From Clostridia bacterium (lineage in GTDB: Bacteria > Bacillota > Clostridia > Oscillospirales > SIG627): 64,000 nt of DNA. The translations under genes were made by a program, and so were the position numbers. Shown here piece by piece: positions 1-64,000 of this stretch. Numbering within the stretch: position 1 is the stretch's first letter; every line of letters begins with the position of its first letter. The stretch is from contig JAFUKG010000014.1 in assembly GCA_017467865.1 (NCBI GenBank), positions 1-64,000 on the forward strand, read 5' to 3'. The notes beneath the pieces were generated by a model, which saw nothing but the letters and a program-made list of their open reading frames with translations, was not told the origin of the DNA and ran no database searches.

Positions 1-1015
1 AGTTAAGCTCTGCGAAGTACTTGATTGTACGAACCATCTGGCTTGTGTAGGAGTTCTCATTGTCGTACCAAGAAACAACCTGTACCTGATATGTGTCGTC
101 GTCAATCTTAGCTACCATTGTCTGAGTTGCATCGAAGAGAGAACCGTATGTCATACCGATAACGTCGGAAGAAACGATTTCGTCTGTGTTGTAGCCGAAG
201 GAAGCAGAAGCCTGAGCCTTCATAGCTGCGTTAATTCCTTCAACAGTAACGTCCTTACCCTTAACAACTGCAACGAGGATTGTAGTAGAGCCTGTGCAGG
301 TGGGAACTCTCTGAGCAGAACCGATAAGCTTGCCGTTGAGCTCAGGGATAACAAGTCCAATAGCCTTAGCAGCGCCTGTTGAGTTGGGAACGATGTTCTG
401 AGCTCCTGCTCTTGCACGGCGGAGGTCACCCTTTCTGTGAGGACCGTCGAGAATCATCTGGTCACCTGTGTATGCATGAACTGTTGTCATGATACCGCTC
501 TGGATAGGAGCGTAGTCGTTGAGAGCCTTAGCCATAGGAGCAAGGCAGTTTGTTGTACAAGAAGCGGCAGAAATAATCTTGTCGTCCTTTGTAAGTGTGT
601 TTTCGTTAACGCTGAATACGATGGTCTTAAGGTCTTTTCCTGCGGGAGCAGAAATAACAACCTTCTTAGCACCTGCGTTGATGTGAGCCATAGACTTCTC
701 AGTAGATGTGTAGAAGCCTGTGCACTCAAGAACAACGTCTACGTCAAGAGCACCCCAAGGACAGTTAGCTGCGTCCTTTTCAGCGTAGATCTTGATCTTC
801 TTGCCGTCAACTGTGATGCTTTCTTCGTCAGCTTCAACAGTATCAGCGAGAGCGTACTTGCCCTGAGCTGTGTCATATTTGAGAAGATGTGCGAGCATCT
901 TGGGGTTTGTAAGGTCGTTGATAGCTACGATTTCGTAACCCTCTGCACCGAACATCTGTCTGAACGCAAGGCGTCCGATACGGCCAAAGCCGTTAATAGC
1001 AACTTTTACTGCCAT
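1..1015 (-). CDS. gap: Glyceraldehyde-3-phosphate dehydrogenase, 3' end cut by window
   Basis: Phosphorylating GAPDH of glycolysis: converts glyceraldehyde 3-phosphate, NAD and phosphate to 1,3-bisphosphoglycerate in the cytosol. The reverse-strand reading starts [20 protein letters not shown], the N-terminal Rossmann dinucleotide site. It continues through the catalytic-cysteine motif [17 protein letters not shown] near residue 150, then HAYTGDQ and the late WYDNENSY motif. The start follows a clear AAGGAG site and is the only sensible ATG. About 338 codons are visible; the reading frame is still open at base 1, so only a few C-terminal residues can be missing. A near-consensus promoter lies just upstream. 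The gene is probably monocistronic, because the next gene upstream on the same strand ends about 110 bases away. Confidence 0.97.
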
Positions 1016-1063
1016 AGTTTAAATCTCCTTTTATATTTGATAATTTTTTTATTCCAGTTACAT

Positions 1064-1092
1064 ATTATATGTCAAAAATTTCTTTTTTGCAA
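1064..1092 (-). promoter_or_regulatory. Predicted sigma-A promoter of gap
   Basis: Reading on the minus strand, a -35 box TTGCAA (1087-1092) and a -10 box TATAAT (1064-1069) are separated by exactly 17 bases. They sit about 50 bases upstream of the gap start codon, in the gap-kinase intergenic region. Confidence 0.7.
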
Positions 1093-1126
1093 TACTTTTT
1101 TATTAGTTTGTGAAATTTTTTTCAAT

Positions 1127-2242
1127 TTATTTAATAGTTCTTGCCGTATCGTGAACAATTTTGTTCATTTCATCAAATTTTTTCTCCATATCGGCAGCAA
1201 GAGCAAACTGACAACGGGTTCTCACAAGGTTGTGTCCCTCATAGTGTGTCTTGAAATATTTGTCTCCCGTTATGTAGTCGTCAAGAAATCTCATACCAAG
1301 CTCTATGGCAATAGTAAGAGCGCCGAGTGCCATAGTATCTATTTCTTCATCAGTAAGTATTCCCGCAGTTTCGGAAATAAATCCTTCGGCAAAGCCTCGG
1401 TAAAGGTCAAGGTCAAAGGATACCTTAGATAAATCTTTCTCGTCCTCGGCGGCGGTATTTGCCGCAAAGCGCACAGCGTCACCAAAATCGTGTGCGGGAA
1501 GTCCGGGCATAACGGTGTCAAGGTCGATTACAACCAAGGGCTCACCCGTTTCTTTGTTGAAAAGAACGTTGTTGATTTTAGTATCGTTGTGAGTTACTCT
1601 TGTAGGAATTTTACCCGCTTCAAGAAGATTTGTAAGCCTTTCAGCGATTTCTCTGTGGCTTCTTACAAATTCTATTTCGGGAAGAACTTCCTTAACTCTT
1701 CCAAGCTCATCCTTCTCAACGTTTTCAAAAAAGCCTTCAAGTCTCTTCTTTGTGTTGTGGAAATTGGGGATGGTGTCATGAAGGAGAGTAGCGTCAAAAT
1801 CCGAAAGGTTTTTCTGGAATTCACCAAAAGCTCGTCCTGCTTGTCTAAGCACCTCGGGGTCAGAGGAGCCCTGATATGTAAGAGCTTCAAAGTTATTGGA
1901 AACTCTCCAGAAATTATCCTTTGAACCGAACCAATAATTGTGTCCGTCGGCAGTATGGTGATAATGAAGAGCGGGTAAAACAGAAGCGGCAGTTTTATTT
2001 TTCGCTCTGATATGCTCTGTAACAAGGTCAATATTTTTCATAATTTCCACGGGCTCGTGGAAAACGTAGGTATTTACCCTCTGAAAAATATAACGCTTAT
2101 CGGGATTTTTGTACTTAACACAGTAAGTTGTATTAATGTTTCCGTGGGTTATGAGCTCATAAGATTCAAGCTCACCTGCAAGTCTGAATTTTTCGCCTAC
2201 CTCCGAGAGTGTTTTTAAAACATCCGCATCCAAAGGTTTCAT
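1127..2242 (-). CDS. NahK-like N-acetylhexosamine/aminoglycoside-type phosphotransferase
   Basis: A 371-residue member of the APH/choline-kinase-like fold. The catalytic loop HNDTKINNVLF (near residue 220) and the metal-binding IDLDTVMPG plus HDFGDAVR stretch are intact. Overall layout (GNINTTYCV near the N-terminus, YIFQRVN, then the two motifs) resembles N-acetylhexosamine 1-kinases and the related proteins often labelled mucin desulfatase. Those kinases phosphorylate GlcNAc/GalNAc at the anomeric carbon, feeding nucleotide-sugar synthesis or salvage. It starts 15 bases after wecB, so it is probably the last gene of the capD-like/wecB operon, which supports a role in amino-sugar activation. 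The exact substrate is inferred, not shown. Confidence 0.75.
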   Translation of the reverse strand: MKPLDADVLKTLSEVGEKFRLAGELESYELITHGNINTTYCVKYKNPDKRYIFQRVNTYVFHEPVEIMKNIDLVTEHIRAKNKTAASVLPALHYHHTADGHNYWFGSKDNFWRVSNNFEALTYQGSSDPEVLRQAGRAFGEFQKNLSDFDATLLHDTIPNFHNTKKRLEGFFENVEKDELGRVKEVLPEIEFVRSHREIAERLTNLLEAGKIPTRVTHNDTKINNVLFNKETGEPLVVIDLDTVMPGLPAHDFGDAVRFAANTAAEDEKDLSKVSFDLDLYRGFAEGFISETAGILTDEEIDTMALGALTIAIELGMRFLDDYITGDKYFKTHYEGHNLVRTRCQFALAADMEKKFDEMNKIVHDTARTIK

Positions 2243-2257
2243 AAAAATTACCTCTTT

Positions 2258-3352
2258 TCAGTTTTTTTCGAGAATATCCGCTATTCTTATACTTGCCTTA
2301 CCATCACCGTAAGGATTTTGCGCAAGACTCATTTTTTTATACTCTTCTTCGTTGTCAAGAAGTGTTTTAAAGCTATTATAAATGGTTTCTTCCTCGGTGC
2401 CTACAAGCTTGAGAGTGCCTGCCTTAATGCCCTCGGGGCGCTCTGTGGTATCCCTCATAACAAGAACAGGCTTTCCCAGAGAGGGCGCCTCCTCCTGAAT
2501 TCCTCCTGAGTCGGTGATAATCATATATGAGCGCGCCATGAAGTTATGGAAGTCGAGCACGTCAAGGGGCTCTATGATGTGCACTCTGTCGCAGTCACCG
2601 AGATATTTTGCGGCAGTTTCACGCACTACGGGATTCATGTGAATGGGGTAAACCGCCTTAACGTCGGAGTGGGAATCTATTATCCTTCTTATAGCCTTGA
2701 ACATATTTGCCATAGGCTCGCCGAGATTTTCTCTGCGGTGGGCGGTTATGGTAATAAGTCTCGAACCTTTTGCCCAATCAAGCTCGGGGTGGCTGTAATC
2801 CTCTTTTACAGTGGTTTTCAGAGCATCTATCGCCGTGTTACCCGTAACAAAGACCGTTTCGGGGTTTTTGCCCTCTTTTAAAAGATTTTGCTTTGACATT
2901 TCGGTGGGAGCAAAATTGTATTTCGCCACAATACCTACCGCTTGTCTGTTAAATTCTTCGGGGTAAGGAGAATAAATGTTGTAGGTTCTCAGTCCCGCCT
3001 CAACGTGACCGATAGGTATCTGCATATAGAATGCCGCCAGCGCTGTTACAAAGGTGGTTGAGGTATCTCCGTGAACAAGAACAACGTCGGGCTTCACTTC
3101 CTCAAAAACGCTCTTTATTCCGTTCAGAATACCCGTTGTAACGTCAAAAAGCGTCTGCTTTTCCTTCATGATAGACAAGTCGTAGTCGGGAGTAACGTCA
3201 AAAGCACGAAGCACCTGGTCGAGCATCTGACGGTGCTGACCCGTGACGCAGACAACGGTTTCGAGATTTTTTCTTTTCTTAAGTTCAAGAACAAGGGGGC
3301 ACATCTTAATTGCCTCAGGACGTGTGCCGAAAACAAGCATTACTTTTTTCAT
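2258..3352 (-). CDS. wecB: UDP-N-acetylglucosamine 2-epimerase (non-hydrolysing)
   Basis: Interconverts UDP-GlcNAc and UDP-ManNAc for wall or capsule polysaccharide synthesis. The 364-residue protein has the family start MKKVMLVFGTRPEAIKM, then VTGQHRQML, HGDTSTTF, HVEAGLRTYN with the downstream FNRQAVG, TAHRRENLG and the UDP-binding SGGIQEEAPSLGKPVLVMR. The length is typical. Its start overlaps the stop of the upstream dehydratase by four bases (translational coupling), so the two act in one nucleotide-sugar pathway. Confidence 0.95.
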   Translation of the reverse strand: MKKVMLVFGTRPEAIKMCPLVLELKKRKNLETVVCVTGQHRQMLDQVLRAFDVTPDYDLSIMKEKQTLFDVTTGILNGIKSVFEEVKPDVVLVHGDTSTTFVTALAAFYMQIPIGHVEAGLRTYNIYSPYPEEFNRQAVGIVAKYNFAPTEMSKQNLLKEGKNPETVFVTGNTAIDALKTTVKEDYSHPELDWAKGSRLITITAHRRENLGEPMANMFKAIRRIIDSHSDVKAVYPIHMNPVVRETAAKYLGDCDRVHIIEPLDVLDFHNFMARSYMIITDSGGIQEEAPSLGKPVLVMRDTTERPEGIKAGTLKLVGTEEETIYNSFKTLLDNEEEYKKMSLAQNPYGDGKASIRIADILEKN

Positions 3353-5223
3353 TGTTTTTCGTTTACCTCCTTCGGATTTTTAAATGTAGGAACTATTTTA
3401 TGAACAAGTGCTCTGATATCCGCTTTATCATCAGACATAATCCTTTCAAGAGCTTCAAGATCGGAGAAGAGCGCTTCCTCGTCAAGCTCTATGGGCTGTC
3501 CTACGTGTATGAGCGAATTGTCGGTGGTTTTGAGTCCTTCTTCACCCATAAGGAGCTCTTCATAAAGCTTTTCTCCGGGTCGGAGTCCTGTAAATCTAAT
3601 ATCTATATCGGCATAAGGCTCAAAGCCTGAAAGCCTTATCATATTCTCTGCAAGGTCAAGAATTCTCACAGGGTCTCCCATATCGAGAACAAAGATTTCG
3701 CCCCCCTTTGCATTTGCTCCCGCCTGCAAAACAAGAGACGCCGCCTCGGGGATAGTCATAAAGTATCTTATAATATCGGGGTGTGTAACCGTAACAGGTC
3801 CGCCCTTTTCAATTTGCCTTTCAAAAAGGGGTATTACGCTTCCGTTAGAGCCCAAGACGTTTCCGAAGCGCACCGCAACGTACTCGGTGTCACTTCTCTT
3901 ATTATAGGTCTGGACTATCATTTCGCAAATTCTCTTGGTGGCTCCCATAATATTTGTGGGATTTACCGCTTTGTCGGTAGAAATAAGCACAAATCGTCCC
4001 ACGCCGAATTTATCGGCGGCGCGGACAGTATTGAGCGTTCCGAAAACGTTGTTCTTTACCGCCTCGTTAGGACTATCCTCCATAAGAGGAACGTGCTTGT
4101 GAGCCGCTGCGTGATAAACTATATCAGGACGAAACTCGTCGAAAACACTTTCAAGTCTTGAGGAGTCTCTCACCGAGCCGATACGACAGACAAGGTCAAG
4201 GTCGGGATTATTTCTCTTAAGCTCGTTTTGAATATCGTAGGTAGAGTTCTCGTAAATATCGAAAATGATAAGTCTTTTGGGTGAGTGCAGTGCTATCTGT
4301 CGGCAAAGCTCGCTTCCGATAGAACCGCCGCCTCCCGTAACCATAACGGTTTTACCCTTAACGTAGGAAAGAACTTTATAATCACCCAGCTTTATGGGGT
4401 CTCTTCCTAAGAGGTCGGTTACTTCAACCTTTCTGATTTTAAGGCTTATATCAGGGGATTCCACCATTTCGTTTATTCCGGGAATTACTCTGGTAACGCA
4501 ACCCGTGTTGGAGCAGATTTTCAAAATCTCTCTCTTATCCTCTGCCGAAACGGAAGGAATTGCGAAGAAAATCGTTTTTATTTTATATCTGCGGCAAAGC
4601 CTTTCAATGTCACCTCTGTCCCCCTCTACGGGAACGCCTCTGACCGACAGTCCGTGAAGCTTTTTGTTGTCATCCACAATTACAAGAGGGGTACACCCCG
4701 AGAAGGTAGCGGAAGCAAATATTTCGCGAAGAAGGATTTCGGCTGCACTTCCTCCTCCGATTATCATTGTATTACCGTAGCTTTCGCTTGCTTTTTCAGC
4801 CTTTTCCTTTTTTGCCTTCTTTCTCGCCATCCGTCTGACAATCATCCTAAGGGTCACCGAGGCAACGGCGGTAAATACCATTGCGGATATCCATTCAAGA
4901 GCTGTAAAAGCAAATATCTTATAGCCAAGACAAACTAAAAGTATGGAAAAGGCGTACGCTGAAAAAATTGAAACGGTGAGCTTGGCTATGTCCATAACAC
5001 CCGAGTGCTGCCATATTACTCTGTGAGACGCATTTATATATGAAAACAAAGGGAAGACAACAACGCTGATCGCAAAGAACAAGCCAATGGGATAAATAAC
5101 CACCAAAGCCTCAGCGCCCCTGGATAAAAACAAAGAAAAGGCGAGAAAAATACTTGCAAAAACAACGTCAAATATAAGTAAAAATATTTTTTTAGCAAAG
5201 GATGCTTTTAAAAGATTATTCAT
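3349..5223 (-). CDS. Membrane nucleoside-diphosphate-sugar 4,6-dehydratase (CapD/PglF-like)
   Basis: Polysaccharide biosynthesis protein of the CapD/WbpM/PglF group, expected to dehydrate UDP-GlcNAc or a similar NDP-sugar. The N-terminal part (about residues 10-120) carries four hydrophobic segments. A first Rossmann-like domain (NTMIIGGGSAAE, about 145-270) follows, then the catalytic extended-SDR domain with VMVTGGGGSIGSELCRQ near residue 285, and later YHAAAHKHVPLME and FVLISTDKAVNPTNIMGATKR. In the last of these the usual SDR Tyr is a Met, as is normal for this long subfamily. The ATG at 5223 is preferred over a TTG 12 bases upstream because GGAG sits six bases before it. It heads the wecB operon. 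Confidence 0.88.
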   Translation of the reverse strand: MNNLLKASFAKKIFLLIFDVVFASIFLAFSLFLSRGAEALVVIYPIGLFFAISVVVFPLFSYINASHRVIWQHSGVMDIAKLTVSIFSAYAFSILLVCLGYKIFAFTALEWISAMVFTAVASVTLRMIVRRMARKKAKKEKAEKASESYGNTMIIGGGSAAEILLREIFASATFSGCTPLVIVDDNKKLHGLSVRGVPVEGDRGDIERLCRRYKIKTIFFAIPSVSAEDKREILKICSNTGCVTRVIPGINEMVESPDISLKIRKVEVTDLLGRDPIKLGDYKVLSYVKGKTVMVTGGGGSIGSELCRQIALHSPKRLIIFDIYENSTYDIQNELKRNNPDLDLVCRIGSVRDSSRLESVFDEFRPDIVYHAAAHKHVPLMEDSPNEAVKNNVFGTLNTVRAADKFGVGRFVLISTDKAVNPTNIMGATKRICEMIVQTYNKRSDTEYVAVRFGNVLGSNGSVIPLFERQIEKGGPVTVTHPDIIRYFMTIPEAASLVLQAGANAKGGEIFVLDMGDPVRILDLAENMIRLSGFEPYADIDIRFTGLRPGEKLYEELLMGEEGLKTTDNSLIHVGQPIELDEEALFSDLEALERIMSDDKADIRALVHKIVPTFKNPKEVNEKQ

Positions 5224-5284
5224 CGCAGTCTCCAAAGTTTAAATTTTTTGACAAAATAATGTAAATTACTTTACATATATTATA

Positions 5285-5313
5285 ATAATATCACCCAACA
5301 GAGTTTTTGTCAA
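5285..5313 (-). promoter_or_regulatory. Predicted promoter of the capD-like/wecB operon
   Basis: On the minus strand, TTGACA (5308-5313) and TATTAT (5285-5290) are 17 bases apart, about 60 bases upstream of the dehydratase start. An overlapping TATAAT lies directly downstream. Confidence 0.75.
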
Positions 5314-5365
5314 GGCAAATGAAACAAGTGTTCATTTTTAACGAGGCCGTAAAAAAGGTTAGACC

Positions 5366-5400
5366 AAAAAACGGAGCTGTAAAATTTATTACAGCTCCGT
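5366..5400 (-). terminator. Rho-independent terminator of the serine dehydratase gene
   Basis: A perfect 12-bp stem (ACGGAGCTGTAA at 5371-5382 with its complement at 5389-5400) and a 6-base loop. On the minus strand a run of T residues follows, four bases after the sdaA stop codon. Confidence 0.9.
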
Positions 5401-5404
5401 TGAT

Positions 5405-6832
5405 TTATTGATAAAGCTTGGCAAGTCCGCCCTCAGCAGTCTCACGGTAAATTTTCGACATATCTCTGCCTGTTTCATACATAGTCTGTATTACAAGGTC
5501 AAAGGAAATTTTTCTGGTATCGCTTAAAAAGTTCGCAAGATTTACCGCCTGTATGCTTCTCATAGCGCCTACTGCATTACGCTCGATACAAGGTATCTGA
5601 ACAAGTCCCCTTATGGGGTCGCAGGTAAGTCCCAGATGGTGCTCCATGGCAACCTCGGCGGCATACTCAATCTGCTCGAGATCCATTCCGAAAAGCTCTG
5701 CCAAAGCCGCCGCACCCATGGAGCATGCCGACCCGATTTCCGCCTGACATCCGCATTCTGCTCCCGAAATGGAAGCGTTAGTTTTGATAAGATTTCCGAA
5801 AAGACCTGCCGTAGCAAGGGCACGGCATATTTCTTTATCACTGAAGCCTCTCTTTTCCTGCTGATATTTCAAAACTGCGGGAAGAACGCCCGATGCTCCG
5901 CAGGTAGGTGCCGTTACCACCTCTCCCCCGGCGGCGTTTTCTTCGCTTACCGCATAAGCAAAGGAGCACACCATTCGGTTTTCTCTTGTCTCGGCTGTTT
6001 CGTCCATGTGCCGTCTTGTAAAAAGAGTTTTCGCCTTTCGGTGAACGTCAAGTCCGCCGGGCAAAACGCCGTCGGCAGACAAACCTCTTTCTATGCTGTC
6101 CTTCATGGCAGTCCAAACCTTCCCCAAGAAGTCCCATATTTCCTTGCCTTCAACCATCTCCACGTAGTCGGGTATGGTCATTTTATTCTCTTTAAGATAA
6201 CAGAGTATTTCACCGAAGCTCTTATGAGGGTAGATAGGCTTATCACCGCCGTCAGTGCTTCCCTCTGCCTCAATTGCTCCCCCGCCTGTGCTATATACTC
6301 TCAGACTGTCGTAAATTTCCCCGTTCTTTATAGCAAAAAAATCCATAGTATTGGGGTGCTTTATATCGGTTGTAAGATAGTCCAGCTCAATTTTGTGGGG
6401 ATATTTTGCAAAAACCCCCTTTATTGCCTTTTCCGTTCCGTGTCCGTAGCCTGTTTTTGCAAGAGAACCGTAAAGTATTATCTTAAATTCCTCAGCATCG
6501 GTATGCTTTTCAAGGAAAAGCCTTGAGGCGCGGGCAGGAGCGATGGTGTGAGAACTTGACGGGCCGGGGCCCATTCTGTAAAGCTCCCTGAGGCTTGCCA
6601 TAGCCGAGCGCTCCTTCGTGTCCTTCTTCTTTTCTCCTGCTATAAGCTCATCAAGAGGCACCTTGAATATTCCTGCCAAGGCTATACACGCTTCAAGACC
6701 GGGACGGGAAAGACCGCACTCCCATTTTGAAACGGCTCTGTCGGTAACGCCGATAAGGGCGCCAAGCTGTTTCTGACTGAGCTTTGCTTCACGTCTTAGC
6801 TTCAAAAGCTTTGCGGAAAAATTATTATCCAT
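5405..6832 (-). CDS. XRE-type HTH fused to single-chain iron-sulfur L-serine dehydratase
   Basis: Deaminates L-serine to pyruvate and ammonia with a [4Fe-4S] cluster. The first ~65 residues are an XRE helix-turn-helix ([21 protein letters not shown]). A one-chain serine dehydratase follows: beta domain starting [19 protein letters not shown], then the alpha domain with [15 protein letters not shown]. Numbered from the upstream ATG at 6853, cysteines 369, 411 and 422 have the spacing expected for the three cluster ligands. No C-terminal Cys tail is present. ATG 6832 is chosen for a weak AAAGAG upstream; ATG 6853 (seven extra residues) is possible. The gene has its own promoter and terminator. 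The fusion suggests an enzyme that also binds DNA, perhaps repressing its own gene in response to serine; that part is inference. Confidence 0.9.
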
Positions 6833-6894
6833 AATATTCTGTCTCTTTCTCATATTTTTGTGAAATAACTCAAAACGGCACCGCCGTTTTTATG

Positions 6895-6923
6895 ATTGTA
6901 ACAGTTTTTCTTTCAACTTGCAA
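6895..6923 (-). promoter_or_regulatory. Predicted promoter of the HTH-serine dehydratase gene
   Basis: On the minus strand, -35 TTGCAA (6918-6923) and -10 TACAAT (6895-6900) are 17 bases apart. The -35 box lies inside one arm of an inverted repeat. The predicted transcript starts close to an 8-bp GC-containing hairpin (6872-6890). Confidence 0.7.
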
Positions 6924-6959
6924 GGTATGGCGTAAAAGTAATATCAACCGCAAGTTGAT
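6913..6959. promoter_or_regulatory. Operator-like inverted repeats over the serine dehydratase promoter
   Basis: TCAACTTGC (6913-6921) and its exact complement GCAAGTTGA (6950-6958) form a 9-bp inverted repeat overlapping and upstream of the -35 box. The right arm also contains a compact dyad, ATCAAC N5 GTTGAT (6943-6959). The arrangement is typical of HTH operators, and the encoded enzyme itself carries an XRE domain. No binding evidence exists. Confidence 0.45.
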
Positions 6960-6992
6960 TATATATCTTTTTAAAAAAATTTTCAACAGCTA

Positions 6993-7021
6993 TTGCATTT
7001 TCTTTTCATTACGGGTAAAAT
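6993..7021 (+). promoter_or_regulatory. Predicted promoter of the lipoprotein-recG operon
   Basis: TTGCAT (6993-6998) and TAAAAT (7016-7021) are separated by 17 bases. The pair ends about 30 bases before the lipoprotein start, which has an AAGGAG site. Confidence 0.65.
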
Positions 7022-7051
7022 ATTTATAACAAACCCAAAAAGGAGATAAAA

Positions 7052-7555
7052 ATGAAAAAACTGATTGTCATAACACTTATTTTTCTTGCCCTTCTTCTCG
7101 TTTCCTGTAATAAAGAAGAAAAGCCCGCCGATAACGGCATAACCATCAGTGAAATTTCCCCTGTAACCTTTACCGAGGAGCTTTCGGGACTTGACGTTTT
7201 GTCCGAAACCATTCTTTACACTCCTTCTTCCGACAACGCTCTTGATGAAGATTATTTCGACTACTATTTCGGAAACAAAGAGCTTCTTGAAAAAATCAGC
7301 GATTATGCTTATTACACCTCTGCAACAACTTCTGTTTGTGAAGTAGGTATTTTTAAAGTAAAGGACACCGAAGCAAAGGAAAATCTCCTTTCAGCCTTTG
7401 AAACAAGAAAAAATAACCTTATATCTACCTACGAAAACTACTCTCCTGAGGATGCTGACGTAGCAAGCGATATGATAACAGGCTCCTTTGACGACGTAGT
7501 ATGGTTTGCGGCTACAAGTGATAACGCTTCCGTTAAAGCCGTAATAGAAAAATGA
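7052..7555 (+). CDS. Predicted lipoprotein of unknown function (possibly DUF4358-like)
   Basis: A 167-residue protein. It begins with a lipoprotein signal peptide: MKK, a hydrophobic stretch, then the lipobox LLVSC with the modified Cys near residue 19. It should therefore be anchored to the outer face of the membrane. The rest is acidic and tyrosine-rich, with a pattern (YYTSATTSVCEVGIFKV) reminiscent of the DUF4358 family; that is a weak resemblance only. It overlaps recG by four bases (ATGA), so the two are translated together, although no functional link is obvious. Confidence 0.8.
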   Translation: MKKLIVITLIFLALLLVSCNKEEKPADNGITISEISPVTFTEELSGLDVLSETILYTPSSDNALDEDYFDYYFGNKELLEKISDYAYYTSATTSVCEVGIFKVKDTEAKENLLSAFETRKNNLISTYENYSPEDADVASDMITGSFDDVVWFAATSDNASVKAVIEK

Positions 7556-9588
7556 TTGATTTAAAAAACACACCCGTGTCAAGTTTGTCGGGTGTAGGGC
7601 CTAAGACAGCAGAGGCTTTGTCGAAGACGGGCATCAACACCCTCTTTGATCTTCTTTGCCACTACCCCAGAACCTACGAGGACCGCACTCCCCGTTATAT
7701 GATAGAAGATGCCCCTCTTGACACGAAAAACGCCTTTGTCATGAGGATAACTACTCCCCCGAGAATAGGATATACTCCCACAGGAAAGAGAATAGTGAGG
7801 TTTTCGGCTCGTCAGCGCGAAAAATCCCCTACGGTTCATATAGCGTTTTTTAATCAGACCTACCTTGCAAACACTTTCCGTCAAGGACAGGATTGGCGCT
7901 TTTACGGAAAGCTTGTAAAAAGCGGTTCGGGATATTTTATGTTCTCCCCCGCCTTTGAAAATATCGACTCTGTCACCGCCGATAATATTCCCATATATAC
8001 ACCCCCTGCGGGATTGTCCTCATCGAAAATTTCCAAGCTTATAAGACAAGTTCTGTCCTCAATCTCCCCTTACGACATTGAGGACACCCTTCCTGAAAGT
8101 GTCCTTTGTGAAGCTATGCTTATGCCCTTGGGTCAGGCACTTTTCGAGGTACATATTCCATCTTCTCAGTCACTTCTTGAAATGGCTAAAAAAAGGCTTA
8201 TTTTCAATGAGCTTTTCGACTTTGCTCTTGCCTCTGAAAAGCTAAGAAGACGGGAGGATACCGAGCTTGCTCCCCCTATGAAAAAGGTAGATATGTCCCC
8301 GTTCTTTGCCTCTTTTCCTTATACCTTCACAAACGCACAAAAACGGGCGGTGTCGGAAATTGACGAGGATTTGACGGGTAAAAGAAAAAATCACCGCGTT
8401 ATGCGCCGTCTCTTGCAGGGTGACGTCGGCTCGGGAAAAACCGCCGTTGCAGCAGCGGCGATTTATATTGCGTTAAAAAACAATTTCAAGGCGTATCTTA
8501 TGGCGCCCACCGAAATTCTTGCCGTTCAGCATTATGACACACTTTCAAAGACTTTTTCTTCTTTGGGCTATGACGTGGCGCTTTTGACGGGCTCCACCTC
8601 GGTTAAAGACCGAAAAGCCCTTAGAGAACGACTTATTTCTTCTTCTCCTCTCCTTGTTGTGGGAACTCACGCTCTCTTTGAAGAAGAGACGGTTCCCGAA
8701 AGTCTTGCCCTCGTCATCACCGACGAACAGCACCGCTTCGGAGTAAATCAAAGAGAAAAGCTATTATCTAAAGCAGAAATAAAGAATAGTCTTGTCATGT
8801 CGGCAACGCCAATTCCGAGAACTCTGGCAATGTTCCTTTATGCAGGTTTGGACGTATCCGTTCTTGACGAGCTGCCCCCCGGAAGGCAGGAAATTTCAAC
8901 ACTTCTTATCCCCCCTTCAAAAAAAGAGCGAATGTACTCTTTTATTGAAAAGGAAATAGAGGCGGAACATCAGGCATATATAATTTGTCCCCTTGTTGAA
9001 GAGAGCGAAGAAGAGCTTCTCGAAAAGGAATTTTCGGGTGAAAAGGGTGCATCTCTTTCATCAGCTACCGATATGGCAAAAGCCCTTGAAACGCGTTTTT
9101 TACCTCACCGTGTGGCACTTCTCCACGGCAAAATGAAGGCAATCGACAAAAACGAGGTTATGTCGGCTTTTGCAAAGGGAGAAGTAAAGGTGCTTGTTTC
9201 CACAACCGTTGTTGAGGTAGGCGTAAACGTTCCTAACGCCACAATTATGGCAATAGAAAACGCTGACCGCTTCGGTCTTGCACAGCTTCATCAGCTGAGA
9301 GGAAGAATAGGACGAGGAAAAGACAAGTCATGGTGTATCTTCATCACTTCAACAAAGAGCCGTGAGGCACTTTCCCGTCTTGACTTCATGACAAAATGCT
9401 CCGACGGCTTTAAAATCGCCGAGTTTGACCTTGAAGAGCGAGGTCCTGGAGACTTTTTCGGCTCACGCCAGCACGGAGAATTGTCTCTTCCCCTTGCCTC
9501 GGGAATGCGTGATACAAAACTCTTAAAAACTGCCCTTGACTGCGCAAAAAAATATTTAGAAAGTAATCAAATAATCAGGGAAATATAA
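7552..9588 (+). CDS. recG: ATP-dependent DNA helicase RecG
   Basis: Branch-migration helicase that remodels stalled forks and Holliday junctions. In order: an N-terminal HhH/wedge OB-fold (VSSLSGVGPKTAEAL at the start), helicase motif I GDVGSGKTAVAAAA near residue 295, DEQHRFGVNQREKL (the DExH variant typical of RecG), SATPIPRTLAM, VVEVGVNVPNAT, and the C-terminal QLHQLRGRIGRG and ERGPGDFFGSRQHG motifs. At 678 residues the length is normal. It is coupled to the upstream lipoprotein gene by a four-base overlap and followed after 14 bases by the GH20 gene. Confidence 0.97.
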   Translation: MIDLKNTPVSSLSGVGPKTAEALSKTGINTLFDLLCHYPRTYEDRTPRYMIEDAPLDTKNAFVMRITTPPRIGYTPTGKRIVRFSARQREKSPTVHIAFFNQTYLANTFRQGQDWRFYGKLVKSGSGYFMFSPAFENIDSVTADNIPIYTPPAGLSSSKISKLIRQVLSSISPYDIEDTLPESVLCEAMLMPLGQALFEVHIPSSQSLLEMAKKRLIFNELFDFALASEKLRRREDTELAPPMKKVDMSPFFASFPYTFTNAQKRAVSEIDEDLTGKRKNHRVMRRLLQGDVGSGKTAVAAAAIYIALKNNFKAYLMAPTEILAVQHYDTLSKTFSSLGYDVALLTGSTSVKDRKALRERLISSSPLLVVGTHALFEEETVPESLALVITDEQHRFGVNQREKLLSKAEIKNSLVMSATPIPRTLAMFLYAGLDVSVLDELPPGRQEISTLLIPPSKKERMYSFIEKEIEAEHQAYIICPLVEESEEELLEKEFSGEKGASLSSATDMAKALETRFLPHRVALLHGKMKAIDKNEVMSAFAKGEVKVLVSTTVVEVGVNVPNATIMAIENADRFGLAQLHQLRGRIGRGKDKSWCIFITSTKSREALSRLDFMTKCSDGFKIAEFDLEERGPGDFFGSRQHGELSLPLASGMRDTKLLKTALDCAKKYLESNQIIREI

Positions 9589-9602
9589 ACGGAGGAAAAA
9601 TT

Positions 9603-11474
9603 ATGAAAATCTACGTTAACGGCAACTCTGACCTTATACCTCTCATAAAAGAGGCACTCACCGAAACTGTTGCAGAGTACGGTGAGGGAGGCTTGACAGT
9701 TGACCTTGCAAAGACCGGAGAAGGGCTGAAAATTGTCTCCGATGGTAAAACTGCAACACTTTACTACTGTGACAAAACTTCTCTTTTCAGAGGTATAGGA
9801 ATACTTATTTCCTCTGAAGGAGAAAAGCTTGACGTCAGCGAAAAAATGCGTTTTGGAAGTCTCGGAAATATGGTGGACTGTTCAAGAAACGCCGTTATAA
9901 CCCTTGAAACCTACAAAAAGATTATAAAGCAATCGGCTCTTATGGGTCATAACTGTATGATGCTTTATACAGAGGATACATATGAAATTGAGTCAGAGCC
10001 TTATTTCGGACATTTGAGAGGAAGATATTCGGCTGCAGAGCTGAAGGAAATGGACGCCTATGCCGAAAAATTCGGTATTGAGCTTATTCCTTGTATACAA
10101 ACTCTTGCCCATCTTGACGCAATGTTCTTCTGGCCTGCAATGGAAAAATACCGTGATATCACAAATATTCTCAACGTTGCAAAGGAAGATACCTACACTC
10201 TCATTGACAAGATGCTTGAAACAATGAATAGTACCTTAAAGAGCCGAAGAATAAACATAGGCATGGATGAAGCACATCTTCTCGGACGTGGAAAATATCT
10301 TGACACGGCTGGCTATCACGAACGCTCGGATATTATGCGAGACCATCTGAAAAAGGTTGTTGAGCTTTGTAAAAAATGGGGCTACGAGCCTCTTATGTGG
10401 GACGATATGTTCTTCCGCGTAAACTCCAAGAGCGGAGGATATTACGACGGATTTGTAAAGGAAGAGCAGGCAAGAGAAGTTCCCCCCGAAATAAATCTTG
10501 TTTATTGGGACTACTGTTGGACAGATAAGAAAATTTATACGGGTATGCTTGAAAAGCACCGCGTATTCAAAAACAATAAGGTCTCCTTTGCAGGCGGTGC
10601 CTTTACTTGGTACGGAGGGGTTGTTCAGACCGCATTTTCCATGAGCGCCTCTACTGCCGCACTTCAAGCGATGCTTGAAGAAAAAGAGGTTAAAATCGAC
10701 GTTGTTCTCGTGACTGCATGGGGAGACGACGGTGCTGAAACACCTGTAACCACTACACTTCCCACTATGATTTTGTATGGAGAGGGTGCTTGGTCGGGTG
10801 ACTTATCTCTTGAAAGGGTTGCCAAGAAAATAAAAATATTCGGTGAAGAGCTTGACGGCTTTATTGCAATGGATGACCTCAACTTTACTCCCGACGTGGA
10901 AGAATTCAGAGGAAACGATATCAGATGTGTTCATAAATATCTCTTACATCAGGATATTCTTCTGGGTATCTGGGATTGGCACGTGCCTAAAAATCCCGCT
11001 CCACACTACGTTGAAACCACAAAGAAAATGAAGGCTTTTGCCGACAAAAATACGCCTCTGTCCTATCTTTACAGAACTCTTGAAAAGCTTTCATCTGTCC
11101 TTGAAATAAAAGCCGATATGGGCATAAGACTCAAAGACGCCTACGATAGAAAGGATAAAGAAGAGATTGGAAAAATTGCAGATGAAATACCAGAGCTTTT
11201 AAGCCGTATCCGTGAATATGGAGACGCTTACCGCTATCAATGGAGAAAGGTAAACCGTGACTTCGGACTTGAAAGCTTTGAAACAAGACTTGGAGGACTT
11301 ATTTACCGCCTTGAAGGAGCAAAAGAGATTCTTGAGTCCTATCTAAATGGAGAAAGAGAAAGCATTCCTCAGCTTGAACAAGAAAGACTTCCTTATTTCC
11401 ACAACTGTAAAGAACCCCGCACTCCCATGAACGGCTACAACTGGGCAGAAACGTACACTGCCTGCAGAAGATAA
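9603..11474 (+). CDS. GH20 beta-N-acetylhexosaminidase, cytosolic GcnA-like
   Basis: Expected to release terminal beta-GlcNAc/GalNAc from oligosaccharides. The 623-residue protein has no signal peptide, so it likely acts on imported sugars. After an N-terminal alpha/beta domain (to about residue 85) comes the GH20 barrel: GSLGNMVDCSRNAVI, the QTLAHLD stretch, and the catalytic Asp-Glu pair in NIGMDEAHLLG near residue 220. Downstream Trp-rich segments (MWDDMFFRV, VYWDYCW, FTWYGG) line GH20 sugar pockets. The C-terminal third is helical, as in the streptococcal GcnA group. It is probably cotranscribed with recG and ends at a shared terminator. Confidence 0.88.
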   Translation: MKIYVNGNSDLIPLIKEALTETVAEYGEGGLTVDLAKTGEGLKIVSDGKTATLYYCDKTSLFRGIGILISSEGEKLDVSEKMRFGSLGNMVDCSRNAVITLETYKKIIKQSALMGHNCMMLYTEDTYEIESEPYFGHLRGRYSAAELKEMDAYAEKFGIELIPCIQTLAHLDAMFFWPAMEKYRDITNILNVAKEDTYTLIDKMLETMNSTLKSRRINIGMDEAHLLGRGKYLDTAGYHERSDIMRDHLKKVVELCKKWGYEPLMWDDMFFRVNSKSGGYYDGFVKEEQAREVPPEINLVYWDYCWTDKKIYTGMLEKHRVFKNNKVSFAGGAFTWYGGVVQTAFSMSASTAALQAMLEEKEVKIDVVLVTAWGDDGAETPVTTTLPTMILYGEGAWSGDLSLERVAKKIKIFGEELDGFIAMDDLNFTPDVEEFRGNDIRCVHKYLLHQDILLGIWDWHVPKNPAPHYVETTKKMKAFADKNTPLSYLYRTLEKLSSVLEIKADMGIRLKDAYDRKDKEEIGKIADEIPELLSRIREYGDAYRYQWRKVNRDFGLESFETRLGGLIYRLEGAKEILESYLNGERESIPQLEQERLPYFHNCKEPRTPMNGYNWAETYTACRR

Positions 11475-11475
11475 C

Positions 11476-11505
11476 AAAAAGCTCCCTTCGGGGAGCTTTT
11501 TATTA
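11476..11505. terminator. Bidirectional terminator between the GH20 and GH43 genes
   Basis: AAAAAGCTCCC, a TTCG tetraloop and GGGAGCTTTTT, with T runs in both directions. It lies between converging genes, immediately after both stop codons. Confidence 0.93.
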
Positions 11506-11510
11506 TGAAA

Positions 11511-12350
11511 TTATTTTTTTATCTTTATTGTTTTGTCGGTTTCTGTGATATCAAATATTGTGAGTCTTTCGTTATCCTTGTTTGGCTGATGTAAACAGAG
11601 CTTTAAATTACCTGAAAAATCACGAAATAGCATTCCGTGTCCTCCGTCGGTTTCACAAAGGAAATTAACCGACGTCCATTTTCCATCAAGTCTTGAGTTT
11701 GACGACCTTACTACGTTTTCAAAATACCCGTTTTCTCCATAGCTTGACCACATCATTACAAGCTCACCCGTCTGAAGGCGGTGAAGAAAGGGTCCGTCGG
11801 TGACAAAGTTTCCCTCCTCTTCCTCTGTAACTGTCTTTACAAAGGGAAAATCTCCTGCCCTAAACATTACGCGCGGCTCACCGACAGCTCTTTTTAAATC
11901 ATCGGAAAGCTGAACGTAGCACATTTCTCCGTCCTTTGTCTGGAGCCATTCGTGACAAAAAACCATGTAAGGCTTTGAGTCCTCTATAAAGAGAGTTCCG
12001 TCAAGGCACATCCATTCTTCAGGAGTCTGAGGCCCGTCGGAAATTATTTCAAAGGGTCCAAGAGGATTATCAGCTTCAAAAATCTGTGTGCCTCTGTTGT
12101 GATTGTCTGAATAAAGAGAAGCAAAAAGATAAAACTTTCCATTATAAAAGTGTACCTCAGGCGCCCAAAAATTCTTTGTTGCCCAAAAACCTTCGGGAAA
12201 TTCTATTACCGAAACGCTGTCACTCCACTCTTCAAGGTCATCGCTGACATAAGCCTTAAACCCTTTTGGAAAATCCGAAGCGTAAAGATAATATTTTCCA
12301 TCATACGGGAGTATAAAAGGGTCTCTTATTCTGAAATCCTTAGCTTTCAT
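11511..12350 (-). CDS. GH43-type beta-propeller glycosidase
   Basis: A 279-residue intracellular protein (no signal peptide) with the five-bladed propeller signature of GH43 and related clans. RIRDPFILPYDGKYYLYAS carries the N-terminal catalytic-base Asp, WAPEVHFYNGKFYLFAS gives the second blade, WMCLDGTLFIEDSKPYMV the middle acidic residue, and GGHGMLFRD the late His. Family members cleave arabinose, xylose or galactose residues from plant or host polysaccharides; the substrate cannot be read here. It is a single-gene unit with its own AAGGAG-type site, converging on the GH20 gene. Confidence 0.8.
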   Translation of the reverse strand: MKAKDFRIRDPFILPYDGKYYLYASDFPKGFKAYVSDDLEEWSDSVSVIEFPEGFWATKNFWAPEVHFYNGKFYLFASLYSDNHNRGTQIFEADNPLGPFEIISDGPQTPEEWMCLDGTLFIEDSKPYMVFCHEWLQTKDGEMCYVQLSDDLKRAVGEPRVMFRAGDFPFVKTVTEEEEGNFVTDGPFLHRLQTGELVMMWSSYGENGYFENVVRSSNSRLDGKWTSVNFLCETDGGHGMLFRDFSGNLKLCLHQPNKDNERLTIFDITETDKTIKIKK

Positions 12351-12378
12351 ATCTTTCTCCTTTACTTATAACCTAAAC

Positions 12379-12402
12379 AAAAAGAGCTGGAAGGCTCTTT
12401 TT
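12379..12402 (-). terminator. Terminator of the MgtC-like gene
   Basis: AAAAAGAGC and GCTCTTTTT form a 9-bp stem with a 6-base loop overlapping the stop of the MgtC-like gene. A short T run follows on the minus strand. Confidence 0.7.
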
Positions 12403-13120
12403 AAATTGTTATTGCTTTTATTTCCTTTTCGGCATTAAAGAGCTCAAGCATTTTTACAGAGTCTAAATCCGCTTCTCCCGCAACTGAAAGAACTATAGTG
12501 AAAAAACCGTCGTCGCCAATAGTAATTTTACTGTCACGCACGACAATCTTGTTCTGTGTAATCACTTCTTTAAATCTTTCAAGGGAGTCGGGTGTATTCT
12601 GAAGTCTTATAACAACGTCAAAGGAATTGTCATTTGCAAGAATTTTGTCAAATCCAATGAGGAACGTATGGAAAAGTATCTGTATAATAATTATTATAAG
12701 TGTTGCAACAATACCCGTTATGTAAAGTCCGCATCCTACTGCAAGACCTACGGCGGCAGTTGACCAAATACCTGCGGCAGTAGTGAGACCCTTAATATTG
12801 GTGCCCTTAACGAATATCATACCAGCACCTAAAAAGGAAATACCCGTTACTACGTTTGACGCAATTCTCGAGCCGTCAGCACGAAGACCTTCAAATTCAA
12901 CAAGGTCGAGAAATCCGTACTTTGAAATTATCATAAAGAGAGATGCACCGAGAGCCACTATAACGTGAGTTCTGAAGCCCGCATCCTTCTGTCTGAGCGT
13001 TCTTTCTATACCAATAGCACCGCCGCAAAGACAAGCTATAAATATTCGGAGTAAATATACCCATTCGGGATTTTCTAAGAAAAATTCTGTCAATACATTC
13101 TTGATTATTTCTACGTTCAA
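12401..13120 (-). CDS. MgtC/SapB family membrane protein
   Basis: A 239-residue membrane protein. The MgtC core is clear: GGAIGIERTLRQKDAGFRTH after the first helix, ALGASLFMIIS, then RIASNVVTGISFLGAGMIF and NIKGLTTAAGIWSTAAVGLAVG. Four to five transmembrane segments cover residues 20-155. A soluble ACT-like tail follows (residues 165-239). Family members affect Mg homeostasis and membrane ATP synthase in pathogens, but the role in Clostridia is unknown. It sits divergently upstream of dnaA, in the place usually held by rpmH in Firmicutes. Confidence 0.9.
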   Translation of the reverse strand: MNVEIIKNVLTEFFLENPEWVYLLRIFIACLCGGAIGIERTLRQKDAGFRTHVIVALGASLFMIISKYGFLDLVEFEGLRADGSRIASNVVTGISFLGAGMIFVKGTNIKGLTTAAGIWSTAAVGLAVGCGLYITGIVATLIIIIIQILFHTFLIGFDKILANDNSFDVVIRLQNTPDSLERFKEVITQNKIVVRDSKITIGDDGFFTIVLSVAGEADLDSVKMLELFNAEKEIKAITI

Positions 13121-13153
13121 TTTTTTCTCTCCTGTTTCTATAAAGTAAGATGT

Positions 13154-13182
13154 ATTGTATCATATATTTTCAAAAAATACAA
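13154..13182 (-). promoter_or_regulatory. Predicted promoter of the MgtC-like gene
   Basis: On the minus strand, TTGTAT (13177-13182) and TACAAT (13154-13159) are 17 bases apart, about 35 bases before the start codon. Confidence 0.55.
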
Positions 13183-13287
13183 GTGTTAAATCTATGTAAA
13201 ATCCTCTTTTTAAAAAATATTTTTTATAAAGTCTTAGAAGTACTTATTTAAAGGGGTTTTCAGTTACTGACAAAATGTGAAAAACTC

Positions 13288-13316
13288 TTGAAAAAATCTA
13301 TCTTTTATGCTATAAT
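13288..13316 (+). promoter_or_regulatory. Predicted dnaA promoter
   Basis: TTGAAA (13288-13293), a 17-base spacer and TATAAT (13311-13316) lie about 50 bases before the dnaA start. The preceding stretch is very AT-rich, but I found no exact DnaA box in it. Confidence 0.75.
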
Positions 13317-13368
13317 TGTAAAAATGATTATATTTATATATGTAGAAAATTTTTGAAAGGAAAAAACT

Positions 13369-14754
13369 ATGGATTCCTTAAATGAAATATGGGCTTGCGT
13401 GCTTTCAAGGGTAGCTGAAAGCGGAAATTTTTCAGAGCCTACGTACAATTTATGGTTCAGAGATATAGAGCTTACAAGGCTTACAAATAATTTTGCAGTA
13501 GTAAACGTTAAAACTCAGCTCAGAAAAGATATTATTTCTTCAAGATACCTGTCTATTCTTGAAAAGCATCTTGAAGAGGTTATAGGCTTCAGAGTTGATA
13601 TAAATCTTGAGGTCATCGACGATAAGCCCCCTTACGATAAAGTTAATATTATAGAGCCTGCCTCATACGTTTCGGAAGAGGATAACAGTAAAAACGTAGA
13701 GGGCGAGGTTGGCGAGGGCGGAGAAATACACATGAAGTATAATCCCCAATATACCTTTGATAACTTTATTGTTGGAAATACGAATAAGTTTGCTCACGCT
13801 GCCTGCCGTGCCATAGCGGCAGATAAAGACCATTTTTACAATCCTCTCTTTATTTACGGCGACTCAGGACTTGGAAAAACTCATCTTCTTTATGCAATTA
13901 CAAATGAGGTAATTAAAAACCGTAAGGACTCAAACGTGGTTTACGTAAGAGGTGAGGATTTTGCCAATGAGCTTATAAAATCTCTCACTAAAAAGCTTCC
14001 TATGCAGTATTTCAGAGACAGATTCAGAACTGCCGACGTGCTTCTTGTAGACGATATTCAATTTATTGCAGGCAAACCCTCAACGCAAGAGGAATTTTTC
14101 CATACCTTTAACGCACTTTACGAGGACAAAAAGCAGATAATTTTAGCGTCTGACCGTCCTCCGAAGGAAATGTCCACTCTCGAAGACAGACTTCGCACAC
14201 GCTTTGAGCAAGGACTTATAGTTGACGTTCAACCGCCGGATTACGAGCTTAGACTTGCAATTCTAAAAAATAAAGCTCAAAGCCTTGACCTTAATATTTC
14301 AGACAACGTTCTCATTTATCTTGCAGATAATATAAAGAGTAATATCCGTCAGCTTGAAGGTGCTATAAAGAGACTCCGCGCAACCTCTCTTCTCACAGGA
14401 AAAGAGCTTACCCTTGATACTGTCAAGGAAAGCTTGCAGGATCTGTTTTCAAACGCAGTACCCGTTGGAATTACTATCGACACTGTTTTTGAAAACGTTT
14501 CTAAAAAATACAGCGTTCCCGTTGAAGAAATAAAGGGCAGAAAGAGAACAAAAGAATTATCTAACGCAAGACATATTACTATTTACATACTGAGAACTAT
14601 CACAAATATGTCGCTGACAGATATAGGAAAATATTTTAATATGCATCACACCTCTGTTTTATCGGCGTGCTCAAGAATTACAGAGGATATAAAGATAGAC
14701 CCTGTTTTAGAGCATGACATAAGTACTCTCATCAGAGAGATAACAGGACAGTAA
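13369..14754 (+). CDS. dnaA: Chromosomal replication initiator DnaA
   Basis: AAA+ initiator that binds DnaA boxes and melts the origin. Domain I (residues 1-85) has the expected tryptophans, followed by an acidic linker (to about 120). The AAA+ domain has Walker A GDSGLGKTHLL, Walker B VLLVDDIQFIAGK and the RTRFEQGL arginine finger. Domain IV has the HTH ITNMSLTDIGKYFN followed by MHHTSVLSAC. In most DnaA proteins the last motif reads RDHTTV; here the Arg and Asp are replaced by Met and His and one Thr by Ser. These residues contact bases in the DnaA box, so box preference may differ. Length (461) is normal. A strong AAAGG site precedes the ATG. Confidence 0.98.
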   Translation: MDSLNEIWACVLSRVAESGNFSEPTYNLWFRDIELTRLTNNFAVVNVKTQLRKDIISSRYLSILEKHLEEVIGFRVDINLEVIDDKPPYDKVNIIEPASYVSEEDNSKNVEGEVGEGGEIHMKYNPQYTFDNFIVGNTNKFAHAACRAIAADKDHFYNPLFIYGDSGLGKTHLLYAITNEVIKNRKDSNVVYVRGEDFANELIKSLTKKLPMQYFRDRFRTADVLLVDDIQFIAGKPSTQEEFFHTFNALYEDKKQIILASDRPPKEMSTLEDRLRTRFEQGLIVDVQPPDYELRLAILKNKAQSLDLNISDNVLIYLADNIKSNIRQLEGAIKRLRATSLLTGKELTLDTVKESLQDLFSNAVPVGITIDTVFENVSKKYSVPVEEIKGRKRTKELSNARHITIYILRTITNMSLTDIGKYFNMHHTSVLSACSRITEDIKIDPVLEHDISTLIREITGQ

Positions 14755-14768
14755 ACTGTGACTTTTAA

Positions 14769-14920
14769 TGTGGGAAAGTCAGATTTTTTCCACATTAATT
14801 CACATTAAATTTCAGGCTGTCATTTTCTATAAAAAAACGTGTTTTTTTATTTCCACATTTTTTCAACATAAGAAAAACGGTATTTCAAAATAAAAAAGCA
14901 CATTTTCGGCGTTTTCCACA
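14769..14920. other. Candidate oriC segment 1: DnaA-box-like sites between dnaA and dnaN
   Basis: The 293-base gap holds two exact TTTTCCACA sites (14786-14794 and 14912-14920) and a one-mismatch ATTTCCACA (14849-14857). An inverted near match, TGTGGGAAA (14769-14777), forms a dyad with the first. T- and A-rich tracts lie between and after them. The dnaA-dnaN gap is a classic origin location in Firmicutes. The sites match the B. subtilis box TTATCCACA except at position 3. Confidence 0.65.
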
Positions 14921-15047
14921 GTTTGAACAGACTCTACTACTGTTACTGAATATATAATTATATTATATTGCTTGATTTCTTCCCCACAAAAAATAAAAAA
15001 AATAAAAAGTGAAAAAGTAAAATAATTCACAGCTTAAGGAGATAAAA

Positions 15048-16172
15048 ATGAAAATTAAAGCAGAAAAGAAAGTACTTCTTGATGCAGTGCTTCCCACTCT
15101 TCCCGCACTTTCGTCAAAAGCTCTTATTCCTGCCCTTGAATGTATACATATTAAGGCTGAAAACGGAATTCTGACAGTTACCGGATATGACCTTGCAAAA
15201 GGAGTAATAACTGAAAACTCAGTTATGATTGAAGAAGAAGGAACAGTTCTTCTCAACGCGCAGAAGTTCAGCTCTATTATAAAAACACTTCCGGAAGGAA
15301 TGGTAGAAATTTCAGTTGATAAGGACATGAAGGTAACTATCGTTTCGGGAAGAATTAAATTTGAAATAATCGGAGTTCCCACCGAGGGATATCCTTCAAT
15401 TCCCGAGCTTTCGGGCGACAGAAAATTTGAAATACCCAAAGGAATACTCAAAAAGCTTTGCCAACAGCTTCTCTTCTCTGTTTCTCTTGATGATAAGAGA
15501 CCTGTGCTCACAGGTATATATTTTGAAATTGACAATGGCAAGCTTTCTGCGGTAAGCTGTGACGGCTTTAGACTTTCTATAAGATATGAGAAAGTAACCT
15601 GTGATGAAACAATGAAGTTTATAATTCCCGGAAAAACTCTTTCCGACCTTTTGAAGCTTCTTGACGACAGTGACGAGATTATTTCAGCAGAGCTTACAAA
15701 TAAGCATATAATAATGCACTTTGATAATCTCTATTTCTTTTCAAGACTCATTGAGGGTGATTATATTGACTATATGAGAACTATCCCCAAGGATTCCGAA
15801 ATAGAAGTAAAGGTTAGATTAGACGAAATTATAAGAAGCTGTGAAAGAGCAGGACTTGTAATCGACGAAAGAGTAAAAAGCCCTGTAAAGATAGAGGTTG
15901 TACCCGACGGACTTATTCTTTCCTGTGACAGTGTAAACGGAAAGGTAAGAGACGAAATTAAGGCTGAGGTCAACGGAAAACCTCTTGAGATAGGATTTAA
16001 TAATAAATATCTTTTAGATGCTCTCAGAGCGGCGACTTGCAGCGGTGACGAAGAGGTAATAATGAAGCTTCGTTCTCCTCTTGTGGGAATGAGCATAACC
16101 TCTACCGAGCACGAAGAATATTTCTATCTTGTTCTTCCCGTAAGACTTAAGGAAGAAAATGAAAATAACTGA
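15048..16172 (+). CDS. dnaN: DNA polymerase III beta sliding clamp
   Basis: Ring-shaped processivity clamp. The 374-residue protein has the usual three repeated clamp domains: MKIKAEKKVLLDAV at the start, VTGYDLAKGV, ISVDKDMKVTIVSGRIKFEI, RPVLTGIYFEIDNGKLSAVSCDGFRLS near residue 160, and the C-terminal YFYLVLPVRL. The start is set by AAGGAG nine bases upstream. The last codons overlap recF by 14 bases, so the two are translationally coupled. Confidence 0.97.
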   Translation: MKIKAEKKVLLDAVLPTLPALSSKALIPALECIHIKAENGILTVTGYDLAKGVITENSVMIEEEGTVLLNAQKFSSIIKTLPEGMVEISVDKDMKVTIVSGRIKFEIIGVPTEGYPSIPELSGDRKFEIPKGILKKLCQQLLFSVSLDDKRPVLTGIYFEIDNGKLSAVSCDGFRLSIRYEKVTCDETMKFIIPGKTLSDLLKLLDDSDEIISAELTNKHIIMHFDNLYFFSRLIEGDYIDYMRTIPKDSEIEVKVRLDEIIRSCERAGLVIDERVKSPVKIEVVPDGLILSCDSVNGKVRDEIKAEVNGKPLEIGFNNKYLLDALRAATCSGDEEVIMKLRSPLVGMSITSTEHEEYFYLVLPVRLKEENENN

Positions 16173-17256
16173 GCTAAAACTGAAAAATTTCAGGAATGCG
16201 GAAAATGAAATTTTGACTTTTTCTCAGGATACTAATCTTATCTGGGGAAAGAATGCTGAGGGAAAAACAAACGTAATAGAAGCCATATATTATTTTGCGA
16301 ATTCAAAAAGCTTCAGAACATCCCGTGATTCAGACCTGATAATGTTTGGAGAAAATGAGGCGACCCTCACCGCACTTTTTGAGGATGGCGGGAAAATTTG
16401 CAGATATGAAATTAAAATAAGTAAAAACGAAAAGCGCTCTTTTTACTATAACAATATAAAAATATCGAAAATGAGTGACTTTTTCGGAAATTTCAGAGCA
16501 GTTCTGTTTGTACCCGAGCATCTCAGAATTGTAAAGAATGGGCCTGGAGAGAGGCGTTCGCTGATTGACGGAGCTCTTTGTCAGCTGAAGAGGACTTATA
16601 TTTCCGACCTTTATAAATATTCTAAGGTCGCTTCTGAAAAAAATGCCGTTTTAAAGGATTATAAGGATTGTCTCGAAACTAACGCGCTTCTTGACGTTTA
16701 TGACGATACCTTGATAGAAATTGGTGCTAAAATAACCAAAACCCGACGTGAATATACGAAAATGCTCTTTGAAAGAGCAAAGAAGCATATTTACGATATG
16801 TCGGGAGATGAGCTTGAATATGAATTTAAAATGTCCGGTTTTTCTTCAAATGAAGATGAAACGGAATTTTACCGACGCATTATTCCCGAAACGAGAAAAA
16901 AGGACGTTATTTATAAGTCTATGACAGCAGGATGCCAAAGAGACGACTTTGAAATAAAGCTAAATGGTATACCTCTGAGGCAGTATGGCTCTCAAGGTCA
17001 GCAACGTTCTGTTGTAATAGCACTTAAGCTTGCCGAGGGAGAAATAGCAGAGGAAACGAAAAAATCTTCACCAATATATCTTTTCGACGATATTTTATCC
17101 GAACTTGATGAAAAAAGAAGAGAATATCTTTTAAAGAGACTTGACGGCAAACAGGTTATAATAACCTCTTGTCTCGGCTCTGAAGAAAAAATATATTCGG
17201 GTAAAAGAATATACGTTGAAAAGGGAAAATACATTGAGGGGGAAAATGAATATTGA
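16159..17256 (+). CDS. recF: RecF recombination/repair ATPase
   Basis: SMC-like ATPase that helps load RecA at gaps. Walker A is WGKNAEGKTNVIEAIYYFA (near residue 35), the signature region YGSQGQQRSVVIALKLAEGE, and Walker B IYLFDDILSELDEKRR. Length (365) is typical. It overlaps dnaN. The last residues GENEY and the TGA are read from a dispersed repeat (GAATATTGA) that fills the gap to remB, so the native C-terminus was probably altered by repeat insertion. No yaaA-like S4 gene is present between dnaN and recF. Confidence 0.96.
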   Translation: MKITELKLKNFRNAENEILTFSQDTNLIWGKNAEGKTNVIEAIYYFANSKSFRTSRDSDLIMFGENEATLTALFEDGGKICRYEIKISKNEKRSFYYNNIKISKMSDFFGNFRAVLFVPEHLRIVKNGPGERRSLIDGALCQLKRTYISDLYKYSKVASEKNAVLKDYKDCLETNALLDVYDDTLIEIGAKITKTRREYTKMLFERAKKHIYDMSGDELEYEFKMSGFSSNEDETEFYRRIIPETRKKDVIYKSMTAGCQRDDFEIKLNGIPLRQYGSQGQQRSVVIALKLAEGEIAEETKKSSPIYLFDDILSELDEKRREYLLKRLDGKQVIITSCLGSEEKIYSGKRIYVEKGKYIEGENEY

Positions 17257-17317
17257 AGAATGAATATTGAATTTACCGAAATTCAGCATTCTGCATTCAT
17301 AATTCCGCATTCAAATA
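17241..17317. repeat. Dispersed intergenic repeat, recF-remB copy
   Basis: A GAAT-rich imperfect inverted repeat: the left arm contains TGAATATTGAAGAATGAATA, the right arm contains ATTCAGCATTCTGCATTCAT. It runs from inside the recF stop region to the remB start codon. It belongs to the same family as copies near 24.8, 25.2, 27.6, 47.8, 59.4 and 61.2 kb. Confidence 0.75.
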
Positions 17318-19620
<2,303 letters not shown>

Positions 19621-19645
19621 TCTGTGAGTAATTTCGACAAAAAAC

Positions 19646-19885
19646 GTCAAAAGTAAGAGTTTTCCACAGTTTGTGGAAAACTCTGTGTAAAACTTTTGAC
19701 AGAAGCAAAGTTGATAGTTAAGTTTTGACAATTAAAAAATAGTCTTATATATCAAGGTTAATTTTAAAAAGCGTAAACTTTTTAAGAGCAAATTAAAATT
19801 TTGAAAATGTAATTTTCTAAAATTTTCCACAAAGATATTAAGGAAAAAACTTTTCCACAAAATGCTGTCAAAAGCTTGTGGAAAG
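19646..19885. other. Candidate oriC segment 2: dense DnaA-box cluster between gyrB and gyrA
   Basis: The 283-base gap carries four exact TTTTCCACA sites: 19660-19668, 19672-19680 (inverted), 19823-19831 and 19851-19859. A one-mismatch inverted site lies at 19877-19885. The first two are arms of a 13-bp perfect dyad (19656-19668 / 19672-19684) with a 3-base centre, itself nested in an outer 9-bp dyad (19646-19654 / 19692-19700). The 120 bases between the two groups are very AT-rich, like a DNA-unwinding element. The cluster is denser than the one beside dnaN. Confidence 0.65.
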
Positions 19886-19903
19886 AAAGAGGAAAAGAGA
19901 AAT

Positions 19904-22456
19904 ATGGAAATAAATGTTGAAGGACAGGCTATAAGAAACGTTGAAATAAACAAAGAGGTAAAGCAGTCCTATATTGAATATGCCATGTCGGTTATCGTTT
20001 CCCGTGCTCTTCCCGACGTAAGAGACGGAATGAAGCCCGTACACCGCAGAATACTTTACTCAATGTATGAGCAAAATCTGACTTACGATAAGCCTTTCCG
20101 TAAGTCTGCTACAACTGTCGGTTACGTGCTCGGTAACTACCACCCTCACGGAGACGCGGCGGTATATGATTCAATGGTTCGTCTTGCACAGCCCTTCTCT
20201 CTTCGTTATCCCCTTGTAGATGGACAGGGTAACTTCGGTAACGTAGACGGAGACGGCGCGGCGGCGTACCGTTACACCGAGGCAAGAATGTCGAAAATTG
20301 CCTCCGAAATGCTGACAGATATCGAAAAGAACGTTGTTGACTTTATGCCCAACTTCGATAACAAGCACGAGGAGCCCGTTGTTCTTCCTGCGGCATTCCC
20401 CAACCTTCTTGTAAACGGCTCAGTTGGTATCGCTGTCGGTATGGCGACCTATATTCCTACGCATAACCTTTCAGAGGTTATTGACGGAACGGTTTACGTT
20501 ATGGAAAACCCCGACTGTACTATCCCAGAAATTATGCAGTTCATAAAGGGTCCCGACTTCCCCACAAGGGCGATGATCTACGGAACCTCGGGTATTAAGC
20601 AGGCTTACCTTACTGGCAAGGGTCACGTAATGGTGAGAGCAAAGTACCACATTGAAGAAAAGGCAAGCCACAAGAGCATCGTTTATACCGAAATACCCTA
20701 TCAGGTAAATAAATCTAAGCTTGTTGAATCTATTGCCGACCTTGTAAAGGATAAGAGAATAGAGGGAATTTCCCATATTCAGGACGAGTCGGGCAGAAAC
20801 GGAATGAGAATAGTTGTTGAGCTAAAGCGTGACGCCAATGAAACGCTTATCGTAAATCAGCTTTACAAGTATACTCAGCTTCAGGATACTTGTGCTATGA
20901 ATATGTTAGCACTTGTAAACGGAGAGCCTAAGACTCTCAATCTTAAGGACATCCTTTCCCACTACATAAAGCACCGTGAAGAGGTGGTAGTGAGAAGAGT
21001 AAACTTCGACCTTGAAAAGGCAAGAGCAAAGGCACATATCTACGAGGGCTACAAGATTGCTATTGACAATATCGACGAAGTAATCAAGATTATCCGCGGA
21101 AGCAAGACAGTAGCAGATGCAAGAGAAAACCTGATGGCACGCTTTGACTTCTCTGACGCTCAGGCGCAGGCTATCGTTAAAATGCCTCTCGGAAACCTTG
21201 CTTCTCTTGAGATCAACACCATTCTTGAAGAGCTTGCCCGACTTCGCGCACTTATAGCCGACCTTGAAGACATTCTTGCCAACAAGTCGAGAATTTTCGA
21301 GATAATGAAGGAAGAAATGCTTGAAATAAAGCGTAAGTTCGGAGACGCAAGACGCACCGAAATCGTTGAGGCAGAGGAAGAAATAATCCTTGAAGACCTT
21401 ATAGAAAAGCATAAGTGCGTTATAACAATCACTCACGACGGATATATTAAGCGTCTTCCCGCCGACTCCTATACTGCGCAAAACAGAGGCGGTAAGGGAA
21501 TTAATGCCATGAAGACCAAGGAAGAGGACTCTGTCAAGAGCATGTTTATTTCCCATAGCCATAACTATCTCTTTATGTTCTCAAATCTTGGCAGACTCTA
21601 TATAAAGAAGTGCTACGAGATACCCGAGGCATCACGTCAGGCTAAGGGCTCCCATATGAACAACGTGCTTTCACTTCAGGAGGGCGAACAGATAACCGCC
21701 TTTATTTCGGTTGCAAAGATAAACACAGAAGAAAATCTTATAATGGTTACCGAAAAGGGTATAATCAAGCGTACCCCCTTAAAGCTTTTCCGCCATATAA
21801 GGAAGGGCGGAGTCAATGCAATAAAGCTTGCTGACGACGATAAGCTTCTCTTCGTTAAGAAGACAGAGGGCGACGAGGAAGTGCTCATCGCAACAAGCGA
21901 GGGTCTTGCAATTAAATTTGACGAAACAAGAGTCAGAGTAATGGGAAGAACGGCGCGTGGTGTAAGAGCGATAAAGCTTTCGGAGAATGTCCGCGTTGTA
22001 GGTATGATAACCGCAAAGCACAGTGAAGACGGCTATGAACATCTCCTTCTCACCGTTACCGAAAATGGTGTGGGTAAGTGCTCTGCCCTTGATTCCTTCC
22101 GTCTGTCGGGAAGAGGCGGTAAGGGCGTAAGATGCCAGAAGATAACTGAAAAGACAGGTGCTCTTGTGGGAATTACCGAAATTTCTTACGAAGACGATAT
22201 AATGCTTATTACAAACGAGGGTGTTCTCATCCGAGTTCCCGCAGCTCAGATTTCCACAACGGGAAGAGCTTCCACAGGTGTAATTATCATGAGAATGTCC
22301 GAGGGTGCTTCCATTGTCGGCTTACAGAGAGTACAAAACGAGATAGAAGAGACCGAAGAGGGAAATGAAGTTCTCGACGAAACCGAAGAGGTAGAGGACA
22401 TTCCCGAAGATGATATCCCTGACGAAGAGGATACTCCCGGCGAAAATGAAGAATAA
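19904..22456 (+). CDS. gyrA: DNA gyrase subunit A
   Basis: DNA-cleaving subunit. [33 protein letters not shown] starts the protein; the catalytic Tyr is in [10 protein letters not shown]. GyrA C-terminal propeller repeats are visible, including the GyrA-box QNRGGKGI near residue 525. A 40-residue acidic tail ends the protein. The ATG at 19904 is preferred over an in-frame ATG at 19862: the native motif starts there, GAGG precedes it, and the upstream version would translate a DnaA-box-like sequence. Length (850) is typical. Confidence 0.97.
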
Positions 22457-22940
22457 AACAGTCCTTTATCTGACAAAAGACAAAAGCTCCGCCGCCCTGA
22501 AAAGGGCGGCGCTTGACGATTATTTCGGTAGCGGAGAAATAGGCGTTTTACCATCGGGCAAGCCCGTAATTCTGTCTCCCGAAGGCTATTTTATTTCGGT
22601 CAGCCACAGCGGCGGCGTTGTGGCACTTGTAATATCCGACACACCCGTGGGGCTTGATATAGAAGAAGTAAGAGAGTTTGATTTCAGCCATTTAAAAGAA
22701 CGTTTTTTGTCGGAAAGAGAAAAAAGCGAAGTAAAGGATGCCGCGTCCTTTTTTAACGTTTGGGTAAAAAAAGAGGCTGAGGCCAAAATTTCTGGTGACG
22801 GTATCTTCTCCATGAGAGGAAAGGATACCTCTGCCCTTTTTACTTCTCTCTCAAAAGAGGTGTCTCTTTTAGCAGGCAGGGATTTTTCTGCTTGTATTGC
22901 CACTTTTCAGCCCGTTTCATATATTGTTAAGGAATTATAA
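22446..22940 (+). CDS. 4'-phosphopantetheinyl transferase (Sfp-like)
   Basis: A short (about 164 residues) member of the phosphopantetheinyl transferase superfamily, which moves the phosphopantetheine arm from CoA onto carrier proteins. The Mg-binding motif is VGLDIEEVR, preceded by FISVSHSGG. The second motif is [16 protein letters not shown], the family's W/F-x-x-KEA-x-x-K signature. ATG 22446 overlaps gyrA by 11 bases; an in-frame ATG at 22410 lies deeper inside gyrA and is less likely. No carrier-protein or synthetase genes are in this window, so its partner is unknown. Confidence 0.8.
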
Positions 22941-23738
22941 ATGAAAACACAGATATTTTATTCAGGATCAAAGGGAAATTGCACCTACGTTTCCGACGGC
23001 GAGACCTCTATTCTTATTGATGCAGGAGGATGTCTTAAAAGAATAAGAGAGAATCTTGCAGAGGTTGGTGACCGTCTTGAAAACGTTAAGGGAATTTTCG
23101 TTACCCACGAGCACAGCGACCATACTAAAGCGATTTTTAATATTACAAAAAAATATAACTGCCGTATCTTTACAACAGTTGATACTGCCCGTGCCATGTG
23201 TACCCCCACCGCCACTCTTTCGGTGGAGGACTGTCGCAGAGTTGCAAGGTCGGTTATGACAATTAAGCCCGAAAAGACCTATGAAATAGGTACTTTTCAG
23301 ATAAAGCCTTTTTCAACGCCTCACGATGCGGCAGACAGTATAGGCTTTATCTTAGAGTCTGTTGTTTCGGGAAAAAGCCTTGCTTACGCTACCGATATAG
23401 GTCATATTACAAAGGATATGGAAGGTCTTTTTTCGGGAATTAAAAACGTTATTTTAGAATCTAATCACGATATTGAAATGCTGATGAACGGCCCTTACCC
23501 CGAATATCTCAAAACGAGAATTATATCCGAGGTAGGACATCTTTCAAATGAAGCTGCAGGTAAATTCTTGAGACTTCTTGCTCAGCACGGAGTGGAAAGC
23601 GTGGTGCTTGCCCATCTTTCAGAGGAAAATAATACTCCCGTTTTAGCAAGAGAAAGCGCAAGAAAGGCACTTGAGGGCTTTGACGTAAAGCTTGAGGTTG
23701 CAAGTCCTTACAGAAGGGTAGAAATGAAGATATGCTGA
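22941..23738 (+). CDS. WalJ/YycJ-like metallo-beta-lactamase-fold hydrolase
   Basis: A 265-residue metal-dependent phosphodiesterase-like protein. The metal motif THEHSDH is near residue 55. Other family marks are LIDAGGCLKRI, the YATDIGH segment, LESNHDIEMLMNGPYP and GHLSNEAAGKFL. It is close to B. subtilis WalJ, a 5'-3' exonuclease-like protein linked to cell-division and replication control. In B. subtilis and many other Firmicutes this gene lies just upstream of rlmH near the origin, as here. It overlaps rlmH by seven bases. Confidence 0.88.
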   Translation: MKTQIFYSGSKGNCTYVSDGETSILIDAGGCLKRIRENLAEVGDRLENVKGIFVTHEHSDHTKAIFNITKKYNCRIFTTVDTARAMCTPTATLSVEDCRRVARSVMTIKPEKTYEIGTFQIKPFSTPHDAADSIGFILESVVSGKSLAYATDIGHITKDMEGLFSGIKNVILESNHDIEMLMNGPYPEYLKTRIISEVGHLSNEAAGKFLRLLAQHGVESVVLAHLSEENNTPVLARESARKALEGFDVKLEVASPYRRVEMKIC

Positions 23739-24214
23739 ACGTATCGGTTATACATACAGGCTCCTTTAAGGAAAAATATTTGGAAGAGGCTTTTTCGGAG
23801 TACACTAAGCGTATATCGTCACTTGCTAAATTTGAGGATATTTGTCTTAAAGAAAAGATGCTTCCCGATAACCCCTCGGAAAGCGAAATACAAAAGACGC
23901 TTGAAGAGGAAGGACGGGAAATTCTTTCCCGCCTTGACCCAAGAGCGAAAAAAATAGCCCTCTGCGTAGAGGGAAAAGGAATGTCATCAGAGGAGCTTGC
24001 CAAGGTTTTTGCCGACGCACCTCTTGAAGGCTACTCGAAAATCGTTTTTATTATTGGAAGCTCTTACGGACTGTCCGATGAGGTGAAGAGGGCGGCGGAT
24101 ATAAGGCTCTCTTTTTCAAAGATGACCTTTCCCCATCAGCTGATGAGGGTCATTTTGTCAGAGCAGATATACAGAGCCCTTATGATAAACCGTGGTTCAA
24201 AATATCATAAATAG
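23732..24214 (+). CDS. rlmH: 23S rRNA pseudouridine-1915 N3-methyltransferase RlmH
   Basis: SPOUT-class methyltransferase acting on helix 69 of assembled ribosomes. The 160-residue protein has the SAM-binding trefoil-knot motif FIIGSSYGLSDEVK near residue 107, and the C-terminal SKMTFPHQLMRVILSEQIYRA...NRGSKYHK ending that is diagnostic of RlmH. Length is standard. It is coupled to the upstream hydrolase by overlap and followed after eight bases by a GNAT gene. Confidence 0.97.
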   Translation: MLNVSVIHTGSFKEKYLEEAFSEYTKRISSLAKFEDICLKEKMLPDNPSESEIQKTLEEEGREILSRLDPRAKKIALCVEGKGMSSEELAKVFADAPLEGYSKIVFIIGSSYGLSDEVKRAADIRLSFSKMTFPHQLMRVILSEQIYRALMINRGSKYHK

Positions 24215-24222
24215 AGGTAGTT

Positions 24223-24753
24223 ATGGAAAAAAAGCTGTTGAGCGAAGAAGAAAAGATAAAATACCACCGTGACGAAATACTTGAGATGATGAGAATAAGT
24301 GACAAGGATTTCGTGCCCCCTCTTTCATCGAGAACTTCTACAACACAAAGTAATCTTTCAGGTGATGGCAGCGGCGGAATAGAGCTTTATTTTAATGAAA
24401 TGATAAAGCAAAAGGTTCTGGGTGCCTTTGAAGGGGATAGGCTTTTCGGCATTGTTTCCTTTCGTGAGAATTATGAGACCGATATTATAAAGGACTTGCC
24501 GAATATCTATATTTCAACTCTTTTTCTTCACCCCGACTCAAGGGGCAGAGGAGTGACAAAGGAGCTTTATTCTTATCTCTTTTTTGACCTATATAAGAAC
24601 AGTAATATATTCACAAGAACTTGGTCTGCAAATGTAGCTCATATAAAAATTCTTGACTTTTTTGGTTTTGAGCTTTTCCACCGCATTGAAAATGACCGCG
24701 GTGACGGAATTGATACAGTATATTTTAGGAGATTAGTTAATAGTGAAGATTGA
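24223..24753 (+). CDS. GNAT family N-acetyltransferase
   Basis: A 176-residue protein with a GNAT core: the acetyl-CoA loop LHPDSRGRGVTKELY (near residue 107) between a beta strand (IYISTLF) and the helix that follows, then AHIKILDFFGFELFHRI. The substrate is not readable. The first 50 residues are helical and charged. An AGAGGTAG site precedes the ATG. The last residues, NSED, and the TGA come from the left arm of a dispersed repeat that begins at 24733, so the C-terminus has probably been changed by the insertion. Confidence 0.82.
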   Translation: MEKKLLSEEEKIKYHRDEILEMMRISDKDFVPPLSSRTSTTQSNLSGDGSGGIELYFNEMIKQKVLGAFEGDRLFGIVSFRENYETDIIKDLPNIYISTLFLHPDSRGRGVTKELYSYLFFDLYKNSNIFTRTWSANVAHIKILDFFGFELFHRIENDRGDGIDTVYFRRLVNSED

Positions 24754-24824
24754 ATAATGAATATTTGAAAGTTTAAGGAAAATTTCCCGAAAGGGAAATT
24801 AACCAAAATTATTTATTATTAACT
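24733..24824. repeat. Dispersed intergenic repeat, GNAT-RNHCP copy
   Basis: It is bounded by TTAGTTAATA and its complement TATTAACTAA. Inside are the arm TGAATAATGAATATT followed by TTAAGG, and a hairpin AATTTCCC-GAAA-GGGAAATT. The arm is nearly identical to the copy at 25.14 kb. Confidence 0.8.
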
Positions 24825-24834
24825 AAAAATAAGT

Positions 24835-25152
24835 ATGGAAAATAAACGTTTTACAAAAAATGATAACGGTTTTATTTGTGTCAACTGCGGAAAAGCGGTT
24901 GAGCCTCTTCGTTATACCTCGCGCAATCACTGCCCCCATTGTCTGCACTCTCTTCACGTGGACGTTATGCCGGGTGACAGAGCCAATGAATGCCGTGGAA
25001 CACTTGTGCCCGTGCAGACTCTGCCCGACGCCAAAAAAGGCTTTATTGTAATCTTTAAATGTGAAAAGTGCGGAGCCGTTGTGAGAAATAAGTCTGCAAT
25101 CGATGACGACAGCGACCTTTTGATAAAGATGACAATGAATAATGAATATTGA
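24835..25152 (+). CDS. RNHCP domain zinc-ribbon protein
   Basis: A 105-residue protein of the RNHCP family, whose function is unknown. Two CxxC pairs (CVNC near residue 16 and CPHC near 33) surround the namesake SRNHCPHCLHSLHVDVMPGD; a third pair, CEKC, is near residue 82. It probably binds zinc and perhaps nucleic acid. The final residues NNEY and the TGA stop are encoded by a dispersed repeat arm (AATGAATATTGA), exactly as in recF. No strong ribosome site is visible directly upstream, where another repeat copy lies. Confidence 0.88.
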   Translation: MENKRFTKNDNGFICVNCGKAVEPLRYTSRNHCPHCLHSLHVDVMPGDRANECRGTLVPVQTLPDAKKGFIVIFKCEKCGAVVRNKSAIDDDSDLLIKMTMNNEY

Positions 25153-25197
25153 AAAATTAAGGTTGATTTCGGGGTAACCCGAAATCTTCTTTTTTTA
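25137..25197 (+). repeat. Dispersed repeat half-element, also a terminator
   Basis: The arm TGAATAATGAATATTG and TTAAGG are followed by the perfect hairpin GATTTCGGG-GTAA-CCCGAAATC (25165-25186) and a T run. The copy supplies the RNHCP stop codon and doubles as its rho-independent terminator. Confidence 0.85.
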
Positions 25198-25273
25198 ATT
25201 TCTTTTGTAAAATTTTTCTCCTATATATAGCGTTTTTCTTGAAGGTGATAACACTCTGATAACACAGTGTTTG

Positions 25274-25302
25274 TAGACAAATTTTATTCAATTTGCTACA
25301 AT
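25274..25302 (+). promoter_or_regulatory. Predicted promoter and operator of the small XRE regulator
   Basis: TAGACA (25274-25279), a 17-base spacer and TACAAT (25297-25302). The spacer contains the dyad CAAATT N6 AATTTG (25278-25295), placed where a repressor would block RNA polymerase. A second dyad, AACACT...AGTGTT, lies just upstream (about 25247-25271). The layout suggests autoregulation by the encoded HTH protein. Confidence 0.5.
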
Positions 25303-25330
25303 TGGAAAAACAAAATTAAGGAGAGCTTTT

Positions 25331-25561
25331 ATGTATTTTGATGAAGAAATTTTAAATTTTTGTAGGAACGTAAAATTTTTGAGAGAGAATAATAATCTGT
25401 CAAAAAAAGAAATGGCAAAAATTTTGGGTATAGGAATAGGGCGTCTGACGAAAGTAGAAAAAGGAGAAATTCCCGAAAGAATGAGTGCAAACGTTATTAT
25501 AAACATATGCAATTATTTTGATGTTTTGCCAAATAAGCTTTTTGAGAAAATTTTAAAATAA
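25331..25561 (+). CDS. Small XRE-family HTH regulator
   Basis: A 76-residue single-domain DNA-binding protein. The HTH reads NLSKKEMAKILGIGIGRLTKVEKGE at residues 24-48, with the recognition helix IGRLTKV, followed by a fourth and fifth helix. It begins with a strong AAGGAG site and is preceded by a promoter with an internal dyad. It is the first gene of the accessory island and may control the DUF4417-toxin-immunity genes downstream; that link is inferred from position. Confidence 0.85.
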   Translation: MYFDEEILNFCRNVKFLRENNNLSKKEMAKILGIGIGRLTKVEKGEIPERMSANVIINICNYFDVLPNKLFEKILK

Positions 25562-25575
25562 TTTTTATAAAAAGA

Positions 25576-25677
25576 TGGCAGTATGATGTCAGTATTTGGC
25601 AGTCCCGTGTCTTTGTATGGCATTTGCCTTTGTGATAACATATATTTAAGGTTGAAACAACCTAAAAAATATGTTAT
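25576..25677 (+). promoter_or_regulatory. Direct repeats and long dyad upstream of the DUF4417 gene
   Basis: Three similar 9-mers occur at about one-helical-turn spacing: TGGCAGTAT (25576), TGTCAGTAT (25587) and TGGCAGTCC (25597). A 43-base dyad follows (25635-25677): outer arms ATAACATAT / ATATGTTAT and inner arms AGGTTG / CAACCT. It ends a few bases before the DUF4417 ribosome site. It could be an operator plus a leader hairpin that limits translation. Confidence 0.5.
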
Positions 25678-25694
25678 TATAAAGGAGAAAAGAA

Positions 25695-26342
25695 ATGAAC
25701 AGAAACGATGTGTTTCACACATTTTTAGTAGAAAATGCAAATTTCAGCGGTGATTATGAATTACCGCAGCTTCAGACAAGCAATGAAATTCCTCAAAAGG
25801 TAATATTGTTTTCTGAAGCTATGTCAAGGTCATGTAAGGACTTTGACAGCTGGGTCGTGTTTTATGAGCATGACAAAAAATTCGAGCGTCTTTGGAATAA
25901 TCCAAAGGCATATCTTGAAAAGCTAAAAAAATTCAAGGGCGTTATTTCACCTGATTTTAGTCTTTACAGAAATATGCCGCTTTGTATGCAAATTTGGAAT
26001 ACCTACCGAAGTCGTTCTTTAGCTTTCTGGCTACAAAGCAAAGGGGTAGAAGTCATACCTAACGTGAGATTTAATGACGAACGCACCTATGAGTTTTGCT
26101 TTGACGGAATTGAAAAGAATAAAACTGTAGCAGTAGGGACACACGGATGTATTAAAACTCGGGAAGACAGACTTTATTTTAAAATAGGGCTGGCTATTCT
26201 TGTGCAAAAGTTATCGCCAAAAAATATTATAGTTTATGGTCGAGCTCCCGATAGTATATTCAAAATATACCGAGATATGGGCATCAACGTAATATCCTTT
26301 GAAAGCAAGTTTTCCGAAGTCCGAAGCCGAGGTACTGCTTAA
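25695..26342 (+). CDS. DUF4417 domain protein
   Basis: A 215-residue protein of the DUF4417 family, known from clostridial genomes and phages but without assigned function. Recognisable stretches are VISPDFSLYRNMPLCMQIWN, GVEVIPNVRFNDERTYEFCF, VAVGTHGCIKTREDR and IIVYGRAPD. It has no signal peptide or membrane segment. AAAGGAG precedes the ATG closely. Its stop overlaps the next start (TAATG), so it is coupled to the toxin-like gene. Lower-complexity, A/T-rich codons compared with the flanking genes hint at horizontal acquisition. Confidence 0.8.
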   Translation: MNRNDVFHTFLVENANFSGDYELPQLQTSNEIPQKVILFSEAMSRSCKDFDSWVVFYEHDKKFERLWNNPKAYLEKLKKFKGVISPDFSLYRNMPLCMQIWNTYRSRSLAFWLQSKGVEVIPNVRFNDERTYEFCFDGIEKNKTVAVGTHGCIKTREDRLYFKIGLAILVQKLSPKNIIVYGRAPDSIFKIYRDMGINVISFESKFSEVRSRGTA

Positions 26343-26917
26343 TGGGTGGAGGATTTGGTGCTAAAGGCACAAGCTTTGGAAATACAAAAGGAAGTGCGCT
26401 GGATGCAATAAGCAATTTACTGACGGCAGCTTCTTTTATCCCCGGTATTGATACGTTTACAAACCTTGCTTCAATTCCTGTTGATTTGTTACGCGGAGAC
26501 TATATTTCAGCGGGACTTGACTTTGTAGGAGCTATTCCTTTTATCGGCGAAGTTGCCGATGTGGCAAAAACCGCTGATAAGGTTTCCGATACCGTTAAAG
26601 CTATTGATAAAATAGCAGATGCTTCAAAGGGCGATAAGGGAATTATTAAGGTACCCAAATCACCTGCTAAGTTAACTCGTTCAGGATGGAAAGAAATAAC
26701 ACCTGACGTTATGAAGAAAAAAACGACTTCAAGAACGTTTAAGAAAAATGGTTTAACTATTAGGTTTGACAAAGGCAAAAAAGGAGCAGGTGGATATGGC
26801 GGGAAAGACCATTATCACATATTAAATCCCAATTCGACAGGTAAACACGATTACTACTTAGATAAATATGGTAATCCAGTTCCTAAAAATTCAAAAGCGT
26901 CACATATATTACCATAA
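26342..26917 (+). CDS. Short polymorphic-toxin-like protein with pretoxin region
   Basis: A 191-residue protein, not assigned to a named toxin family. Residues 1-16 are Gly-rich (MGGGFGAKGTSFGNTKGS). Residues 18-90 form a hydrophobic/amphipathic stretch (SAGLDFVGAIPFIGEVADVA) like the pretoxin regions that precede C-terminal toxin domains. Residues 105-191 are basic and end in HYHILNPNSTGKHDYYLD and ASHILP, resembling nuclease-type toxin tips with paired His. There is no N-terminal secretion domain, unlike full-length polymorphic toxins. It is coupled to DUF4417 and followed after 10 bases by a candidate immunity gene. Toxicity is inferred from architecture and context only. Confidence 0.65.
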   Translation: MGGGFGAKGTSFGNTKGSALDAISNLLTAASFIPGIDTFTNLASIPVDLLRGDYISAGLDFVGAIPFIGEVADVAKTADKVSDTVKAIDKIADASKGDKGIIKVPKSPAKLTRSGWKEITPDVMKKKTTSRTFKKNGLTIRFDKGKKGAGGYGGKDHYHILNPNSTGKHDYYLDKYGNPVPKNSKASHILP

Positions 26918-26927
26918 GGAGATTACA

Positions 26928-27257
26928 ATGAAAAATATTAACGAATTAAAGCAATATGACTTTCACGACAGTTTGCTCGAAGCTATTAACTATAATGGAA
27001 ACAAATTAACTTTGGAAATTGATTTTTGCCATTGGAAGCAAAGTTATTATTCAGACGGTGATGAAGAAACGGCAGATGTTATAATGGCTTTTGAAAATAT
27101 TTGTGATTTTGCAATGCCACAGGTTAAATTCAACAGTGATGAAATAATAGAATTTAATATTTTAAATGAGAAGATCGAAATAACTGCATTTAATGACATA
27201 GAAAATATTACGTACAGTTTTGTTATTAACTCCAGTCTCGTTGAGTTCAACATTTAA
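26928..27257 (+). CDS. Candidate immunity protein
   Basis: A 109-residue, acidic, soluble protein starting MKNINELKQYDFHDSLLEAI, followed by short beta-strand-like segments (LTLEIDFCHWKQ, ITAFNDIENITYSFVIN). The FHDS opening and acidic beta-rich character are common in immunity proteins paired with polymorphic toxins. AAGGAG precedes ATG 26928; an upstream in-frame ATG at 26868 lies inside the toxin gene and is rejected. The position directly after a basic toxin-like protein is the main support. Function is inferred. Confidence 0.6.
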   Translation: MKNINELKQYDFHDSLLEAINYNGNKLTLEIDFCHWKQSYYSDGDEETADVIMAFENICDFAMPQVKFNSDEIIEFNILNEKIEITAFNDIENITYSFVINSSLVEFNI

Positions 27258-27321
27258 GTTATGGTGGATGAGAATAGCCTTATGTTAAGTAAGAAAGAAA
27301 AAACATCATAAAAGATTTAAT

Positions 27322-27528
27322 ATGGAATCATTTATATCTTATATGCCTGTTAAGGACAAAAGTTATGACCCCTTAAAGCATTCAAAAGAAGAAAATCTTT
27401 TGACGGATTTTCTTGACACAATAAAAGAAAGCGTCACATACGAAAAGTGGTTTTTCGGTCATTACCATACGGATGAAATACTTCTTGACAAACATATTGC
27501 CATATATGATTCTATTATAAAATTATAA
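27322..27528 (+). pseudogene. C-terminal remnant of a calcineurin-like metallophosphoesterase
   Basis: A 68-codon frame ending LTDFLDTIKESVTYEKWFFG followed by HYHTDE. This is the last metal-binding motif (GHYH) and tail of clostridial metallophosphoesterases. All earlier motifs (D-x-H, GDxxD, GNHE) are absent, and no in-frame upstream sequence supplies them, so only a 3' fragment remains. It lies at the downstream edge of the accessory island and may mark a former insertion or replacement. Confidence 0.6.
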
Positions 27529-27533
27529 AAAAG

Positions 27534-27597
27534 AAGATTTTGCTTTTAAGCAAAATCTACCTTAATTCTGCATTCATCATTCTGAATTCTGCATTTA
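27534..27597. repeat. Dispersed repeat half-element, inverted orientation
   Basis: Hairpin GATTTTGC-TTTTAA-GCAAAATC (27536-27557), then TACCTTAATTCTGCATTCAT and a further ATTCTGAATTCTGCATT. Read on the minus strand, the arm plus TTAAGG plus hairpin match the copy at 25.14 kb. The two copies face each other across the accessory island. Confidence 0.75.
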
Positions 27598-27598
27598 T

Positions 27599-27626
27599 AA
27601 AAGGGAGTGCCGCAGCACTCCCTTTT
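27599..27626. terminator. Bidirectional terminator
   Basis: AAAAGGGAGTGC and its complement around a CGCA loop form a 12-bp perfect stem with T runs on both sides. It ends just before the stop of the minus-strand isomerase gene. Confidence 0.9.
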
Positions 27627-27629
27627 ATA

Positions 27630-28472
27630 CTAAAATTCCCAGTTATACTTATTATATTCTGTTGTGATAAGGTTGATTGCGTGCTTGATATCGGCAATCT
27701 GCTGGTCGCCTGAGATTTCACGCTCGATAGTGAAGTGACCCTTATACTTATGCTCGTTGAGAAGTCCGATAAGCTTGGGGAAGTTAACCTTTCCGTCGCC
27801 CACCTTTGTTTCAGCGCCGAGCTCTTTTCCGTTTGTGGGATAGAGACCGTCCTTTACGTGGATACCTCTCACGTAATCGCCTACAACGTCCATTGCGTCG
27901 CAGGGGTTAGCCTTGCCGTACATAATAAGGTTTGCAGGGTCAAGGTTAAGACCTACGTTGCCCGTTCCGATGTCCTCGATAGCACGAAGAAGAGTAACGG
28001 GAGTCTCTTGACCTGTCTCAAAGTTGAAATGAAGTCCTCTGTTCTTAAGGTCTGTGCAAAGGATTTTAAGGGCAGTAATTACTCCGTGGTAGTTGGGGTC
28101 ATAGGGGTTTTCGGGCATAAAGCCTACGTGTGTTGTAAGGTCGGGAGTACCGATTTTCTCTGCCCACTTTGCGCCCTGCATAAGCTCGTCAAGTCTGTGC
28201 TGACGGAAAACGGGGGGCACAAGGCCGAGAGTTTCCTGACCCTCATAGAAATTCCAATAGCATGTGGGAGACCATCCGCACCAGAGACATGAAATTTCAA
28301 CGTTATACTTCTTGCAAAGATTTTTTACAAGCTCTGCAGTTTCCTCTGTTCGATAGGCGATATCCCAAGAGCTAAGCTGGAAGCTTTCCATACCAAGCTC
28401 TTTCATTTGCTTGAATTTTTCTTCAAGCTCACTGGGATTGAAGTAAACGATTGTTCCTATTTTTAATGACAT
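27630..28472 (-). CDS. Sugar phosphate isomerase/epimerase (xylose isomerase-like TIM barrel)
   Basis: A 280-residue AP-endonuclease-2-like TIM barrel. Metal ligands can be placed in HVGFMPENP, HFNFETGQETP (Glu), GLNLDPANLIMYG (Asp), GIHVKDGLYP (His) and the late FTIEREISG (Glu), the standard order of the family. Enzymes of this group isomerise or epimerise free or phosphorylated sugars, inosose or 3-keto glycosides; the substrate is unknown. It lies three bases after the MORN gene and is probably the last gene of the parA-parB operon or a read-through unit. Confidence 0.82.
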   Translation of the reverse strand: MSLKIGTIVYFNPSELEEKFKQMKELGMESFQLSSWDIAYRTEETAELVKNLCKKYNVEISCLWCGWSPTCYWNFYEGQETLGLVPPVFRQHRLDELMQGAKWAEKIGTPDLTTHVGFMPENPYDPNYHGVITALKILCTDLKNRGLHFNFETGQETPVTLLRAIEDIGTGNVGLNLDPANLIMYGKANPCDAMDVVGDYVRGIHVKDGLYPTNGKELGAETKVGDGKVNFPKLIGLLNEHKYKGHFTIEREISGDQQIADIKHAINLITTEYNKYNWEF

Positions 28473-28475
28473 TTT

Positions 28476-29459
28476 TTATTCCTCGCTTTCGCTAATTTTT
28501 TCTTCTTTTAAAATTGCGCCATTCTCGAAAAGTCCTTCATAGACTCTTCCCGACAGCCATCTGTATTTTCCTTCGCCCGACATTTCGTTTTCCTTGAAAT
28601 CACCTATATAGATTTCAAGCTGACTTCGGGTAAGGATTTCTTCAAAGGTTGTGAAAAAGGGATTTACAGTAGTGGCGTCTGTCTTTTCTCCCTCTGAGAA
28701 ATGTCTTACGAAATCTCCCTCAAAGTATGCAAGAAAAGAGGAAATGAATTCATCTGTAACTTCGGCATCGAAGAGAGAATCGAATTCACTTGAATACTCC
28801 TCACTCTTTGCCCATATGTAAATTCCCTTGCCCGTTCTCTTGTCAGATGCAAAGTCGCCTACGTATATATCGCCTTCCACGAAGAGGTTAGCGCCCTTGC
28901 CGTCCTTTACCGAGTCCTTATACTGACCGATATAAACCGAGCCGTCGGAAAAGGAAGTCTTTCCGAAGCCGTTCTTCTCTCCGTCCTTAAAGGAGCCAAC
29001 GTAAACTGTGCCGTCGGAGGATATGTACTTTCCATTACCCTCACGGCTTTCGTGGTCTACCTCGCCCTCGTATATATCTCCGCTGGCGTAGGTAATGCGT
29101 GCAATTCCCGTACAAGAGCCCTCGTAAAAGTCGCCCTCAAAAATCGTGCCGTCGGCTTTGGTGAGAGTGCCCTTGCCGTGAGGCAGGTAACCTGACAGAG
29201 CTCCCACGTATTTATCTCCGTTTTCTGTTACAATGGTCTTTTTCTCGGCATCAAGGTCGCCCACTCTGCCGTCGTAATAGTATATTTTACCCGAAACGGG
29301 AACTCCCTTTTCTACTCGTCCTACAAATTTAAGCTCCATTGTCTTGTCATTAACGTACCTCAGTCCCACAAAGAGATAGAGCACGAGTAAGGTAATAACA
29401 AGCGCCGCAACGGCAAAAATGAATATAAGAGCGAGGGGGTGAAGTCTTTTTTTATTCAT
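28476..29459 (-). CDS. Membrane-anchored MORN-repeat protein
   Basis: A 327-residue protein with one N-terminal transmembrane segment (ALIFIFAVAALVITLLVLYL) and then at least eight MORN motifs of the type YEGDF-x-x-G-x-x-x-GKG-x-Y, for example GDKYVGALSGYLPHGKGTL and TVYVGSFKDGEKNGFGKTSF. MORN repeats form an elongated beta sheet that can bind lipids or scaffold proteins. It faces outward if the N-terminus is inside. It is cotranscribed with parB and a small membrane protein (15-base gap). Nothing in the sequence gives a catalytic role. A scaffold role near the origin-segregation machinery is only a suggestion. Confidence 0.85.
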   Translation of the reverse strand: MNKKRLHPLALIFIFAVAALVITLLVLYLFVGLRYVNDKTMELKFVGRVEKGVPVSGKIYYYDGRVGDLDAEKKTIVTENGDKYVGALSGYLPHGKGTLTKADGTIFEGDFYEGSCTGIARITYASGDIYEGEVDHESREGNGKYISSDGTVYVGSFKDGEKNGFGKTSFSDGSVYIGQYKDSVKDGKGANLFVEGDIYVGDFASDKRTGKGIYIWAKSEEYSSEFDSLFDAEVTDEFISSFLAYFEGDFVRHFSEGEKTDATTVNPFFTTFEEILTRSQLEIYIGDFKENEMSGEGKYRWLSGRVYEGLFENGAILKEEKISESEE

Positions 29460-29474
29460 ATGTATTTACCTTTC

Positions 29475-29867
29475 TTAGAATATAGCGGGAATGACGTAGT
29501 TACATATCATAACAACTGCAAAGAACAGTAAAAAAGCAACTATGACGGTAACTACCGAAACTCTTTCTTTTCCGTAAAGGCATTGTGCCTTCAGCTTATT
29601 TTCCACGGGAAGATAGTAGTGTCCGTTTTCCTCTTTAACAAGTCTGTCAAGTGCGCGGTTTTTAGTAAGCGCGCGGCTTAAAAGAAGGTTGTTTTTAACA
29701 CCCAAAGCATCAAGCGTCATAGCACTGTCGGGTGTCTCGCACTCGTTTTTTATAAGTGCATCAATAAGCTTACCGTAGACGGCTTTGGTGATAAGTGACC
29801 AGACGAAGGCAATAACTATGCCGACGGTGAGGCAGTAAATAACAAAAATTAAGGTATCTGCAGTCAT
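29475..29867 (-). CDS. Small two-helix membrane protein of unknown function
   Basis: A 130-residue protein with a transmembrane helix at residues 5-30 and another near the C-terminus (VVTVIVAFLLFFAVVMICNY). Between them is a soluble stretch of about 70 residues rich in Lys and Leu. I do not recognise a family. It starts eight bases after the parB stop and precedes the MORN gene, so it belongs to the par operon. Clostridial parB genes are often followed by a small membrane protein, but this one does not clearly match the usual DUF4446 type. Confidence 0.75.
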   Translation of the reverse strand: MTADTLIFVIYCLTVGIVIAFVWSLITKAVYGKLIDALIKNECETPDSAMTLDALGVKNNLLLSRALTKNRALDRLVKEENGHYYLPVENKLKAQCLYGKERVSVVTVIVAFLLFFAVVMICNYVIPAIF

Positions 29868-29875
29868 ATTAACCT

Positions 29876-30775
29876 CTATCTATCAAGTAACTCCACAAAA
29901 TCCTCTCCGCAAAGAGCGGTGAGAATTTCTTCAAGGTCGGCTGACGAATGGTAGTCAAGGACAAGCTTTCCCTTACCTGTGCCTTCCTTGGCTTTTATTT
30001 TAACCTTTCTTGACATTCTTTCGGCGGCAAGCTTTTCTACCGACAAAAGATACTCGTTAGTAATGGAAAACTCCTTTTTTGCAGGTGTTTTTTCTTCACG
30101 AACACTTCCCTCCGGGAAAGTGTTCACCATCCAACGCACTTCGTTTTCGGTGTCTCGTACAGACAGCTCCTCCACGATTATGCGGGAAAGCATTTCAATC
30201 AGGTCGTCCTCGTTCTTCAAGGGTAAAAGTGCTCTTGCGTGACCTGCCGAGATTGCACCCTCGCGAAGCTTTTCAAGTACTGCCAAGGGAAGCTTCAAGA
30301 GTCTTAGAGTGTTGGTTACCGCACTTCTTGACTTTCCTACTCTGTCGGCTGCCTCTTCTTGAGTAATACCGAAGTCTGCAATGAGCTTTTCGTATCCGAG
30401 AGCCTCGTCAACGGGGTTTAAATCCTCTCTTTGCAGGTTTTCTATAAGAGCAATCTCCGCTGCATCTCTGTCGCTTATGTCGTCACGGATGATTACGGGA
30501 AGCTTTTTAAGCCCTGCAAGTCCGGATGCTCTGTATCGGCGCTCACCCGCTACTATTTTATATTTTCCATCCTCTTTTCTTACGATGAGAGGCTGAATTA
30601 CGCCGTGTATCTTTATTGACTCGGCGAGCTCCGCTATGGTCTCGTCGTGAAACGTCTTTCTGTGCTGATGAGGGTCTGCAACTATTTCTTCTATATTAAG
30701 CTCTCTGATATCGGACTTTTCCTCTTCCAAAAAGAGCATATCAAGTCCTTTTTTTCCTAATCCTTTCTTTTCCAT
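29876..30775 (-). CDS. parB: Chromosome partitioning protein ParB (Spo0J)
   Basis: CTP-dependent parS-binding clamp for origin segregation. The 299-residue protein has a short N-terminal ParA-interaction region (GKKGLDMLF), then the CTPase core: QPLIVRKEDGKYKIVAGERRYRASGL and ALIENLQREDLNPVDEALGY. The central HTH follows (TQEEAADRVGKSRSAVTNTLRLL), then a C-terminal dimerisation region. GERR and ENLQRE are intact, so CTP binding and hydrolysis should work. Perfect and near-perfect parS sites lie upstream of the operon. It follows parA by 37 bases. Confidence 0.96.
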   Translation of the reverse strand: MEKKGLGKKGLDMLFLEEEKSDIRELNIEEIVADPHQHRKTFHDETIAELAESIKIHGVIQPLIVRKEDGKYKIVAGERRYRASGLAGLKKLPVIIRDDISDRDAAEIALIENLQREDLNPVDEALGYEKLIADFGITQEEAADRVGKSRSAVTNTLRLLKLPLAVLEKLREGAISAGHARALLPLKNEDDLIEMLSRIIVEELSVRDTENEVRWMVNTFPEGSVREEKTPAKKEFSITNEYLLSVEKLAAERMSRKVKIKAKEGTGKGKLVLDYHSSADLEEILTALCGEDFVELLDR

Positions 30776-30812
30776 ATATACCTCATATTGTGTATGTGTT
30801 TTATAATATATA

Positions 30813-31580
30813 CTATATATTGTGTTCCGCTCTTTCTATAAGCTCTTTTGTAACCTCCATATAGTTCAGCGCTCCGCGGGAGAATTTATCGTAATAAGAA
30901 ATTGGCTTGGAGTGGCTGGGCGCTTCGGAGAGACGCACGTTTCGGGGGATAGAGTTTTTGAAAACCTTGCCGGGGAAATGCTTTTTCACCTCTTCCATTA
31001 CCTGAACGGTAAGGTTGAGTCTGCCGTCATACATAGTAAGAACAACTCCCAAAAGGTCAAGGGATGGGTTATAAAGACGGCGCACCTGCTTTATGGTGAA
31101 TATAAGCTGAGAGAGACCCTCGAGAGCGAAATATTCACACTGCATAGGCACAACAACGTAGTCGGATGCGGTCAAAGCGTTAAGCGTAATAAGGCTGAGA
31201 GAAGGAGGACAGTCGAGAATTATGTAGTCATAGTCCTCTCTCAAGGTATCGAGAGCGGTTTTCAGCTTGGCCTCTCTCTTTTCCTCGTCTGCAAGAGCCA
31301 TATCCGCAACGGCTAAATTCATATCCGACGGCAAAACGTCAAGGTTTTTGAATTTTGTAGTAACAATGGCACTTTTAATTTCAGCACCGTTTAAAAGTAC
31401 GTCGCAAATTGTGATTTCGCTGTTTTCTGCGCCTACACCCGAGGAGGCATTTCCTTGGGGGTCGCAGTCAACAAGCAGAGTTTTTTTGCCTAAATATCCT
31501 AAATCTGCTGCTATATTAACGGCGGAGGTGGTTTTTCCCACGCCGCCTTTTTGGTTTGCAAAAGCAATTATATTGCACAT
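30813..31580 (-). CDS. parA: Chromosome partitioning ATPase ParA (Soj)
   Basis: Walker ATPase that moves ParB-parS complexes and, in B. subtilis, modulates DnaA. The deviant Walker A is KGGVGKTTSAVNIAADLG at residues 10-27. Switch I is LLVDCDPQGNASSG, Walker B YIILDCPPSLSLITLNAL, and the C-terminal DNA-binding region is RNVRLSEAPSHSKPISYYD. Length (255) is typical. It is preceded by a consensus promoter and a perfect parS, and followed by parB. Confidence 0.97.
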   Translation of the reverse strand: MCNIIAFANQKGGVGKTTSAVNIAADLGYLGKKTLLVDCDPQGNASSGVGAENSEITICDVLLNGAEIKSAIVTTKFKNLDVLPSDMNLAVADMALADEEKREAKLKTALDTLREDYDYIILDCPPSLSLITLNALTASDYVVVPMQCEYFALEGLSQLIFTIKQVRRLYNPSLDLLGVVLTMYDGRLNLTVQVMEEVKKHFPGKVFKNSIPRNVRLSEAPSHSKPISYYDKFSRGALNYMEVTKELIERAEHNI

Positions 31581-31614
31581 ATTATAATCCTTGTTTTTGA
31601 ATTTTTACATATAT

Positions 31615-31643
31615 ATTGTACCAATAATATGAGCGAATGTCAA
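31615..31643 (-). promoter_or_regulatory. Predicted parAB operon promoter
   Basis: On the minus strand, TTGACA (31638-31643) and TACAAT (31615-31620) are 17 bases apart. A parS palindrome abuts the upstream side of the -35 box, so ParB spreading or binding could repress this promoter. Confidence 0.8.
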
Positions 31644-31645
31644 GG

Positions 31646-31661
31646 TGTTTCACGTGAAACA
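31646..31661. other. parS centromere site 1 (perfect)
   Basis: The 16-bp palindrome TGTTTCACGTGAAACA matches the B. subtilis parS consensus exactly. It lies between the Noc-like gene and parA. Confidence 0.95.
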
Positions 31662-32411
31662 TCAGCTATGTATTTTTATTTTGTATTCGGTGCTGCCTGC
31701 CACTCTTTCGGTGTCAAGCTGAGCGTCTACGCCTGCTTCTTTTAGAATTTCTACCGCGCGGCTAACGGTGTTGTCGAAGAGCCTTAAATCCTTGAATTTT
31801 ATTGTACGCCTTGCATTTTTCTTAGCGAAGGATTTATGCTCTTTTTCTGTCAGCTTTAACACTTCAGAAAGCCTTAACCGCTTCTTTGCTGTTTCCGAGA
31901 GTAAAAAATTTCTTTTTCTTATATCGTCGTGGAGGGCTATTTCGTAGGCTATTTCACGGCTTATGGCGTTATTTCTTACAATTTCTCTTTCAAGCTCCGA
32001 CATACCTGAAAGCTTTACGCAGGATAATATTTCTTTTGGTGTGTATGAGGTCAGGTTTCCAAGCTCCTCTGCCGTCAGATGTGTTTTTATTAGTGTCTCC
32101 TTGACTAAATCTGCCTCCGCAAAAAAATCCCGATAGTTTCCCTTTTTTAAGACAGTCCTTGCAAAGTAGGTGTCGGCTTTGATGATAAGAGCGCTTATTT
32201 CTTTAAATCCTAAGAGACGGCAAGCGTAGAAGCGTTTGTTGCCTGAAACTATTTCAAAGCGGTCAGAGTGGGATAGAGCCACCACAGATATTGGAGAAAG
32301 AAGCCCTGCCAAAGCAATACTTTTTGCGAGTAAAAACACTTCTCCATCGTCATACGTAATTCTGCTTTTAGGCAAAATAATCCTATCCATATTAATTTTT
32401 CTAAGTTCCAT
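31662..32411 (-). CDS. Noc-like ParB-family protein with divergent CTP motif
   Basis: A 249-residue ParB-family paralogue in the position of noc, upstream of parA/parB. The N-terminal ParB fold is recognisable (DRIILPKSRITYDDGEVFLL, then the second strand-helix pair VSGNKRFYACRLLGF). However, the usual GERRxRA is GNKRFYA, and the ENxxR/E box that positions CTP is not conserved (TVLKKGNYRDFFAEADLV). An HTH-like stretch follows (LTAEELGNLTSYTPKEILSCVKL). Noc proteins in Bacillus bind NBS sites and membranes; no amphipathic N-terminal helix is obvious here. It may act as a ParB-like factor with altered nucleotide use. Confidence 0.7.
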   Translation of the reverse strand: MELRKINMDRIILPKSRITYDDGEVFLLAKSIALAGLLSPISVVALSHSDRFEIVSGNKRFYACRLLGFKEISALIIKADTYFARTVLKKGNYRDFFAEADLVKETLIKTHLTAEELGNLTSYTPKEILSCVKLSGMSELEREIVRNNAISREIAYEIALHDDIRKRNFLLSETAKKRLRLSEVLKLTEKEHKSFAKKNARRTIKFKDLRLFDNTVSRAVEILKEAGVDAQLDTERVAGSTEYKIKIHS

Positions 32412-32461
32412 TTAAAGCCCTCCTTTTTATCTATTATAGAGGGCTTAATAAGAAAAAAATG

Positions 32462-33094
32462 TCAAATAGCATCACCGCAAAGCATTTTTAATTCTGCAAT
32501 TACTTCGCTGAGGGTTGCAACCTTGTCTATTATTCCTGCATCTACCGCTTCCTGTCCGTAAAGAATACTGCCTATATCGCAGGACATTTCGGTAGTATTT
32601 AAAAGAAGCCTTCTGAGAGTTTCAAGACTTGCGTTGGAATGATTGATGATAAAAGCGTTAATTCTATCCTGCATTCTGGATAGGTAGTCAAATGCTTGGT
32701 CTACTCCTAAAACAACTCCGTTCATCCTTACGGGGTGTATTATCATTGAAGCAGAGTGGGTTATAAAGGACTTTTTTGCAGAAACTGCGAGAGGAACACC
32801 TATGCTGTGCCCGCCGCCCAAAACGAGAGATACTGTGGGCTTTGACATGCCTGCTATTGCTTCTGCAATGGCAAGCCCTGCCTCTACGTCTCCACCTACC
32901 GTGTTAAGAAGAATGAGAACTCCCGAAACGGCAGGATTTTCTTCCAAGTTCAGTATTTTAGGTATAATTTCTTCGTATTTCGTAGCTTTTACACCCTCGG
33001 GAACTGCTGTGTGGCCTTCAATCTGACCCGAAATCATAAGCGCTTGTATTCTGCCCATGTCAGGCACTTTTATCGCTTTGCTGAATTTTTTCAT
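32462..33094 (-). CDS. TepA/ClpP-like serine protease
   Basis: ClpP/crotonase-fold protease similar to B. subtilis TepA. The catalytic Ser lies in GGGHSIGVPLAVSAKK near residue 100 and the catalytic His in SMIIHPVRMNGVV, with ILLNTVGGDVEAGLAIAEAI forming the substrate channel. No signal peptide is present, so it is cytosolic, where members probably degrade small or exported-protein remnants. ATG 33094 (AGGTG seven bases upstream) is chosen over an in-frame ATG at 33133. A parS-like site lies 50 bases upstream. Confidence 0.85.
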   Translation of the reverse strand: MKKFSKAIKVPDMGRIQALMISGQIEGHTAVPEGVKATKYEEIIPKILNLEENPAVSGVLILLNTVGGDVEAGLAIAEAIAGMSKPTVSLVLGGGHSIGVPLAVSAKKSFITHSASMIIHPVRMNGVVLGVDQAFDYLSRMQDRINAFIINHSNASLETLRRLLLNTTEMSCDIGSILYGQEAVDAGIIDKVATLSEVIAELKMLCGDAI

Positions 33095-33109
33095 AAAATC
33101 ACCTGCTTT

Positions 33110-33138
33110 TTGATAGTATACCCCACGCCTCATAAAAT
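33110..33138 (+). promoter_or_regulatory. Predicted promoter of the AEC transporter gene
   Basis: TTGATA (33110-33115), a 17-base spacer and TAAAAT (33133-33138), reading toward the transporter. The second parS site lies just downstream of its expected start point. Confidence 0.55.
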
Positions 33139-33143
33139 ATTAA

Positions 33144-33159
33144 GGTTTCACGTGAAACA
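33144..33159. other. parS centromere site 2 (one mismatch)
   Basis: GGTTTCACGTGAAACA differs from the parS consensus only at its first base. It sits between the divergent promoters of the TepA-like gene and the AEC transporter, about 1.5 kb from site 1. Confidence 0.9.
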
Positions 33160-33170
33160 TATCTTGTAAA

Positions 33171-33199
33171 ATTATATTAGTTGTGGTAAAATAGTGCAA
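33171..33199 (-). promoter_or_regulatory. Predicted promoter of the TepA-like gene
   Basis: On the minus strand, TTGCAC (33194-33199) and TATAAT (33171-33176) are 17 bases apart. The transcript would run through parS site 2 in its leader. Confidence 0.7.
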
Positions 33200-33210
33200 A
33201 GGAGATTATT

Positions 33211-34137
33211 ATGAGTATTTTAACCACTTTTATTACAGTTTTATCAATGCTTATCTATGCCGTGCCCGGTTTTATCCTGAAAAAGACAAAGGCTTTGGAT
33301 GAAAACGTTATTCCTGCCCTATCTAAAATTCTTGTATTTGTATGTCAGCCCTGCTTTGCCATTTATGCCTATAATAAAGCGGAATATGACCCAGCTCTCT
33401 TTTTCAGAGTATTACTATTTATGGCGCTCACTGTTTCTACACAGCTTATAGTTGTTGGACTATTTCTTTTAATTTATAAAAAGAAATGGGAGAGCGTAAG
33501 ATATAGGATATGTACCATAGCATCCTGCTTCGGAAATGCAGTTTTCTTTGGCGCTCCCGTCATTGAAACTCTCATGCCCGATTTTACCGAGGCAGTTATT
33601 TATGCAAACGCATATGGCGTAGGAATGAATATCCTTGCTTGGACGGTAGGCTCTGCGGTTATAACAAGGGATAAAAAATATATTAAAATTAAGAAAATAC
33701 TGTTAAATCCCGCTATCATTGGCTTTGCCGTTGCGGTTTGCCTTTATTTGTGCAATATAAAGCTTACGGGCTCTATTGAAACAACCTTTACCACTCTTGG
33801 TAAAATGACAACTCCAGTTTCTATGATTATTCTTGGTATAAGACTTGCTACTGTAAGAATTAAGCCTATCTTTACGACACCTCTTTTTTATCTTACCATT
33901 TTCTTCAAGCAGATGGTTTATCCTCTCATTGCTTTCGGAGTTATTTCTCTGTTTGGCTTCGATATGAACATCAGAACGGTTATGTTTATTATTGGTGCTT
34001 GTCCCGTTGCCAGCGTGGTGCTTAACTTTGCGGAAATGCTTGGCGAAGGTCAGGAGGAGGCGGCAGACGTGTTCTTGCTTGGTACAATTTCAAGCATCGT
34101 AACTATGCCCTTGATTTTACAGCTTTTGAACACATGA
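33211..34137 (+). CDS. AEC (auxin efflux carrier) family transporter
   Basis: A 308-residue inner-membrane protein with about ten hydrophobic segments in two five-helix halves. The family pattern is visible in VFVCQPCFAIYAYNKAEY, GNAVFFGAPVIETLMPD, the central charged loop (ITRDKKYIKIKKIL), and the second-half MTTPVSMIILGIRLA with GACPVASVVLNFAEMLG. Members move malate, lactate or other organic anions; the substrate is not predictable. GGAG precedes the ATG. It is a single-gene unit ended by a 17-bp hairpin. Confidence 0.9.
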   Translation: MSILTTFITVLSMLIYAVPGFILKKTKALDENVIPALSKILVFVCQPCFAIYAYNKAEYDPALFFRVLLFMALTVSTQLIVVGLFLLIYKKKWESVRYRICTIASCFGNAVFFGAPVIETLMPDFTEAVIYANAYGVGMNILAWTVGSAVITRDKKYIKIKKILLNPAIIGFAVAVCLYLCNIKLTGSIETTFTTLGKMTTPVSMIILGIRLATVRIKPIFTTPLFYLTIFFKQMVYPLIAFGVISLFGFDMNIRTVMFIIGACPVASVVLNFAEMLGEGQEEAADVFLLGTISSIVTMPLILQLLNT

Positions 34138-34162
34138 CAAAAGTGTCTTGCGTCACCCAAAA

Positions 34163-34200
34163 GGGGGTGTAAAAAACTCTTTCGAGTTTTTTACACCCCC
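34163..34200 (+). terminator. 17-bp perfect hairpin after the AEC transporter
   Basis: GGGGGTGTAAAAAACTC, loop TTTC, then the exact complement. It begins 26 bases after the stop codon. The usual trailing T tract is missing, so it may be a strong block, an RNA-stability element or a repeat rather than a classical terminator. Confidence 0.65.
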
Positions 34201-34224
34201 TGACTCATAGGAGATAGGAAAAAA

Positions 34225-34400
34225 TGCTTCAGAATGGACAAACCGAAGCCTTACGACTCACTACACCCTCACACATTGTTCGGGTTTCGTTCTCTGTATG
34301 GCTTGAATTTTTGCTCGATTCGCTAATTCGCTACTCGGCAAAAATCCTCCGCACAGGCGTACGATTGTACGGCAGAGGCGAGGTTTGTTCATAGTCAAAA
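34225..34400. other. Non-coding region with nested dyads, possible structured RNA or repeat
   Basis: No gene is seen in 34201-34530. The first half has several complementary pairs: GGACAAACC (about 34239) with GGTTTGTTC (about 34384); ATTTTTGC (about 34308) with GGCAAAAAT (about 34338); and CGTAC-GATT-GTACG (about 34359-34372) inside a larger CCTC...GAGG pairing. The following bases to 34530 are AT-rich without clear features. Flanking genes converge, so expression is uncertain. Confidence 0.35.
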
Positions 34401-34530
34401 ACATATAATTTTTCAGTAAAAACTCATTTTGAGTTTTTTCCTTGAAAATTATTTATTAAAAAGTTATTAAAAGCATTTCAATTTACTTTATTTTTGTTTT
34501 TGACGGTCTGGACTTTTTTTACATCTCCTT

Positions 34531-35277
34531 TTAAAGGTCATCTGCAGTTTTAAAGGTGTACCCGTCAGCCTTCAGCTTCTTTATAAAGCCTTCAAGAATT
34601 TGAGCATTTGTTGATGAGGTTGGGTGTAAGAGAATTACAGCGCCGTTGTGCATTCGTGACATTAGCTTATTCATAGCCGCGTCAGGGGACATTTGTGCTT
34701 TTTCGTCCCAATCTGCATAAGCAAGACTCCATAAAACCGTCTTATATCCAAGCTCCTTTGCCCAAGCGAGATTTTCCTCAGAAAAGGCACCTGCGGGCGG
34801 GCGGTAAAGCTTTGACAGCTCTTTACCCGTCACTCTCGTAAAGTCCTCTTCAAGACTCAAGAGCTCCTCTTTAAAGGAATTTATATCTCCCATCTTTGTC
34901 ATATCCTTGTGATGAGAGGTGTGATTTCCTACACAGTGTCCGTCCTCAATTATTCTTTCAAGACTGTCACCGTTTACAACGGTATGCCTCAAGAGAAAAA
35001 AGGTTGCGGGTACGTCTTCTTTTTTCAAGGTGTCAAGAATTTTAAACACGTTTTCGTTTTCGTAGCCTAAATCAAAGGTCAGATAAACACATTTTTCGTC
35101 CTTACCTATAAAGTGGGCGTCGTACTCCGACAGAAAGTGAGCCTCAAGAGCCCCCGACGGTCTTGTGCCGTCACAGGTAGGCTTGTAGTACCACTCGATT
35201 TTTTTGTTTGACACTCCCGCAATGGCGGTGATGGTAAAGACAAAAGTTAAAAACAGAAGAGTAAAGATTTTTTTCAT
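34531..35277 (-). CDS. PdaA-like polysaccharide deacetylase, exported
   Basis: A 248-residue protein with a signal peptide (MKKIFTLLFLTFVFTITAIA) and an NodB-homology domain. The order resembles B. subtilis PdaA, which makes muramic delta-lactam in spore cortex: KIEWYYKP near residue 27, then YLTFDLGYENENV, the metal-binding HTSHH, RPPAGAFSEENL and the late ILLHPTS. In most NodB enzymes the first motif is TFDDG; here the second Asp is Leu (PdaA has Asn). Ends of motifs 2-5 look intact. A spore-cortex role would fit a Clostridium but is not proven by this window. Confidence 0.82.
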   Translation of the reverse strand: MKKIFTLLFLTFVFTITAIAGVSNKKIEWYYKPTCDGTRPSGALEAHFLSEYDAHFIGKDEKCVYLTFDLGYENENVFKILDTLKKEDVPATFFLLRHTVVNGDSLERIIEDGHCVGNHTSHHKDMTKMGDINSFKEELLSLEEDFTRVTGKELSKLYRPPAGAFSEENLAWAKELGYKTVLWSLAYADWDEKAQMSPDAAMNKLMSRMHNGAVILLHPTSSTNAQILEGFIKKLKADGYTFKTADDL

Positions 35278-35328
35278 ATTTCTATATTAATAACTTCAAA
35301 ATCTAATTGTCAGAGTTCCATGGAAGCC

Positions 35329-35356
35329 AAAAAGAGTGTGACTTTTGGTCACACTC
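35329..35356 (-). terminator. Terminator of the uracil-DNA glycosylase gene
   Basis: GAGTGTGAC (35334-35342), loop TTTTG and its complement (35348-35356), followed on the minus strand by TTTTT. The stem includes the stop codon. Confidence 0.85.
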
Positions 35357-35930
35357 ATATTATATCCGATATTTTGTTTTTCATTTCGGCAATTTTTTCA
35401 AAATCCTCCAGCTCAGCCTGCTTGCGTCGGGGGTCGCGGAGTATTGCCGCAGGGTGGAAAACCGCGGTTATAAGAAAATTGCCTTTTTTAAACCACTTTC
35501 CGTGCTCCTCGGTGATTTTGAAATCTTCCTTTATTATCCTTTTTGCCGATATTCTTCCAAGACATACTATGATTTTCGGCTTGATTGCCATAAGCTGTTC
35601 CTTCAAAAAGCCGATACAAGCATCCTCTTCTTCGGGCTTGGGGTCTCGGTTTTTCGGGGGACGGCATTTTATAATATTGGCTATGTAATAGTCGTTTTCC
35701 GAAAGTCCCACGGCTACGAGGAATTTGTCAAGAAGCTTGCCTGCCGCTCCCACAAAGGGCTCGCCCGACAAGTCCTCCTTTTCGCCCGGCGCTTCACCGA
35801 TAAAAAGAATATCCGCATCTATATTTCCTCTGCCGAAAACCACGTTTGTACGTGTCTCGCAAAGTGGACACGCCGTGCAATTAAGGCACCTTGATTTAAT
35901 TCCATCTAAAATTTTTTCTTTATCTGTCAT
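35355..35930 (-). CDS. Family 4 uracil-DNA glycosylase
   Basis: Iron-sulfur uracil-DNA glycosylase that removes uracil from DNA. The 191-residue protein shows CLNCTACPLCETRTNVVFGRG with three of the four cluster cysteines, the active-site motif GEAPGEKEDLSGEPFVG and KLLDKFL, then NIIKCRPPKNRDP, and the C-terminal FHPAAILRDP. The fourth cluster Cys lies in the central part (EEEDACIGFL). Length is normal. It is a stand-alone gene divergent from the U32 gene. Confidence 0.92.
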   Translation of the reverse strand: MTDKEKILDGIKSRCLNCTACPLCETRTNVVFGRGNIDADILFIGEAPGEKEDLSGEPFVGAAGKLLDKFLVAVGLSENDYYIANIIKCRPPKNRDPKPEEEDACIGFLKEQLMAIKPKIIVCLGRISAKRIIKEDFKITEEHGKWFKKGNFLITAVFHPAAILRDPRRKQAELEDFEKIAEMKNKISDII

Positions 35931-36025
35931 AGTATCTCCGTTTTTTCAAAAAACTCTTTCTTTTATTCCTTTTTTGTATTATACTAATATTAATAAAAAA
36001 TTTCAAGTGTTGTAAGTGAGATTAT

Positions 36026-38065
36026 ATGAAAAATAAAAATATACTCGAAATACTTGCTCCCGCAGGCTCTTATGATGCTTTTGTTTCTGCCGTTTCGGCA
36101 GGTGCCGACGCAGTGTATTTGGGCACACCTAAGCACAACGCCCGTGTGAATGCAAAGAACTTCAGCGACGAAGAGCTTAAAAGGGCCTTTGATTTAGCCT
36201 CTCTTTTTGATAAAAAAATATACGTTACTCTCAACACTCTTGTCACCGACAGAGAGCTTTACGAGCTTCTTGATCAGGTTGAGAGGCTAATTAATATGGG
36301 AGCGGATGCCTTTATCGTTCAGGATTTAGGTTTTATGACGGCACTAAGAGAAGCTTTTCCGTGTATTACATTACACGCAAGTACCCAATGCGTAACACAC
36401 TCTCTTGAACAGATAAAAGCGCTGTCGGATATGGGGGTTAAAAGAGCGGTTGTGGCAAGAGAGCTTGACCGTGATAATTTAAGATATATTTGTCAGAACT
36501 CCCCCATAGAGATAGAAGCCTTTGTTCACGGAGCGCTTTGCGTTTGCCATAGCGGTGATTGTCTTTTCTCCTCGCTGGTTGGCGGACGAAGCGGAAACCG
36601 AGGAGAGTGCGCTCAGCCCTGCCGGCTTCCCTTTTCGGGCGGGGGTATTGATTACCCCTTGAGTCTTTCCGACCTTAGCCTTACCGACTACGTGACAGAG
36701 CTTTCGGAAATGGGCGTTGCCTCTCTTAAAATCGAGGGCAGAATGAAAAGCCCCGAGTACGTAGGTGGTGTTGTATCTGTTTTCAGACGTCTTGTTGACG
36801 AGGGCAGAAACATAAGAAAAGACGAAAAAGAGCACCTTGCCCGCCTTTTCAGCCGAAACGGATTTACCGACGGATACTACAACAGAATTCTCGGCAGAAA
36901 AATGTATGGCATAAGACGCGAAGAGGATAAAAAAGAAACAAGAGAGCTTTCAGACAGCACCTTTAAGCTTCCTAAAATAAAAATAAAAGTATCCCTTGAG
37001 GTTACAAAAGAGGGTGGCACGCTCACCTTTTCTTCATCGGATAAGAGCGTAAAGGTTTCTCTTCCTTCACCCGATATTGCCGAAACGAGACCCCTTGACC
37101 GAGATTTTGCTCTGTCTCAGCTTTCAAAATTGGGAGACACCGAATTTGAAATAGAAGAATTCGACTTTTTTGCCGACGGCGATTATATTTATCCTCGCTC
37201 GGCTCTCAACTCGGCTCGCCGTGAGTGCGCCGAGGCATTGAGACTTGCCATTATAAAAAGAGTTGAAAAGTCTGACAGAAAGCCCGTGGAAAAGCCTTGT
37301 GAAAAAGGTGCAGAGCCTCTCGCTCATTACGTTATTCTCGCCCCTCACCGAAGGGCAGATCAAGAGGAAGGAGAGAGGCTTTTAGCCCTCGCAGACAGAG
37401 TTTATTTTCCGCTTTTCCGTTTTCCCAAGCTTGAAAATGTGAAAAAGGCAGGAGTAGTGCTTCCCGCTATCCTTTTCGACAGCCAAAGAGAAGAGGCGGA
37501 AAAGGAAATGAGAAGGCTTTACGACCTTGGCGTGAGAAGGGCATATGCCGAAAACGTGGGAGTGGCGAAAATAGCTAAGAGTATTGGCTTTGAAGTCCTT
37601 GGCGGTGTAAGGCTCAACGTGTATAATTCCCACACCGCAAAGGTACTTTCTCATATGGGATTTGAGGGCGTACTTCTTTCTCCCGAGCTTTCCCCCTCCC
37701 TTAAAAGAGATATTATAAAAGCTCTTCCCGCAGGTGAGACGGTTTATGGAAGAATGCCTCTTATGATAATGGAAAACTGTATAATTAATTTGAAAGACAA
37801 CTGCCGTGAGTGCTCTGACTTTAAAAACTGCCGTAAGAGTACTATACTTACCGACAGAAGAGGGGTGAAATTCCCCGTCTACCCCGAATATTTCCACCGC
37901 TGTCAGATATTCAACAGCGTTCCCACCTACAACGCCGATAAAGAAGTGACGAGAGGAATGTCCTTCAGAGCAATATTTATCACCGACGAAAAGGACAGCG
38001 TCAAAACTGTTAAAGCCGTATTAAACAGCGAAAAAATCAATGGAGAATTTACAAGAAAAGGATAA
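36026..38065 (+). CDS. Peptidase U32 family protein, RlhA-like
   Basis: A 679-residue U32 protein. The N-terminal TIM-like domain opens LEILAPAGSYDAFVSAVSAG. The signature EAFVHGALCVCHSGDCLFSS and GECAQPCR provide the cysteines that bind an Fe-S cluster. The long C-terminal region has further Cys motifs (NCRECSDFKNCRKS). E. coli RlhA, of similar length, hydroxylates C2501 of 23S rRNA; other U32 members modify tRNA. An rRNA-modifying role is therefore more likely than proteolysis. It has its own terminator and is flanked by unrelated genes. Confidence 0.85.
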   Translation: MKNKNILEILAPAGSYDAFVSAVSAGADAVYLGTPKHNARVNAKNFSDEELKRAFDLASLFDKKIYVTLNTLVTDRELYELLDQVERLINMGADAFIVQDLGFMTALREAFPCITLHASTQCVTHSLEQIKALSDMGVKRAVVARELDRDNLRYICQNSPIEIEAFVHGALCVCHSGDCLFSSLVGGRSGNRGECAQPCRLPFSGGGIDYPLSLSDLSLTDYVTELSEMGVASLKIEGRMKSPEYVGGVVSVFRRLVDEGRNIRKDEKEHLARLFSRNGFTDGYYNRILGRKMYGIRREEDKKETRELSDSTFKLPKIKIKVSLEVTKEGGTLTFSSSDKSVKVSLPSPDIAETRPLDRDFALSQLSKLGDTEFEIEEFDFFADGDYIYPRSALNSARRECAEALRLAIIKRVEKSDRKPVEKPCEKGAEPLAHYVILAPHRRADQEEGERLLALADRVYFPLFRFPKLENVKKAGVVLPAILFDSQREEAEKEMRRLYDLGVRRAYAENVGVAKIAKSIGFEVLGGVRLNVYNSHTAKVLSHMGFEGVLLSPELSPSLKRDIIKALPAGETVYGRMPLMIMENCIINLKDNCRECSDFKNCRKSTILTDRRGVKFPVYPEYFHRCQIFNSVPTYNADKEVTRGMSFRAIFITDEKDSVKTVKAVLNSEKINGEFTRKG

Positions 38066-38081
38066 ATAGCGAAAAAATAAA

Positions 38082-38113
38082 GCAAGACTCGGTATATAGA
38101 GTCTTGCTTTTTT
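38082..38113 (+). terminator. Terminator of the U32 gene
   Basis: GCAAGACTC, an 8-base loop, GAGTCTTGC and six T residues, starting 16 bases after the stop codon. Confidence 0.93.
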
Positions 38114-39052
38114 CTAAATTGCTTTTATTTTGCTTAAACAAAAAGAGTGGAATTTGAAAATAATTATGGCAAAGCAGATAGAAGCACCCGCATTGCACCA
38201 TGTTGATAAAGAGCTGATGCCGAAAAGTCCGCCAAGGCAGTTTAAAATGCCCGATATTATCAGCATTACGGCAACAAATTTAGATGCACCTGGAAATGCA
38301 CGGTTATTTTCGGCAGATTTTATAAAGCTTTTTAAAGTGCTATTTATTTTGAATAAATACAAAATTCTAAATAAAACAAAGGGTAACAGTATCGCAAAAA
38401 ATAGAATTAAAGGAGAAGAGAAAGAAGATTGTGGAGCGGGGGGATTTACGCCGACACTATATTCTGAATTGCTTGTAATACTATCTATTTTTTCGGTGTT
38501 TTCACTTAAAGCTTCAAAAATTATACCCGAGGCGGATGCAATAGAGAAAATGCAGAAGATTAAAGTAAAAATCAAAATGAGGATATTTACAATTTTTATT
38601 ATTTTCATTCCCGATAAGTTTATGGAGAGAGAAGTTTTATTAAAAGCACTGTAAACTGTTATCCATAGACCCACACAAATGAGAATATTCGGTATCATAA
38701 TTATCAGAGCTACAAAAGAAAATATACCGCTTAACTTACTTATTGCAAAGTCGAGATCAATATCAAATAAATCTTCTAAGCTATCAAGAGCATTGGAAAT
38801 AAAATTTCCGGCACCGGCTATTACAGATAATATATATATGCTGAAAAGTGAAATTGCTATAATGATAATAGGCGAACGCACAAAGCTTTTGAGCTCATTT
38901 GTTAAGCATATCGGTTGAGTGTTGGTTATGCAATCATGAAACTCGCCGTGAGGCAGAGTGGCATTTTCCTTTTCTGTTTTTAATTTTTCACCGCAGAAAA
39001 CACAAAATTTCGAGTCGCTTTTATTTTCCTTTCCGCACTTTATGCAAAACAT
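38114..39052 (-). CDS. Zinc-ribbon multi-pass membrane protein of unknown function
   Basis: A 312-residue protein. An N-terminal zinc ribbon (MFCIKCGKENKSDSKFCVFC, two CxxC pairs) and a 40-residue linker are followed by about six hydrophobic segments in the DUF-type pattern common in clostridial 'zinc-ribbon domain' membrane proteins. I do not recognise a function. It is divergent from a small XRE regulator; the shared 120-base region has a consensus promoter for this gene and two copies of a dyad (TTGCACTTA...GTGCAA). The gene is therefore likely to be controlled by that regulator. Confidence 0.8.
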   Translation of the reverse strand: MFCIKCGKENKSDSKFCVFCGEKLKTEKENATLPHGEFHDCITNTQPICLTNELKSFVRSPIIIIAISLFSIYILSVIAGAGNFISNALDSLEDLFDIDLDFAISKLSGIFSFVALIIMIPNILICVGLWITVYSAFNKTSLSINLSGMKIIKIVNILILIFTLIFCIFSIASASGIIFEALSENTEKIDSITSNSEYSVGVNPPAPQSSFSSPLILFFAILLPFVLFRILYLFKINSTLKSFIKSAENNRAFPGASKFVAVMLIISGILNCLGGLFGISSLSTWCNAGASICFAIIIFKFHSFCLSKIKAI

Positions 39053-39081
39053 ATTAATACCTTTCTTTTAAAAATAATCTT

Positions 39082-39161
39082 TTGCACTTATATAGGTGCA
39101 AGAAGATTATAACACAAGGATATAATGTTGTCAAGAGTTTTTTGCTCTTAAATAAGTGCAA
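39082..39161. promoter_or_regulatory. Divergent control region with paired 20-bp operators
   Basis: TTGCACTTATATAGGTGCAA (39082-39101) and TTGCTCTTAAATAAGTGCAA (39142-39161) are imperfect palindromes 60 bases apart. Between them, on the minus strand, TTGACA (39129-39134), 17 bases and TATAAT (39106-39111) form a consensus promoter whose start would fall in the first operator. The second operator touches the ribosome site of the XRE gene. Spacing suggests cooperative binding by the XRE dimer. Confidence 0.65.
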
Positions 39162-39174
39162 AGGATTTTGCGGT

Positions 39175-39414
39175 ATGAATGCAAAAATAGAAAAAGCAAT
39201 AGGGCAAAATGTCAGAAAGTTGAGAGAAAAAGCGGGCTTGACACAAGAGGAGCTTTCTGTTAAACTACAGGTCGAAGGGCTTGACGTTACCAGAAGTGCT
39301 TTAGCAAAAATAGAAGTAGGTCAAAGGCACCTTTATTCCGACGAAATAGTTCTGATAAAAGAAATCCTAAAAGTAAGCTATGATGAAATTTTCGATTTAG
39401 GAGAAATACTATGA
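39175..39414 (+). CDS. XRE-family HTH regulator
   Basis: A 79-residue single-domain regulator: AIGQNVRKLREKAGLTQEEL then SVKLQVEGLDVTRSALAKIEVG, a typical XRE fold with a slightly extended turn before the recognition helix. ATG 39175 follows AAGGA; an upstream in-frame start at 39082 would translate the operator region and is rejected. It overlaps maf by four bases. It probably represses itself and the divergent zinc-ribbon gene through the paired palindromes. Confidence 0.85.
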   Translation: MNAKIEKAIGQNVRKLREKAGLTQEELSVKLQVEGLDVTRSALAKIEVGQRHLYSDEIVLIKEILKVSYDEIFDLGEIL

Positions 39415-39965
39415 AAATAATACTTGCATCGGGGTCGCCCCGACGCCGTGAAATTTTAACTAATATGGGCTTTGAGGTGGAGGTTGTGCCCTCAGCAAAG
39501 GAAACAATGCCCGAGGAAAAGCTTTCCCCCGAGGACACCGTTCAGCTTTTAGCGGTAGAAAAAGGTGCTGACGCCAAGGTTAAACACCCCGACGAAATAG
39601 TGGTTTCAGCCGATACCGTGGTAGTGCTTGACGGCGAGATAATGGGTAAGCCCCGTGACCGAGCCGACGCCGAAAGAATGCTGACAGCTTTGTCGGGCAG
39701 AGCGCACCGCGTTCTCACCGCTTACGCAGTTTTCTATAAGGGACGCTCCTTTTCAAAGGTGGTTTCCACCGAGGTGGAGCTTTATCCCTTAACAAAAGAG
39801 GAAATCGACTGGTATATAGATACAAAAGAGCCCTTTGACAAAGCGGGCAGCTATGGCGCCCAAGGGCTTGGCGCCTATCTTGTCAAGGGCATCAAGGGCG
39901 ACTTTTTGAACGTTGTGGGCTTCCCTCTTTCGGATTTTTGTCATATGCTTAAGAAGATATTGTAA
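39411..39965 (+). CDS. maf: Maf-family nucleotide pyrophosphatase
   Basis: Hydrolyses non-canonical nucleoside triphosphates (dTTP/UTP-type or modified forms). The 184-residue protein has the Maf start IILASGSPRRREILTNMGFE, then VVSADTVVVLDGEIMGKPRD, and GSYGAQGLGAYLVKGIKGDFLNVVGFPL. These are the usual S-SPRR, ADT and Q-G residues. It is coupled by an ATGA overlap to the XRE gene, an unusual partner, and ends at a strong terminator. Confidence 0.95.
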   Translation: MKIILASGSPRRREILTNMGFEVEVVPSAKETMPEEKLSPEDTVQLLAVEKGADAKVKHPDEIVVSADTVVVLDGEIMGKPRDRADAERMLTALSGRAHRVLTAYAVFYKGRSFSKVVSTEVELYPLTKEEIDWYIDTKEPFDKAGSYGAQGLGAYLVKGIKGDFLNVVGFPLSDFCHMLKKIL

Positions 39966-39969
39966 AAAA

Positions 39970-40014
39970 CAGAGCAAGAATAGAAGATTTAACTTTTATT
40001 CTTGCTCTGTTTTT
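39970..40014 (+). terminator. Terminator of maf
   Basis: CAGAGCAAGAAT (39970-39981) pairs with ATTCTTGCTCTG (39998-40009), followed by TTTTT. Confidence 0.9.
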
Positions 40015-40088
40015 GAGTTATGAGTTTAGAGTTATGAGTTCAGCTTCGCCGAACGTTATGATATGATTATTTCATGCGAAATAATCAT
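40015..40088. repeat. GAGTTATGAGTT-type intergenic repeat and hairpin
   Basis: GAGTTATGAGTTTAGAGTTA and a second GAGTT unit, a short TTCGCCGAA dyad, then the perfect hairpin ATGATTATTTC-ATGC-GAAATAATCAT. It is related in style to the GAAT-type repeats elsewhere, but the arms differ, so it may be a separate family. Confidence 0.45.
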
Positions 40089-40091
40089 AGT

Positions 40092-41468
40092 TTATTTTAT
40101 CTCAGGAAGGCTTGCTGCCGCAACAGACTGACCAACTCTACGGCTGGACTCGTCGGGAATGTGGAGCTGAATCTTAGAGTTGAGCTCGGGGAATTCCTTT
40201 TCGAGAACTTCTTTTGCTCTGTCAAGGAGAATAACACCGCCCTCACCTGATGTAACTCTGCCCATGATAAGAACGTGCTTTATATCATAGAAGAGTGCGT
40301 AGTAAGCGATAGTGTATCCGAAGTATGCACCGATGGTGTCATAAATCTTCGCTGCTCTTTCGTCGCCCTCTGCCATAAGACCCTGAACAACCTTGAGCTT
40401 TTCAGCGGGAGAAAGGCTTTCGTCAAGCTCAATTCCTGCGGCGGGGGCAAGCTTGATAACTGCGTCCTGAGAGAAGTATTTAACACCGCAACCGTAGTCG
40501 CCCGACCACTCGTCAACCATAGCGTTCTTGGAGTAGTCGCAGGGAACGAATGCAAGCTCGTTGAGCCAGCCTGTGATGTTACCGACACCGTCAACGTATC
40601 CGCCTGCTTCAATTGTACCCATAGCGATACCGAGTACGTTGTTGTCATTTAAGTCCATAGCGCCTGCAAGAGCAGTAACGTCGCCGTCGTTTGCGACTTC
40701 AAGGGGAACGTCGCCGAATTCCTTAGCAACGTTGATATACATATCCTTGCACTTAGCGTTGAATTCATCCTTGGGAACCTTAAGGAAAAGGGATGCAACC
40801 ATTATTCTGTTGTCTACGTAAACACCTGCGGAGGAAACGCCGATAGCGTCAACTCTGGGCATATGCTCTGCTGCTGACTTCATAGCGGAAAGAATTCCGT
40901 CATAGTGATACTGAGGGTCGGAGTTTGTCTTAGGGAACCATACAACCTCTTCGCTGTAAACGCTCTTACCGTCGATAACAGCGCTTACCTTTCTGTCGCT
41001 TCCGCCTGCGTCGAAACCTATTCTGCATCCGTCAAGGTGACGTCCGACGGGTGTAGCGCTTTCGCTTGTTACAGGAGCAGCTTCAATAGTTCTCGCCTCA
41101 ACTGTAACCTCTGTTTCATAAACACCGCTCATAAAGTCATAGTCGAATGCTCTCTTGCCGCTTACTGTGTAATCCTTCTTAATTCTTTCTGCAATAAGGG
41201 GTGAGCCTGCAATGATTATCTTGTGACCGCCTCTTATCCAGAGAAGAGTCTTTACAAGTCTTTCTACAAACTCGTAGTTTTCCTCGTCGTGGCCTGCGTT
41301 GTCGGGGTAAACTACTGTTTCAAATGCGCTGACGTAACCCTTGTTACGCTCAATGCCGATAACAAGCTTTACACCGCCTGCCTTCTTTGCATTTTCGGTA
41401 AACTCGCGGTAAACGAGAGCCATAGGGGTAAATTCTTTGTCAAGTATTGCTTCAACCTTAAGCTTCAT
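40092..41468 (-). CDS. ROK/sugar-kinase-like ASKHA protein with extra N-terminal domain
   Basis: A 458-residue protein. Residues 1-145 form an alpha/beta domain I do not recognise (HKIIIAGSPLIAERIKKDYT). Residues 150-458 are ROK-like: phosphate-1 GCRIGFDAGGSDRKVSAV, ANDGDVTALAGAMD, GIAMGTIEAGGYVDG, and the late HVLIMGRVTSGEGG. The ROK zinc motif CxCGxxGC is absent. It overlaps nagA by 11 bases, so it should act on an amino sugar, perhaps GlcNAc or its derivative. The added domain and missing zinc motif leave room for a regulatory or novel kinase function. Confidence 0.75.
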   Translation of the reverse strand: MKLKVEAILDKEFTPMALVYREFTENAKKAGGVKLVIGIERNKGYVSAFETVVYPDNAGHDEENYEFVERLVKTLLWIRGGHKIIIAGSPLIAERIKKDYTVSGKRAFDYDFMSGVYETEVTVEARTIEAAPVTSESATPVGRHLDGCRIGFDAGGSDRKVSAVIDGKSVYSEEVVWFPKTNSDPQYHYDGILSAMKSAAEHMPRVDAIGVSSAGVYVDNRIMVASLFLKVPKDEFNAKCKDMYINVAKEFGDVPLEVANDGDVTALAGAMDLNDNNVLGIAMGTIEAGGYVDGVGNITGWLNELAFVPCDYSKNAMVDEWSGDYGCGVKYFSQDAVIKLAPAAGIELDESLSPAEKLKVVQGLMAEGDERAAKIYDTIGAYFGYTIAYYALFYDIKHVLIMGRVTSGEGGVILLDRAKEVLEKEFPELNSKIQLHIPDESSRRVGQSVAAASLPEIK

Positions 41469-42594
41469 ATCTTATTTCTCCTCCAATAATTGTTTTCTTG
41501 ATATCAAAATTCATATCCGTAATTATAATGTCCGCATCCTTGCCCTCTTCAAGTGAGCCCTTGGAGTCAAGACCTGCCGCCTTTGCGGGGTTAAGGGATG
41601 CTGCCGCAACTATCTCGTAAAGAGGCATATCTGTGTTGTCGCGGAAGTTTTTAACTGCTTCGTTGAGTCTGAGAACGCTTCCTGCAATAGTGCCGTCGGC
41701 AAGGAGACACTGAATTCCCTTAAGGAATATGGGCTGACCGCCGAGAGAATATTCTCCATCGGGCATACCGCCTGCTCTTGTGCAGTCGGTGATGAGTATA
41801 AGCTTATCCTTCTTGCACTTTGCAACCAAGGAGAAGAGCCCCTTGTTTACGTGGAAGGTGTCTGCAATAAGCTCGGTATACGCATCGGATGCAAGTCCTG
41901 CGCCAACCACACCGGGCTTGCGGTGATGGAGGGGAGTTTGTGCATTAAACAAGTGTGTTACCTGAGTTGCACCGCAGTCAAACGCCTTCATCGCTTCCTC
42001 AAAGGTAGCGTCGGTATGTCCTACCGAAACCTTGACGGAGCTTTCTGTTGTAATCTTCTTTATTGCTTCATATCCACCCTCTGTTTCAGGAGCAATGGTA
42101 CAAATCTTTATAATATCGCTGTTCTTGATAACCCAATCTGCGTCGGGCTTTTTGATGTGCTCGGCTGCCTGTGCACCCTTCTTCGACTCGTTGATAAAGG
42201 GACCCTCAGAGTTTACACCTGCAAGATAAGCACCCTTCCAGGTCTTACTTTCCTCCTGAAGTGAGCGCACAACGTCAAGAGCTTTTTCTATTTCTGTCAT
42301 AGAAACTGTCATTGTTGTGGGAAGAAAAGCAGTAACGCCGTTCTTCATAACGCCTTCCGCCATCTTTCTGATACCCTCGGCATTTCCGTCGGAAGCATCT
42401 TCGTTAAGATAGCCGTGAATGTGTACGTCTACAAGACCGGGAGCAACGTAAGAGCCCTCGGCACTTATTATTTCGGCATCTGCGGGAATATCCTTCTCTT
42501 CAACTACTCCTACGATTTTTTCGTCGAAAAGCAGAGCCTTGCCCTCTTCGATTGAATGAGGCAGAATTATCTTTGCGCCTTTAATACATTTCAT
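41458..42594 (-). CDS. nagA: N-acetylglucosamine-6-phosphate deacetylase
   Basis: Converts GlcNAc-6-P to glucosamine-6-P and acetate. The amidohydrolase metal site is DVHIHGYLNEDASDG near residue 55, then the conserved Glu in GVNSEGPFINESKKGAQ, HTDATFEEAMKAFDCGATQVTHLFNA, and the catalytic Asp in LITDCTRAGGMPDGEY. ATG 42594 is used; an upstream in-frame start gives 22 extra residues without family support. It heads a two-gene unit with the ROK-like gene. No nagB is in the window. Confidence 0.95.
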   Translation of the reverse strand: MKCIKGAKIILPHSIEEGKALLFDEKIVGVVEEKDIPADAEIISAEGSYVAPGLVDVHIHGYLNEDASDGNAEGIRKMAEGVMKNGVTAFLPTTMTVSMTEIEKALDVVRSLQEESKTWKGAYLAGVNSEGPFINESKKGAQAAEHIKKPDADWVIKNSDIIKICTIAPETEGGYEAIKKITTESSVKVSVGHTDATFEEAMKAFDCGATQVTHLFNAQTPLHHRKPGVVGAGLASDAYTELIADTFHVNKGLFSLVAKCKKDKLILITDCTRAGGMPDGEYSLGGQPIFLKGIQCLLADGTIAGSVLRLNEAVKNFRDNTDMPLYEIVAAASLNPAKAAGLDSKGSLEEGKDADIIITDMNFDIKKTIIGGEIRYEA

Positions 42595-42704
42595 AACAAA
42601 AACATTCCTCCATTGTAAATTCTCCTTTACAATTCTAACATAACGCAGTGCAAAATACAAGTAGCATTTTATTTAAAATTTAACGGTTTTATTGGACTTT
42701 TCGC

Positions 42705-43541
42705 CTAATTGTTTTTTCTTTTCATCTCACCCGGAGAACGTCCCGTCTCCCTTTTAAAGACCACCGAAAAGTAACTCTGACTTGAAAATCCAAGCGCCTC
42801 GCTCACCTCTGTGACACTTATACCGTTTTCAAGAAGCCTTACGGCGTGGGTTATTTTGAGCCTCAAAAAGTGCTTTGCCGGCCCCACCCCTGCATACTTA
42901 TGACAGATTTTTTTAAGATTGCTCACGCCGATATTGCATAGCTCTGCAATTGCTTCTACCGACAAGTCTCGGTCAAGATTTGAGTACATAACGTTTACAA
43001 TTTTTGAAAACTCCTGTGACGTCACAGAGCTTTCCGCTTTCTTTTCTGACGCTCCCAGCTTTATCAGCTCAAGCAAAAAAAGCTCAAACTTTAAGGCTAT
43101 GGTATTCAGCGAAAGCGGTGCGCTTCCGTCGGTGTAAAGGGTTATTCTGTCAACGTTGTAGGTGTTGTCAATATCTCTTTTTATATCCATGAGGGAATTG
43201 TGCTGAGAAAGGTTCAGGGTGTATACGCTGTCGGCAAGCTTTTCCATAACGTTTCCCTTTGCTTCAAATGATATGACAAGCACCGAAAAAGGCTTTCCGT
43301 TGCCCCAAAGTCTGTGAAATTCCATGGGCTTGTGAAAAACGATTTCCCCTTTGTTCAGAACGTACACCTTATCGTCCTTTGCAACCGACGCCGAGCCGTC
43401 GAAAACGTAGGTAAATTCCCAGAAATCGTGCATTTCGCCCTCAAAGCGATAGTCTCCGTCATAGTATCTTATAAACGACGTGAAAAAGGACTCAACCTTA
43501 AGCATTTTGGGTATTTTATAAAACGTTTGTTTTTCGTTCAT
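42705..43541 (-). CDS. AraC-family transcriptional regulator
   Basis: A 278-residue regulator. The N-terminal cupin sensor has YRFEGEMHDFWEFTYVFDGS and VFHKPMEFHRLWG. The C-terminal two-HTH domain has DRDLSVEAIAELCNIGVSNLKKICHKYAG and VTEVSEALGFSSQSYFSVVFKRETGRSPGE. ATG 43541 follows AGGAG; an upstream TTG is less likely. It lies between nagA and the divergent phosphoesterase-GH109 operon, and its promoter region contains an 8-bp inverted repeat. It probably senses a sugar and controls one or both neighbours. Confidence 0.92.
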   Translation of the reverse strand: MNEKQTFYKIPKMLKVESFFTSFIRYYDGDYRFEGEMHDFWEFTYVFDGSASVAKDDKVYVLNKGEIVFHKPMEFHRLWGNGKPFSVLVISFEAKGNVMEKLADSVYTLNLSQHNSLMDIKRDIDNTYNVDRITLYTDGSAPLSLNTIALKFELFLLELIKLGASEKKAESSVTSQEFSKIVNVMYSNLDRDLSVEAIAELCNIGVSNLKKICHKYAGVGPAKHFLRLKITHAVRLLENGISVTEVSEALGFSSQSYFSVVFKRETGRSPGEMKRKNN

Positions 43542-43604
43542 TCCAAACTCCTGCAAAAGTATCCGAAATTAAATGTTTTTTATCTGTTTTTTAATGGCGT
43601 TATG

Positions 43605-43658
43605 AATTAGATGTGATATAATCTAATTGTATTATAAACAAAAAAGAAGTTTTGTCAA
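43605..43658 (-). promoter_or_regulatory. AraC gene promoter with downstream dyad
   Basis: On the minus strand, TTGACA (43653-43658), a 16-base spacer and TATAAT (43631-43636). Just downstream, AATTAGAT N8 ATCTAATT (43605-43628) forms a dyad where a regulator could bind. Confidence 0.6.
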
Positions 43659-43691
43659 CAAACTAAAATTTTTTAAAGGGGATATTTTAAT

Positions 43692-45311
43692 ATGCTGAAT
43701 ATCGCTTTCTTTTCTGATTTGCACAACAATCAATACTATATGAACGTGGTAACGGACAGTATTGAGGCCCTGTCCGAGGGTATGGAGCTTGACGCCCTTG
43801 CACTTGTGGGAGATATTATATATCTTGACACAAACGTTTTGCCTTCACATGAGAGTTACTCAAGACTTAACGCAAATAAGCTTTACACCAAAATGAAAAA
43901 CGAGGGTAAACTTATCTTTGCGCTTGGAAACCACGAGTTTACGTTGTGGATGGAGGGAGAGGAGATAAAGACTCTTTCCAGAAAGACCTTTACCGACGAA
44001 ACTGGACTTCTTCCCGAAATGGATACCGTTATAAAAGGTTATCACTTTATAACTGCGGGACCTGCCGATTATGCAGGTACTCCTTCAAAGGAAATAGAAG
44101 CCTTTATTAAGGAAAAGGTTACCTTGGCACTTGAGGAATCTGACAAGCCTGTTTTTCTCCTTGTGCATTTCCCCATAGATAACACTCTTTGCGGAACCGA
44201 AAAAGCACACAGTTACACCGAAGAATTCAGAGAATTTATAATAAATGAGCCCCGTGTAATAATTATTTCGGGTCATTATCACTTCCCCAATTCCGACCCC
44301 CGCACTATTACTCAGGTGGAGGGTGGAGCAACCTTTTTCCATACAAGTACAATAATGGGAGGCAACGGACTCAGCCTTCCTACCGCTACCGAAAGGCACG
44401 CCGAATATCCCACGCAGGGCTTTATGCTCAGGGTTGACGAAGAGACAAACGACGTTACCATCAAGCCCTTCTATGCCAGCGAGAAAGAGCCATCATATCT
44501 TGAGAACGCTGAGTTTGTTATCAAAAGAGGCGTTTACAATTACACCGATAAGAGAGCTGAAAAGAGCGGAAAGCCTTACTTTGCAAAGGGAAGCACTCTC
44601 AGAGTTGACTCTGTTTCCGACGTGGACGCAACCGTTACCTTCCCCGCAGCGCTTCCTGCAGATGCAGGTATGGACAGTATTGTTGCTTACTACGATATTG
44701 AGCTTATTGACAAAACGACGGGAGACTCTCTCAAGAAGCATAGAATTATAAGCGACTTTTTCCTCAAAAACAAGAGAGAGGATTATACCTATACACTCTT
44801 CGACCTTGACCCTTCAACCGAATATGAGGTGAAGGTCTCCCCCGTTACTTCTTGGTACGTTTTGGGAGACAGTATTTCGACAGAGCTGAAAACCGCCGAG
44901 CCTAAGTTCTTCGACGTTCCTCTTGATAACGAAAATGCTATTGTCAAGGGAATATTCGAGTCAGTTATAACAGGCTCTCGCACCGCCTACTCAAACCTTA
45001 TACATATAGGAAGCGGCTGGGAGTGCTCGGTGGAGCACACCGTGGATATAAAAGAGGCAGGAACTTATAGAATTTTCTTAAAGTCAAGTGCCAAGGGCGC
45101 TGTTGATGCTGCTATCCGAGTGAAAAAGGACGGCGCGGTGATTTTAGAGGATACTGTTATAATAAACACGGGAAACATTCACGTCTATAAGGATATAATC
45201 TGCGCCGACGCTGAGATAAAAGAGGCGGGCGGTTACAATATAGAATTCAGCTTTAAGGACGGAAAGAACACCGTAGGCATTCAAGGAATTACAGTAACAA
45301 AACATATATGA
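43692..45311 (+). CDS. Calcineurin-like metallophosphoesterase with C-terminal beta domains
   Basis: A 539-residue protein without a signal peptide. Phosphoesterase motifs occur in order: FFSDLHNN (residues 5-12), VGDIIYLDTN, LGNHEFTLW, LVHFPID and ISGHYHFPN. Residues 330-400 look fibronectin-like (TVTFPAALPAD...YDIELIDKTTGDS). The last 130 residues resemble a carbohydrate-binding jelly roll (EAGTYRIFLKSSAKGAVDAA). It is the first gene of an operon with the GH109-like and GH20-like genes, suggesting removal of a phosphate or phosphodiester substituent from a glycan. That role is inferred. Confidence 0.8.
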   Translation: MLNIAFFSDLHNNQYYMNVVTDSIEALSEGMELDALALVGDIIYLDTNVLPSHESYSRLNANKLYTKMKNEGKLIFALGNHEFTLWMEGEEIKTLSRKTFTDETGLLPEMDTVIKGYHFITAGPADYAGTPSKEIEAFIKEKVTLALEESDKPVFLLVHFPIDNTLCGTEKAHSYTEEFREFIINEPRVIIISGHYHFPNSDPRTITQVEGGATFFHTSTIMGGNGLSLPTATERHAEYPTQGFMLRVDEETNDVTIKPFYASEKEPSYLENAEFVIKRGVYNYTDKRAEKSGKPYFAKGSTLRVDSVSDVDATVTFPAALPADAGMDSIVAYYDIELIDKTTGDSLKKHRIISDFFLKNKREDYTYTLFDLDPSTEYEVKVSPVTSWYVLGDSISTELKTAEPKFFDVPLDNENAIVKGIFESVITGSRTAYSNLIHIGSGWECSVEHTVDIKEAGTYRIFLKSSAKGAVDAAIRVKKDGAVILEDTVIINTGNIHVYKDIICADAEIKEAGGYNIEFSFKDGKNTVGIQGITVTKHI

Positions 45312-45325
45312 TGGAGGATAAAATC

Positions 45326-46606
45326 ATGGGAAAGCTTAAGTTAGGATTTATCGGCTACGGACAGAGAGGAGTAGGACTTCTCGGTGTTACTCTCAACATG
45401 GATGACGTGGACGTTGTGGCTGTCTGCGACGAGTACGAGGATAGAGCCGAGGCGGCAAAGAAAAAGGTTGAGGAAAAGAGAGAGTACACTCCCTTTTCCA
45501 CCACCGATTACCGCGAGATTTTGAAGCGTGAGGACGTTGAAGCCGTTGTAATCGCTACCTCTTGGGAGGCTCACGTTGAGGTTGCCATTGCCGCTATGAA
45601 GGCAGGCAAATACGTCGGCGTTGAAGTTGGCGGTGCTTACTCTATCGAGGACTGCTGGAGACTGGTTCATACAAGTGAAGAGACAGGTATGCCCTGCATG
45701 ATGCTTGAAAACTGTTGCTACGGCAAGAAGGAGCTCATGTGTCTCAATATGGTTAAAAACGGCGACTTCGGCGAGCTCGTTCACTGTAACGGCGCTTATC
45801 ACCACGATTTGAGAAACGAGGTTTCAAGCGGTAACGAGATACGTCATTACAGACTTCGTAACTACACTCACCGCAACTGCGATAACTACCCCACTCACGC
45901 TCTCGGACCTATCGCAAAGCTTCTTAACATCAACCGCGGAAACCGCTTCCTTTCTCTTGTTTCCATGTCTTCTAAGGCAAGAGGACTCCACGAATACATC
46001 GTGAATAAGAGAGGTAAAGAGGACGACCTTGCTAAAATTGATTTTAAGCAGGGCGACGTTGTAACAACCGTTATTAAGTGTGCAGGGGGAGAAACTATCA
46101 GACTTACCCTTTCTATCACCCTGCCCCGTGCTTACTCCAGAGACTTCGATATTTCGGGTACAAAGGCGTACTATCAAGAGGAAACAAACTCCCTTTACCT
46201 TGACCGTGACGAGGCAACTTATGAGAAGGAATACGGCGAGGTTGTAGCGAAAAGCCTTTGGAACAACGTAGAAACCACCTACGGCAAGGAATTCAATCAC
46301 CCCATCTGGAAGAAGTATGAGGAAGAGGGTATCAAGGGCGGTCACGGCGGTATGGACTGGCTTGTTCTCCGTGCCTTTTATGAAAGCGCTATGGCAAAGG
46401 CTGACCCTCCCATCGACGTATACGATACTGCCGCTTGGATGTCTATCAGTACTCTTACAGAGGACTCTCTTGCTATGGGAGGCATTCCCGTTGCAGTGCC
46501 CGACTTCACTAACGGTAAGTGGATAAAGAATAAGGATAGGAAGAGAAACGAAATACCCACCTATTCTCTTGCTGAAATTCCCGAAACAGTAGAGCTGAAA
46601 GGATAA
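45326..46606 (+). CDS. GH109-like NAD-dependent glycosidase (Gfo/Idh/MocA fold)
   Basis: A 426-residue protein. The Rossmann nucleotide site is LGFIGYGQRGVG. The middle carries NYPTHALGPIAKLLNINRGN followed by RFLSLVSMSS, and later GHGGMDWLVLRAFYESA. These are diagnostic of GH109 alpha-N-acetylgalactosaminidases, which use tightly bound NAD and a 3-keto intermediate; the YPTH histidine is the proposed catalytic residue. Predicted to remove alpha-GalNAc from mucin-type or blood-group glycans inside the cell. ATG 45326 follows GGAGG at the right distance; an upstream in-frame ATG overlaps the preceding stop. It is coupled to the phosphoesterase gene. Confidence 0.8.
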   Translation: MGKLKLGFIGYGQRGVGLLGVTLNMDDVDVVAVCDEYEDRAEAAKKKVEEKREYTPFSTTDYREILKREDVEAVVIATSWEAHVEVAIAAMKAGKYVGVEVGGAYSIEDCWRLVHTSEETGMPCMMLENCCYGKKELMCLNMVKNGDFGELVHCNGAYHHDLRNEVSSGNEIRHYRLRNYTHRNCDNYPTHALGPIAKLLNINRGNRFLSLVSMSSKARGLHEYIVNKRGKEDDLAKIDFKQGDVVTTVIKCAGGETIRLTLSITLPRAYSRDFDISGTKAYYQEETNSLYLDRDEATYEKEYGEVVAKSLWNNVETTYGKEFNHPIWKKYEEEGIKGGHGGMDWLVLRAFYESAMAKADPPIDVYDTAAWMSISTLTEDSLAMGGIPVAVPDFTNGKWIKNKDRKRNEIPTYSLAEIPETVELKG

Positions 46607-46611
46607 AGATT

Positions 46612-47610
46612 ATGAACAGTAAAATATGGTCAATACTTGTTCACCTTAGCATGAATATGTGGTCGAAGAAGTATCCTACCGTTGCAGATAACTTTGACGA
46701 AGGGGTTTGGGATTACATAGTTGAGGAGTCCGAAAAGACGGGCATCAACATGATAGTTCTCGACCTCGGCGACGCCGTTCAGTACGCATCCCACCCCGAA
46801 ATCTCCCTTCCCGATGCTTGGACAAGAAAGAGAGTTCACGCCGAGATAAAGCGTTGCCGTGAAAAGGGAATTACCCTTATTCCTAAGATTAACTTCGCTA
46901 CTCCCCACGATATATGGCTTGGCGAGTATGCAAGAATGATTTCCACAAACACCTATTATAGAGTTTGCGATGACCTTATCAAAGAAGTCTACGATATGTT
47001 TGAAAAGCCCGAATATATCCACATTGGCTTTGACGAAGAGGACGGAAAGCACGTTGCAGGCGCACAGCTTGCCATCTACCGTCAGGGAGAGCTTTTCTGG
47101 CACGACCTGAGATACCTTATGGACTCTGTTATCGAAACAGGCGCAAAGCCCTGGATTTGGTCATGCCCTCTTTTCAATCACCCCGACGATTTCAGAAAGC
47201 ACATCGACCCCGATGAGGTGGTTCTCTCTCCTTGGTACTACAACGCATTCGAGCCCGAGCATTGGACTCTTGTTGAGTCGAGAGCCGAGTACGTTGCCTA
47301 CTATAACGAGGGCGACTATGCAAAGATGGGAATCAAGTTCGTAGAAGAAGACCCATTCCTCGTTAAGTTCCGCGAGGTTGCCCTTCCCCTTATGAAGGAA
47401 GGCTACAACTACGTTCCCTGCGCCTCGGTATTCAACCGTTGCGATTGGAACACCCATGACCTTTTAGAGTACTTCAAGGATAACGCACCCGACAATCAGG
47501 TGATTGGCTTTATGACCGCTCCCTGGTTCAGCACAACCGAGAAGAACAGAAAGTATTTTGAAGAATCCTTCAAGTTCTTAAAGGAAGCAAAAGAAAAATT
47601 CTATACGTAG
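46612..47610 (+). CDS. GH20-like TIM-barrel protein of unassigned family
   Basis: A 332-residue protein I cannot place in a named family. The TIM-barrel pattern resembles GH20 enzymes without the N-terminal domain. YIHIGFDEEDGKHVAG near residue 140 looks like the GH20 His-x-Gly-x-Asp-Glu catalytic strand. KPWIWSCPLFNHPDDF and VVLSPWYYNAFEPEHW are Trp-lined loops. No signal peptide is present. It starts six bases after the GH109-like gene, so it is expected to act on the same substrate. Catalytic activity is inferred from the conserved Asp-Glu pair. Confidence 0.7.
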   Translation: MNSKIWSILVHLSMNMWSKKYPTVADNFDEGVWDYIVEESEKTGINMIVLDLGDAVQYASHPEISLPDAWTRKRVHAEIKRCREKGITLIPKINFATPHDIWLGEYARMISTNTYYRVCDDLIKEVYDMFEKPEYIHIGFDEEDGKHVAGAQLAIYRQGELFWHDLRYLMDSVIETGAKPWIWSCPLFNHPDDFRKHIDPDEVVLSPWYYNAFEPEHWTLVESRAEYVAYYNEGDYAKMGIKFVEEDPFLVKFREVALPLMKEGYNYVPCASVFNRCDWNTHDLLEYFKDNAPDNQVIGFMTAPWFSTTEKNRKYFEESFKFLKEAKEKFYT

Positions 47611-47651
47611 GGGATGTTAAAATCGCCCCGCCTGTAAAATGAAACAAAAAA

Positions 47652-47685
47652 GAGCAGTAGCAATTTTGCTACTGCTCAAATTTTT
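47652..47685 (+). terminator. Terminator of the phosphoesterase-GH109 operon
   Basis: GAGCAGTAGCAA and its complement form a 10-12-bp stem (47652-47677), followed by AAATTTTT about 40 bases after the stop. Confidence 0.8.
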
Positions 47686-47724
47686 ATTTACTAGGAAATT
47701 ACAATTATTAAATGTAACGCTATT

Positions 47725-47848
47725 ATTGAATAATGAAGATTGAATATTGAATAATTTCGGTAAATTTTGCTTTGGGCAAAATTATAATTGATTGTAAATT
47801 TCGCCTTAGCGAAATTGTCCTGAATTCTTCAATTTTCACTATTCATTA
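47725..47848. repeat. Full-length dispersed repeat with two hairpins, 47.8 kb copy
   Basis: Left arm TTGAATAATGAAGATTGAAT; first hairpin AATTTTGC-TTTGG-GCAAAATT (47763-47783); spacer ATAATTGATTGT; second hairpin AATTTCGC-CTTA-GCGAAATT (47797-47816); then TCCTGAATTCTTCAATTTTC and ACTATTCATT. Reading the end on the opposite strand gives an arm like the beginning. The 61.2 kb copy has the same plan. Confidence 0.85.
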
Positions 47849-47872
47849 AAGCATCGTCAGATGCTTTTTTTA
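47849..47872. terminator. Small hairpin with T run
   Basis: AAGCATC-GTCA-GATGC followed by TTTTTTT on the plus strand. It directly abuts the stop codon of the small minus-strand ORF. Confidence 0.6.
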
Positions 47873-47989
47873 TCCGTTCCAGATGGGAAGTATAGGAAGC
47901 TCAATAGGTCCGCCCCTGCTTGAAGTGAGAACGTCACTTTCTTCAAACACCGTAACCTCAATTATTGGCGCTTCGTAAATTTCTTTCAC
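47870..47989 (-). CDS. 39-residue small ORF with YxAPxxEVxVFxxxDVLTSS pattern
   Basis: A GTG-started frame reads (V/M)KEIYEAPIIEVTVFEESD, then VLTSSRGGPIELPILPIWNG and TAA. An AAAGGA lies 12 bases upstream; no in-frame ATG exists before a stop. The pattern (aromatic-Pro-Glu start, acidic DV-L-TS middle, Gly/Pro-rich hydrophobic tail) is one I associate with small clostridial ORFs that look like leader-core peptides. No modification or transport genes are adjacent. It follows the SDR/uxaC genes on the same strand. Function unknown. Confidence 0.45.
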   Translation of the reverse strand: MKEIYEAPIIEVTVFEESDVLTSSRGGPIELPILPIWNG

Positions 47990-48099
47990 AGCTATGACCC
48001 GTCCTTTCTGCTAATATAAAAGGCACTAAAGGAAAAGGAATAGAGAGAATTTATTACCTCTTACCTCTTAACTTTTAACTGTCTGAATTTATTCAGACT

Positions 48100-48957
48100 T
48101 TATACCCCCGAGTATGCATTAAATCCGCCGTCAACGGGAATTACAGTTCCGTCAACAAAGCCTGACGCTTCGTCGCATACAAGCCAAAGGAGTGTACCAA
48201 TAAGCTCTTCAGCCTCACCGAAACGTCCCATAGGTGTAGCGGCAAGAATTTTTTCGGTTCTGGGTGTTGCGCTTCCGTCATCCTTGAAGAGGAGTGCTCT
48301 GTTCTGGTCGGTAACGAAAAAGCCGGGCGCAATTGCATTTACTCTTACACCCACTCTTGAGAAGTGAACGGCAAGCCATTGAGTAAAGTTGGATATAGCC
48401 GCCTTTGCTCCTGAATAAGCGGGAATTTTCGTAAGAGGACAAAAAGCATTCATAGAAGAAACGTTTATGATATTTCCGATTCCTCTCTCCGCCATATCAC
48501 GGGCGAAAACCTGTGTGGGAATAAGAGTGCCGAGAAAGTTTAAGTTAAATACAAACTCAACACCCTCAGGGTCAAGGTCAAAGAAGGTTTTAAGCTCAGA
48601 GCCCGCCTTTTCAAGGTCCTCTTTTTCAAGATACTCCTTGTCGGTAGTGCCCTTGGGGTTGTTTCCTCCTGCTCCGTTAATGAGAATATCGGCTCTTCCA
48701 AAGTCGGCAAGTATCGCTTCTCTTGCCCCTTTTACCGAGTCGGGCTTCAGAACGTTGCATTCATACCCTTCGGCAATACCCCCTGCCTCAACAATCTCCT
48801 TTGCCACCTTTTTTGCGGCATCAAGTCTTAAGTCAAGAACTGCCACCTTAGCACCGTTTTGGGCAAGAGCCTTGGCAAACATAGAGCAAAGAACTCCACC
48901 GCCCCCCGTTACTACGGCAACCTTTCCTGATAAATCAATTTTAAATGGAAGCTTCAT
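48100..48957 (-). CDS. SDR oxidoreductase, likely D-mannonate (fructuronate) oxidoreductase
   Basis: A 285-residue classical SDR: TGGGGVLCSMFAKALAQNGA (cofactor site), NGAGGN, and the catalytic Ser with Tyr-x-x-x-Lys in NVSSMNAFCPLTKIPAYSGAK. The FFVTDQNRALLFKDDGSATPRTEKIL segment is typical of B. subtilis UxuB/YjmF-type enzymes, which interconvert D-fructuronate and D-mannonate. It sits eight bases after uxaC, the preceding step, which strongly supports this role. Mannonate dehydratase is not in the window. Confidence 0.85.
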   Translation of the reverse strand: MKLPFKIDLSGKVAVVTGGGGVLCSMFAKALAQNGAKVAVLDLRLDAAKKVAKEIVEAGGIAEGYECNVLKPDSVKGAREAILADFGRADILINGAGGNNPKGTTDKEYLEKEDLEKAGSELKTFFDLDPEGVEFVFNLNFLGTLIPTQVFARDMAERGIGNIINVSSMNAFCPLTKIPAYSGAKAAISNFTQWLAVHFSRVGVRVNAIAPGFFVTDQNRALLFKDDGSATPRTEKILAATPMGRFGEAEELIGTLLWLVCDEASGFVDGTVIPVDGGFNAYSGV

Positions 48958-48965
48958 AGTTTACC

Positions 48966-50339
48966 TCACATATTGAAATATTTCTTAGCATTATTATAAC
49001 ACACGTCTGCAACTATTTCAGAAAGAATTTCCTCGTCGTTTGCAAATTCTCCCTTTTCAACCTTTTCTCCTATTCTCTGACAGAGTATTCTTCTGAAATA
49101 CTCGTGTCTCGGATAAGACAGAAAGCTTCGGCTGTCGGTGGTCATTCCCACAAAGGCTGCAAGCGCCCCCTCGCTTTCAAGAGCCTTCAGTTGTTCTCTC
49201 ATTCCGTCGAGATGGTCGTTAAACCACCAGGCAGAGCCAAGCTGAATTTTACCCTTTATGCCGTCACCCTGAAAGTTGCCAAGCATCGTGGCAAGCATAT
49301 AGTTGTCGCCGGGGTTGAGTGAGTACAAAATAGTCTTGGGTAAACTGTCCTCAACCTCAAGGGCATCAAGGAAGCGTGAAAGCTTTTCGGCAAGTGAAAA
49401 GACACCGATGGAGTCAAAGCCTGTGTCGGGACCAAGCTTTTTGAACATCTTGGTATTGTTATTTCTTATTGCGCTGACGTGTAGCTGCATTACAACGTCA
49501 CGCTTTTTATATTCACGGGCAAGATAAAGGAGAATATTGGTGCGGTAAGCTTCGCTTTCGTCAAGAGTTACAGATTTACCTGCCATTGCCTTGTCAAAGA
49601 TTTCCGCAACCTCACCTTCGCTCTTTATAAGATAGGGCACGGTAACCATACCGTGGTCGGAAATTCGGCTTCCCATAGATACAAAGACGTCGAGCCTTTC
49701 GGAAAGTGCCTTCTTCAATCCCTCAAGTGAGGAAACGCCGTTCTTTTCAAGGTATTCCTTAAAGTCGGGAGCGTCGATATTAACCGCTTTGTCGGGGCGG
49801 AAGGTGGGCACAACTCTCGTGTCAAGCTTTTCCGATTCCTTTATTATCTTGTGGTATTCAAGGCTGTCAAAGGGGTCGTCGGTAGTGCCGATAAGGTCAA
49901 CGTTCGAGTCTTTTATGGCTTTTTGGGTAGAAAAGCGAGAGAGTGCGTCGTTTGCCTTTTCCCAGATTTCTCCCGCACTCTTTTTCGAGATGGGAGTATA
50001 TATGTCAAAGTATCTTTGAAGCTCAAGATGAGACCAATGATAAAGGGGATTTCCAAAAGCGTATCCTATACACTCACAGTATTTTTCAAATTTCTCAAAG
50101 CCTGACTTATCTCCCGTGATATAGCTTTCGTCAACGCCCATAGAACGCATAAAACGCCATTTATAGTGGTCACCGCCAAGCCATATTTCGGTAATGTCGG
50201 AATATTTCTTGTTCTCCGCAATCTCCCTTGGGCTCAGATGGCAGTGGTAATCGTATATGGGAAGCTTTTCTGCCACCCCAAAATAAAGCTTTCTTGCCGT
50301 CTCTGTGTCAAGCAAAAAATTCTTGTCCATAAAAGCCAT
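48966..50339 (-). CDS. uxaC: Glucuronate isomerase (uronate isomerase)
   Basis: Converts D-glucuronate to D-fructuronate (and galacturonate to tagaturonate). The 457-residue protein has the metal motif IYDYHCHLSPREIAENK near residue 30, LIGTTDDPFDSLEYH, the VMQLHVSAIRNNN stretch and the late SRSFLSYPRHEYFRR. Length is normal for the family. AAGGAG precedes ATG 50339. It forms an operon with the SDR downstream and a TIM-barrel isomerase upstream (11-base gap). Confidence 0.95.
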   Translation of the reverse strand: MAFMDKNFLLDTETARKLYFGVAEKLPIYDYHCHLSPREIAENKKYSDITEIWLGGDHYKWRFMRSMGVDESYITGDKSGFEKFEKYCECIGYAFGNPLYHWSHLELQRYFDIYTPISKKSAGEIWEKANDALSRFSTQKAIKDSNVDLIGTTDDPFDSLEYHKIIKESEKLDTRVVPTFRPDKAVNIDAPDFKEYLEKNGVSSLEGLKKALSERLDVFVSMGSRISDHGMVTVPYLIKSEGEVAEIFDKAMAGKSVTLDESEAYRTNILLYLAREYKKRDVVMQLHVSAIRNNNTKMFKKLGPDTGFDSIGVFSLAEKLSRFLDALEVEDSLPKTILYSLNPGDNYMLATMLGNFQGDGIKGKIQLGSAWWFNDHLDGMREQLKALESEGALAAFVGMTTDSRSFLSYPRHEYFRRILCQRIGEKVEKGEFANDEEILSEIVADVCYNNAKKYFNM

Positions 50340-50350
50340 AAGCTTTCTCC

Positions 50351-51115
50351 TTAAATTAAATCAAAATTAGAAGTGAGATAATCGTAGCTCGTTTTAAGAG
50401 ACTCCACTGGGTCGCCGTGACAGGTATCCTGCTCGATAACCGCAAAGCCCGCTTCCTTTGAAGCTTCGATAACCTCATTCCAAAGAATATTGCCCTGCCC
50501 CACCTCTGCATATTCAAGAGAGTTGTCGGGAAGTACTCTTATATCCTTGAAGTGAACGATAGCAACACGTTTTCCAACCTTCTTTATAAACCTTGCAGGG
50601 TCAATTCCTACGTAAGCCAGCCAATAAGCGTCGAGAATAAGGTCGAACTCACCCTCTTCGAGAATGATGTCCATAACGCTCTTGTTACCCTCGATTTTTG
50701 CAAACTCAAAGCCGTGATTGTGCCAAGCCAGAGTAATTCCCTCTTTTTTCAGCTCACGGTGTGCCTCGTTGCATTTTTTTATAGTGTCTCTGAGCACCTC
50801 GGCACTTGTTCTATATTCGGGAGGAAGCCAGCCTACACCCGCAATTGAGGTGCCAAGAGCCTTGTGAAACTCAATTTCCCCTTGAACGTTTTCAATATAG
50901 TTTTGTATGGGGCGGTGAGTGCCTATAACCTCAATTCCGTTTTCGTCGAAAACCTTTTTCAGCTCCTCGGCACTTCCCGCACTGTCGGGAACACCCGACA
51001 GCTGAACTGTCTTAAAGCCCGCGTCGGCAATTCTCTTTATAGTTTTGCCGAAATCCTCGGAGTTTGTGCAAAGCTCTCTTACTGTGTAAAGCTGAGCGCC
51101 TATTCTTCTATCCAT
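50351..51115 (-). CDS. Sugar phosphate isomerase/epimerase (TIM barrel)
   Basis: A 254-residue xylose-isomerase-like barrel: RIGAQLYTVRELC at the start, HRPIQNYIENV, LAWHNHGFEFAKIEG, the metal-binding Glu/Asp in FDLILDAYWLAYVG, VAIVHFKDIRV and FAVIEQDTCHGDP at the end. Such proteins are often next to Gfo/Idh/MocA oxidoreductases, as here (the next gene carries one fused to a second barrel). Roles in inositol, keto-sugar or 3-keto-glycoside metabolism are possible; which one applies cannot be read. Confidence 0.82.
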   Translation of the reverse strand: MDRRIGAQLYTVRELCTNSEDFGKTIKRIADAGFKTVQLSGVPDSAGSAEELKKVFDENGIEVIGTHRPIQNYIENVQGEIEFHKALGTSIAGVGWLPPEYRTSAEVLRDTIKKCNEAHRELKKEGITLAWHNHGFEFAKIEGNKSVMDIILEEGEFDLILDAYWLAYVGIDPARFIKKVGKRVAIVHFKDIRVLPDNSLEYAEVGQGNILWNEVIEASKEAGFAVIEQDTCHGDPVESLKTSYDYLTSNFDLI

Positions 51116-51178
51116 TATTATAACACATACATAAAAACTTTTCCATTAAATTTTTATGTTTTTCTCCTTTATTCAAAA

Positions 51179-53188
51179 TTAATAAGTTCCGCTAAGGTCG
51201 GTAACGGTATTCGACACCTTTTTTACTACCGTTGAAGCTTTTATTTTCTCACAAAGTATTCTGTAATGGTCCTCGTGAGGGAAGTTATCAAGGTCAACGG
51301 TGGAATTTCCTGTCCAGGTGGAGTAGTGCATAGCATTTGAAATAGTAAGTCCCTTTATACCTTCTTCACCGGGGGCAAGAAGAGGAGTGCCGTAAAGAAG
51401 AGCAGAGGTGAAGTCATTGAAAATTCCTACGTGCTGAGGACCTCCGTCGGCAGGCACCTCAATATATTCAGTGGTGTAGCTTGGTGTACCGAAGGGAATG
51501 GTGTTTTCTTTATCAAATTCGGGCTCCGGCTTTTCAAGACGGTCAAAGCGTATAACGTTGTTTTCAACGGTAACCTTACCCATATCCGAGGCTATTTCCA
51601 GTCTGTTTGTACCGGGCCACTCGGCGATTGAGGTAATATATACACCTGTCATTCCATTTTCATATTCCATAAAGGCAGTAACCTCGTCCTCTACCTCTAT
51701 GTCTCTATACTTTCCGAAATAGGTGTGAGAAGAAAGAGTCTTGGGAACACCGAAAAGCCATTGCCAAAGGTCAAGCTGATGGGGGTTCTGATTTATTAGA
51801 GTTCCGCCTCCCTCGGTTGCCCAGGTGGAGCGCCAGGTAGCACTGTCGTGATAGGCTTGCGCTCTGTACCAGTTGGTAACTGTCCACTGTACTCTCTTTA
51901 TTCTGCCAAGCTCACCCGAGTCTATCATTTCTTTAAGCTTCTGATAGATGGGATTGGTGCGCTGATTATACATAATTCCGAAAAGCTTGTCGCTCTTCTT
52001 TGCCGCCTCGTTCATTTCAAGTACCTGCTTGGTGTAAACGCCTGCAGGCTTTTCGGTAATAACGTTAAGTCCGCATTCAAAGGCTCTCATAACAAGGCGC
52101 GGGTGGTCGTAGTGAGGCACCGCAATAACAACAACGTCCACAAGACCGCTTCCGAACAGCTCTTCTGCATCGGCGAAAACGGGAACGTCGGGATACTTTT
52201 CCTTTGCAATGCGTCGCTTTTCTTCATCAATATCGCAGAGAGCGGTGAGTACTGCCTCTTCGATTTTACCCTTCATAAAGTTGTCGGCGTGGGCGCTTCC
52301 CATATTACCTACACCAACGATACCGAATCTTACTCTTGCAGTAATTTTTCTGATGATAGCCTTCAGACTCTCGTGAGCAAGGGTGAATTTCTCGGGAGTA
52401 GCCCCCTCCTTCATTTCGGTCTTGCTTTCGCCCTCAAGAGCGTCAAGCCCCGTAAAGGAACCAAGGTGAGGCTCAAGACTTACAAAGCCGCGCCATCCCG
52501 ATTTGTAAAGGTCGGAGAGTATTTTGTCAATATTACCTTCCCCTTTTCCTGCAGGAACGATAGTGCCGTCGGAAAGCGCATCCTTGATGTGCATATATTC
52601 GATGTGCTTTTTAAGAAGCGGGAACGCCTCGTGGTAGGGCTTAACACCTGCTTGTATAAAGTTTGCAGGGTCAAAGACAGCACGAAGAGAGGGGCTGTTT
52701 ACTGCCTCGAGAATTTCAAGACATCTTTCGGGTTGTTCTCCGTAAATGTCCTTTTCATTTTCGTGAAGAAGAATAACACCCTTCTTTTCGGCAAGGCTTG
52801 TCATTTCCTTCATTCGGGAAATAACCTCATCGCGCCACTTGTCAAGGCTGTCGTTTTTGTCTATGTAAAAGCTGAATACTCTCACGTATTTAGTACCAAG
52901 GGTAAGGGCAATATCTATTACCCTTTCAAGCTTTTTCAAATGAGAGTTAAAGTCGTCTGTTATCTTTATTTTACCGATAGGCGAGCCGATAGAAGAAGCC
53001 TTTATTTCCCACTTCGACATCTTTCTCTTTAGTTCCTTTATCTCGTCGTCGGTAAGGTCGGCTATATTCTTGCCGTCAACGCCTCTCGCCTCAAAGTATT
53101 CTATTCCAAGGCTTCTCAGATGCTCGAACTGCTTTTCGGTGCACTCGCTTATTTCATCCGAAAACCCCGTATAAGTAAATATTTTCAT
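51179..53188 (-). CDS. Fusion of TIM-barrel isomerase and Gfo/Idh/MocA oxidoreductase
   Basis: A 669-residue two-domain enzyme. Residues 1-280 are a xylose-isomerase-like barrel (TYTGFSDEISECTEKQFEHL, GVILLHENEKDIYGEQPERC, LRAVFDPANFIQAG, IEYMHIKDALSDG and GFVSLEPHLG). Residues 285-669 are a complete Gfo/Idh/MocA protein with RFGIVGVGNMGSAHADNFM, VITEKPAGVYTKQVLEMNEA and the substrate-binding TEGGGTLINQNPHQLDLWQW. The two activities are usually separate adjacent genes. ATG 53188 follows GAGGTG by six bases; a GTG nine bases earlier is less likely. Substrate unknown; a two-step oxidation/elimination of a glycoside is a reasonable guess. Confidence 0.85.
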   Translation of the reverse strand: MKIFTYTGFSDEISECTEKQFEHLRSLGIEYFEARGVDGKNIADLTDDEIKELKRKMSKWEIKASSIGSPIGKIKITDDFNSHLKKLERVIDIALTLGTKYVRVFSFYIDKNDSLDKWRDEVISRMKEMTSLAEKKGVILLHENEKDIYGEQPERCLEILEAVNSPSLRAVFDPANFIQAGVKPYHEAFPLLKKHIEYMHIKDALSDGTIVPAGKGEGNIDKILSDLYKSGWRGFVSLEPHLGSFTGLDALEGESKTEMKEGATPEKFTLAHESLKAIIRKITARVRFGIVGVGNMGSAHADNFMKGKIEEAVLTALCDIDEEKRRIAKEKYPDVPVFADAEELFGSGLVDVVVIAVPHYDHPRLVMRAFECGLNVITEKPAGVYTKQVLEMNEAAKKSDKLFGIMYNQRTNPIYQKLKEMIDSGELGRIKRVQWTVTNWYRAQAYHDSATWRSTWATEGGGTLINQNPHQLDLWQWLFGVPKTLSSHTYFGKYRDIEVEDEVTAFMEYENGMTGVYITSIAEWPGTNRLEIASDMGKVTVENNVIRFDRLEKPEPEFDKENTIPFGTPSYTTEYIEVPADGGPQHVGIFNDFTSALLYGTPLLAPGEEGIKGLTISNAMHYSTWTGNSTVDLDNFPHEDHYRILCEKIKASTVVKKVSNTVTDLSGTY

Positions 53189-53200
53189 AATTTTCACCTC

Positions 53201-53234
53201 ATTATAATTTTATCACTATTATAATTTTATCACT
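53201..53234. repeat. 17-bp perfect tandem duplication
   Basis: ATTATAATTTTATCACT occurs twice back to back, directly upstream of the fusion gene start. It duplicates a TATAAT-like box, so it may duplicate a promoter element for either direction. Confidence 0.8.
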
Positions 53235-53272
53235 GTTTGTTAAATAATTCTATGGAAAGATTGACAAAAACA

Positions 53273-53301
53273 TTGAAAATCTTGCTGTCTTGTGTTAGAA
53301 T
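53273..53301 (+). promoter_or_regulatory. Predicted promoter of the second AraC gene
   Basis: TTGAAA (53273-53278), a 17-base spacer and TAGAAT (53296-53301). A small TGCAC-TTC-GTGCA hairpin lies in the leader near 53346-53358. Confidence 0.6.
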
Positions 53302-53380
53302 GAGTTAGCAAAGCAAACTTAATGAATTGCCTAAGGGCTTGAATTGCACTTCGTGCATTAAAAGGCGGTGATTTTTCCAT

Positions 53381-54175
53381 ATGACAGAGTTTTCGGTAGA
53401 GGGCAAGAATTATTCTCTCAGCTTTGACTCAGACCTTGCTGACAGTAATTTCGGCTTCCCTCTTCACTCCCACGAGGGCATATATGAAATTCTTTATCTT
53501 GAAGAGGGTAAGCCATCCTTTTGGATAGAGGGAACCTCCTATCCTTTGGCAAAGGGAGACGTCGTTATTGCAAGGCAGGACGAAATGCACCGCATGATAC
53601 ACACCGAAAGACATCTTTACAAAAGGCTTGTAATAAACGTAAGCCTTGACTTTTTTGAGGCAGAGGGATGTGAAGGCTACGCCAAGGTATTTGAAAACCG
53701 TCCCGTCGGCGTTGGAAACCGCTTTTCGGGAGAGGGGCTTCTCGATGAAATTGTATCGAGAATAAAGAAGTATGGCGCAATGGGAGAACAGGTTCTTGTA
53801 AAAGGAGCACTTTGTGAGCTTATGTGGGCGCTGAACACGTTGAGCAAAAGCCGGGAAAGAGAAAGCCGAGGCTTTGTTCAAAATATAGTTTTGTATATAA
53901 ACGATAATATAACACAGCCCCTTACACTTGACGGAATTGCCGAGAATTTTTATATCAGTAAATACCACCTCTGTCGTATTTTCAAGGAAAAACTGGGACT
54001 AACTATTGCAAAGTATATTACTCACAAACGCATTTTGCTTGTAAAGGAGCTTTGTGCTTCGGGCAAAAATATAACCGAAGCCTGCGTTTCGGCAGGCTTC
54101 GGCGACTATTCAAGCTTTTACGTAGCTTACAAAAAGGAGACGGGAAAGGCTCCTAACGAGGATTTAAAGAAATAG
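53381..54175 (+). CDS. AraC-family transcriptional regulator
   Basis: A 264-residue regulator. The cupin part has FPLHSHEGIYEILYLEEG, then YPLAKGDVVIARQDEMHRM. The HTH domain has ITQPLTLDGIAENFYISKYHLCRIFKEKLG and ITEACVSAGFGDYSSFYVAYKKETGKAPNE. It is divergent from the fusion/uxaC operon and separated from it by 190 bases with promoter-like sites, so it probably regulates that operon in response to a sugar acid. Its 3' end overlaps the converging HepT gene by 12 bases. Confidence 0.92.
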   Translation: MTEFSVEGKNYSLSFDSDLADSNFGFPLHSHEGIYEILYLEEGKPSFWIEGTSYPLAKGDVVIARQDEMHRMIHTERHLYKRLVINVSLDFFEAEGCEGYAKVFENRPVGVGNRFSGEGLLDEIVSRIKKYGAMGEQVLVKGALCELMWALNTLSKSRERESRGFVQNIVLYINDNITQPLTLDGIAENFYISKYHLCRIFKEKLGLTIAKYITHKRILLVKELCASGKNITEACVSAGFGDYSSFYVAYKKETGKAPNEDLKK

Positions 54176-54490
54176 CTTTTCAAGCTCATTCTTGAGCTTT
54201 GGGATATCCTCGAATATTATTTCCCATATGAGAGTCAGCGTAAGCCCGTCATATTCATGGACTATCTTGTTTCTCAGTCCGTAAAGACTGCGCCACGGGA
54301 TATGGGGCGTTTTCTCCTGAATGTGCCTTGACACCCTATGGGAAAGCTCCCCTATCTGAGAAAGATTAAATACACAAGCCTCGGCAAGAATTGAGTCACT
54401 CTCAACCTCTTTCGGGGTTTTGTTTTTTGTGTAGCTAAGAATTTTGTTGCAGTAAAAAAGCATTTTACCTACGGTGTTTTTATCCTTCAT
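54164..54490 (-). CDS. HepT-like HEPN ribonuclease toxin (DUF86)
   Basis: A 108-residue all-helical HEPN protein. The RNase motif R-x4-H-x-Y is intact in LRNKIVHEYDG near residue 80, preceded by SHRVSRHIQEKTPHIPWRSL. HepT toxins cut RNA or tRNA and are neutralised when their partner MntA adds AMP to the motif tyrosine. The ATG at 54490 lies inside the MntA frame, so the two overlap by 11 bases. It converges with an AraC gene. Confidence 0.9.
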   Translation of the reverse strand: MKDKNTVGKMLFYCNKILSYTKNKTPKEVESDSILAEACVFNLSQIGELSHRVSRHIQEKTPHIPWRSLYGLRNKIVHEYDGLTLTLIWEIIFEDIPKLKNELEKLFL

Positions 54491-54779
54491 AGATGATAAC
54501 ACCGTCCTTTTTTATCTCACGGTCAAGCCGTGAGCCCTCCACAACCTCCGACGCTCGTACCACGTCGGGGTCAATTCTTAAGACCTGTCTTATATCCTCT
54601 ATGAGAGAAATAAAGCTGAGCCCCCGAAGGTCTGTCTCCACACAAAGGTCAATATCACTTCCCCGCCTTGCCTCTCCTTTTGCATAGGAGCCAAAGACGG
54701 TAGCCTTTTTCACGCCGTTTTTCTGAAAAACGTCTTTTAACAGCTCTTCAAGACGGTCAACTGTGTATGCTCTTTTCAT
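54480..54779 (-). CDS. MntA-like nucleotidyltransferase antitoxin
   Basis: A 99-residue minimal nucleotidyltransferase. The active site is FGSYAKGEARRGSDIDLCVE at residues 25-44, with GS and the DID pair present, and a later FISLIEDIRQ. It pairs with HepT as a HEPN/MNT module. Its start codon overlaps the polA stop (ATGA), so the module can be translated from the polA message, an unusual dependence on a housekeeping gene. Confidence 0.9.
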   Translation of the reverse strand: MKRAYTVDRLEELLKDVFQKNGVKKATVFGSYAKGEARRGSDIDLCVETDLRGLSFISLIEDIRQVLRIDPDVVRASEVVEGSRLDREIKKDGVIIYEG

Positions 54780-57322
54780 TTCTTTGCGTCGAGCCAGTTT
54801 TTGCCCATTCCCACGTCGGCGGAAAGGGTAACGCTGAGCTCTGCCACTCCCTCCATTTCTTCCTTCAAGAGTGCTTTAACGTATTCCGCTTCCCTTTCGG
54901 GCGCTTCTATAATAAGCTCGTCGTGTACTTGCAAAATGAGACGGCTGAGAAGTCCCTCTGCGCGAAGTCTTTTGTCGGTCTTAACCATAGCAAGCTTTAT
55001 AAGGTCTGCCGCTGTTCCCTGAATGGGCGAGTTTTTGGCAACTCTCTCTCCAAAGGAGCGCAGCTGCTTTTTTGTTCCCGTCAGCTCGGGAATATATCTC
55101 TTTCTGCCCCAAAGGGTCTCAGCGTATCCCGTCTCGTAGGCTCTCGCCACGGTGTCTTCAAGATATTTCCTTACCTTCGGATAGGTGGCAAAATAACTGT
55201 CGATGTAGTCCTTTGCCTCTTTCATTGAGACCTTCAAATCCTCGGACAGCGAGAAGGCACCCATTCCGTAGACGATACCGAAGTTTACCGCCTTAGCCTT
55301 ACCTCTCAGCTCTCCCGTTACCTCATTCAGGGGCACACCGAAAACCTGAGATGCGGTGGCAGAGTGTATATCTGCCCCCGAATTAAAGGCGGAAATGAGA
55401 TTTTCATCTCCCGAAATGTGGGCAAGAACTCTCAGCTCTATCTGTGAGTAGTCGGCGTCTATGAGAACGTGACCCTCTTTTGCATTAAAGAAGCGTCTCA
55501 GCTCACTTCCCTCGGGCGTTCTTATGGGAATGTTCTGAAGATTTGGCTCTGATGAGGAAAGCCTTCCCGTCAGGGTCTGCTTCTGATTGAAGCTTGTCCT
55601 TATTCTGCCGTCCTCTCCTATGACCTTCAAAAGCCCTTCAATATAAGTGCCGTAGAGCTTTGCAAGAGAGCGGTATTCTAAAATAAAATCTATAATGGGT
55701 GAATAAAACCTCAGCTTTTCAAGAGTTTCCGCATCGGTGGAATATCCCGTCTTATTCTTTTTGAGAACGGGGAGATTTAACTTTTCGTAAAGCACCTCTC
55801 CAAGCTGTTTCGGGGAGTTAAGATTAAAGGTGGCACCCGATATGGCGAAGATACTTTCTTCTGCTTTTACCATTTTTTCTTTAAGGTACTTGCCGTAATC
55901 CTCAATGCCTTCTCTGTCAACGCCGAAGCCCTCGCGCTCCATTCCCGCAAGCACTCTCGACAAGGGTAACTCTACCTCATAGTAAAGGCTCTTCACCTCT
56001 TCCATTTTTTCTTTTAAGGCATTGTAAAGGGGCTTTATAAGGGATACTCTCCACTCGGGTCGGCTTTCAGCTCCCGAGGGCACGCTCTTCCCAAGGTACG
56101 ACATAACAATTCTTGAAAAATCACCCTTACTGTCGGGATTATCCACGTAAGAAGCAAGCTGAATGTCAAAGGCGGTCATCTCAGGGGGAAGTCTGTCGAA
56201 GGATTCACCTGCTTTAAGCCAGAAATCCTTTGTGTCAAAAAGGGCAAGACGGCGTGATGATAAAAGACCGAGTATTTCTTCTCCCATAGGGGTGGAAATA
56301 ATAGTGCCGTCAAGGTCGAAATAAAGTGTCTTTCCTATAAGGTCAAGGGGTATAACTCCCTCGGGAAGCCTTGAAGCAAAAACCTTTGCCGAAAGAGCTT
56401 CAATGGGCGCCTCTTCTTCCTCTACCGTGTCGAAGGATATCTGGTCGGAAAAGACAGTCTTTTCCTTTTCGTCAAGTCCGAAGCGTTCCATCAGCTTGGT
56501 AAATTCAAGCTTTACGAAAAGGTCACGCAGTGCACTTTTGTCCTCTGTCTCTATTACAAGGCTTTCGGGCGAGGGTAGCGGCTCCACAGAAAGATTTATT
56601 TCGGCAAGCTTTCTTGAAAGAAAGGCGTTTTCTCTTCCCTCTTCAAGCTTTTTCTTTATACCGTCGCTGACCGAAAGAGTGCCATTCTCAAGCTTTTCGT
56701 ATATTCCCTCAACGCTCTCCCCTTCAAGCACAAGCTTTATGGCGGTTTTCTCACCTATCCCCGCAACGCCGGGGATATTGTCGGAGGTATCTCCCGCAAG
56801 AGCCTTTACCTCTATGAGCTTTTTGGGGGGGAGGGAGTATTTTTCTACTATTTTTTCGGGGGTATAATGCTCGTCCCCCGAATTGGCAGACAGTATTACC
56901 GTGGTTTTGTCTGAAACAAGCTGGAAGGAGTCGCGGTCTCCCGTTACGATATAGCTTTCTCCTTCAAATTTTTCGGACAGAGTTCCCAGAATATCGTCTG
57001 CTTCAAAACCTTCAAGGCTCACCGTTTTTATGCCGAGAAGTCTTGTTGCTTCCTTGATATAGGGCACCTGAGAAAGGAGCTCGTCGGGAGTTTTATGTCT
57101 GCCTGCTTTATAGGCGTCATACATTTTATGGCGGAAGGTAGGTGCTTTAAGGTCGAAGGCCACCGCCGCAAGGTCGGGCTTTACTCCGTCAAGGTGCTTT
57201 TTGAGAATATTCAGGTATCCGTAAACCGCGTTGGTGTGTATCCCCGTGCGGGTCACAAGGGGTCTTACTCCGTAAAAGGCGCGGTTCATTATGCTGTTGC
57301 CGTCGACTATTAAAAACTTCAT
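54776..57322 (-). CDS. polA: DNA polymerase I
   Basis: Repair and Okazaki-fragment polymerase, 848 residues. Residues 1-290 are the 5' nuclease (FLIVDGNSIMNRAFYGVR, GFEADDILGTL, YIVTGDRDSFQLV). Residues 300-480 are a reduced exonuclease domain; its first motif reads LYFDLDGTIIST and lacks the DxE pair, so proofreading is probably absent, as in Bacillus. The polymerase part has DADYSQIELRVLAHISGD, KAVNFGIVYGMGAFSL and the late LQVHDELIIEAPE. It overlaps the MntA gene. Confidence 0.97.
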   Translation of the reverse strand: MKFLIVDGNSIMNRAFYGVRPLVTRTGIHTNAVYGYLNILKKHLDGVKPDLAAVAFDLKAPTFRHKMYDAYKAGRHKTPDELLSQVPYIKEATRLLGIKTVSLEGFEADDILGTLSEKFEGESYIVTGDRDSFQLVSDKTTVILSANSGDEHYTPEKIVEKYSLPPKKLIEVKALAGDTSDNIPGVAGIGEKTAIKLVLEGESVEGIYEKLENGTLSVSDGIKKKLEEGRENAFLSRKLAEINLSVEPLPSPESLVIETEDKSALRDLFVKLEFTKLMERFGLDEKEKTVFSDQISFDTVEEEEAPIEALSAKVFASRLPEGVIPLDLIGKTLYFDLDGTIISTPMGEEILGLLSSRRLALFDTKDFWLKAGESFDRLPPEMTAFDIQLASYVDNPDSKGDFSRIVMSYLGKSVPSGAESRPEWRVSLIKPLYNALKEKMEEVKSLYYEVELPLSRVLAGMEREGFGVDREGIEDYGKYLKEKMVKAEESIFAISGATFNLNSPKQLGEVLYEKLNLPVLKKNKTGYSTDAETLEKLRFYSPIIDFILEYRSLAKLYGTYIEGLLKVIGEDGRIRTSFNQKQTLTGRLSSSEPNLQNIPIRTPEGSELRRFFNAKEGHVLIDADYSQIELRVLAHISGDENLISAFNSGADIHSATASQVFGVPLNEVTGELRGKAKAVNFGIVYGMGAFSLSEDLKVSMKEAKDYIDSYFATYPKVRKYLEDTVARAYETGYAETLWGRKRYIPELTGTKKQLRSFGERVAKNSPIQGTAADLIKLAMVKTDKRLRAEGLLSRLILQVHDELIIEAPEREAEYVKALLKEEMEGVAELSVTLSADVGMGKNWLDAKK

Positions 57323-57339
57323 TCTTAATCCTTTCGTAA

Positions 57340-57389
57340 TAGGGCTTTGCCCTATAACCTACACGGAACTTTTTGTAAAAAGTTCCGTG
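57340..57389. repeat. Paired hairpins between polA and nth
   Basis: TAGGGC-TTT-GCCCTA (57340-57354) and the 13-bp stem CACGGAACTTTTT / AAAAAGTTCCGTG (57362-57389). No T tract follows on the minus strand, so it resembles a palindromic intergenic repeat rather than a simple terminator. Confidence 0.55.
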
Positions 57390-57414
57390 ACCTCAAAAAC
57401 TTTATTTGTTAATT

Positions 57415-58053
57415 TTATTTATTAAAAGGGCAGGTGTCACAAAGAGGGGTTGGTGCTTTGCAGTACTCTCTGCCGAAGAGCACAATTCTGTGGCAGAAGT
57501 CCGACTGCTCCTCTTTTTTTATAAGGCGGGACAGTTCTCTTTCGCAGACAACGGGGTCGTTTTTCGAGATAAGTCCCAGCTTATATGTAATTCTTATACA
57601 ATGGGTGTCGGGCACTATTCTGCTGTCCCCGAATACGTCTCCCAGCATAAGGTTTGCTATCTTCATTCCCACACCGGGAAGGGCGATAAGCTCATCGTAG
57701 GTGTGTGGCACCTCTCCGCCGTGATTTTCCACTATCGCCTGTGACATTCCTATAATGCTCTCGGCTTTTGTGCGGAAAAGTCCGCAGGGTCGGATGATGT
57801 TTTCGAGTTTGCTCCTCTCAGCCTTTGCCATGTCATAAACGGTAGGAAAAGCCTCGAAAAGGGGCTTTGACACCTCGTTTACTCTTTTGTCGGTGCATTG
57901 CGCCGACAGTCTCGCCATAACGAGAAGTCTGAAAGGGTCCTCCTCATATTCAAGAGCGCAGAGCGCGTCGGGATATTCTTTTTTTAAGAAAGCCGAGAAA
58001 ATCTCGGCTCTGTCTTTTTTCTTTTTTACGTCTTTAATTCTTGGGCAGTTCAC
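57415..58053 (-). CDS. nth: Endonuclease III, short C-terminus
   Basis: Base-excision glycosylase/AP lyase for oxidised pyrimidines. The 212-residue protein has the helix-hairpin-helix with catalytic Lys (LIALPGVGMKIANLMLGDV) and the catalytic Asp in IVPDTHCIRITYKLG. Family members end in a cluster motif C-x6-C-x2-C-x5-C. Here CKAPTPLC and DTC are present but the protein stops at CPFNK, so the fourth ligand is missing. It starts 20 bases before the end of queG, so it is coupled to it. Confidence 0.93.
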   Translation of the reverse strand: MNCPRIKDVKKKKDRAEIFSAFLKKEYPDALCALEYEEDPFRLLVMARLSAQCTDKRVNEVSKPLFEAFPTVYDMAKAERSKLENIIRPCGLFRTKAESIIGMSQAIVENHGGEVPHTYDELIALPGVGMKIANLMLGDVFGDSRIVPDTHCIRITYKLGLISKNDPVVCERELSRLIKKEEQSDFCHRIVLFGREYCKAPTPLCDTCPFNK

Positions 58054-58861
58054 TTTTTTCTCCAGTTATTATTATGGCGTTTCGTCTGACGGTTTTCTCT
58101 CCCCGCCAGGCATATGCCCGTCGGGGAAAAGTACCCTCTTCTATAAGGTTATTCAGGGTTTTTTCGTTAAGTATCGGAGTGAGGTTGTTTCTGAAAAAGG
58201 CAATTTCGGTCTCCTCGGCTTTTTCGTTTTCAGGGCAGACCTCCTGACAGATATCACATCCCCACACCATCCCCGATTTTTTTATGGTTTCTTCGTCTCC
58301 CTCGTCAAGACGCTTCTTCTGATTTACAAAGGAAATGCACCTTGTTTTATCTTTTATTCCTCCCGAGGGACAAGCTCTCACACAAGAATTGCACCCACGA
58401 CATACTTGTCCTCCCTTCCTTTCCTCTATTCCCGAAAAAACAGTGGAATTCAAGGGCAGGTCCGAGAAAAACTCGGCAACAAATACAAAGGAGCCGTAGC
58501 GCTTATTTATGAGAAGTCCGTGCTTTCCCACACTTCCCAACCCCGATTTTATTGCCGCACCCACCTCGTTTATGGGAGAGGTGTCACAAGCGGAGCGGAA
58601 ATGCCGGGGGAAGCTTTTTTCAAGTTTTTCGGAAAGCTCTTTAAAATAAAAGTGATAGTCCTCGGCATAGGCATAGCGTGAAACGTTGGCGCTCGTCACA
58701 CCCTTCACGCAGTAGGGAATGAGAAAGGTCACCACCGTTTTACAGTCGAAATCCCGAAACAGCCGTTCGGCACGGCGCGGGTCGGTTATGACGGTTTTTT
58801 CAAAGGGGATGATGGAAACCTCGTATATTTTTTCGGAGTCGAAAAACTCTCTCAGTGTCAT
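58034..58861 (-). CDS. queG: Epoxyqueuosine reductase-like protein (QueG family)
   Basis: Fe-S and cobalamin-dependent enzyme that makes queuosine in tRNA. About 275 residues, shorter than E. coli QueG. GLGSVGKHGLLINKRYGSFV is the family's central motif. Two ferredoxin-type clusters follow, CRGCNSCVRACPSGG and CDICQEVCPE. The C-terminal HEAT repeats of longer members are missing. ATG 58861 overlaps the stop of the scaffold gene (TAATG); an upstream start inside that gene is rejected. No other queuosine genes are in the window, so a different reductase role cannot be excluded. Confidence 0.82.
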   Translation of the reverse strand: MTLREFFDSEKIYEVSIIPFEKTVITDPRRAERLFRDFDCKTVVTFLIPYCVKGVTSANVSRYAYAEDYHFYFKELSEKLEKSFPRHFRSACDTSPINEVGAAIKSGLGSVGKHGLLINKRYGSFVFVAEFFSDLPLNSTVFSGIEERKGGQVCRGCNSCVRACPSGGIKDKTRCISFVNQKKRLDEGDEETIKKSGMVWGCDICQEVCPENEKAEETEIAFFRNNLTPILNEKTLNNLIEEGTFPRRAYAWRGEKTVRRNAIIITGEKSELPKN

Positions 58862-59298
58862 TATTCTTCCGAGTGCTTGGAGCAATGACAGCAATCGCCG
58901 TCACAGAACTTGGTTTCATCGTACTCAATGCCGTTCTTGTCATAGTAGTCCTTGACAGCCGCCTTTACAGCCTCTTCTGCAAGCACCGAGCAATGTACCT
59001 TGTGAGCAGGGAGTCCGTCAAGGGCTTCAACAACTGCCTTGTTGGTAAGCTCCAGTGCATCCTCGATACTCTTGCCTTTTATCATTTCGGTTGCCATAGA
59101 GCTTGACGCAATAGCCGACCCGCAGCCAAAGGTCTTGAACTTTACGTCGGTTATAATTCCCTTGTCAACCTTGATATAAATTTTCATTATATCTCCGCAC
59201 TTTACGTTGCCGACTTCTCCTATTCCGTCGGCATTTTCTATCTCTCCTACGTTTCTGGGATTTGTGAAATGGTCCATTACTTTTTCGCTGTATAACAT
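58861..59298 (-). CDS. NifU/IscU-type iron-sulfur scaffold
   Basis: A 145-residue scaffold on which Fe-S clusters are built. The three ligand cysteines are in VGNVKCGDIMKIYI, FKTFGCGSAIASSS and KVHCSVLAEEAV. An extra Cys-rich tail (KFCDGDCCHCSKH) extends the usual fold, as in several clostridial members. It lies between the cysteine desulfurase and queG and overlaps queG by one base. It is the sulfur acceptor for the upstream desulfurase. Confidence 0.93.
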   Translation of the reverse strand: MLYSEKVMDHFTNPRNVGEIENADGIGEVGNVKCGDIMKIYIKVDKGIITDVKFKTFGCGSAIASSSMATEMIKGKSIEDALELTNKAVVEALDGLPAHKVHCSVLAEEAVKAAVKDYYDKNGIEYDETKFCDGDCCHCSKHSEE

Positions 59299-59330
59299 AT
59301 GAAATTCCTTTCTTTGATTAAGTTAAAAAA

Positions 59331-59440
59331 TGAAAGTTGACAGTTCAAAATTCACTATTCGCTTGTATTTTTTGAAAAATATAAATCAATTGAGGAAAGC
59401 CGCAGGCTTTCAACCGCAATTCTGCACTCAGCATTTTGTA
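59331..59440. repeat. Dispersed repeat, 59.4 kb copy
   Basis: The 170-base gap between the desulfurase and scaffold genes holds a GAAAGCC-GCA-GGCTTTC hairpin (59395-59411), followed by CAACCGCAATTCTGCACTCA and GCATTTTG. On the minus strand this arm (AATGCTGAGTGCAGAATTG, then CGG and hairpin) matches the other family copies. The left part is less conserved. Confidence 0.6.
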
Positions 59441-59469
59441 TTTATAAATTTTTCGATTTCAACTTTTCG

Positions 59470-60660
59470 CTATTTTAAAATAAACTCTCTTTTTCCTTTT
59501 ATAAGCTCTTCCCAGACAGGGGAGATGCCTCTTAGATACTCCACGACCTCACCGACGGACTTGATAATATAGTCGATTTCCTCATCGGTGGTCTCTTCCG
59601 AAATTGTAACTCTCAGCGAGCCGTGAGCAACGTCGTGGGGAAGTCCGATAGACAAAAGCACGTGGCTGGGGTCAAGAGAGCCCGAGGTACAAGCCGAGCC
59701 CGAGGAAGCCTCAATTCCCTTGGCGTCAAGGAGAAGCAAAAGGCTTTCTCCCTCAATTCCCTCAAAGCAGATATTCACGTTTCCGGGAAGTCTCTTTTCC
59801 TTGTCTCCGTTTATCCTTGAATGGGGTATCTTTTCAAGACCGTGTATCAGCTTATCTCTCATGGGAATAAGCTTCTCGGTGTTTTCCTTTATCTTGCTTG
59901 TTGCCTCTTCGAGAGCAACCGCCATTCCCATAATTGAGGGAATGTTTTCGGTGCCCGCTCTTTTTCCTCTTTCCTGAGCACCGCCCTCAATAAGGGGCTT
60001 CAAAACTACCCCTCTCTTGCAGTAAAGAAAGCCTACACCCTTAGGGCCGTGGAACTTGTGAGCGGAGGCAGAGAGCATATCAACGCTCAGCGCCTTCACG
60101 TCAAGGTCAAGGTGTCCTGCCGCCTGCACCGCATCGGTGTGGAAAAGCACGCCTTTTTCGTGGCAGAGAGCGCCGATTTCGGCAATAGGCTGAATGGTTC
60201 CTATCTCGTTGTTGGCAAACATAACCGTAACAAGGCAGGTATCTTCTTTTATAGCCTTTTCGATATCCTCAGCCTTGACTATTCCGTTCTCATTTACGTC
60301 AACGAGCGTTACCTCAAAGCCTTCTCTTTCGAGTCTTTTCAGAGTGTGGAGCACCGCATGATGCTCGAACTTCGTGGAAACGATATGCTTTTTGTCTTTT
60401 TTCGCACCTGCTCTTGCCGCCGACATTATGGCCTGATTGTCTGCTTCGCTTCCCCCCGAGGTAAAGTATATTTCCCTTGCCTCGGCACCGATGAGAGAGG
60501 CTATTTTCTCTCTTGCCTCATAAAGTGCCTCTGCCGCCTCCTGACCTCTTGTGTGAAGGGAAGAAGGGTTTCCGTACACCTTGTCGAAATAGGGGAGCAT
60601 CACCTCTATAACCTTGGGGCTGACCTTGGTGGTAGCCGCATTATCTGCATATATTCTCAT
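59470..60660 (-). CDS. Cysteine desulfurase (NifS/IscS type)
   Basis: PLP enzyme supplying sulfur for Fe-S clusters and tRNA thiolation. The 396-residue protein starts [17 protein letters not shown]. It has the PLP-binding Lys in [18 protein letters not shown] and the catalytic Cys loop [22 protein letters not shown] 60660 is chosen because AAAGGA lies nine bases upstream; two in-frame starts upstream overlap iscR. It follows iscR and precedes the scaffold gene, forming an iscR-S-U style operon. Confidence 0.95.
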
Positions 60661-61093
60661 TTTTCTCATTCCTTTCTCCAAAGCTTTTCTCTTGGTTTAC
60701 AACGTCCTCAAGAGTAGTTGAGTCAATGTAATCGTTTATGGTTTTATTGAGCCCTTCCCAGAAGAAAAGGGTAGGACAGCATCCGCTTTGGGTACACTTA
60801 TTGGGGGAGTCCTCAACGCAGGATATAGGGGCAAGAGAGCCCTCGGTTGCCCTGAGTATTTCTCCCACAGTATATTCTGACGGAGAACGGGTAAGCATAT
60901 ACCCGCCGCTCTTTCCGCGGCTGCTTTTTATAAGCTTTGCGTTTGACAGCATAGCTATTATCTGTTCCAGATATTTTGCCGACACGTTCTGCCTTTCGGC
61001 AACACCTCTCAGCGACACAAAATCATCCGTGGCATTAAGTGCAAGGTCGAGCATTATTTTAAGAGCGTAGCGCCCTCGTGTTGATATTCTCAT
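60641..61093 (-). CDS. iscR: Rrf2-family regulator, IscR-like
   Basis: Fe-S-sensing repressor of the cluster-assembly operon. The 150-residue protein has the winged helix [20 protein letters not shown] and [24 protein letters not shown], plus the three cysteines [15 protein letters not shown] that hold a [2Fe-2S] cluster. Its gene is first in the operon and overlaps the desulfurase gene. The operon promoter lies 145 bases upstream, and a dispersed repeat occupies most of the leader. Confidence 0.92.
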
Positions 61094-61112
61094 AAAAAAC
61101 TCCGTTTATAAA

Positions 61113-61227
61113 ATGCTGAATTCAGAATGCTGAATGCAGAATTATGGAAAATTTGCCTATGGCAAATTAAAATTAATTGTGAATTTCGCTGAAAGCGAAA
61201 TTATCCTAAATTCAACATTCATAATTC
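61113..61227. repeat. Full-length dispersed repeat in the iscR leader
   Basis: GAATTCAGAATGCTGAATGC arm, hairpin AATTTGCC-TAT-GGCAAATT (61150-61168), AAAATTAATTGT, hairpin AATTTCGC-TGAAA-GCGAAATT (61182-61202), then TCCTAAATTCAACATTCATA. It has the same plan as the 47.8 kb copy. It lies between the predicted iscR transcription start and the iscR start codon, so it should be transcribed as part of the leader RNA. Confidence 0.85.
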
Positions 61228-61237
61228 TTTTCATCCC

Positions 61238-61266
61238 ATTATACCATAGGTTTACTATGAATTCAA
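61238..61266 (-). promoter_or_regulatory. Predicted iscR operon promoter
   Basis: On the minus strand, TTGAAT (61261-61266) and TATAAT (61238-61243) with a 17-base spacer. The spacer AT/CC-containing stretch is where IscR boxes usually sit, but no clear box was identified. Confidence 0.65.
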
Positions 61267-61273
61267 GTGTTTA

Positions 61274-61302
61274 TTGACATTTTGCTCAAAAAAGGCTATA
61301 AT
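61274..61302 (+). promoter_or_regulatory. Predicted promoter of the winged-helix gene
   Basis: TTGACA (61274-61279), a 17-base spacer and TATAAT (61297-61302), 30 bases before the start codon. It is back to back with the iscR promoter. Confidence 0.8.
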
Positions 61303-61331
61303 ATACTGAATTCGTTAAGAAAGGCACGTTT

Positions 61332-61952
61332 ATGAATATAAAAATACCCGATAAATACAGAGAGGAATTTGACCGCTCTGCAGATTTTGCCGTAAGAACT
61401 GGAAAGTTCACCGTCAAGGAGCTGGCAAGTGAGCTTGAAATGGGAGAGCTTGCCGCCTCGATTATGGTAGGCTACATGGAAAAAACAGGTCTTGTCACCA
61501 AGGGGAAGCTTGATGACGTAAGAAGAGCTAAAATAAGCCTTGAAGAATGGGAAAGGCTTGAAAGAAAGATTGAAAATTACGAGCCCTTGCCTGACCCCGA
61601 GCCCGAAAAATTCCATACCGAGGCAAAGGAGATTTCTCTCACCCTTGAAGACGTCATTCCCGAAGGACTCGCTTTTTATAAAAAAGAGATTTCCGCAAAG
61701 GAGTCCTTTATTATCCTTAAAGGGCAAGAGGAAGTGCGTATAAACGTTGACGATATATCGGCGGTATTTCTTATAAAGCCTCGCTTGTTCAAAAAAGGTG
61801 CCCTCGTCTTTTCTGCCGAAAAGGAGCTTGGCGGAGAAAAGCTCTCCCGTAGGGCTGATACGGTGCTTTTTGGGGGAAAAGATTTTGAAAAGGCGGAAAA
61901 GCTTGCCCTTGCAATAACCGAAAGGCTTGGAATAACCCTCAATCCGACATAA
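61332..61952 (+). CDS. Winged-helix protein with PH-like C-terminal domain, function unknown
   Basis: A 206-residue protein. Residues 15-65 resemble the FtsK gamma winged helix (VKELASELEMGELAASIMVGYMEKTGLV), which reads short DNA motifs. A Pro/Glu linker follows (YEPLPDPEPEKF). Residues 110-200 alternate strands (SFIILKGQEEVRINVDDISA, GALVFSAEKELGG) like small bacterial PH-like or DUF4429-type domains. No membrane segment is present. It is a single-gene unit with consensus promoter and strong terminator. I do not assign a function. Confidence 0.75.
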   Translation: MNIKIPDKYREEFDRSADFAVRTGKFTVKELASELEMGELAASIMVGYMEKTGLVTKGKLDDVRRAKISLEEWERLERKIENYEPLPDPEPEKFHTEAKEISLTLEDVIPEGLAFYKKEISAKESFIILKGQEEVRINVDDISAVFLIKPRLFKKGALVFSAEKELGGEKLSRRADTVLFGGKDFEKAEKLALAITERLGITLNPT

Positions 61953-61965
61953 AAAAACATTAAAA

Positions 61966-61993
61966 AACACAGTGTGACACACTGTGTTTTTTT
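61966..61993 (+). terminator. Terminator after the winged-helix gene
   Basis: AACACAGTGT, a 3-base loop, ACACTGTGTT and a run of T residues. Confidence 0.92.
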
Positions 61994-62016
61994 GCTTAAA
62001 AATTGCGTTATTTTTG

Positions 62017-62045
62017 TTGACATTATTATAAAAGAATGGTATACT
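62017..62045 (+). promoter_or_regulatory. Predicted promoter of the surface-protein operon
   Basis: TTGACA (62017-62022), a 17-base spacer and TATACT (62040-62045), 45 bases before the presumed start. Confidence 0.7.
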
Positions 62046-62089
62046 TTTATAAAATGGGTTTGAATACATATTTTTAGTTTAGTTTAGAG

Positions 62090-62935
62090 GTGATTATTAT
62101 AAAGAGGAAACGGATAATACTGACAGTCCTGCTGGTACTTTTAATTTTGGTCGCTGTACTTGCCATATGGCAAAGAGATAACATAAAGGCTCTTTACATG
62201 GGAATTACCAACGACGAAAAGGCTCTCGCAGAAAAGAGAGAGGAAAACGATAAGATAATAACCGACACCTTAGATAAATATCCCGAGCTCACAGTCAGGG
62301 ATTTGATAGAAGAAGAGAAAAAGGCTCTCGCAGAGGGAAAGATAACAAACGAGGAAGCACTTCTTATCATTCAAGGAAAAACTACTCTTGAAGAGCTCCT
62401 TCAGGATAACGTACCAGAACCCCCTGCGGAAATTCCCGAGGAGCCTGAAGCCCCTGCAGTAACTCCCGATACACCGCCTGAAGTGCCTGCGGTAACCCCT
62501 GAGGAGCCCGAGAAACCTGCAGTGACGCCCGCCCCCAATCCCGAGATACCCCCCGCAGTAACTCCCGAGCCTGAGCCCGAGACTCCGTCGGCGGATGAGG
62601 AGATATCCAGCCTTGTGGCACAGATGTACGTTCTCAAATCCGAATTTACCGCAGCGCTGAAAAACCTTGAAAACACCACCCTCAAGGATTATGCAGCTCT
62701 CTCCAACGAAGAAAAGACGGCTGAGGTCAAGACTAAGATGATGAACGAGGTTCTTGACACGGTAGCGGCTATGGAAAAGGATTGCGACACCAAGGTAAAT
62801 GCTATACTTGAAAAGCTTACCGCCCTCCTTACCGAAAGCGGAAAGGAGCTGACCCTTGTGGAGTCAATCAGAGCGGCATACAAAAACGAGAAAACAATTA
62901 CCAAAGCAGAATATATAAACACTTACTTTAAGTAA
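62090..62935 (+). CDS. Membrane-anchored proline-rich protein of unknown function
   Basis: A 281-residue protein. It starts with a basic patch and one hydrophobic helix (IILTVLLVLLILVAVLAIW), so it is anchored with the bulk outside. A charged coil region (residues 40-105) leads to a Pro/Glu/Ala/Val-rich linker with repeated AVTP units (residues 105-170), then a helical C-terminal domain of about 110 residues. The start is uncertain: the GTG at 62090 is part of the only good ribosome site (AGAGGTG), so a rare ATT or ATA a few codons later could be used. It precedes the SLH gene by 21 bases, suggesting a cell-surface role. Confidence 0.75.
   Translation: MIIIKRKRIILTVLLVLLILVAVLAIWQRDNIKALYMGITNDEKALAEKREENDKIITDTLDKYPELTVRDLIEEEKKALAEGKITNEEALLIIQGKTTLEELLQDNVPEPPAEIPEEPEAPAVTPDTPPEVPAVTPEEPEKPAVTPAPNPEIPPAVTPEPEPETPSADEEISSLVAQMYVLKSEFTAALKNLENTTLKDYAALSNEEKTAEVKTKMMNEVLDTVAAMEKDCDTKVNAILEKLTALLTESGKELTLVESIRAAYKNEKTITKAEYINTYFK
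62400..62590 (+). repeat. Degenerate coding repeat for Pro-rich linker
   Basis: Repeated units of the form (EEPE)-x-PAVTP-x-x-PE-x-P occur about five times in the proline-rich protein. The DNA units diverge at wobble positions, so this is an old internal duplication, not a CRISPR or satellite. Confidence 0.7.
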
Positions 62936-62956
62936 AGACGAAAGGTGGCAAAACAC

Positions 62957-64000
62957 ATGAAGAAAATTATAAGAGCTTTAGTCCTTGTGATGGCTGTCCT
63001 TACTGCACTTACCGTGTGCGTGTCGGCGTACGACCTTACAACCTTCAAGGATTATGATGCAAATCACTGGGCAAACACAGCTCTTTCCCACGCAGTTGAC
63101 AATAAACTCCTTGGCGGCTATGAGGATAATACCATAAGAGCCGACAGAGACATTACGAGAGCCGAATTGGCAACTATAATCAACCGTGCCTTCGGCGCAA
63201 CCATTCCTGCACCGGTTTCTCACTTTAAAGACCTTAAGACTACCGATTGGTACTTTAACGAAATTGCCAAGGCAGTTCAGATGCAGACCTTCGGCGGAAC
63301 AGGTTCAGGCATAGAAGCTGACCGCGGAATTTACCGTGAAGAGGCAATGGCGGTTATTGCAAGAGCGCTTGTTCTCAAGGACGGCGACGTTAAGGTTCTT
63401 GAAAAGTACCCCGACCACAACACCGTGTCCGATTGGGCAAAGGGTCCTCTCGCGGCGCTTGTGTCAAAGGCTTACGTAAACGGCACCGACAAGAATCTTG
63501 TTGAGCCTCTTTCCTACGTAACAAGAGCACAGTTCGCTCAGATAATGTACAACATTTTCAGCGACTACATACAGACTCCCGGTACATACTCTGTTAACGC
63601 AGAGCGCTCCCTTATGATAAACGTTCCTAACGTTACCCTTCAGAACTGCACCGTAAACGGCGACCTTGTTCTCGGTGACGGCGTCGGCGGAGGATATGCT
63701 AAAATAACCAACGTAAAGGTTACAGGCAGAATTTTAATCCGTGGCGGAGACGAGGTTACCTTCAAGAACGTAACCACAGGAGAGGGAATAGTAGTAAAGA
63801 ACGTAAACGGCACAGTTAACTTCCAGAACTATGAGGATGAGGATATCTTCGAGGGTATCACAACTTACACACCCGTAACCTACCTTAAGCGCACCACCTT
63901 CATTCCTTCGGGAACCACCTCCACAAAGTACACCGTAACCTGGAAGAACTGGGACGGCACAACTCTTGAAAAAGATACAGGTGTCAGAAAGGGCACAACT
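62957..64000 (+). CDS. S-layer homology (SLH) protein, 3' end cut by window
   Basis: A secreted surface protein; 348 codons are visible. The signal peptide MKKIIRALVLVMAVLTALTV ends near VSAYD. Three SLH domains follow: about residues 27-75 (HWANTALSHAVDNKLLGGYE, then ITRAELATIINRAFG), 85-135 (DWYFNEIAKAVQMQTFGG) and 140-200 (AKGPLAALVSKAYVNGTDKN and VTRAQFAQIMYNIF). SLH domains bind pyruvylated wall polymers. Residues 215-310 look like short beta-helix rungs (NVTLQNCTVNGDLVLGDGV). The frame is open at the window edge. It follows the proline-rich protein gene. Confidence 0.92.
   Translation, partial: MKKIIRALVLVMAVLTALTVCVSAYDLTTFKDYDANHWANTALSHAVDNKLLGGYEDNTIRADRDITRAELATIINRAFGATIPAPVSHFKDLKTTDWYFNEIAKAVQMQTFGGTGSGIEADRGIYREEAMAVIARALVLKDGDVKVLEKYPDHNTVSDWAKGPLAALVSKAYVNGTDKNLVEPLSYVTRAQFAQIMYNIFSDYIQTPGTYSVNAERSLMINVPNVTLQNCTVNGDLVLGDGVGGGYAKITNVKVTGRILIRGGDEVTFKNVTTGEGIVVKNVNGTVNFQNYEDEDIFEGITTYTPVTYLKRTTFIPSGTTSTKYTVTWKNWDGTTLEKDTGVRKGTT

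Follow-up and report, generated by a model that had tools for sequence, protein, structure and literature searches.

Which of two intergenic regions close to dnaA serves as the replication origin in this Clostridia genome, and what might be the role of a group of DnaA boxes located between gyrB and gyrA? The initial annotation of the window, i.e., the whole stretch of 64,000 nucleotides analysed here, had suggested that the working origin may be in the gyrB-gyrA gap or, as an alternative, that the origin may be divided between this gap and the dnaA-dnaN gap. For comparison, the dnaA-gyrA region was taken from 40 relatives and the boxes were counted gap by gap.

A conserved DnaA-box cluster between gyrB and gyrA

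The gyrB-gyrA gap comprises 283 bp (19621-19903) and shows, together with the flanking genes, the following features:

17584..19620, + strand: gyrB, from the ORF translation
19646..19700: nested dyad around the array, with the outer arms GTCAAAAGT ... ACTTTTGAC and an inner perfect 13-bp dyad
19660..19692: three-box array in 12-bp steps, with TTTTCCACA (+) at 19660-19668, inverted TTTTCCACA (-) at 19672-19680 and degenerate TTTTACACA (-) at 19684-19692
19725..19753, + strand: candidate gyrA promoter TTGACA-17-TATATC, between the array and the gyrA-proximal boxes
19823..19831, + strand: DnaA box in the conserved block CTAAAATTTTCCACA (block 19815-19831)
19851..19859, + strand: DnaA box close to the gyrA start, at the same place in L088 and L089
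19877..19885, - strand: one-mismatch DnaA box CTTTCCACA close to the gyrA start, also present in L088
19904..22456, + strand: gyrA, start ATG at 19904

The ORF listed for gyrA from 19862 starts within the box cluster and is probably over-long. Overall, the gap contains four exact TTTTCCACA boxes (19660+, 19672-, 19823+, 19851+) and two boxes with one mismatch (19684-, TTTTACACA; 19877-, CTTTCCACA), so that the four exact sites of the initial annotation were recovered, whereas its single near site turned out to be two. Two of the sites lie in a nested dyad, as had been proposed, since the inner dyad AGAGTTTTCCACA-gtt-TGTGGAAAACTCT is complementary at 13 of 13 positions around a 3-bp centre and is enclosed by GTCAAAAGT...ACTTTTGAC; likewise, the sequence flanked by the two box groups is indeed AT-rich (79% AT). 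The outer dyad (TTTTGACA) was set aside as a functional element because it is not conserved in relatives.

In 5000 dinucleotide shuffles of the gap the number of boxes averaged 0.011 with a maximum of 1, and four boxes were reached in none. Genome-wide, TTWTCCACA is barely enriched (75 sites versus 62 for the reversed control in the 1.59-Mb draft), hence the signal is the clustering and not the number of sites; within this draft, two direct TTTTCCACA boxes at a distance of 30 bp or less occur exclusively in the gyrB-gyrA gap. For a DnaA-box cluster outside the origin (DBC) we looked for significant clustering away from the dnaA flanks and for boxes kept in relatives, and both were found here. 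Members of the same genus have 3-6 exact boxes per gyrB-gyrA gap, the other genera of the family usually 1-4, and nearly every gap sampled from the other families of the order has none. Taken together, 12 gaps of the family shorter than 500 bp contain 35 exact boxes, compared with 0.17 expected. Within the genus, 35 of the 42 columns of the array (19658-19699) and 14 of the 17 columns of the block 19815-19831 are invariant, compared with 47 of the 224 remaining columns. Considering this conservation of box columns in the genus and of boxes across the family, selection on the boxes is clear, and the cluster is, judged by its sequence, real, conserved and of DnaA type at the family level. It is missing in L094 and L095, where a fruK-like gene separates gyrB from gyrA (its translation resembles 1-phosphofructokinase, from which the name was read), and is therefore dispensable in some members.

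Two alternative explanations of the cluster were considered. Chance clustering in AT-rich DNA, to which the weak genome-wide enrichment of TTWTCCACA might point, has a negligible probability given the shuffles, and it is refuted by the conservation across genera. A further explanation is that the dyad is mainly an RNA element, either a 3' hairpin of the gyrB mRNA or a terminator, and that the match to the box is incidental. In agreement with this, the dyad of the array, read as RNA of the + strand, folds into a strong hairpin (z = -6.1), the dyads at gyrB and tsaD (see below) are located shortly after the stop codons, a terminator-like site was called on the minus strand, and some changes in the flanks are paired among relatives. 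However, on the gene strand (+) no T-run follows the hairpin, the arms correspond exactly to the DnaA box while flanks and loop vary, and conservation extends to the box at 19823, which is unpaired, and to the degenerate third box. Together with the dyads of a sister family, which are part of a dnaA-dnaN origin, this makes an RNA element very unlikely.

Between the two box groups we found the candidate promoter TTGACA-17-TATATC (p = 0.033 versus 300 shuffles). Comparable promoter-like sites between the boxes are present in the g6 members L101 and L105 and were not found in several other members. A standard promoter scan of the gap did not list the site of the window because it required T at the last -10 position.

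The unwinding module is located between dnaA and dnaN

Opening of the origin in Firmicutes requires a DnaA box followed by DnaA-trios and AT-rich DNA, with the trio being 3'-GAT-5' on one strand and CTA on the other (PMC8287927; PMC6669920), and the trio sequence of C. difficile, CACCTACTACTATTACTACTATGA, is located in its dnaA-dnaN region (PMC7561715). As an unwinding module (incC / oriC2, basal unwinding system, BUS) we considered at least three DnaA-trios no farther than about 16 bp from a DnaA box. In the window, the dnaA-dnaN gap contains these elements:

13369..14754, + strand: dnaA, from its translation and tblastn matches in relatives
14769..14868: distal boxes, with TTTCCCACA at 14769 (-), TTTTCCACA at 14786 (+), ATTTCCACA at 14849 (+) and TTTTCAACA at 14860 (+)
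14912..14920, + strand: DnaA box of the unwinding module (oriC), TTTTCCACA, with eight of nine columns invariant in the genus
14934..14948, + strand: DnaA-trios CTACTACTGTTACTG, equalled in 0 of 300 shuffles and conserved in most family members
14949..14970: AT-rich tract AATATATAATTATATTATATTG, probable DNA unwinding element

The three parts thus occur here in the order known from the Firmicute module (box, then trios, then AT-rich DNA), with AATATATAATTATATTATATT following the trios CTACTACTGTTACTG. The trio run of the dnaA-dnaN gap was significant (p < 0.01) in the window and in nine other members, and the complete module is found again in the genus and in the majority of the other family members; genus g5 and some members of g6 have a weak or altered version. 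In the five g5 members with weak or altered trios (L093, L096, L097, L099, L100) the gyrB-gyrA boxes are present. The gyrB-gyrA gap differs from the Firmicute module in having no trios: across 15 members no run comparable to that of dnaA-dnaN was detected in this gap, and its score in the window was no better than that of shuffles (p = 0.42). Values of p < 0.05 were restricted to L101 and L105, where they stem from minus-strand runs such as CTTTTACTCTTTCTC that adjoin the gyrA ribosome-binding region and lack CTA repeats. Scanning upstream of dnaA also revealed nothing comparable to dnaA-dnaN. Melting energy did not separate the two gaps, both of which are about equally easy to melt.

The predicted DNA-opening signals are consequently found in the usual place beside dnaA and not between gyrB and gyrA. 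In agreement with the initial annotation, two exact boxes were counted in the dnaA-dnaN gap (14786+, 14912+), to which three one-mismatch boxes have to be added, and the gyrB-gyrA gap is the richer one in exact boxes (4 versus 2). This illustrates that exact DnaA-box counts alone would name the wrong origin, whereas the trios mark the unwinding site.

GC skew in the genus and in relatives

The switch point of the GC skew had been suggested as a check on the origin position, and it proved too weak in this genus to decide. We computed the skew on 60-140 kb stretches of nine genomes. Minima of the raw cumulative GC skew were scattered in the genus and were close to dnaA only in strongly skewed relatives; in these (G007, G016, G011, G008) the minimum ranged from 5.1 kb left of the dnaN start to 0.3 kb inside dnaN and never coincided with gyrB-gyrA. 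Third-position skew, corrected for gene strand, revealed no effect of side in the genome to which the window belongs. It favoured dnaA-dnaN over gyrB-gyrA by 6.3 log units in G007, the sole relative whose skew is clearly informative, by 1.9 in G003 and 1.7 in G008, leaned to gyrB-gyrA by 1.0 in G016 and was flat in the remaining genomes. Since G007 and G016 have no gyrB-gyrA cluster, the skew bears on the position of the origin in the family and not on the cluster itself.

The same array at other positions

A second copy of the dyad, accompanied by further boxes, was found between tsaD and rex (C15:50053-50138), and the array with extra boxes is present at this place in all six genomes of the genus (L082 1550-1680; L145-L149); g6 also has boxes at this site. 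Of the eight regions with the highest affinity for DnaA in B. subtilis, one lies downstream of gcp (= tsaD) and ydiF (PMC4447404), and deletion of six DnaA-box clusters outside oriC leads to early initiation in this species (PMC5295017). The cluster of the genus thus resembles the gcp-ydiF cluster in its position 3' of tsaD (= gcp), and it is possibly a very old DnaA-box cluster. Among 295 genomes of the order, 17 contain the exact dyad. Four loci of the sister family f20 (L209, L210, L212, L213) have it directly after dnaA, with the 12-bp register kept and upstream of a trio module. The array can therefore be part of an origin, and it may represent a unit on which DnaA nucleates, both in origins and at other sites.

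Role of the gyrB-gyrA cluster

With moderate confidence, we regard the gyrB-gyrA region as an oriC-proximal DnaA-box cluster that would not be the opening site and would act in DnaA titration and/or in the control of gyrA. According to this proposal, DnaA would open the DNA in the dnaA-dnaN gap by means of the box, the trios and the AT-rich tract, and at gyrB-gyrA would most likely assemble in a cooperative manner, on the three-box array as well as on the boxes near gyrA. Being duplicated no more than about 5 kb from oriC, the cluster would sequester DnaA soon after initiation. Moreover, DnaA bound there would probably lower or time the transcription of gyrA, because a promoter-like sequence lies between the two box groups. 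The boxes, their clustering and conservation, the trios in dnaA-dnaN and the matching tsaD-rex cluster are direct observations, from which we infer that DnaA binds and is titrated at this place and that gyrA may be affected. Against this reading count the modest promoter support, with the site absent in several relatives, the array inside the dnaA-dnaN origin of the sister family, and the lack of the cluster in L094 and L095.

In E. coli, datA is a DnaA-binding cluster outside oriC that limits re-initiation, requires IHF and promotes ATP hydrolysis by DnaA. The gyrB-gyrA region resembles datA and similar titration loci in being a (here predicted) DnaA-binding cluster outside oriC, and it resembles the DBCs of B. 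subtilis in being an intergenic DnaA-box cluster outside the dnaA flanks. Unlike the latter, it lies at a distance of about 5 kb from oriC and has a promoter-like site of gyrA between its box groups, and in a study of B. subtilis the gyrB-gyrA region did not belong to the top regions bound by DnaA (PMC4447404). Our literature search found no earlier report of a DnaA-box cluster between gyrB and gyrA in Clostridia; a paper repeatedly mentioning gyrB-gyrA concerns origins adjoining dnaA (PMC4403523).

The proposal that the gyrB-gyrA gap itself is the working origin, with its AT-rich stretch as the unwinding element, draws on the larger number of exact boxes and on an AT-rich stretch between the box groups that melts about as easily as the dnaA-dnaN gap. 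Nevertheless, the easily melted stretch may be merely a promoter, relatives show no comparable trios in this gap, the complete conserved module of box, trios and AT tract occurs only in dnaA-dnaN, and the strongly skewed G007 switches at dnaA-dnaN (the log-likelihood difference of 6.3 given above). Hence, this suggestion of the initial annotation is not sustained, and we consider it highly improbable. A bipartite origin, in which gyrB-gyrA would be a second, non-opening oriC module, is a more serious competitor, yet in our view still a rather unlikely one. Here, a DNA loop holding dnaN-recF-remB-gyrB would bring DnaA bound at gyrB-gyrA to the unwinding module in dnaA-dnaN, and gyrB-gyrA would replace the module located upstream of dnaA in other Firmicutes. 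The origins of B. subtilis, C. difficile and H. pylori likewise have two box clusters near dnaA, one of them with the unwinding element; there the clusters are separated by dnaA, whereas in the window they would be separated by dnaN-recF-remB-gyrB. A further difference is that almost no boxes are present upstream of dnaA: the 400 bp upstream of dnaA in the window contain no exact and two one-mismatch boxes and thus no second cluster, and across the family this place holds 0-1 exact boxes per 400 bp, compared with 2-7 in most Bacilli sampled. It is this missing cluster that makes a bipartite origin across 4.7 kb possible, since gyrB-gyrA could stand in for it. In addition, rpmH has moved away in the family without taking a box cluster along, the dnaA-dnaN origin of the sister family contains the same 12-bp array, opening in vitro in C. 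difficile needs both modules (PMC7561715), and the distal boxes of B. subtilis exert their effect on the unwinding module via a loop (PMC6669920).

Several observations argue against a divided origin. At 63 bp and 126 bp upstream of the box at 14912, the dnaA-dnaN gap already has distal boxes of its own, the former with one mismatch and the latter exact; these are enough for a loop of the B. subtilis type. The members with the fruK-like insertion have no gyrB-gyrA cluster and yet must replicate. Many other families of the order have boxes neither upstream of dnaA nor in gyrB-gyrA, therefore a second module is not obligatory there. Furthermore, the same array at tsaD-rex is located away from the dnaA cluster, which is no less compatible with a general DnaA-binding cluster than with a bipartite origin. 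An extended version, in which the origin's second half was relocated in this family of uncultured Clostridia to gyrB-gyrA from its place upstream of dnaA, so that the origin is split by four genes (about 4.7 kb) and the same DnaA assembly also sets gyrA transcription, is speculative and appears unlikely; if true, it would couple the supply of gyrase to initiation. The comparison of families shows that within a single bacterial order a predicted DnaA-binding module can arise at, or shift between, different places of the dnaA-gyrA region, being positioned inside dnaA-dnaN in one family and between gyrB and gyrA in another, and the possible regulatory link from the initiator to gyrase expression is now directly testable.

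Gene neighborhood of dnaA and DnaA specificity

In the window, where the sequence directly before dnaA (13121-13368) was inspected, an MgtC-like gene precedes dnaA, and rpmH no longer adjoins dnaA in the family. The neighborhoods of rpmH (L215-L233) were inspected as a possible home of the lost upstream module; they contain almost no boxes and no cluster, and this refuge was thereby ruled out.

The boxes in the dnaA-dnaN gap of G011 (L103), which together with G016 (L102) represents genus g7, read TTWTCCGCA, and 5 of the 12 such sites in 100 kb are located there, while TTWTCCACA is absent from this gap, suggesting a changed DnaA-box preference. The C-terminal recognition helix of the DnaA encoded in the window reads NMHHTSVLSA, compared with GRDHTTV-like sequences in most relatives, and despite this helix the genus of the window keeps TTTTCCACA boxes.
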